Positions 1-24,646 of a stretch of 24,646 nt of DNA are shown here, piece after piece. A program made the translations under genes and the position numbers. The stretch spans positions 1 to 24,646 of the IMG/VR virus record IMGVR_UViG_3300033153_006796. One strand, written 5' to 3'. The stretch comes from a virus. Each line of letters starts with the position of its first letter. Position 1 is the stretch's first letter. The notes beneath the pieces were generated by a model. That model saw nothing but the letters and a program-made list of their open reading frames with translations. It was not told where the DNA came from and made no database searches.

Positions 1-280
1 TTGCACTGTTAAGTTCATCCAATTTACTCATAGCATCAGAAGTGTCGATTGTAAGTTTTACGTGGTTGTCTTTGGAGTGGGCCATTGGACTTGCTTCCTT
101 GGGCACTATGGGGCTGTTTAAGCTGTCTGGTTTGTTACTTGGGGCGCTGGGGCTTGGGTTGCATTTAGAACACACCTGGAGCAAGCCAGGGGCCTCAGGG
201 TAGTCGTATAGGTGCATGGCTGCGCCGCACTTGGGGCACGGTGGCCCACCATGCTTTGAATATAGGCTTCTACCCTTCAT
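1..280 (-). CDS. Partial small zinc-ribbon protein (C-terminus outside window)
   Basis: The frame stays open from an ATG at 280 to the window edge, giving 93 visible residues. The start overlaps the stop of the gene upstream in an ATGA arrangement, which suggests translational coupling. Residues 15-40 form a zinc ribbon of the CPKC...CSKC type (C15, C18, C37, C40). A Pro/Ser/Asn-rich linker follows, then a charged segment beginning MAHSKDN. An internal in-frame ATG at 85 could be a second start. The function is not recognised. Zinc ribbons of this kind usually bind nucleic acid or stabilise a small adaptor. It is the last visible gene of a leftward cluster with the three genes on its right. 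Confidence 0.7.
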   Translation of the reverse strand, partial: MKGRSLYSKHGGPPCPKCGAAMHLYDYPEAPGLLQVCSKCNPSPSAPSNKPDSLNSPIVPKEASPMAHSKDNHVKLTIDTSDAMSKLDELNSA

Positions 281-555
281 GACTGCACATGGTGGTCTGT
301 AACAATGGATTGGGCTACAGTATTGTCTAGCTGGCCTTCTTGCACCATCTTATCCATTCTATTGCAGAGGGCACAGGTGTAAAGTAGATCGTCATGACCG
401 ATCAGTTGATTGGACAATGTTGCCTTACGACCACATGCGTCACAGTATTTTGTGTAAAAGAGACTCTCTGGAAAAGTCTCCTTACAACATGGACACTCTA
501 ACAGCCCACCTTTCGGAACAAGATCCTCCCCACAGACCCAGCAGTAAAGGGTCAT
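277..555 (-). CDS. Small protein with two zinc-ribbon pairs
   Basis: This 92-residue protein has four Cys pairs: CWVC (5-8), CPCC (21-24), CDAC (38-41) and CALC (61-64). They can make two tandem treble-clef or zinc-ribbon knuckles. Its ATG overlaps the TGA of the upstream gene and its own TGA overlaps the next ATG, so it sits in a tight operon. No catalytic motif is visible. Known proteins of this size and shape in phages are mostly uncharacterised early proteins or modulators of host transcription, but the sequence does not decide that. The CDS call is secure because of the coupling and the Cys spacing; the role is unknown. Confidence 0.8.
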   Translation of the reverse strand: MTLYCWVCGEDLVPKGGLLECPCCKETFPESLFYTKYCDACGRKATLSNQLIGHDDLLYTCALCNRMDKMVQEGQLDNTVAQSIVTDHHVQS

Positions 556-1163
556 CTTTTAAACCAATCAGCAAACGATTTGGCACGACACTTGTGAATC
601 TCTTCTTCGTTCTTATTACACCAATAGATGGTTTCCTTGGCATGACTAGGGTGGTGACTAAGGCTTTTCTTGTCAACACCAATCACAAGACGCTTCTTAT
701 TACCGTTGACATAAAGGGCTCCAACGGTAATCTTTCCATAGGTAAAATCTGCTTTGGTTTTTTTGTTAGATTGAACGACTTGTTCTTTTACAACTTTCTT
801 AGCTTTAACCTTCTTGGCTTTTTCTTCATCTTGCTTTTTCTTGGCTACATCGTACTCTATTTTGTCATTTCTCTTACGAACTGCAATCAACTGGTCTCCT
901 ATCTGAGAAAGGACATCTAAAGAATCTTGTGGGGTTTGTCTTTGCTTTAGAAATTTGGCTCGCTGTTGTCCCTTCAACTGGTGATAATTACGTGGATGTT
1001 GTGTAACTTCCTCAGCAACTACATAGAACAATTTACGTTTACGTTCATCTTTCTCAATTGCCCTAAATGTTCTGAGGCAAGGGAGGCAAATACCGATACC
1101 GAAAAGGTAAGTGTCAAAGAACACTTCTCTTTTACCACAGTAGTCACATGTTTGCTGGGTCAT
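552..1163 (-). CDS. Zinc-ribbon protein with Lys-rich linker and C-terminal repeat domain
   Basis: The ATG at 1163 is chosen over an upstream in-frame codon (1250) because AGAGGAG lies just before it and the preceding gene stops at 1165. The 203-residue protein starts with a zinc finger (C6, C9, C26, C29). A charged region at about 95-137 follows, strongly Lys-rich from residue 107 and probably helical or disordered. Residues 142-203 form a small domain (YGKITVG...RLVIGV...IYW...IHKCRAKSFADWF). The neighbouring 94-residue protein (1165-1449) carries the same domain, with matching R.VIG, V/YW, IH.C and SFA.W positions. The function is unknown. The architecture suggests a nucleic-acid-binding adaptor. 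Confidence 0.82.
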   Translation of the reverse strand: MTQQTCDYCGKREVFFDTYLFGIGICLPCLRTFRAIEKDERKRKLFYVVAEEVTQHPRNYHQLKGQQRAKFLKQRQTPQDSLDVLSQIGDQLIAVRKRNDKIEYDVAKKKQDEEKAKKVKAKKVVKEQVVQSNKKTKADFTYGKITVGALYVNGNKKRLVIGVDKKSLSHHPSHAKETIYWCNKNEEEIHKCRAKSFADWFKR

Positions 1164-1164
1164 T

Positions 1165-1449
1165 TTACTTCTCCTCTTTGGATTGGTTGGCAACAGTGGA
1201 ACGTCTCTTTCTGAGGTGATTACGATACCACTGTGCAAAACTACTGGCAAGACAACGGTGTATCCTTAATGGATTTTTATACTTTCCCCTCCAGACAACA
1301 ATGTTATCTGACCCTAGGCATGGGTCACCTTCAGTTGCTAATCCAATGTGTGTGTAGATGGATCCATGAATCCCAATCACCGTTCTTGCCTTGGATTTTA
1401 CACCATAAGACTGCCCTATTCTGATTTGGGAGTACTTAAAAAGTGGCAT
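1165..1449 (-). CDS. Hypothetical protein, single-domain paralogue of its downstream neighbour
   Basis: This 94-residue protein is almost entirely the domain found at the C-terminus of the next gene (552-1163): residues 6-77 carry YSQIRIG...RTVIGI...VVW...RIHRCLASSFAQWYR. The C-terminal tail is basic (HLRKRR). The start at 1449 is preceded by AGGA at about 8 nt, a modest ribosome binding site. The gene ends 1 nt before the next start, so the two are probably co-translated. The duplicated domain is not one I recognise. It is the first gene of the leftward operon downstream of the palindromic control region at 1546-1629. Confidence 0.75.
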   Translation of the reverse strand: MPLFKYSQIRIGQSYGVKSKARTVIGIHGSIYTHIGLATEGDPCLGSDNIVVWRGKYKNPLRIHRCLASSFAQWYRNHLRKRRSTVANQSKEEK

Positions 1450-1474
1450 GTGACATCCTAAGTGTGTGTAATCA

Positions 1475-1515
1475 AAGCAATCTTTGATTGCTTGTCTTAA
1501 GTCGCGCAGCGACTT
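1475..1515. promoter_or_regulatory. Two adjacent short hairpins in the leader of the leftward operon
   Basis: The first hairpin has perfect 8-bp arms AAGCAATC (1475-1482) and GATTGCTT (1486-1493) with loop TTT. The second has 7-bp arms AAGTCGC (1499-1505) and GCGACTT (1509-1515) with loop GCA. On the plus strand the second is followed by a T-rich run, so it resembles an intrinsic terminator facing right, against the gene direction. In the leftward transcript both lie in the 5' leader of the gene at 1449. They could be a bidirectional terminator after the XRE gene or a leader structure. Confidence 0.45.
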
Positions 1516-1545
1516 TTGTTTGATTTTTGCACATCTTCGTTACCT

Positions 1546-1555
1546 ACTACGTAGT
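1546..1555. promoter_or_regulatory. Palindrome ACTACGTAGT, operator candidate (distal copy)
   Basis: A perfect 10-bp palindrome whose centre lies exactly 60 bp from the centre of the longer copy at 1603-1618. A leftward TATAGT (1565-1560) sits 4 nt upstream of it, similar to the arrangement at the other copy. Two related dyads before a leftward operon suggest a dimeric repressor, possibly the XRE protein encoded at 1661-2098. That pairing is inference. Confidence 0.35.
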
Positions 1556-1602
1556 TATCACTATATATTACTATTAGTTATAAGAACTATACAGTGTTCA
1601 CT

Positions 1603-1629
1603 ACTACTACGTAGTAGTTCAGTATTATA
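1603..1629 (-). promoter_or_regulatory. Probable leftward promoter -10 with 16-bp operator palindrome
   Basis: Reading leftward, a consensus TATAAT (1629-1624) is followed after 5 nt by the perfect 16-bp palindrome ACTACTACGTAGTAGT (1618-1603). The palindrome would cover the expected transcription start. No good -35 hexamer is visible 16-18 nt upstream, so an activator or a phage-specific factor may be needed. This is the best placed control site for the cluster at 1-1449. Confidence 0.4.
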
Positions 1630-1660
1630 TTCGCGCGTGGCCATGCCTAGGGTATAGGTA

Positions 1661-2098
1661 TTAACCCTCCTCGACTTCCTCGGTGGCAACAGTAGAAGGC
1701 ATTGGGATAAACAGGTCTTTCAATTCAATACCAAAGAAGTCAGCAATTTGCAGACAACGGTCAATGCGAGGTCCACCCTTGCTTTTAAAGAATCGATACC
1801 AGGAATAAGGCTGCATTCCAAGGTGACGATAAAGCTGGGCAGCAGTCTTGTCGTTAATATTCAGATAATGGTTGACACAAACCCTAACCTGAGTGCCAAC
1901 CTCAGAGTCGGGATTTTTGTGCTGGCTGTCACCACGGGGGTTGTCAAAGGTGGTTTTCCATTCCTCCATTTGGTCCTCAATGACTGGGCGCCGGGTCTTG
2001 CAGGAAGGGCATTCCCAAATGGGACGCATGTTTGTGGGGTCTGCCGTGGTGACGGTTGCAGTCATGTTCTTGTTAGCTTCACAGTTTGTGCAAATCAT
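1661..2098 (-). CDS. XRE/Cro-type transcriptional regulator with N-terminal zinc ribbon
   Basis: The protein has 145 residues. C3, C6, C30 and C33 (CTNC...CPSC) make an N-terminal zinc ribbon. Residues about 78-132 match a Cro/C1-type helix-turn-helix (KTAAQLYRHLGM...RIDRCLQIADFFGIELKDLF), including the typical 'ADFFGI...DLF' end. The tail is acidic. The ATG is preceded by AAGGAG, and a sigma70-like promoter is visible at 2132-2160. Proteins of this fold bind operator DNA as dimers. The palindromes just downstream at 1546-1618 are natural candidates for its operators, which is not shown by the sequence. The zinc ribbon fused to a Cro-like domain is less common than the bare domain. Confidence 0.85.
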   Translation of the reverse strand: MICTNCEANKNMTATVTTADPTNMRPIWECPSCKTRRPVIEDQMEEWKTTFDNPRGDSQHKNPDSEVGTQVRVCVNHYLNINDKTAAQLYRHLGMQPYSWYRFFKSKGGPRIDRCLQIADFFGIELKDLFIPMPSTVATEEVEEG

Positions 2099-2131
2099 CG
2101 TTAGCTCCTTGTTTGGGTTATGGGCTTAATA

Positions 2132-2160
2132 TTTATATCGGGTTTAAATGTTTATTACAA
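2132..2160 (-). promoter_or_regulatory. Sigma70-like promoter for the XRE regulator gene
   Basis: Reading leftward, TTGTAA (2160-2155) is separated by exactly 17 nt from TATAAA (2137-2132), 33 nt before the ATG at 2098. The -10 matches consensus at five of six positions and the -35 at four of six. The AT-rich context and the 95-nt gap after the previous gene support it. Confidence 0.5.
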
Positions 2161-2193
2161 ATTATTGCTAAAGGACTGTAATGCTTGGTCCTA

Positions 2194-2955
2194 TTATTCA
2201 ATGTCAACGGTACGAGCATACATAGCCTCGGCAAAGTCGTTGGCTTGCTTCATGTCTTCATCTGGCTCATCTTCGGGGTCGATCATTGCAAAGCGGGCAA
2301 TATCAACAGTGACAGTGTTCATTTGTTCTTGGACTTTCTCAAGGGGAATACTGAATTTCTCGAGGTCTGCCCTAATTTGCTTGGCTTGCTCTTTGGCCAT
2401 CTCGATAGCAGTACCAATCTTATTGGATTGTTCCTCGGGCAAGATCTCTTCAAAACCTTTCATCTTTTTGATGGTTTTGCGAATACCCTGGTAGTCTGCC
2501 TTTTTGATGGATTCCTTTAATAGTGCCAGATTCTCTCTGACTTGGTCCATTGCAACGTCGAGCATTGTTTGGTTCTCACCCTGAACCTCAAAAACGCCAA
2601 TTCTCAAACGAACAAATCCGAATTCAGCATCTTCACTAAACTTTGCCATCTCTTCGGAGGCAGCTTCCTCGATTGCACGTACTTGGTCTCTTAGATCGTA
2701 TGGAACGAAGACACCAATTTCAGTTTTGATCCCAAGGCGTTCAATTGCTTTCTTAGCGCGTCGTGCCATTGCACGAGCCGCTTTGAATTCATCCTTATCT
2801 GACACTGTTTTCTCAACAGGCCATTGAGAATGCTCACCGCCTTCTAGGTAGGGTTTGACTTCTACATCACCCCTTGTGTACTTCACCCAACCTTTGACTT
2901 GGGCTTTGGGTAGAACCAATAGACATGGTTTAATTTTTTGAACATCTAGAGACAT
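2194..2955 (-). CDS. Hypothetical helical protein partnered with the AAA+ ATPase
   Basis: A 253-residue protein, start supported by AAGGAG 7 nt upstream, following the ATPase gene with only a short gap. Residues about 55-115 and 127-220 are charged and predicted helical or coiled coil (for example KESIKKADYQGIRKTIKKMK). An acidic patch DPEDEPDEDM occurs near 226-235. The last residues, 246-251, are YARTVD, a hexapeptide repeated near the C-terminus of the neighbouring ATPase (529-534). The shared tail and the operon position suggest that both proteins are recognised by the same partner or that this is a substrate or adaptor of the ATPase. I do not recognise the family; DUF3150-like proteins next to phage ATPases are one possibility, not supported here by a clear motif. 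Confidence 0.82.
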   Translation of the reverse strand: MSLDVQKIKPCLLVLPKAQVKGWVKYTRGDVEVKPYLEGGEHSQWPVEKTVSDKDEFKAARAMARRAKKAIERLGIKTEIGVFVPYDLRDQVRAIEEAASEEMAKFSEDAEFGFVRLRIGVFEVQGENQTMLDVAMDQVRENLALLKESIKKADYQGIRKTIKKMKGFEEILPEEQSNKIGTAIEMAKEQAKQIRADLEKFSIPLEKVQEQMNTVTVDIARFAMIDPEDEPDEDMKQANDFAEAMYARTVDIE

Positions 2956-2966
2956 CTGGTTTCTCC

Positions 2967-4607
2967 TTAGTTTGCGCCGGAACTGTCGTTTGAAGTATCG
3001 CCCATATCAACTGTACGAGCGTAAGAACCGTCTGTCATATCTTCAAAGGATGCTGTCTCTGGACTGTTAGCTGGAACCGCAGCGTCTCTAGCCCAATTGC
3101 GAACCCTGGAAAGGGTTTGGCCTTCACCCCAACCAATGATGACAGGTTTAATGTCATTCTTGGCTTCTAGGATATCTTTTGTAGTAGCAATTCTTTCATC
3201 TTCATCGTAGGCAACTTGGCGGGCTTCAAGAATTGCCTGCTCCAATTCTGCACCAGTGAAGTTTGCTGTTTTAGCTGCAATCTCATCGGCGTCAATGTTT
3301 TTATCTTGCAGGTTATTTTTCTCAAGCAACACTTCGAGGATTGCTTTGCGGTCAACCTCGTTGGGAACATCGACCCAGAAAATTTTGTCGAACCTACCAG
3401 ACCTAAAGAATTCAGGTGGCATAAGGTCTGGTTCATTTGCGGTGGCTACGACGTAGATTGGCTTGTCGTTGTCGTTTAGCCATTTGAGGAAGCTACCAAA
3501 CACCCTCGCAGTCGTACCACCATCACTACGGCCAGAAGATTCAGTGCCAGCAAAAGCTTTCTCAATTTCATCGATCCACAAAATACAGGGGCTCAGGGCT
3601 TCTGCAACCTTAAGAGCAGACTCAATGCCCTTCTCTGACTGGCCAACCATTTCACCAAACACTCGGCCGACATTGAACCAAAGCAATGGGACTTCCCAAG
3701 CTGTAGCGATTGTCTTTGCTACTAGGGACTTGCCAGTGCCAGGAATACCAGCATTTAGAATACCCCGTGGCATTGGTGGAGCATTTGGGTCTGAACGATC
3801 TGCAAAGCGGAATGACTTCTTTCGTGTAAGTAGATACTTTTTAAGAGGCTCGAGCCCACCCACCCCATCAAGGCCACGGGGGTCTGGGTCAATCCATGTA
3901 ATTGCCGCACTCCCAGAGATTAGAGACTTCTTGGCTTGAATGAGCATTTTTGGATCAATCCTTTTAACCTCAGCCAAGGATTGTGCCATTGCTTGTTGAC
4001 ATTGTGCAGCCTCTAGCCCCTGAAGGGAGTCAACAACTGCACTGAAGTTTCCGTTTAACTCGATGTCATCTTTGACGGTTTCTGGGGCAGCACCGACCAT
4101 ACCATTTACGATGGTCTCAATTTCGTCACGCTCTGGTAGGGGTAAATCAACATTGATGAAGTTGGCTTGGGGGCAAGGCTCTGTGTCCAACACAATAATT
4201 TGGACCCAATTTTTCACGTTGCCTGCTCCCTGTGCTTTACGGGAGATGTCTTTTAGGTAACGCATGATCTCGGGAATTTTAATGTAAGGTGAAAAATCCT
4301 CACACACAATGACTGCTGGCCCATTGTCAAATTGGTCGTGAATGTCTTGAACAAGTTTCTTTGGGTTGCTTAAGTCTTTCCGAACAGAGCGCCAACCACG
4401 ACTTGAATTGTCCACGCTACCCTGGTCAATTGGGGTTAGACCAGTAGATACGCGCCAAAAATAAAGGTTATAGGGTTTTCCTTTCTCCTTTAGGGTGTTT
4501 GCCATTTGACGAATGAGAATCTCCCCACGGAACTCCTCATTGGTTGAGACCCAAAGAAGGCCACTGCGAGCCTTAATCAGGGTCCTTAGTTTCTTCTGAA
4601 ATTCCAT
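2967..4607 (-). CDS. Ycf46-like AAA+ ATPase
   Basis: A 546-residue AAA+ ATPase. The N-terminal 230 residues begin LRTLIKARSGLLWVST and resemble the N-domain of plastid/cyanobacterial Ycf46 proteins. The ATPase core has Walker A GIPGTGKS (287-294), a pore-loop-like segment near 313-325, Walker B ILWIDE (342-347), sensor-1 VATANEPD (387-394), Arg fingers in FFRSGRFD (400-407) and the lid motif TGAELEQA (451-458). All key residues are present, so it should be active, probably as a hexamer that remodels proteins. The C-terminal tail carries YARTVD (529-534) and then an acidic, Ser/Asn-rich end. The start overlaps the stop of the upstream gene by one base (TAATG). The role in the phage is not established. 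Confidence 0.92.
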   Translation of the reverse strand: MEFQKKLRTLIKARSGLLWVSTNEEFRGEILIRQMANTLKEKGKPYNLYFWRVSTGLTPIDQGSVDNSSRGWRSVRKDLSNPKKLVQDIHDQFDNGPAVIVCEDFSPYIKIPEIMRYLKDISRKAQGAGNVKNWVQIIVLDTEPCPQANFINVDLPLPERDEIETIVNGMVGAAPETVKDDIELNGNFSAVVDSLQGLEAAQCQQAMAQSLAEVKRIDPKMLIQAKKSLISGSAAITWIDPDPRGLDGVGGLEPLKKYLLTRKKSFRFADRSDPNAPPMPRGILNAGIPGTGKSLVAKTIATAWEVPLLWFNVGRVFGEMVGQSEKGIESALKVAEALSPCILWIDEIEKAFAGTESSGRSDGGTTARVFGSFLKWLNDNDKPIYVVATANEPDLMPPEFFRSGRFDKIFWVDVPNEVDRKAILEVLLEKNNLQDKNIDADEIAAKTANFTGAELEQAILEARQVAYDEDERIATTKDILEAKNDIKPVIIGWGEGQTLSRVRNWARDAAVPANSPETASFEDMTDGSYARTVDMGDTSNDSSGAN

Positions 4608-4894
4608 TAGTGGTCTCCATGTAGTTTGATGAAGTCTTTATCGCCCACACCAGCGCGGTCGCACGCTTCTTCAAATTCCATACTACTGCGCTCTTGCAAG
4701 CCTGCCATCACACAACCGTCAAGCATACCATCTGGCAGTTCTACACCAACGATTGAATAACTGCCATCGTAGTTGTCTACAATTTGGGCAATACCACAAC
4801 CGAGAGCTTCTTCAACGGCTTTCATTTGTTCTTCGCGCTCTTTTTCAAGACGCTCTAATTCCCTCTCTTCCTGATATACAAAATCACATGGCAT
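4607..4894 (-). CDS. Hypothetical protein, first gene of the AAA+ operon
   Basis: A 95-residue protein. Residues 8-30 are a strongly charged helix (EERELERLEKEREEQ), followed by a compact region with VDNYDGSYSIVGVELPDG and an acidic C-terminal half. GGAGG lies 6 nt before the ATG. Its TAA overlaps the ATG of the ATPase gene, which implies coupled translation and a functional link, perhaps as a small partner or regulator of the ATPase. I do not recognise the family. Confidence 0.75.
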   Translation of the reverse strand: MPCDFVYQEERELERLEKEREEQMKAVEEALGCGIAQIVDNYDGSYSIVGVELPDGMLDGCVMAGLQERSSMEFEEACDRAGVGDKDFIKLHGDH

Positions 4895-4925
4895 CTCAAA
4901 CCTCCATCTGGTTTACTTTGTTTGC

Positions 4926-4956
4926 ATATGTAATCGCTTTATTGCACATTACATAT
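4926..4956. repeat. 9-bp inverted repeat in the AAA+ operon promoter region
   Basis: ATATGTAAT (4926-4934) and ATTACATAT (4948-4956) are exact inverted arms separated by 13 nt. The right arm overlaps the candidate -10 of the leftward promoter, so a bound dimer could block it. Part of a 136-nt AT-rich gap between genes. Confidence 0.4.
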
Positions 4957-4976
4957 ATTTGTATCGCTACAAACAA
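4948..4976 (-). promoter_or_regulatory. Candidate leftward promoter of the AAA+ operon
   Basis: Reading leftward, TTGTTT (4976-4971) is followed after 17 nt by TGTAAT (4953-4948), which matches TATAAT at five of six positions. It lies 54 nt before the ATG at 4894. Spacing is ideal; the -35 is weak. Confidence 0.38.
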
Positions 4977-5030
4977 AAAAACAGCAAAAAATTTTTAGAG
5001 GATAAAAAAAGGAGAGGGTGGTAGTTTGGG

Positions 5031-5246
5031 TTATTTAATCCCCAAAGCTATCCTTGTATTCATTAACCCAGTGTCAACGAATTCAAGGTTAGACTTTACT
5101 GTGTCTTTTAAATTGCATAGTTTGCATGTGTTATCTCTTTCAATTTCTATTAGAGTTCCACATGTTCTACACACTCTATCCATGTGGAATTTCATTAGGG
5201 CGTTTTCTACTTCCTCTGGCAATTTTTCGATTTCTTCTTTTGACAT
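5031..5246 (-). CDS. Small zinc-ribbon protein
   Basis: This 71-residue protein has an acidic N-terminal helix and one zinc ribbon (CRTC at 26-29, CKLC at 41-44). GGAGG lies 7 nt before its ATG. It is the first leftward gene from the divergent region at 5247-5328. Its size and Cys spacing match the other zinc-ribbon proteins of the left arm. No specific function can be assigned. Confidence 0.75.
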   Translation of the reverse strand: MSKEEIEKLPEEVENALMKFHMDRVCRTCGTLIEIERDNTCKLCNLKDTVKSNLEFVDTGLMNTRIALGIK

Positions 5247-5262
5247 TTTTGCCTCCTATAAT

Positions 5263-5276
5263 TTTTATCGATAAAA
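5263..5276. promoter_or_regulatory. 14-bp palindrome in the divergent intergenic region
   Basis: TTTTATC/GATAAAA is a perfect palindrome midway between the leftward gene starting at 5246 and the rightward gene starting at 5329. It is well placed to act as an operator controlling both directions. No fully convincing -35/-10 pair was found in this short AT-rich interval. Confidence 0.4.
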
Positions 5277-5328
5277 GCAAATTTTTGTAAAGTTATGTGT
5301 GGGGGATACTAGTACTGGAGCTAATGAA

Positions 5329-5952
5329 ATGAGAAAAGAGTGGACGAAACAGGAGGAGTTCTTTTTAATCTCCAATGCCGCCAGAAAGCCAGTCTCATAT
5401 ATTTCAAAAAAGCTCGAACGGTCAATCTCTTCAATTACAAGCAAAGCAAGAAAGATGGGGGTCAATCTTTTCCAGGGAACATACACGATTCGTGGTGTTT
5501 GTAGAGAACTTGGTTGTGGTCGTTATATAGTCTGGAAGATTATAGATGAATTAAACATGAGAATAAAGCGTCGGGGTGTCACTGCAAAAAAAGATGGCTA
5601 TTGCATGATCAGTGACGAACAGTTGGAAAAGATATGTGATGGGTATGATTCTTACTTGGAATGTCGTGACAGGTGGGCACCCGAACTTGGAATAGACTCT
5701 TGTATTATTTGTGGTAGAGATGACAGAGAACATTCTGCAAAAGGGTTTTGTGCTAGATGTTATAGAAGACAGTCTAAAATAGGAAACAAGAAACTTGAAT
5801 GGTATATTAGAATTAGGGCAGCATTTAATCAGATGGTGGATGCGGTAGAATCAGGTTCGGATATTGAATCCTCAATTATGTATGACGAGGATGGGTTTGA
5901 GTTCAAAATAAGCCTTGGAGATTCTGAACTGACAAGGATACCAATAGATTAG
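5329..5952 (+). CDS. Putative DNA-binding regulator with two HTH-like segments and a zinc ribbon
   Basis: The ATG at 5329 is preferred over a GTG at 5299 because GGAG sits 8 nt before it. The 207-residue protein opens with a Myb/SANT-like segment (WTKQEEFFLISNA ... SISSITSKARKMGV, residues 5-45), as in phage and GcrA-like DNA-binding proteins. A second HTH-like stretch follows (RGVCRELGCGRYIVWKIIDE, about 56-75). C125, C128, C141 and C144 (CIIC...CARC) form a zinc ribbon flanked by basic residues. It is the first rightward gene, ahead of the terminase genes, so it may control late transcription or take part in DNA recognition for packaging. These roles are inference. Confidence 0.75.
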   Translation: MRKEWTKQEEFFLISNAARKPVSYISKKLERSISSITSKARKMGVNLFQGTYTIRGVCRELGCGRYIVWKIIDELNMRIKRRGVTAKKDGYCMISDEQLEKICDGYDSYLECRDRWAPELGIDSCIICGRDDREHSAKGFCARCYRRQSKIGNKKLEWYIRIRAAFNQMVDAVESGSDIESSIMYDEDGFEFKISLGDSELTRIPID

Positions 5953-6000
5953 CCTTGCCACCAGGTTGGTCCTCTGTTAAACTCTAATGAGAGGGAAGTT

Positions 6001-6213
6001 ATGATATTGAAGATTTCACCAGTTTCAAGCACAAGTATTAGGATCGACTTTAAAGAAAGTCTTCCGAAAGATTTTTTAGATTTGGATAATTATTGTTTCA
6101 CGAATGGTGTATTACCCCTTGCCGTGATGGTTGTTGGTGAAAAGTCAGTTGAAGTTATGACAACACAACAAGAGCCAGATAAAAAATATGGCATCTCGTA
6201 TAGGGCGGACTAA
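6001..6213 (+). CDS. Small hypothetical protein upstream of the terminase genes
   Basis: A 70-residue protein, rich in beta-forming residues (ISPVSSTSIRIDF, LPLAVMVVGEKSVEVM). GAGGGAAG lies directly before the ATG. Its TAA overlaps the next ATG (TAATG), linking it to the terminase operon. Not recognised. Many phages have a small virion or packaging accessory protein here. Confidence 0.7.
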   Translation: MILKISPVSSTSIRIDFKESLPKDFLDLDNYCFTNGVLPLAVMVVGEKSVEVMTTQQEPDKKYGISYRAD

Positions 6214-6764
6214 TGCCAGGAAAACTTACACAGATAGAACGGCGTGAACTTTTAACACAGTTTGCCAGATTACTGGCTGGTGGTGCCGATCGTACAGAAA
6301 TCGTTGAACAGTTAGACATATTGGATTCCCAATATGAGATGTTGTTGCAAGGAACGTTTATTGCTCTTGAAAATGAAATCTCTGGCAAAAGTACGATTAG
6401 GCTTTACGCAGAATATGTTTCAAGACAGTTGCAGCTTTCAAGAGACCTTGAAGACTTGAAAGCTGGGCTTAGGGGTGCTCGTTGGAAAAATGGTCAAGCT
6501 TATGTTGGGGCTGTAAAGACCCAGAGTGAGATCATGGATAAGATCATCAAGACCGGTCAAGAACTTGAGATCATAGTTAAACGCGCAGACAAGGTTATGC
6601 TGATTGACGGTCGTGACCCTCGTGAGATGGACCGTGACGAATTGGCATCTACACTTAAAAATGAAATCAGAGAAGCCAGAGCCCTTTCGTCGAGGAATGA
6701 TCGTGGACGTAAAAAGGGTAAGATACTTACGATCGATCCTAGTAAAAAAGAGGAAGCTTCCTAG
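6213..6764 (+). CDS. Probable terminase small subunit
   Basis: A 183-residue, mostly helical protein directly before the large terminase, overlapping it by one base (TAG/GTG). The N-terminal part (ERRELLTQFARLLAGG ... IVEQLDILDSQYEMLL) could be a helix-turn-helix that recognises packaging DNA. The centre looks like an oligomerisation helix region (about 65-125) and the C-terminus is basic (RNDRGRKKGK). The small subunit recruits DNA and stimulates the large subunit. The call rests on position, length and helical build, as small terminases vary strongly in sequence. Confidence 0.7.
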   Translation: MPGKLTQIERRELLTQFARLLAGGADRTEIVEQLDILDSQYEMLLQGTFIALENEISGKSTIRLYAEYVSRQLQLSRDLEDLKAGLRGARWKNGQAYVGAVKTQSEIMDKIIKTGQELEIIVKRADKVMLIDGRDPREMDRDELASTLKNEIREARALSSRNDRGRKKGKILTIDPSKKEEAS

Positions 6765-8239
6765 TGCCGATAGAGTATCCGAAAAATAAAAGGATACGTA
6801 GGGATGACAGTCTTCAAAAGCTACAAGACGTTCGTGCTGCTAGAGATGACCTTGTTAGAACCCTCATTGTAGACGATGGCCGGGTTGATATTTTAGCAGA
6901 GGAAGTTGGCTATAGATTTGATGATTTCCATCTAGCCCTTGACGACTTCCAGAACGAGCATAAGAACACTCTTCAGTTAGCCCCTCGTGGTTGGGGTAAG
7001 TCTACAGCGGGGAATATTTTAAAGAACGCTGTAAGGATCATCCAAAATAGAAATATTAGGATCCTACTTGCTTCTGAGACCTCCACACAAGCTTGCAACT
7101 TCCTCTCTGAGATTAAGGGCATCCTTACCCACCCAAGGGTTGTTGAACTGTTTGGGGACTTAAAGGGAGACGTATGGCATGAGAATGCCATTAACGTAGC
7201 TGGTAGAACCAAAGCTGGTAAAGAGAAGACTGTTACAACTGCTGGTGTTGACGGCAATTTAACCTCTGGTCACTTTGACATTATTTGCCCAGATGACCTT
7301 GTCACTCTGAAAAATAGTAGAACTGCGTTTAGTAGGGAGAAGATTGTTGAATGGTTTTACACTACTCTCCTACCTTGTGTAACAGATGAGACGACAGAGT
7401 TTCACATTCTTGGTACACGATACCACCCAGAAGACCTTTATGGTCACATGATCAAGAATGACCCGAAATTTAAAAAAACCACCCAGTTGATCCCCGCCTT
7501 TAATCCAGATACAGAGAAGAGTAATAATCCTAAGATTTTTTCCACTGAATGGCTCACAGAACAGCGCGACAGTATGGGTCGCATTTATTTCAATTCCCAG
7601 TATAACCAAGATCCGTCTGGTGTACAGGGAGTTATTTTTGACGAAGATGACTTTAAGTGGGTCGGTGAGTTGCCACCAAATCTGATCAAGTTCCAGGGTG
7701 TTGACCTTGCAGTGGGAACTAAAACTCAGAATGACAAGTTTGCAATGGTTACTATTGGGGTAGACCCTAAGAATCGTAGAATTTATGTTGTAGACTATTA
7801 TACTGGAAAGGTTACTCTAAAACGGCAAGATGAGATTATTGCGCAACGCTGTGAGACTGCAGAACCAGTGGCAGTTGGCATCGAAGCTAATGCTTTCCAG
7901 ATTTCTAAAATTATTTCTTTAAAGGATGACCCTCGTTACTCTTTCATTCCTGCGTTACCTGTATATACTGATAAAGACAAAATGACGCGGGCTCAGATGC
8001 TCCAGGTCAGGTTTGAACGTGGTGAGATCTATTTCCAAAATGCAGAACGCCAAGGTGAACTCATGGAACACCTTATGGCTTTCCCGAACGGTCGCTATGA
8101 CGACTTGTTCGATGCACTTGACATTGCAATTAGAACTGCTTTCCAAGTTCGGAAGCGGAAAAAGAAGAAGCGAACAAAAGAGCCTGGCATAATTAGGCCA
8201 GGCAAAAGGACAGGAGGCTCGAGATGGGTAGCACAGTAG
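6764..8239 (+). CDS. terL: Terminase large subunit (packaging ATPase-nuclease)
   Basis: This 491-residue protein is the packaging motor. It pumps DNA into the prohead through the portal and cuts concatemers. The ATPase half has Walker A APRGWGKST (73-81), Walker B DIICPDD (172-178) and a motif ILGTRYHPEDLYG (215-227). The nuclease half has the RNase H-like acidic residues D314 (GVDLAVG), E374 (VGIEANAFQ) and D447/D450 (YDDLFDALD). The basic C-terminus (KRKKKKRTKE) could contact DNA or portal. It starts with GTG overlapping the upstream stop, and its 3' end overlaps the next gene by 16 nt. All expected motifs are intact. Confidence 0.95.
   Translation: MPIEYPKNKRIRRDDSLQKLQDVRAARDDLVRTLIVDDGRVDILAEEVGYRFDDFHLALDDFQNEHKNTLQLAPRGWGKSTAGNILKNAVRIIQNRNIRILLASETSTQACNFLSEIKGILTHPRVVELFGDLKGDVWHENAINVAGRTKAGKEKTVTTAGVDGNLTSGHFDIICPDDLVTLKNSRTAFSREKIVEWFYTTLLPCVTDETTEFHILGTRYHPEDLYGHMIKNDPKFKKTTQLIPAFNPDTEKSNNPKIFSTEWLTEQRDSMGRIYFNSQYNQDPSGVQGVIFDEDDFKWVGELPPNLIKFQGVDLAVGTKTQNDKFAMVTIGVDPKNRRIYVVDYYTGKVTLKRQDEIIAQRCETAEPVAVGIEANAFQISKIISLKDDPRYSFIPALPVYTDKDKMTRAQMLQVRFERGEIYFQNAERQGELMEHLMAFPNGRYDDLFDALDIAIRTAFQVRKRKKKKRTKEPGIIRPGKRTGGSRWVAQ
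8182..8203 (+). promoter_or_regulatory. Hairpin at the 3' end of terL, before the next ribosome binding site
   Basis: GCCTGGC (8182-8188) pairs with GCCAGGC (8197-8203) around an 8-nt loop. The next gene's AGGAGG begins a few nt later and its ATG (8224) lies inside terL. The hairpin may mark an mRNA processing or attenuation site, or limit ribosome flow between the two overlapping genes. Confidence 0.4.
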
Positions 8240-8556
8240 GTACAAGAATGGTGACTGGTAGTGTTGAGGGAACCACCTCATTGATCAAGATCAATCTTGA
8301 GTTTACTCCTCGCAGGGTTGAGCTTCAGAATATTGATGACGATTGTTTTCTAGTGTGGGTTCATGAGATGGGTCTTGATTCTGGCATGAAGACCCTCTCT
8401 GCCGGCACGACAGCGTTCATTGCCGCCGATGGTGTGATTCCTGTTGAGGAGACACGGTTTGACGAAGATCTCGACCCTGGTCGTGGCTTCACCATTGGCG
8501 CAGACTCAGATATCAATGCGTCTGCTGAGACCATCGTCTGGGCAGCCTTCGAGTAG
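8224..8556 (+). CDS. Small beta-rich protein, probable virion component
   Basis: A 110-residue protein starting inside the end of terL, with AGGAGG at ideal spacing. It looks like a compact beta domain: IKINLEFTPRRVELQNI near the start and GFTIGADSDINASAETIVWA at the end. Short proteins with this kind of ending are common in phage structural operons, where they serve as decoration or neck components. Position between the terminase and portal genes supports a virion role. The precise function cannot be read from sequence. Confidence 0.7.
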   Translation: MGSTVGTRMVTGSVEGTTSLIKINLEFTPRRVELQNIDDDCFLVWVHEMGLDSGMKTLSAGTTAFIAADGVIPVEETRFDEDLDPGRGFTIGADSDINASAETIVWAAFE

Positions 8557-8602
8557 TAGCATCCAAACATAAGTTTGAGTGTTCGAAAATCGTTCACCAT
8601 GT

Positions 8603-8630
8603 GCTCCCCTCGGTAAATTCCGGGGGGAGC
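8603..8630 (+). terminator. GC-rich hairpin before the portal gene
   Basis: GCTCCCCTCGG (8603-8613, with one flanking base shift by G-T wobble) pairs over 11 positions with CCGGGGGGAGC (8620-8630) around loop TAAATT. No T-run follows, so it is not a classic intrinsic terminator. It may be a partial terminator or an mRNA-stabilising or processing structure at the start of the portal message. Confidence 0.45.
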
Positions 8631-8653
8631 GGTGGTGCGCCTAGAGGCTCCCA

Positions 8654-10372
8654 ATGAGTGATGCCCCCAAAACTCTCGCCAGTAGAGTCCCCTTTAAAGC
8701 TGAGATAGAAACTGCCGATGGGGGCAAGAGGAATATTCCGACACACTTGACCGTCATTGGGGTGAAGAAGCCCGAAGGTGCTCAAGAAACTGTCGAACGC
8801 AAAAAGGGGAATAAAGAATCAAACCTTAAGACTCTAGAGAAACAAGAGACTTATTTAGACAAGAGACTTTTACCCCCTCCGTATAATATCTCAGAACTTG
8901 TTTACCTTGAAGAGGTGAGCAATGTTCTTCGTGAGTGCATTGACGCAATGGTTGTCAATGTTGAAGGGTTCGGACATACGTTCCGGGCAAGAGAAACAGA
9001 CGAAGCATTCCAAGACAAGTTTAACCAAGACATAAAGGAAGAACTTCGGAGAGCCGAAGCTTGGGTTACAACTCTTGGCGTTGATATCTCACTTGTTGAA
9101 TTACGCAAACGAATGCGTAGAGACCTTGAACTCAGTGGTAATGGCTATTGGGAGATCGTCAAAAATAAAAAAGATACAGCATCTGAGATCCATCAGATTC
9201 CCACACAGTGGATGCGTCTTAGTAAACAAGATGAAGATTTTACAAAAATGACCATTCCCCTCGTTGAAACTAACGAGGAGAGTGGATATGTTATTAAGAG
9301 GAAAACGGTTAATAAACGTTTTCGTCGTTTCGTTCAAGTTGACAGTAGTGGGAAAGCTCTTGTTTGGTTTAAGGAGTATGGAGACCCACGACTTATAAGC
9401 AAGCTTGATGGTAAGGTTGTTCCAGAGGAAGATAGAAAGAAATTCCCAAGAGAGAATCGTGCTAACGAAGTAATTCATTTCAAGATTTATTCGCCACGTA
9501 CTCCTTACGGTATTCCCCGCCATATTGGGCGTTACCCCTCAATTTTGGGCAGTAGGCGTAGTGAGGAAGTAAATTTCTTTTCCCTAGACAACCATATTCC
9601 AAGCATGTTCATCATGGTTGAGAATGGTTCTCTGACAGATGCAAGTATCCAGCGTTTACAGGAGTTGATCGAAACTCAGGTTAGCCCTGATCCAAATTAC
9701 AGCAAATTCATCTTGCTCGAAGCTGAGGCTGACATCAATGAGATCATTCCCGGCCAAGTTGGAGCCCCAAGCATCACAGTTAAGTCGATGCACGAAGCCC
9801 AACGTACAGACGAGATGTTCCAAAAATATGACCGTAATAACCAAGACAAGGTGCGCCAAGCATGGCGACTCCCACCATTGTTCATCGGTCGGTCTGATGA
9901 TTATACGAGAGCAACTGCACTGACTAGCCGTCGTGTTGCAGACGAGCAGATCTTCGCACCAGAACGTGAGACGGTTGACAGTTGGATGAACCGCTTGATG
10001 CTAGATGCGAATTATAGATTCTTCATATTTAAGAGTAGAACACCAAATGTCACAGACAATGAGACTTTGGTCCGTATGATGATGGCTTCTGAAAGATCAG
10101 GTGGCATGAATGCGGAGCGTTGTAATACTCTTATGAATGATGTCTTTGAAGGAACCCTTGGACCGATGCCAGAAGGCATTGACCTGAATATTCCCTACTC
10201 ACTACAGTTTGCACAAGCTCAGAACGCACAGAGACCCCCAGAGGAGTTTGATGGAGACCCCCATGGGCGACCAGCAATGGATGGGGCAATTACAGGAACA
10301 AATAATGATGAACGTAGTGCTGGCGACTGGGTAGATAACTACCTGAGAAGTATTGAGAATGGCTCTGATTAA
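8654..10372 (+). CDS. Portal protein (PBSX-type)
   Basis: A 572-residue portal. Portals form the dodecameric ring at one capsid vertex through which DNA enters and leaves. The sequence resembles the PBSX family: a helical N-terminal wing with LSGNGYWEIVKNK (about 155-170), then the stem/crown region with NHIPSMFIMVENGSLTDASI (about 313-332), RLQELIETQVS and the segment QAWRLPPLFIGRSDDYTRAT. A charged, Pro-rich tail ends the protein. No strong ribosome binding site precedes the ATG; the hairpin at 8603-8630 lies 23 nt upstream. The 3' end overlaps the minor head gene by 14 nt, the usual order in this phage type. Confidence 0.9.
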   Translation: MSDAPKTLASRVPFKAEIETADGGKRNIPTHLTVIGVKKPEGAQETVERKKGNKESNLKTLEKQETYLDKRLLPPPYNISELVYLEEVSNVLRECIDAMVVNVEGFGHTFRARETDEAFQDKFNQDIKEELRRAEAWVTTLGVDISLVELRKRMRRDLELSGNGYWEIVKNKKDTASEIHQIPTQWMRLSKQDEDFTKMTIPLVETNEESGYVIKRKTVNKRFRRFVQVDSSGKALVWFKEYGDPRLISKLDGKVVPEEDRKKFPRENRANEVIHFKIYSPRTPYGIPRHIGRYPSILGSRRSEEVNFFSLDNHIPSMFIMVENGSLTDASIQRLQELIETQVSPDPNYSKFILLEAEADINEIIPGQVGAPSITVKSMHEAQRTDEMFQKYDRNNQDKVRQAWRLPPLFIGRSDDYTRATALTSRRVADEQIFAPERETVDSWMNRLMLDANYRFFIFKSRTPNVTDNETLVRMMMASERSGGMNAERCNTLMNDVFEGTLGPMPEGIDLNIPYSLQFAQAQNAQRPPEEFDGDPHGRPAMDGAITGTNNDERSAGDWVDNYLRSIENGSD

Positions 10373-11243
10373 CTACGAAGAGCTTTACCGTCAAACAGAC
10401 GGTGAAAGGCTCGAAGTCGCAATTGGCCCAATTGTCAGACGTGGTCAAGAATTGCTTGATGAGAACTGGCAAAGGGCTGTAGATGAGTCTGTTGATGCCT
10501 TTGGTATAACCCTTGAAGACGGTGCTACGGTAAGCATAGCTTTGGCGGGTCTAGCGGCGGGGCTGGGGGCGGTCGTAACCAGTGCCGAGGCCGCTAGGCT
10601 ACGCACCCTGGTAGACAGCGCATACCGCGTTGTTAAGCGTCGTATCTCGAATGTTTTAAAAGTTGATTTTGTTGTAGATGACATTGACGACCTTGCGATT
10701 AGGACAATTGCAAAGGAGCCAGTGTTTTGGATCAACGGCCTCTATAATAATCAGATGTCTGAACGGCTTGCCGCAGTAGCTAGAGAAGTTGCAATTGAGA
10801 AAGAATTGACTGGAAATGCAGCTTCTCGTGCTTTAAGTCCAGTGGTTAGACAAGAACTTGCACTCGCCGGTGGCCATACGAAATTTGCCAAAAATGTCCC
10901 CGGGAGGTTTAATGGCAATGAAAGGAATTACTCTAAGGTTTTGACTGCCAATCTAACAAATAGGGCGATCAATTATTCTAGTTTAATTTCAATGAGTCAA
11001 GCAAGAATTGAACGTTATGAGGTCGTTGCAGTTTTAGACAACAGAACCTCGGAAGTTTGTAGGAATATGAATGGTAGGACTTTTACAGTTCAGCAGGGGA
11101 TGGACACATTCACTGCTTTGGCTAATGCCAATAGTCCAGAAGAATTTAAAAACATCAGTCCTTGGATGACTGTTGACCAGATTAGAAACACACCGGATTT
11201 GGCAGACGCAGGGTTGGCACTTCCACCGTATCACGGATTGTGA
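10359..11243 (+). CDS. Minor head protein (Mu gpF / SPP1 gp7 type), stops at conserved Cys position
   Basis: A 294-residue protein; the ATG at 10359 is chosen over TTG at 10353. It carries the C-terminal MuF-type domain: RYEVVAVLDNRTSEVC (219-234), NMNGRTF and the end LPPYHGL (288-294). These proteins bind the portal inside the head and may leave with the DNA. Family members usually end in PP.H..CR(S/C). Here the Cys codon is TGA and the downstream frame would continue R-S-T-I before TAG at 11265. Residues about 55-85 are an Ala/Gly-rich hydrophobic stretch encoded by an unusually GC-rich patch (10541-10620). The family call is firm. Whether the TGA is a true end, a mutation or a recoded codon is open. 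Confidence 0.85.
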   Translation: MALINYEELYRQTDGERLEVAIGPIVRRGQELLDENWQRAVDESVDAFGITLEDGATVSIALAGLAAGLGAVVTSAEAARLRTLVDSAYRVVKRRISNVLKVDFVVDDIDDLAIRTIAKEPVFWINGLYNNQMSERLAAVAREVAIEKELTGNAASRALSPVVRQELALAGGHTKFAKNVPGRFNGNERNYSKVLTANLTNRAINYSSLISMSQARIERYEVVAVLDNRTSEVCRNMNGRTFTVQQGMDTFTALANANSPEEFKNISPWMTVDQIRNTPDLADAGLALPPYHGL

Positions 11244-11258
11244 AGATCCACAATTGCA

Positions 11259-11276
11259 CGAGCCTAGTTAGGCTTG
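11259..11276 (+). promoter_or_regulatory. Small hairpin 15 nt after the TGA of the minor head gene
   Basis: CGAGCCT (11259-11265) pairs with AGGCTTG (11270-11276), seven pairs including one G-U, around loop AGTT. The TAG of the would-be extension is in the stem and loop, and GGAGG of the next gene starts at its 3' edge. It could modulate translation of the next gene. Its position is also compatible with a short bacterial SECIS-like element, but it lacks verified SECIS features. Confidence 0.4.
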
Positions 11277-11286
11277 GAGGTTCAAA

Positions 11287-11589
11287 ATGGCTCAAGGCGA
11301 CATTTGGCCCACACCAGAGATTGACACTTTTGCAGTTACAGGTACGAGTGACATCTTTGTTTTACAGGATCCAAAGATTATTCTTGTCTACCTGTACAAT
11401 CTTGGTGGTGGAACTGTTTTCATGCAACAGGGTGCTCCAGCAGAACTGAATAAGGGAATTGTGATTCCAACATTGAGTTGGGCAGCCCTTTCTGTTGACA
11501 CTCCAGAATTCCGTTGGGTTGGGGACACCCTCAATCTTATTGGGACCGCTGCTATCGATGTGTCTGCCTATATTGCGAGGAAGGGATAA
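11287..11589 (+). CDS. Small beta-rich virion-like protein
   Basis: A 100-residue protein with GGAGG 7 nt before its ATG. Its composition is hydrophobic and beta-rich (FAVTGTSDIFVLQDPKIILV; VGDTLNLIGTAAIDVSAYI). The build is like short phage adaptors or decoration proteins that follow head genes. The TAA overlaps the ATG of the large fibre gene (TAATG), so it may be translated in step with it and act as a connector for the appendages. Not recognised beyond that. Confidence 0.7.
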   Translation: MAQGDIWPTPEIDTFAVTGTSDIFVLQDPKIILVYLYNLGGGTVFMQQGAPAELNKGIVIPTLSWAALSVDTPEFRWVGDTLNLIGTAAIDVSAYIARKG

Positions 11590-14318
11590 TGGGATTCTCA
11601 GGAGGTAGCGGTGGTTCCACATTGGGTGGAACCCCAATTTCTATAACTCCACCTACCGATGGTCAAATTCTTGTTTATGACAATGTTTCTGGTGAATGGG
11701 AGCCTTTAGACCCTAGTGCCTTGGGTGCCCTTACATACCAAGGAACGTGGAATGCAAATACGAACACTCCAACAATTGTATCTAGTATTGGTGTTGTTGG
11801 ATATTTTTGGGTTGTCGGGGTAAGCGGAACCACTACAATTGATGGTGTGTCTGACTGGGCTGTTGGAGATTGGATTGTTTTCAATGGAACAATTTATCAG
11901 AAGGCGGATCATACCACTCTTAGTATAGAGGACCTCCCTGGCAAGGCAGCAGACCCCCAGTATCCCGATAATACAATTATCTTTGACCCAGCCGTCGGCG
12001 CTACGGCTGGCAACGTCTACAAGACTTGGGCCGAAGTCGACGCTGCCGCAGTGGCCATGGCTGGATACCCTGTTGAGTGCGTGTTCATCGGGGCGTGCGA
12101 CATCCCGGCTGGTGGGCCATATCGGGCGACTGGCGTGCATTGGACCACCAAGGTTGAGGCACCGTCCACAATCACCATCAAAGATGGTGCCTCGTTTGAT
12201 ACGATCCCTGCCAGCTTTGGCGACAATATCACCATCGCGAATGAGGCTACGACCGCCCCAATGACGGCGCCGGCTGGTTTGACGATCACACCCGTGGGGA
12301 CTTTCACCATTCTCACAAGCAGCGCTGGAGCAGACCTGCTTGTTACCATCCCTAATGGTGCAGTATGGGCGCCAATGGCTGGGTCCAAGGTTGAGATGGG
12401 AGACGGCACCGTCGAGGTGTTTGGTGGTGACCCTGGCGGGACTTTGTTCATCTTCATGGCGGGCTCCAACTGCGATCTAAAATCCAATTCGCTCAAGGGG
12501 CTCACCGGGTTCACTGCACTGACGAATTTTAATATCCCGTCAGCATCTGTGAGTGTGACCCAACCTCTTCTGGTTGATGGGCTGGGATTCGACACAGGTG
12601 GAGAAGGGGCGGCGGTTATATCTTACGACCCAACCGACACTGGCCTTGTGGCCACTGTCGTCGCTGACGCCATTGGTGAGCTGGCGCCGGTCCCGCTGGT
12701 CAACGCCGCAGCCAAGGACCCCAACGGATTTGTCGATCCCGTGGCTGAATTCAATCTGCAATGGTCTGACGCCACACCAGACAGAACCATGACCCTGATT
12801 AGAACCGGGGGGGACTACACGTATTATCGCGACTCCAATCGTGTGGTAAAAACAGATAACCCAACTATTCAGATCGCGGATACGTATGGGGCGTGGTTCA
12901 TTACTTTCAATAGTAGTGACGTGCTTGTAGCGTCACAGACGCCTTGGGACTTCTCTGGCGATGCGGTTAAACTGGCGATTGTTTTCTGGGACAAGACAAA
13001 GGCTCAGGGCAAGATTCTGTGGGAGGCCCACACTGCACAACTGAACAATCGTGACCACGAGCGCCACCACACGAATATCGGTACGCTGGTGGGCAACGGT
13101 TTAGAGATCTCCGGTTACACTATTGGCCTGGAGTCTGATGCTGGGATTACCGTCGGGTACGGAACAGGTGATGCTTCAGATGAAGACATCAAAATCACTC
13201 CCACGCATGCCATTTCTCCAAGCGGGTTATGGGAGCAGTTCCTGAATGATCCTGGGCAATTCGAGACGTTCTATCGAGACGGCGCCGCAGCGGAGTGGAC
13301 GTGGGATTCAGCACTTGAATTGTGGATGAAGACTGGTGGCGGACGCCTGTACTACAATTTGAACACTGCTGGCACCTGGAGTCAGACAGAAACACCAGAT
13401 AATAAATTCTGTGTGTACTGGTTCGCGATCACAAATTTCGCGATCAATCCAATCGTCGTCATTCAAGGGCAGGCGTACTACGACAAGGCCGCTGATGCTG
13501 AAGCCGCTGCGTGGACTGATCTGGATTTGTCCGGGTTATTCAGTGCGGAGGTTCACCCTCTTCACCGGATTATTTTCAGGACCAAGAGTACATACGCGGG
13601 CACCAAGAAAAGTCGGATCGATAGTGTAACGGACTTCCGCAAGGTGAGCACGACGCCTGGCTCTGGCGTTGCCACGTCTCTTCATGGCGGGCTGCCCGAC
13701 CTTGCCACCAGTGGGCATCCTGCTGATATCGTGGCTGTGGATACTAGTGCGTTCTCCGGCAACCTTAGCGCTGCGGATGTGGATGCGCAGACGGCGCTGG
13801 ATACCATCGACGGGCTGACGCTGGGCGGCCTACTGCCGCAGCAGTTTAATTTCCCGCCAGAAGTGTGGCAGGTCGGCGACGATGCGGATTGGCACGTTAC
13901 CAACGTCGCTGCGATCACCACGGACACGAATAACGCAGCGATCCCCGTCGTGCTATTACCCGATGCTGCCTCGACAGGGTTCGGGTTTGCTGTCGACATC
14001 CCGACAGGCGCCACCACCGCGCAATGGCGCTTTTTCGCTCGCGGGGAAACTGCGGTGGGAGGCACAGCGATTGTACGCATGGCAACCCGTTTGATGTACG
14101 GAGGTGTGGGGGCGTGGGCCAGCGGGGTCTTCAGAGGTGTATCCCTTGGAGCAGACGAAGATTGGGACGATGAATCTCCCGGGAGTGACCCCATAGGCTT
14201 CTGGGGGCTGACGGCGGGAGCGACGTACCAGATTCAGGTGTGGCGCGAAGGCACCGACGGCTCTGATACCTTGACCACCGGGCTTGTGATCTCCCATATC
14301 AGCGTCGTGTTCAGCTAG
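11589..14318 (+). CDS. Large tail fibre / receptor-binding appendage protein, chimeric
   Basis: Start ATG at 11589 overlaps the previous stop, giving 909 residues. The N-terminus is Gly/Ser-rich, then TPPTDGQILVYDNVSGEWEP (20-40), a common fibre attachment motif. Residues 50-107 hold a module also found at 15893: YQGTWNANTNTP ... GTTTIDG ... VGDWIVFNGT. The centre is long and beta-rich, with a stretch HERHHTNIGTLVGNG. Near residues 717-743 is a second shared module (FSGNLSAAD...ALDTIDGL). The last 150 residues look like a lectin-like beta domain. Base use changes sharply at about 11988: before it T/A-rich, after it GC-rich. This suggests that a foreign body was joined to a native N-terminus. 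Function by family: binding of the host surface. Confidence 0.85.
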   Translation: MGFSGGSGGSTLGGTPISITPPTDGQILVYDNVSGEWEPLDPSALGALTYQGTWNANTNTPTIVSSIGVVGYFWVVGVSGTTTIDGVSDWAVGDWIVFNGTIYQKADHTTLSIEDLPGKAADPQYPDNTIIFDPAVGATAGNVYKTWAEVDAAAVAMAGYPVECVFIGACDIPAGGPYRATGVHWTTKVEAPSTITIKDGASFDTIPASFGDNITIANEATTAPMTAPAGLTITPVGTFTILTSSAGADLLVTIPNGAVWAPMAGSKVEMGDGTVEVFGGDPGGTLFIFMAGSNCDLKSNSLKGLTGFTALTNFNIPSASVSVTQPLLVDGLGFDTGGEGAAVISYDPTDTGLVATVVADAIGELAPVPLVNAAAKDPNGFVDPVAEFNLQWSDATPDRTMTLIRTGGDYTYYRDSNRVVKTDNPTIQIADTYGAWFITFNSSDVLVASQTPWDFSGDAVKLAIVFWDKTKAQGKILWEAHTAQLNNRDHERHHTNIGTLVGNGLEISGYTIGLESDAGITVGYGTGDASDEDIKITPTHAISPSGLWEQFLNDPGQFETFYRDGAAAEWTWDSALELWMKTGGGRLYYNLNTAGTWSQTETPDNKFCVYWFAITNFAINPIVVIQGQAYYDKAADAEAAAWTDLDLSGLFSAEVHPLHRIIFRTKSTYAGTKKSRIDSVTDFRKVSTTPGSGVATSLHGGLPDLATSGHPADIVAVDTSAFSGNLSAADVDAQTALDTIDGLTLGGLLPQQFNFPPEVWQVGDDADWHVTNVAAITTDTNNAAIPVVLLPDAASTGFGFAVDIPTGATTAQWRFFARGETAVGGTAIVRMATRLMYGGVGAWASGVFRGVSLGADEDWDDESPGSDPIGFWGLTAGATYQIQVWREGTDGSDTLTTGLVISHISVVFS

Positions 14319-14327
14319 GAGTAGATC

Positions 14328-14855
14328 ATGACCAATTATAGAAAAGCGCTACAGCAGGGCGTCGATGCTTCCGGATTTTCCGGCAACCTTAGCGGGTCCG
14401 ATACGGATGTGCAGGCAGCGCTTGCTACGATGGATGCGCTATCTTTAGGAATTCTTGTTAAGTCAAGCTTCAGTAAACTCGCCGCTGACGTCGTCACCAC
14501 GAATCTTGATAATCCGCCCACGGTCCAGCTTCATACCTTTGAATACGTGAAGCTACTGGCCGGGTCTGTTCTTGATATTTCGATCGACATTTCTGGTCGA
14601 AGTTCGATTGCCCTGTCAGGGATGCTTTATCAGATCGACGTTGACGGGGTGAAATACGCCATGACAGAGGGAACGTCTGCGTCAACGTATAGGACTGAAA
14701 GCAACGCTTTAACAGACAGGGTATCGGGACTATCTGCCGGGGCGCATGATGTCACTGTCTATTTTGCAGCAAAGATATCCGGAGAGGCCGCCGTTCAGCC
14801 GGTAACGGTGGCTTGGCGATACTGCAACATCCTCGTCGACGAAAAGATTGTGTAG
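14328..14855 (+). CDS. Short tail fibre/accessory protein
   Basis: A 175-residue protein with AGGAG before the ATG. Residues 11-42 carry the FSGNLS...QAALATMDAL module seen at the end of the preceding fibre and in the gene at 15893. The rest is a beta domain beginning LAADVVTTN...NPPTVQLHT and ending YCNILVDEKIV. That domain is shared with the proteins at 19317 and 20071, although those lack the N-terminal module. Likely a secondary fibre, tip or chaperone protein. GC-rich like the rest of the cassette. Confidence 0.8.
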   Translation: MTNYRKALQQGVDASGFSGNLSGSDTDVQAALATMDALSLGILVKSSFSKLAADVVTTNLDNPPTVQLHTFEYVKLLAGSVLDISIDISGRSSIALSGMLYQIDVDGVKYAMTEGTSASTYRTESNALTDRVSGLSAGAHDVTVYFAAKISGEAAVQPVTVAWRYCNILVDEKIV

Positions 14856-14862
14856 GTGTTGA

Positions 14863-15279
14863 ATGCTGATAAAGAACAGAAAAGAAAACGAAGACGGATC
14901 CTATTCATTTGAGGCTGAAGGGTCTGTTGACTTCTCGGCACTTGGTGAGAGCATCCGGGAGTCCTGTGGCGGATCATTGACGGCGCGCGGCCCTTCGCGA
15001 ATCCCAGCAGAGTTTGATCCCGAAACCGGAGAAGAAACTGCCGCCGGGTACATAGACCCGCGGGTGGTTTACACGGTGGCCACAGATTCAGTATCCAAGA
15101 CAATGCCCAGTGGCGCCGACGTGGATTCTGTGGTTGAAGCCCACACCGGCGAGCCTCTGCCCCCGGGACCCGAGCGGGTCATGGTAGAGGTAGACTCCGA
15201 CGGCTCGATCCATATCCCGATGCCCGACGGTAAGCGGCGGGAGTTGACCGCCAAGGTGGCAGTGGAGCGCGCCCGGTAA
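14863..15279 (+). CDS. Hypothetical protein of the fibre cassette
   Basis: A 138-residue acidic protein following the previous gene after 7 nt. Visible features are an N-terminal charged part (KNRKENEDGSYSFEAEG), a Cys at about 35 and a C-terminal part with VMVEVDSDGSIHIPMPDGKR. The ribosome binding site is weak (TAGGTG). Its TAA overlaps the ATG of a 39-codon Arg-rich ORF. It could be a fibre assembly factor, similar in position to the 104-residue protein at 19760. Not recognised. Confidence 0.7.
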   Translation: MLIKNRKENEDGSYSFEAEGSVDFSALGESIRESCGGSLTARGPSRIPAEFDPETGEETAAGYIDPRVVYTVATDSVSKTMPSGADVDSVVEAHTGEPLPPGPERVMVEVDSDGSIHIPMPDGKRRELTAKVAVERAR

Positions 15280-15398
15280 TGCTCCGCACCATCACCAAAC
15301 GCACCACCCGCTGCACACTGCACAGGGACTTCCGTGGTATGCGACTAGCCCCGGGACCTACTCCCGGATCGGCCTGCCCAACACACTTCAACAATTAG
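15279..15398 (+). CDS. Arg-rich mini-protein, copy 1
   Basis: A 39-codon ORF starting in TAATG overlap with the upstream stop. The encoded N-terminus MLRTITKRTTRCTLHRD is strongly basic. It matches the mini-ORF at 20510 (16 of 23 leading residues) and, over its first seven residues, the broken one at 17844. The shared region is about 75% identical in DNA over 68 nt by hand alignment. The C-terminal half is unrelated and Pro-rich. Whether it is translated is unproven. Confidence 0.45.
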   Translation: MLRTITKRTTRCTLHRDFRGMRLAPGPTPGSACPTHFNN

Positions 15399-15428
15399 AT
15401 TGAATGTTTATCAATTGAAAGGATTCTT

Positions 15429-15866
15429 ATGCCAGACCAACTCATAAACGGAGTGGGAACATTGGTTTCCATTTTAACAGGGTTGGGGTTGTGGAAGGGT
15501 GGGCAGGCAGTTGTTAACCGTTATTCTCAGAATGGACAACCAGAACAACTTCCCAATGATGGGAATTCAACAATTACTCCAGAGATATGTAGATCCCAAC
15601 ATGAGATAGTGGAGACAAAGTTGGTTGGTGTTCAAGGTGCTTTAGACAAGGGTGGAGAGCGTATGGAGACCATGACAATTACGCTTCAAGAGATTAAAGA
15701 TGCTCAAGTCAAGAACAATAGTGATACTCAGATTCAACTTGCAAAGCTCAACGGTAAGCTTAGGCAAGAGATAGACAGTCAGATAGACAGTAAGTTTGAC
15801 AAGTTGGAAGACAAGGGTGAGAAAAATATTGACCGCCATGAAAAAAGGTTTCATCCGGTTAGTTGA
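15429..15866 (+). CDS. Hypothetical membrane-anchored coiled-coil protein
   Basis: A 145-residue protein; AAAGGA precedes the ATG. Residues about 5-30 (LINGVGTLVSILTGLGLW) are hydrophobic enough for one membrane segment. The remainder is hydrophilic with heptad-like spacing (KLNGKLRQEIDSQIDSKFDK). Base composition is AT-rich, like the phage core and unlike the fibre genes on both sides. The build (short N-terminal membrane helix plus coiled coil) fits a holin-like, spanin-like or virion-associated protein, none of which can be settled from the sequence. Confidence 0.7.
   Translation: MPDQLINGVGTLVSILTGLGLWKGGQAVVNRYSQNGQPEQLPNDGNSTITPEICRSQHEIVETKLVGVQGALDKGGERMETMTITLQEIKDAQVKNNSDTQIQLAKLNGKLRQEIDSQIDSKFDKLEDKGEKNIDRHEKRFHPVS
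15769..15792 (+). repeat. 12-bp tandem repeat in the coiled-coil gene
   Basis: AGATAGACAGTC is followed at once by AGATAGACAGTA, encoding the EIDSQIDS part of the coiled coil. Probably a recent in-frame slippage duplication. Confidence 0.6.
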
Positions 15867-15892
15867 CTCATTGAAGGAAAAGGTGTTTTGAG

Positions 15893-17053
15893 ATGACGAT
15901 TGCTGGCTTGACATATAGGGATTTTATCAACTTGGGTGGGAGTCTCAAGGAGGCTAGGGAGATATATTCTTCTTTATTGGCCATTGAACAAAAGCAAGAT
16001 TCTGGTGCTGAGGGTGTGGATGTTGATGCCACTGTTTTCTCCAATAATTTGAGTAGTGCAGATGACGAACTTCAAAAAGCATTAGTTACTATTGATGCTC
16101 TTGATATTGTTGATGGTCCATTAGCTTACCAGGGTGCTTGGAATGCCAATGCTAACACTCCCGCCTGGGTTGCGGCTGCATCGGCTAACAAGGGTCATGT
16201 GTGGATCGTGGACGTGGCCGGTACTACGATGGTTGATACCATTAACGACTGGGAGGTCGGTGACTGGCGCGTTTCCAACGGAACCGTGTGGCAGAAGATC
16301 GACAATACCGATGTCGTCACAAGTGTTGCTGGTAGAACTGGCGATGTGGTTGTGGCTTCTGCAGACATTGCTGACATGGCACGGATTCCGGCCATCAACG
16401 GTATTGGGCTGATCGATGATTCCGATGAGGCCGCCGCCGATCCTACTGGTTCAAACATGGGTGAGACCCGTGTGGTGCTCAACTGGGCAACGAAGGTAGA
16501 TGGTGACATCGAAGAGTGGAATGGCACGACTTGGGTGACTCTGGTATCTAATGCAGGCGGATTTGTGCCGGCAGGCACCCGCGTTACCGTGGTGGATGCT
16601 GCCGCTGCCGGAAGTTTCGTGGGTATGGAGGGCCGTGTTGCCACGGCTGATGGTGCTGGGGCCTGGACCTTTGTCGTTCCTGTTAATGGGGTCACTGCCT
16701 CGATCCTTACTGGCTCTTTCCTTGGTGACTTGGTCATGACATACGACCACTCAGGCACCGTTTGGAATCCGATGCCATTCTCCGCTTTGGCTAATTTCTT
16801 CCAGCTTCAGGGTATGATTCCATTTTACGTCTCTCGCAGTGTTTCCACTTCTGGTGGTGCGGCTTTCGAGGATTTTCATGTTACTGGTATTTTGGCTACG
16901 GACGTCATCCAATATTCGCAACTTGTAGCTGGTGCTGGTGCCGGTGATGCTCTTCTTGTGGTGGAATATCAGGCTGCTGATACTATTCGTGCCACTTGGG
17001 ACGCTGACCCTGGCGCTGGTGCCATTTTAGCTTTGACAGTGTATCACGTGTAG
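15893..17053 (+). CDS. Tail fibre protein, chimeric, shares two modules with the large fibre
   Basis: A 386-residue protein preceded by AAGGAAAAGG. The unique N-terminal 40 residues (MTIAGLTYRDFINLG...) probably attach it to the virion. Residues 41-72 carry the FSNNLSSAD...ALVTIDAL module and 79-136 the YQGAWNANANTP...VGDWRVSNGT module. Then comes SVAGRTGDVVVASADI, a motif common in fibres. The middle contains a DUF2793-like part (TWVTLVSNAGGFVPAGTRV ... GAWTFVVP). The C-terminus is a beta domain ending ILALTVYHV. Codons become GC-richer from about 16165, after an AT-rich start. Likely a second receptor-binding protein. Confidence 0.83.
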   Translation: MTIAGLTYRDFINLGGSLKEAREIYSSLLAIEQKQDSGAEGVDVDATVFSNNLSSADDELQKALVTIDALDIVDGPLAYQGAWNANANTPAWVAAASANKGHVWIVDVAGTTMVDTINDWEVGDWRVSNGTVWQKIDNTDVVTSVAGRTGDVVVASADIADMARIPAINGIGLIDDSDEAAADPTGSNMGETRVVLNWATKVDGDIEEWNGTTWVTLVSNAGGFVPAGTRVTVVDAAAAGSFVGMEGRVATADGAGAWTFVVPVNGVTASILTGSFLGDLVMTYDHSGTVWNPMPFSALANFFQLQGMIPFYVSRSVSTSGGAAFEDFHVTGILATDVIQYSQLVAGAGAGDALLVVEYQAADTIRATWDADPGAGAILALTVYHV

Positions 17054-17062
17054 GAGATTACC

Positions 17063-17815
17063 ATGGGAATAAGATTGAACAATTACACTGCTGTTATTTC
17101 CCCCACCGTCAACGACGATGTGGATTTGAATTATGAACCCGGCTCAATTTGGATCGACACTGTTGCGTTGAAAGAGTACCGCTGCTTGAGCAACGGCAAC
17201 GGTACTGCGGTTTGGACGGAGACGACGCAGGGCGGGAGTTCCGTCCAAAACAAGACCACCTTCCCTCTCGCGGCCTACATCGCGAAGGTGAATGACTCTG
17301 CAGCGATGTACGAAGCTCACCGCGTACTGACCGCGGGTGGTGTGCACGGCGCTGCGGACAATACCAATGCAATCGCAGTGACGAATCCGGCTACGACACT
17401 GGCCGAGGCGATGGCGCTGCATGACGATCATGTTGCGAAGCACAACGCGCACCGCGTACTGACTGCAGGTGGTGTGCATGGTGCTGCGGACAATACATAC
17501 GTGCCAGTGGCGATAACCAATATCAGCGATGCCGTGGCGCAGTCCAGCCACATGGACAACACATATTCACAGCACAGACAACTGACTGCAGGTGCGGTGC
17601 ATGGTGCTGTCGATGCCGTAAATGTGATCAGTACACTGATGCTCGATGATAGGCCCGGCGCTAGCGATGATTCAAGCGCGGGGTACGCGGAGGGGTCTAC
17701 GTGGATCTCCTGGGGCTGGAATTCCCCAACTTTGGAGGCCGTGATATATTCGTGCGTTGATGCTTCCCCGGGGGCAGCCGTGTGGGGCGTCGTATCAGGC
17801 CCCCCGCTGGCGTAA
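17063..17815 (+). CDS. Repeat-containing appendage protein
   Basis: A 250-residue protein with TAGGAG before the ATG. Residues 1-55 form a module (YTAVISPTVNDD...YEPGSIWID...YRC...AVWTET) that is repeated at the start of the protein at 17884, and in weaker form at its own C-terminus (YAEGSTWIS...VIYSC...AAVWGVV). In between are three repeats of about 41-44 residues starting at H86, H130 and H171 (HRVLTAGGVHGAADNT). The same repeat type fills the protein at 20666. Probably a trimeric shaft or decoration of the fibre. Confidence 0.82.
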   Translation: MGIRLNNYTAVISPTVNDDVDLNYEPGSIWIDTVALKEYRCLSNGNGTAVWTETTQGGSSVQNKTTFPLAAYIAKVNDSAAMYEAHRVLTAGGVHGAADNTNAIAVTNPATTLAEAMALHDDHVAKHNAHRVLTAGGVHGAADNTYVPVAITNISDAVAQSSHMDNTYSQHRQLTAGAVHGAVDAVNVISTLMLDDRPGASDDSSAGYAEGSTWISWGWNSPTLEAVIYSCVDASPGAAVWGVVSGPPLA

Positions 17816-17832
17816 ATACGCTTGTTGACCAT

Positions 17833-17903
17833 CACCTAGCCCCATGCCCCGCACCGTCACCAAATGTATGACAAAGGAACCCAATGGGAATAAGATTAGA
17901 TAA
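17833..17903 (+). pseudogene. Broken copy of the Arg-rich mini-ORF with fibre-gene end remnant
   Basis: From 17833 to 17855 the sequence matches 20499-20521 with one mismatch. At 20499 this stretch is the last codon and stop of a fibre gene plus the start of the mini-ORF. Here the stop has no gene belonging to it, because the gene on its left already ended at 17815. The mini-ORF starts at 17844 (MPRTVTKCMTKE), loses homology after about eight codons and ends at 17903 inside the next gene. This reads as a scar of a recombination event between fibre genes. Confidence 0.5.
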
Positions 17904-18336
17904 TTACACGGCAGTCATCGCTCCGACGGTGAACGACGATCTGGATCTGTCTTACGAGCCTGGCTCGAAATGGATCGACGTCACTGCCAAGAGAGCCTAT
18001 GTATGCCTGGACAATACAAATGCCGCAGCCGTTTGGTTCGAGACTACGGATGGCAAGTCCGGTACCGATGTAACCGGGGCGACATACAACGTCTTGGTCA
18101 CCGACCGCTTGCTACGCTGCGCCCGGGCCGGCGTGATTGCTGTGACACTTCCCGCCGTGGCGACTGCGGGGGATGGTTGGCGTTGTACGGTTAAGGACTG
18201 GGGCCTTGGGGCCACCGCGAACACCATCACGATCGACGGCGATGCGAACATTGACGGGGCAGCCACGGCGACCCTGACGGTGGACGGTCAGAGCATCACC
18301 TTCGAGACTGACGGCACGACCTGGGGCATCGTCTAG
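17884..18336 (+). CDS. Appendage protein with duplicated N-terminal module
   Basis: A 150-residue protein; AAAGGAACCCA directly precedes the ATG, the same 11 nt that precede the gene at 19760. Residues 1-55 duplicate the N-terminal module of the protein at 17063 (MGIRLDNYTAVIAPTVNDD...YEPGSKWID...AVWFET). The C-terminal part (VTGATYNVLVTDRLLRCARA ... TITIDGDANIDGAATATLTV) is a beta-rich domain common in phage fibres. Strongly GC-rich. Confidence 0.8.
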   Translation: MGIRLDNYTAVIAPTVNDDLDLSYEPGSKWIDVTAKRAYVCLDNTNAAAVWFETTDGKSGTDVTGATYNVLVTDRLLRCARAGVIAVTLPAVATAGDGWRCTVKDWGLGATANTITIDGDANIDGAATATLTVDGQSITFETDGTTWGIV

Positions 18337-18345
18337 GGGGCCCTC

Positions 18346-19308
18346 ATGAGCTACAAGGTCCCCCACGCCCTCGCCGGTGACGAACACACGCCGTCGACCC
18401 ATGCCCTGGCCAATGGCCAGCTATCTGACGCAAGCTTCAACGCATGCCACGGCCTATGGGATCCAGCGACAAACACGCCGACCCTCGCCACGGGTGACGC
18501 CTACCCAATGGGCGCCAACTTTGAAAGCAGCGGCTCGGGGACAACCGACCTCGACGGCCACACCTTCTGGCTCGAACACGACAAGGCCTGGAAGGGCGCC
18601 GATGGCGAGTGGCACCGCGTCCCGGGCAACGGCGAAACCGATGCCCTCGTGTTCGGCGCGGGCGACCCGGTCGACGGCACGATCGCGATCGTCGGCCACC
18701 GCTCACAGGTCGACGGCTCGACCCTACTCAACAGCGGCGGCACCCTCACCACGGCGGCACCGCTGTACAACTCCGAGGCGATCTTCAACGTCACGGCCGG
18801 GTCCGGGTTCCCGTTCACGTATCGCATCACAGGGACGAGCGTTGATGAGACGGCCGGGACCACCACACCGGGCGATACTGAGGACATCGTCGTGGCCGCT
18901 ACAGGGTGGTTCAAGTCCTCGAAAAAGTGGTTAGACGATCCGGATATCACCATCGTCGAAGGCGGCAAGACGTCCACCCTTGAGGTGTGGAAAGCCCGCT
19001 ATTGGGACGCCAATAACCAAGACTTCCTAGTCAAGGGCGTTCGCCTCGAATACGTCCCAAAGTCCGCCGGTTGGTCCATCACGGTCTCGATCAATCACCT
19101 TCAAGCCGACGGCCAAGAGGTCGTGCTTTGGACGGTGACTAAGACGTCGGGCGATTCCCCCGTGTGGGCTGAGCCCGGCGAAAAAGGGACGAGCAAATCA
19201 ACGGCGATCGACCACCTGGTTTTGGGCGCTGGGTCCGAGGGGATCTACGTCGTTTTGAGCACCGTGAAAATTCAACAGGTTTATCTGGACGTTAAGTTCC
19301 AGACGTAG
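18346..19308 (+). CDS. Tail fibre / receptor-binding protein
   Basis: A 320-residue protein with AGGGGG before the ATG. Residues about 36-92 (LWDPATNTPTL ... GTTDLDGHTFW ... WKGADGEWHRV) are a divergent copy of the WNA-TNTP module of the fibres at 11589 and 15893. The rest is beta-rich with a C-terminal domain (LEYVPKSAGWSITVSINHLQ ... VYLDVKFQT). The gene is very GC-rich: 72% by hand count in the line 18361-18420. Arginine-rich long ORFs in other frames here are composition shadows. Confidence 0.78.
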   Translation: MSYKVPHALAGDEHTPSTHALANGQLSDASFNACHGLWDPATNTPTLATGDAYPMGANFESSGSGTTDLDGHTFWLEHDKAWKGADGEWHRVPGNGETDALVFGAGDPVDGTIAIVGHRSQVDGSTLLNSGGTLTTAAPLYNSEAIFNVTAGSGFPFTYRITGTSVDETAGTTTPGDTEDIVVAATGWFKSSKKWLDDPDITIVEGGKTSTLEVWKARYWDANNQDFLVKGVRLEYVPKSAGWSITVSINHLQADGQEVVLWTVTKTSGDSPVWAEPGEKGTSKSTAIDHLVLGAGSEGIYVVLSTVKIQQVYLDVKFQT

Positions 19309-19316
19309 AGGATCGC

Positions 19317-19748
19317 ATGAGTTACTTTCCAATCAAGGGCACCCTCACGCAGTCGCAGACGTTCACTTTAGCTAGTGACGTCAGCACCGCGGACACCTCA
19401 AATCCGCCCACCGTGGTCCTTCATAGTGACACATTCACTAAATTAACATCCACGTCATTTCTGGAAATCACCACGTATATCGGCACGTCCAACAGTGGCG
19501 CCGGGGGCCTGGGTCGGTTTATGCCATATGTTGATTCTACCGATGGAGATGACGTTGCGTCCCTAGTAAGTCACGCCGCATCCATGGCCGTCGCGGTCAC
19601 GGGATTTGGTCGTTTTACCGGAGACGCCGCCGGAGCGCGAACAGTTGGAGTGAAATACGGCGCAAGCGCTGGCACTCAGAGCGTAAATGTTACCGGGATC
19701 CCGGTTAAATTCTGCCGGATTGTGGTCAAAGAAATCGAGCCCACCTAA
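19317..19748 (+). CDS. Small fibre-domain protein, paralogue A
   Basis: A 143-residue protein with AGAGGA before the ATG. Its main motif LASDVSTADTSNPPTVVLHS near residues 17-36 is nearly the same as in the protein at 20071 and related to the one at 14328. It ends FCRIVVKEIEPT, again matching YHCNIKVDEVEPT of the paralogue. A single beta-sandwich-like domain without an attachment module; could be a tip, a decoration or a fibre chaperone. Confidence 0.78.
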   Translation: MSYFPIKGTLTQSQTFTLASDVSTADTSNPPTVVLHSDTFTKLTSTSFLEITTYIGTSNSGAGGLGRFMPYVDSTDGDDVASLVSHAASMAVAVTGFGRFTGDAAGARTVGVKYGASAGTQSVNVTGIPVKFCRIVVKEIEPT

Positions 19749-19759
19749 AAAGGAACCCA

Positions 19760-20074
19760 ATGAACATCACCCAATCCGAAGCCATCGCCAAAAGCAAAAA
19801 CAACCTGATCGACATCCCGAGCCTCGGCGCCGAACTCCGCGCCGCCCATGACAAGGGCCTGAGCACGTCGAGCGACGATGCCCGGGGCTGGGACTTCGGC
19901 GGCATCACCGACAAGCAGAGAGACGCGCTCTTGGCCGCCCACGAAGGCGTCGAGGCCGAGCAAGACGAGCCGGTCACATTCGTCCGTCGCGCCGGGAAGA
20001 TCATCGCAAAGCACGCGGGCGGGGAGCAAGAGTTTTCGCCCGTGGCGGCGGCGGTTGAACGGATTGAAAAATGA
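19760..20074 (+). CDS. Hypothetical protein between two paralogous fibre genes
   Basis: A 104-residue, mostly helical protein (SEAIAKSKNNLIDIPSLGAE ... ITDKQRDALLAAHEGVEAEQ). The start follows AAAGGAACCCA. Its TGA overlaps the ATG of the next gene (ATGA). Unlike its neighbours it has no beta repeats, so it may be an assembly helper. Not recognised. Confidence 0.7.
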   Translation: MNITQSEAIAKSKNNLIDIPSLGAELRAAHDKGLSTSSDDARGWDFGGITDKQRDALLAAHEGVEAEQDEPVTFVRRAGKIIAKHAGGEQEFSPVAAAVERIEK

Positions 20075-20505
20075 GTTATCAACCTATTGTGGGTCGGACC
20101 ATAAACTCCGACTCCCTCGCATTGTCCGCCGACGTGAGCACCGCGGACACCTCGTCGCCGCCGACCGTCGCGTTTCATACGTTCAGCAACTTCCCGAAGC
20201 AATCGGCCACGAGCGTTTTGGAAGTTGTGATCACTTGCTCGATCACCAACACGGCCACATCTGGAAATAGGCTGCGCGGTTTCTACGGGGCCGCGCCTAC
20301 GTATATCGCGGGATGCAAGGATTACACCGTGGCCAACCAGAACACGGCCGTCAGTCTTTCCTTTAAGGTCCCTGCGGGATCGTCTGGCGCGATAGACATT
20401 GGGATCGCTTGGTCATGCGTATCAGGAACGCTGGCTTGCACCACCTCGTCTAATCCTAATTTCTATCACTGCAATATCAAGGTCGACGAAGTCGAGCCCA
20501 CCTAG
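20071..20505 (+). CDS. Small fibre-domain protein, paralogue B
   Basis: A 144-residue protein translationally coupled to the upstream gene. It shares LSADVSTADTSSPPTVAFHT and the ending CNIKVDEVEPT with the protein at 19317, but the centre has diverged (RLRGFYGAAPTYIAGCKDYT). The pair looks like a duplication followed by change of the exposed middle part, as expected for a surface-binding domain. Confidence 0.78.
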   Translation: MSYQPIVGRTINSDSLALSADVSTADTSSPPTVAFHTFSNFPKQSATSVLEVVITCSITNTATSGNRLRGFYGAAPTYIAGCKDYTVANQNTAVSLSFKVPAGSSGAIDIGIAWSCVSGTLACTTSSNPNFYHCNIKVDEVEPT

Positions 20506-20509
20506 CACC

Positions 20510-20620
20510 ATGCCCCGCACCCTAACCAAACGAGCCACCCGCCGCACCCTAGCCCGCGATCTCCGGTGGATGCGACTAGAATTATGGTTAGGTCTTTACA
20601 AGACACCGAAAATTAGGTAA
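20510..20620 (+). CDS. Arg-rich mini-protein, copy 3
   Basis: A 36-codon ORF starting 5 nt after the upstream stop. The product begins MPRTLTKRATRRTLARDLRW and ends KTPKIR, with 10 Arg in 36 residues. It is related to the mini-ORF at 15279 and to the broken one at 17844. It lies at the right border of the GC-rich cassette, where composition returns to AT-rich from about 20580. No clear ribosome binding site is seen, so expression is uncertain. Confidence 0.45.
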   Translation: MPRTLTKRATRRTLARDLRWMRLELWLGLYKTPKIR

Positions 20621-20665
20621 AAAGAGCATGAACTTAAGGTCAAAAAGAAACCAAGGAGATAGAAG

Positions 20666-21700
20666 ATGACCCAGACAATTTCAGATAGCCATTATGACGG
20701 TGGGGATGGTATTACTGGTGAGGGCAATGGTAGCCTGGAAGCCTTCATTCGTCAGATCATTGCTGACTTGAATGCGTTGAACGTTCGTTCTGCTGCACAA
20801 CAGGCGAAACTTGACTCATTGGTTGCTAATTTTAACAACCATCGTGGGTCTGCTGGTGTTCATGCCGCCCCTGACACAACTAATGTGATTGGGTCTCCTG
20901 TTGCCACGGATGTAACCGCTGACATTTTGACATTGCTTAACGATGAAGCAACACAGTACGATATCCATATTGTGAATCTGGCTGGTGGTATTCATGGGGC
21001 AACTGGTGTTGCAGACATCCTTACAGAAGCTTACCCAGCTACAGATCTAACTACTGCTGTTGCTCTTGGGTCTAATCTTAGGACCAAGTATACGACCCAT
21101 ATTGCCAACACTGCTGGTGGAATTCATGGTGGTGCTGATGCGACGAATACTATTGCTGCGCCAGACCCTACTGACTGGGATACGTTGATTACTTTCTGTA
21201 ATGAATTCAAGAATACCACTGGTTTCAATGCTCACATCATATTGACTGGTGGCGGAGTCCATGGTGGAACTGGAGTGGCAGACGCTGTTACGGCAGCAGA
21301 CTGTGGTGTTCAGAAGACTGCACTTGAACTTGAGATTAATGAGTTTAAGACTGACCTCAATGCACACATTGCTAACTTGGGATCTCACCCTGGTGCTGGC
21401 ACTGCGAATAGTACAACTGCTGCTACGACCGAGACAACTTCAGTTGCTTTGGTCAATGGTTTGAAAGCTACTGCGAACACTCACTTTGCAGATGCTGACG
21501 ACCACTTTGATGCAGACACAGAGGTGGTTGCTGGAACGGCTTCTGAATATGAAGATATTCTTGCAGTGGTTGCTGAGTGGAAGGCCGCATACGTTGCTCA
21601 TGCTGCGAAGTCTGCTGTCCACAGTAAAGCAGATGCTGCGAATGCAGAGACCGTTCTTGGTACTGGTGGTGCTGTGACAGTCGGTATGATTGCCGGTTAA
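20666..21700 (+). CDS. Structural protein with seven histidine-containing repeats
   Basis: A 344-residue protein with GGAG 9 nt before the ATG. After an N-terminal part with SHYDGGDGITGEGNGSLEAF, it is built of seven repeats of 39-45 residues beginning at H59, H101, H145, H190, H234, H273 and H312. The best copies read H...TAGGIHGGADATN. The repeat also occurs three times in the protein at 17063. Composition is that of the phage core, so this may be the native version. Likely a virion appendage, shaft or decoration protein. It sits between the fibre cassette and the protease gene. Confidence 0.8.
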   Translation: MTQTISDSHYDGGDGITGEGNGSLEAFIRQIIADLNALNVRSAAQQAKLDSLVANFNNHRGSAGVHAAPDTTNVIGSPVATDVTADILTLLNDEATQYDIHIVNLAGGIHGATGVADILTEAYPATDLTTAVALGSNLRTKYTTHIANTAGGIHGGADATNTIAAPDPTDWDTLITFCNEFKNTTGFNAHIILTGGGVHGGTGVADAVTAADCGVQKTALELEINEFKTDLNAHIANLGSHPGAGTANSTTAATTETTSVALVNGLKATANTHFADADDHFDADTEVVAGTASEYEDILAVVAEWKAAYVAHAAKSAVHSKADAANAETVLGTGGAVTVGMIAG

Positions 21701-21701
21701 T

Positions 21702-22124
21702 ATGATTAAGTTTGCCACAGAGTCCTCCAGGTCAAAGTTCCAGGTCATTGAACGGAACGAAGAACTTCGAGAGGTTACTGGTATCGTAGCTGACCCAATC
21801 AACGTAGACGTTAGAGGTCTACAAATTCCTGAACATTTGATCGTAGATGCCCAAAGAGAATTTTCTTTGAATTTCAGGAATACTGGTATCAACCATGAAA
21901 AGGATGATTTGAAAAGACCCATCCTTTATAACGACACCGTTAGAATTATGGAAGATTGGATAGTCAGAAACGACCAAGTGATCGATGGTGAGTTTGTTCC
22001 AAAGGGTGCATGGATGCTTACCTTCCGCTTTACAGACGAAGCATTGTGGGAGCGTGTTAAGCGTGGTGAGCTGGATGGCTTCAGCTTTGAAGCTGCAATA
22101 GTAAAGAGGCCAGCAAATGCCTGA
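21702..22124 (+). CDS. XkdF-like prohead protease
   Basis: A 140-residue protein; the ATG at 21702 follows the previous stop by 1 nt and is preferred over TTG at 21690. The pattern NHEK (H65), IMEDWIVRN, VPKGAWMLTFRFTDEALWE and GELDGFSFEAAIVKRPA (123-138) fits the XkdF family of phage serine proteases. The His of NHEK and the Ser of GFSFEA are the likely catalytic pair. Such proteases cleave scaffold and capsid N-termini during maturation. The scaffold-like gene overlaps it by 8 nt. The length is short but complete for the catalytic domain. Confidence 0.8.
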   Translation: MIKFATESSRSKFQVIERNEELREVTGIVADPINVDVRGLQIPEHLIVDAQREFSLNFRNTGINHEKDDLKRPILYNDTVRIMEDWIVRNDQVIDGEFVPKGAWMLTFRFTDEALWERVKRGELDGFSFEAAIVKRPANA

Positions 22125-22917
22125 ATACGATCTAATTGCCCTTCGTCAACAAAAGATTGATGAACAACCTGAAGTTGAGAGTGTTGCTGAGGAGTTGCTT
22201 GTCTTTAAAATAGACGCCGTAAAAGGTACAGCTACACGAGACAAGTTCATTACTGTTCGCAGTGCAGATCCGGAGGAACTGATGGCTAGAAGAGCGATGG
22301 CACCAGAGGCCTTTAAAGATAAGACTGGCAAGCTAGAACTTGGTGGAGAGACTTACAATGTTGTTCAGACCGAAGAAGAAAGGTCTGATGAAGATAAAAC
22401 AAAGGCTGAGGGGCCTGAAACAACCCCGAGCCAACAGGAGGATGCCGTGAGCATTGAAGAAAAGAAAGCTCAGGAAGAGAAGGCCCCCGAGGAGACCAAG
22501 GCTGAAGAGACTCCCGTAGAGGAGACAAAGGCCGAGGAGCCGAAGGTGGAAGAGAAGGCTGTGGAGCCCAAGGCGGAGGAGGCACCTGCAGAGGAGCCCA
22601 AGGCCGAGGTACCCGCAGAGACGCCTGTAGAGGAGGCTGTTGCCACCCCTGCGGTTGAGGCTGCATCAGAGGCCGACTTGCAAAAGGTGGTTGAGCGTGC
22701 TATGAATACTCTTATGGAAGGTATGAAAGAGCATGTGACATCCGAGGTCGGTAAGCTCGGAGAGCGTCTCGAAAAAGTTGAAGAGCGTATGGAGACCGTG
22801 GAAGAAATTCCTGGTACACCCTCCAACGTTTCTACAGAAGATGACAATAGTGAGCCAGAAACTGAGGAGCGCGCAGCGCCCTTCTGGGGCGGCGTCACTG
22901 GAGCCAAACTAGAGTAA
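22117..22917 (+). CDS. Scaffold-like acidic protein
   Basis: A 266-residue protein. Residues 1-85 are a compact domain (FKIDAVKGTATRDKFITVRS ... MAPEAFKDKTGKLELGG). Residues about 88-185 are low-complexity, rich in Glu, Lys, Pro and Ala (KAEEPKVEEKAVEPKAEE type). A coiled coil follows (LQKVVERAMNTLMEGMKEHV ... KLGERLEKVEERMETVEE) and the end is ERAAPFWGGVTGAKLE. Position between protease and capsid genes and this build fit a scaffolding protein, with the C-terminus as a possible capsid-binding end. An in-frame GTG at 22447 has its own AGGAGG. Confidence 0.78.
   Translation: MPEYDLIALRQQKIDEQPEVESVAEELLVFKIDAVKGTATRDKFITVRSADPEELMARRAMAPEAFKDKTGKLELGGETYNVVQTEEERSDEDKTKAEGPETTPSQQEDAVSIEEKKAQEEKAPEETKAEETPVEETKAEEPKVEEKAVEPKAEEAPAEEPKAEVPAETPVEEAVATPAVEAASEADLQKVVERAMNTLMEGMKEHVTSEVGKLGERLEKVEERMETVEEIPGTPSNVSTEDDNSEPETEERAAPFWGGVTGAKLE
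22436..22449 (+). promoter_or_regulatory. Internal ribosome binding site and GTG start in the scaffold-like gene
   Basis: AGGAGG (22436-22441), 5 nt, then GTG (22447-22449) in frame with the gene at 22117. Initiation here would give a 156-residue protein starting (M)SIEEKKAQEE and lacking the N-terminal domain. That resembles the nested scaffold genes of other phages, such as lambda Nu3 within C. Confidence 0.45.
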
Positions 22918-22955
22918 CCAGGAAATTCGGATTTAAACCAAGGAGAAATGAAGAG

Positions 22956-24161
22956 ATGAACAACCAAGAATTCCTGGATCGGGCAGCCATCACAACTGCG
23001 GAACTCGCCAGTGCTGGTAAACTGAATCCAGAGCAGTCCAATCGTTTTATCGACTACGTCATTGACGAGTCTGTTCTGAAGAACATGTCTCGCCTTGTGC
23101 GTTTTCGTCCTGACCAGCTTGACATCGACAAGATCGGTGTTGGTAATCGCGTTGCGGTTCCCAAGGCTGAGGCTGTTGATCCTGGTGTGCGCCGTGGCGT
23201 GAATACCAGCAAGGTTAGCCTGCTCCCCAAGGACATCATGGTGCCCTTCGAGATCAGCGACACCTTCCAGCGTTTCAATATTGAAGGCGACGACGTTGAG
23301 GATCACATCATTCGCATGATGGCTACTCAGCTTGCCAATGACCTCGACGAGCTTTGGCTCAATGGTAATTCCCTCGGGCCCGCCGTTCTTGAGTCGACGA
23401 TTCTCGACGGTGGTAGTTCCACGCAGTATGTCAAGGACTCATACCTTGGCCTGTTTGATGGCTTCCTGAAGCTTGCCGAGGCCGGTCACGTTGTTGATGG
23501 TGGTAATGCCGCCCTCGACGGTGCCGTGTTCAACAAAGCGATCTTGGCCATGCCGACCAAGTTCCGCAAGAATCGGAACCTCATCAAGTTCCTGCTCTCC
23601 CCCGACCACGAGCAAGGTTATCGTGAGGAAGTTAGCGGTCGCGCTACTCCCCTCGGCGACAACGCTCTCCAGTCGGTCAACAACCTGTCCCCCTTTGGTG
23701 TTGAGATGATGCCCGTTCCCCTGCTGTCTGCCAACCCGCAGACGGTTGAGAACAGCGTTGCGAATACCGATGGCACCACGGCTACTCAGCTCAGCTTTGA
23801 GCCTGTCTCCAACATCGTGATCGCTCCCACGACCCTCGCTAGCATTCCCACAACTGCGTTTGCTCTAGCGACTGACTATACCGAGGTCCTCGCCTCTGGT
23901 ACGTGGACTCGTCTGGCTGCCCCAGGTGGTTCTATTGGTTCCGGTGCTACCATCAAGGCGACTTACGATAGTCGTGGCAAGATGATGCTGACCAACCCCA
24001 ACAACCTGATTGTTGGTATTGGGATGGATATTCGCATTGAGCGGGATCGTAACATTTACAAGAGTGTGAATGAGTTCGCGATCACGGTTAGTGTTTGTTG
24101 CCAGGTTGAGAATACTGACGCGATGGTTCTGGTTAAGAACATCGCCGATCCTAGCCTGTAG
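22956..24161 (+). CDS. Major capsid protein (HK97 fold)
   Basis: A 401-residue protein; AAGGAG lies 11 nt upstream, with a three-codon ATG-AAG-AGA-TGA ORF in between. The N-terminal region is helical and may be cleaved. Residues about 92-111 (KDIMVPFEISDTFQRFNIEG) and the following helix IIRMMATQLANDLDELWLNG are typical of HK97-like capsids (long helix of the P domain). FLLSPDHEQGYREEVSGRAT and the C-terminal NLIVGIGMDIRIERDRNIY fit the remaining A-domain and strand elements. Codons are C/G-ending much more often than in the adjacent genes, as expected for a highly expressed protein. The strong hairpin at 24187-24247 follows. Confidence 0.88.
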   Translation: MNNQEFLDRAAITTAELASAGKLNPEQSNRFIDYVIDESVLKNMSRLVRFRPDQLDIDKIGVGNRVAVPKAEAVDPGVRRGVNTSKVSLLPKDIMVPFEISDTFQRFNIEGDDVEDHIIRMMATQLANDLDELWLNGNSLGPAVLESTILDGGSSTQYVKDSYLGLFDGFLKLAEAGHVVDGGNAALDGAVFNKAILAMPTKFRKNRNLIKFLLSPDHEQGYREEVSGRATPLGDNALQSVNNLSPFGVEMMPVPLLSANPQTVENSVANTDGTTATQLSFEPVSNIVIAPTTLASIPTTAFALATDYTEVLASGTWTRLAAPGGSIGSGATIKATYDSRGKMMLTNPNNLIVGIGMDIRIERDRNIYKSVNEFAITVSVCCQVENTDAMVLVKNIADPSL

Positions 24162-24186
24162 AACTGATCGGGTCTTCAATTGACCC

Positions 24187-24247
24187 TTAGCTTCACCCCT
24201 CCCCCTAGGACGCCTATTGAGCGTAGGGGGGAGGGGCTTATAGCTAA
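24187..24247 (+). terminator. Strong compound hairpin after the capsid gene
   Basis: Outer arms TTAGCT (24187-24192) and AGCTAA (24242-24247) enclose CCCCTCCCCCTA (24196-24207) pairing with TAGGGGGGAGGGG (24224-24236, one bulged G). An inner CGC/GCG pair sits round loop CTATTGA. No clear T-run follows, so it may work as a factor-assisted terminator or as a 3' stabiliser of the capsid message. Confidence 0.65.
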
Positions 24248-24261
24248 AGAAAGGGAACAAG

Positions 24262-24570
24262 ATGTCTGATCGAAAATGGGTCCAAGCAACTGTCACCTAT
24301 TCTGGTGGCTGCTCCTATACTGGGAAGGGATATAAATTTCTCTTCAACCACCCTACGGCAGTCCGATCTAAGAGAATTGCTGAATCGTTTGAAGGAATGA
24401 AAGACTTCAACGTTGTTCACAGTTATGCTCCTGAGCCTGTGAAGGCAGAACCTCCCAAGGCAGAACCCAAGAAGGAAGAGCCTAAGAAGGTTGAGGAGAA
24501 GAAGGACGAGAAGAAGGGTAAGAAGGATCAGCCCAAGAACGGTGGCCTTCAAAAGAAGAAATTGAAATAG
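24262..24570 (+). CDS. Small protein with Lys/Glu/Pro-rich tail
   Basis: A 102-residue protein; AAAGGGAA lies before the ATG. The N-terminal 55 residues (KWVQATVTYSGGCSYTGKGY...) look like a small folded domain. From residue 58 on the protein is low-complexity and basic (VKAEPPKAEPKKEEPKK), ending GGLQKKKLK. Position after the capsid gene suggests a head completion or decoration protein. No family is recognised. Confidence 0.72.
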   Translation: MSDRKWVQATVTYSGGCSYTGKGYKFLFNHPTAVRSKRIAESFEGMKDFNVVHSYAPEPVKAEPPKAEPKKEEPKKVEEKKDEKKGKKDQPKNGGLQKKKLK

Positions 24571-24579
24571 AGGCAGGTC

Positions 24580-24646
24580 ATGAGTAAAGTTCTTTTCTCA
24601 TTCCATGGAAGACGCCGTGCCGAGGTTGACCTTACAATGGTTGAAT
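24580..24646 (+). CDS. Partial CDS, start of the next structural gene
   Basis: ATG at 24580, 9 nt after the previous stop, is open to the window end (22 codons). The visible product begins MSKVLFSFHGRRRAEV. AGGCAGG before it is a modest ribosome binding site. Nothing more can be said about its function. Confidence 0.6.
   Translation, partial: MSKVLFSFHGRRRAEVDLTMVE

Follow-up and report, generated by a model that had tools for sequence, protein, structure and literature searches.

We analysed a 24,646-base stretch of viral DNA, IMG/VR record IMGVR_UViG_3300033153_006796, which covers the head region of a tailed phage and is called the window here. The following features bear on the analysis:

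6764-8239: terminase gene
8654-10372, plus strand: portal protein gene (PF04860, TIGR01540, PHROG 12), directly upstream of the MuF gene
10359-11243, plus strand: MuF/SPP1 gp7-type minor head protein gene, 294 amino acids as terminated by TGA; its ATG at 10359 lies inside the end of the portal gene
11241-11243, plus strand: TGA codon at the invariant Cys295 position, placed by alignments and codon read-out
11244-11267, plus strand: in-frame, family-like tail RSTIARA and TAG (11265-11267), with a predicted beta strand at residues 298-301
11259-11276, plus strand: perfect 8-pair inverted repeat with a GU cap (AGUU loop when folded)
11277-11281, plus strand: GGAGG, from its sequence a probable ribosome-binding site for the next gene (ATG 11287)
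21690-22124: XkdF-type protease gene
22956-24161: capsid-type structural protein gene

The product of 10359-11243 is a MuF/SPP1 gp7-type minor head protein. It scores 49.9 bits against TIGR01641 (cut-off 39.65) and 20.8 bits against PF04233, below that profile's cut-off of 29.6; PF04233 matches 37 of the 39 members of our family alignment. The gene order of terminase, portal and MuF, with the protease and the capsid-type protein downstream, is that of a MuF-family neighbourhood. The protein resembles MuF/SPP1 gp7-type proteins in its TIGR01641 match, the position of its gene right after portal, Cys234, His292, the PPxHxx-R pattern and its fold. It differs from them by a TGA at the Cys codon; read plainly, it stops short of the Cys, the following Arg and the final beta strand. 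Under the standard code the complete PPxHxxCR end motif is therefore absent, as PPYHGL is followed by TGA, with the Arg and the tail beyond it. The missing Cys codon is the only departure from this motif and the profile match stands without the Cys, indicating that the protein is a variant of the family. Searches of viral contigs with the window's MuF or terminase protein found no close relatives. Among more distant homologues, the MuF proteins of two Stenotrophomonas phages (L002:997-2337 and L012:1063-2265) carry a fused C-terminal ParB-like nuclease domain; the window protein has no such extension.

The MuF reading frame ends in LALPPYHGL, followed by TGA, the codons R-S-T-I-A-R-A and TAG. 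An earlier note on this DNA had placed the TGA at the conserved Cys of a family ending in PPxHxxCR, and both points were borne out. Among 76 distinct homologues, the codon at this position is TGC in 51, TGT in 23 and TGA in two, the window and a viral contig designated L088; TGC or TGT is thus found in 74 of the 76. The 39-member alignment has Cys234, Pro289, His292 and Cys295 invariant and Arg296 nearly so, and, the TGA cases aside, no homologue has a non-Cys residue at position 295. The TGA at the conserved Cys of the MuF gene is real in the sequence. Elsewhere among 19,467 aligned MuF codons, in frames split at TAA or TAG, just two more in-frame TGA codons occur, both at the N-terminal edge of homologue L060, which puts the TGA at the Cys beyond chance. 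The MuF genes of Rhizobium phage L338C (L003/L034) and Vibrio phage 1 (L007) are each spread across two frames, probably through a frameshift or sequencing error, whereas those of close relatives are uninterrupted.

The residues after the TGA still fit the family, as the earlier note had also held. Aligned with nine phage homologues, the window has its TGA in the column of the invariant Cys, and the invariant Arg and a tail like the CRSTIILR ends of Rhizobium phage proteins follow. The head morphogenesis proteins of Rhizobium phages L338C, P11VFA and RHph_I4 end in CRSTI and a few more residues, giving a tail of the same length as in the window; unlike the window, they have TGC at the Cys codon. 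Where the contig does not end first, homologues run at least 7 residues past the Cys, with varying tail length, and the window tail ends where Cys-coding homologues end. We encountered no homologue that ends at HGL without the Cys.

TGA is also an ordinary stop in this phage. It ends 6 of the 32 likely genes of the window, namely the MuF gene and five others, which comprise the four named before (277, 552, 20074 and 22124) and one at 15866; in several of the five it lies at a stop-start overlap. Genome-wide reassignment of TGA was rejected on these grounds. We found no tRNA genes or Rfam elements in the window, no match to a tRNA-Sec model and no selenocysteine (Sec) machinery. An open reading frame at 11240-11449 is most likely a chance frame overlapping the gene at 11287. 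Away from the head genes, a minus-strand phage operon includes an AAA ATPase resembling FtsH/CDC48-type ATPases (2967-4607), and its product shares a near-C-terminal motif (YARTVDIE or YARTVDMG) with that of the adjacent minus-strand gene at 2194-2955.

One reading of the TGA is that this phage can do without the last 8 residues and normally makes the shortened MuF. The loss is confined to the very end of a protein whose tails are long in some homologues and short in others. However, apart from L088, termination at or ahead of the Cys was seen in none of the homologues, and an unused tail without drift counts against this reading. An AlphaFold model with the TGA read as Cys (mean pLDDT 90, pTM 0.86) has a fold matching viral minor capsid proteins and predicts a strand at residues 298-301, past the TGA, with a pLDDT of about 95. 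A sequence search and Foldseek found no relatives of solved structure for the window MuF, which has no bearing on the novelty of its fold.

Inteins favour conserved functional sites. Two relatives, L035 (from about 3250) and L043 (from about 3300), carry a long insertion exactly before the invariant MuF Cys. The insertions start with CYVAGT or AVFAGT and finish with WGSN or VVSN, followed by CRT. A Pfam search of them gave no match; from their end sequences they look like two different inteins. Since the Cys is invariant and directly preceded by these intein-like insertions in two relatives, loss of the tail is unlikely to be neutral. Together with the length of the homologous tails and the confidently modelled strand, which the Cys starts, these data disfavour the earlier suggestion that the TGA trims a dispensable tail, and we regard a dispensable tail as quite unlikely.

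The second TGA case, L088, is a 93-kb contig (IMGVR_UViG_3300022220_000003) that was retrieved through its capsid, blind to the Cys codon. Its MuF is about a quarter identical to that of the window, and the capsids of the two phages are related. The end of the L088 gene (L088:6330-6413) reads PLPPFHFR-TGA-RCAVDVS-TGA. As in the window, TGA occupies the Cys codon, a 7-codon tail is intact and a perfect A-GU-U-capped stem follows; L088 differs in having TGA rather than TAG as its second stop and in having close relatives that code for Cys. These relatives, L087 and L083 (80-84% protein identity), have TGC at this codon. On the L088 branch the tail after the TGA is unchanged, whereas 6 changes specific to L088 are clustered in the 19-base segment that ends at the TGA (relative to the gene rate, P is about 0.004, uncorrected for the choice of place). 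The tRNA-Sec model gave a sub-threshold match in the L088 record, to a 70-nt tRNA-like gene, and another sub-threshold match in one further record.

These two genes raise the possibility that UGA is decoded as Sec by host SelB and SelC, directed by the GU-capped hairpin at 11259-11276, yielding a full-length MuF with Sec in place of Cys. The alignment of the TGA with an invariant Cys, the family-like tail and L088 as a second, independent TGA-for-Cys case all favour such decoding. The window hairpin, GAGCCTA-GT-TAGGCTT at 11260-11275, is extendable to 8 pairs and has the apical loop AGUU when folded. The seven-pair stem with a GU loop described in the earlier note is thus present, but it begins 16 nt after the TGA instead of 15. 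The contiguous GU-capped stem of the window has 8 bp, and its AGUU loop lies 22 nt from the UGA; the corresponding values in L088 are 7 bp and 18 nt, and the spacing is SECIS-like in both genes. By length of perfect GU-capped stem, the two TGA genes top the 76 homologues, the next best having 4 bp, and such a stem is expected by chance at 0.06-0.2% of sites; this strict measure was fixed after both TGA sequences had been seen, which counts against its use for Sec.

We scored bacterial SECIS elements with a published bSECIS model (PMC13188914). Both TGA genes pass, but so do 31% of the TGA or TGC triplets across the window, used as random sites, and 34 of 73 Cys-coding homologues (47%). For calibration we took 29 SelD and 30 GrdA sites from genomes belonging to two phyla, 59 genuine Sec sites in all. 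The model passes 29/29 SelD sites and 11/30 GrdA sites, and a GU-capped stem of at least 7 bp occurs in 0/59. TGA and Cys genes are not distinguished by hairpin energy, with the TGA genes at ranks 5-18 of 75 homologues. The Cys-coding L087 has the GACGTC stem of L088 with the loop CACU, lacking the GU tip, and folds better than L088. Hairpin energy, L087 and the genuine Sec genes led us to reject the GU-capped stem ranking as decisive evidence for Sec. Because the bSECIS rule accepts random and Cys-coding sites, L087 combines the stem with a Cys codon and none of the 59 Sec sites has such a stem, we take the hairpin common to the window and L088 for a curious coincidence rather than a validated signal for Sec.

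The window shares with the bacterial selenoproteins SelD and GrdA an in-frame TGA at a Cys position, homology downstream of it and a stem-loop in the 16-37 nt range. It differs from them in the form of the stem; in addition, the close relatives of L088 lack the TGA, no Sec machinery was seen in the window, and MuF is not a known redox enzyme. The earlier note had ranked Sec as the least likely explanation. L088, an independent case with the same GU-capped stem, lends Sec some support, but the hairpin is not diagnostic when judged on real Sec genes, and we consider Sec decoding unlikely.

To gauge how rare the TGA is, we scanned 2.9 million viral contigs for [LIVMF]PP[FY]Hxx-TGA-R[STC], a pattern restricted to PP[FY]H forms. 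Besides the window, one real MuF gene with TGA was recovered, in the single contig designated L088/L105. A narrower scan of genome contigs, covering [LIVMF]PP[FY]H forms followed by R-T or S-T only, gave no further case; of the 32 viral-contig and 56 genome-contig stretches that matched the patterns, all but L088/L105 had no MuF frame upstream and were rejected. No TGA case emerged either from pattern searches of 793 genomes. These belong to two phyla, one being rich in Sec-type SelD, and the negative result argues against Sec. The start-motif pattern that gave 62 relatives matches 0 of the 23 MuF genes found through capsids; therefore, Cys-coding MuF genes in the viral collection probably number thousands or more. 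Either rare nonsense changes or consensus errors could account for so low a frequency of TGA. Error alone is harder to reconcile with the finding of L088 in a sample of only about 75 homologues taken without reference to the codon, and with the related capsids of the two phages that carry TGA.

In our judgement, which is not a computed estimate, a sporadic nonsense change at the Cys codon, as a real variant or a consensus error, is the most likely explanation, and we hold it with modest confidence; Sec, functional leakiness and a dispensable tail follow in that order. One substitution, TGY to TGA, would have struck the codon for the invariant Cys of an otherwise intact MuF gene, either as a real variant of the window genome or, less likely, as a consensus base error. 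With no dedicated recoding, the TGA would serve the host as a normal stop, and the terminated protein would presumably lack everything from the Cys onward, including the Arg and the final beta strand. A nonsense change is supported by the rarity of TGA at the motif across the viral contigs, the TGC codons of the two closest L088 relatives, the use of TGA to end five other window genes together with the lack of tRNA and Rfam elements there, an unremarkable hairpin energy and a tail that is undegraded, as after a recent change. Set against it are the conservation of Cys234, His292, Cys295 and, nearly, Arg296, the intein-like insertions and the confident strand, which suggest that the loss should be costly; an allele with a costly tail loss should not become the contig consensus. 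The occurrence of both TGA cases in phages with related capsids and with the same perfect A-GU-U-capped stem also argues against a sporadic change.

Following a nonsense change, any full-length product would arise only through ordinary UGA leakiness. Such leakiness could itself be functional if a near-cognate tRNA (e.g., tRNA-Trp) let a few percent of ribosomes past the UGA and this small yield sufficed, as a minor head protein is needed in few copies. The tail keeps its family sequence and usual end point and, judging from the model, appears structurally needed, all consistent with functional leakiness. However, among the homologues this position is never filled by a residue other than Cys. 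An inserted Trp may therefore fail to function, and we consider this reading quite unlikely.

A Sargasso Sea study treated single-sequence TGA/Cys cases as candidates only, owing to possible sequencing error (PMC1088965), and this standard fits the window TGA. In favour of Sec, Basilisk-like Bacillus phages are reported to carry tRNA-Sec genes (PMC6145125). We found no phage selenoprotein in the open literature searched. It is improbable, though worth stating, that a group of tailed phages makes MuF as a selenoprotein, with Sec at the C-terminal Cys, host machinery and a compact GU-capped SECIS placed before the ribosome-binding site of the next gene. If it were so, we know of no earlier phage selenoprotein that forms part of the virion.

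If the UGA is read through, the window would encode a recoded phage head protein, possibly a phage-encoded selenoprotein. If the TGA is plain nonsense, a TGA/Cys pair with a hairpin that passes the usual SECIS rule is weak evidence for Sec in metagenomic phages. Either way, these data mark the C-terminal Cys of MuF, the site of two intein-like insertions, as functionally interesting.
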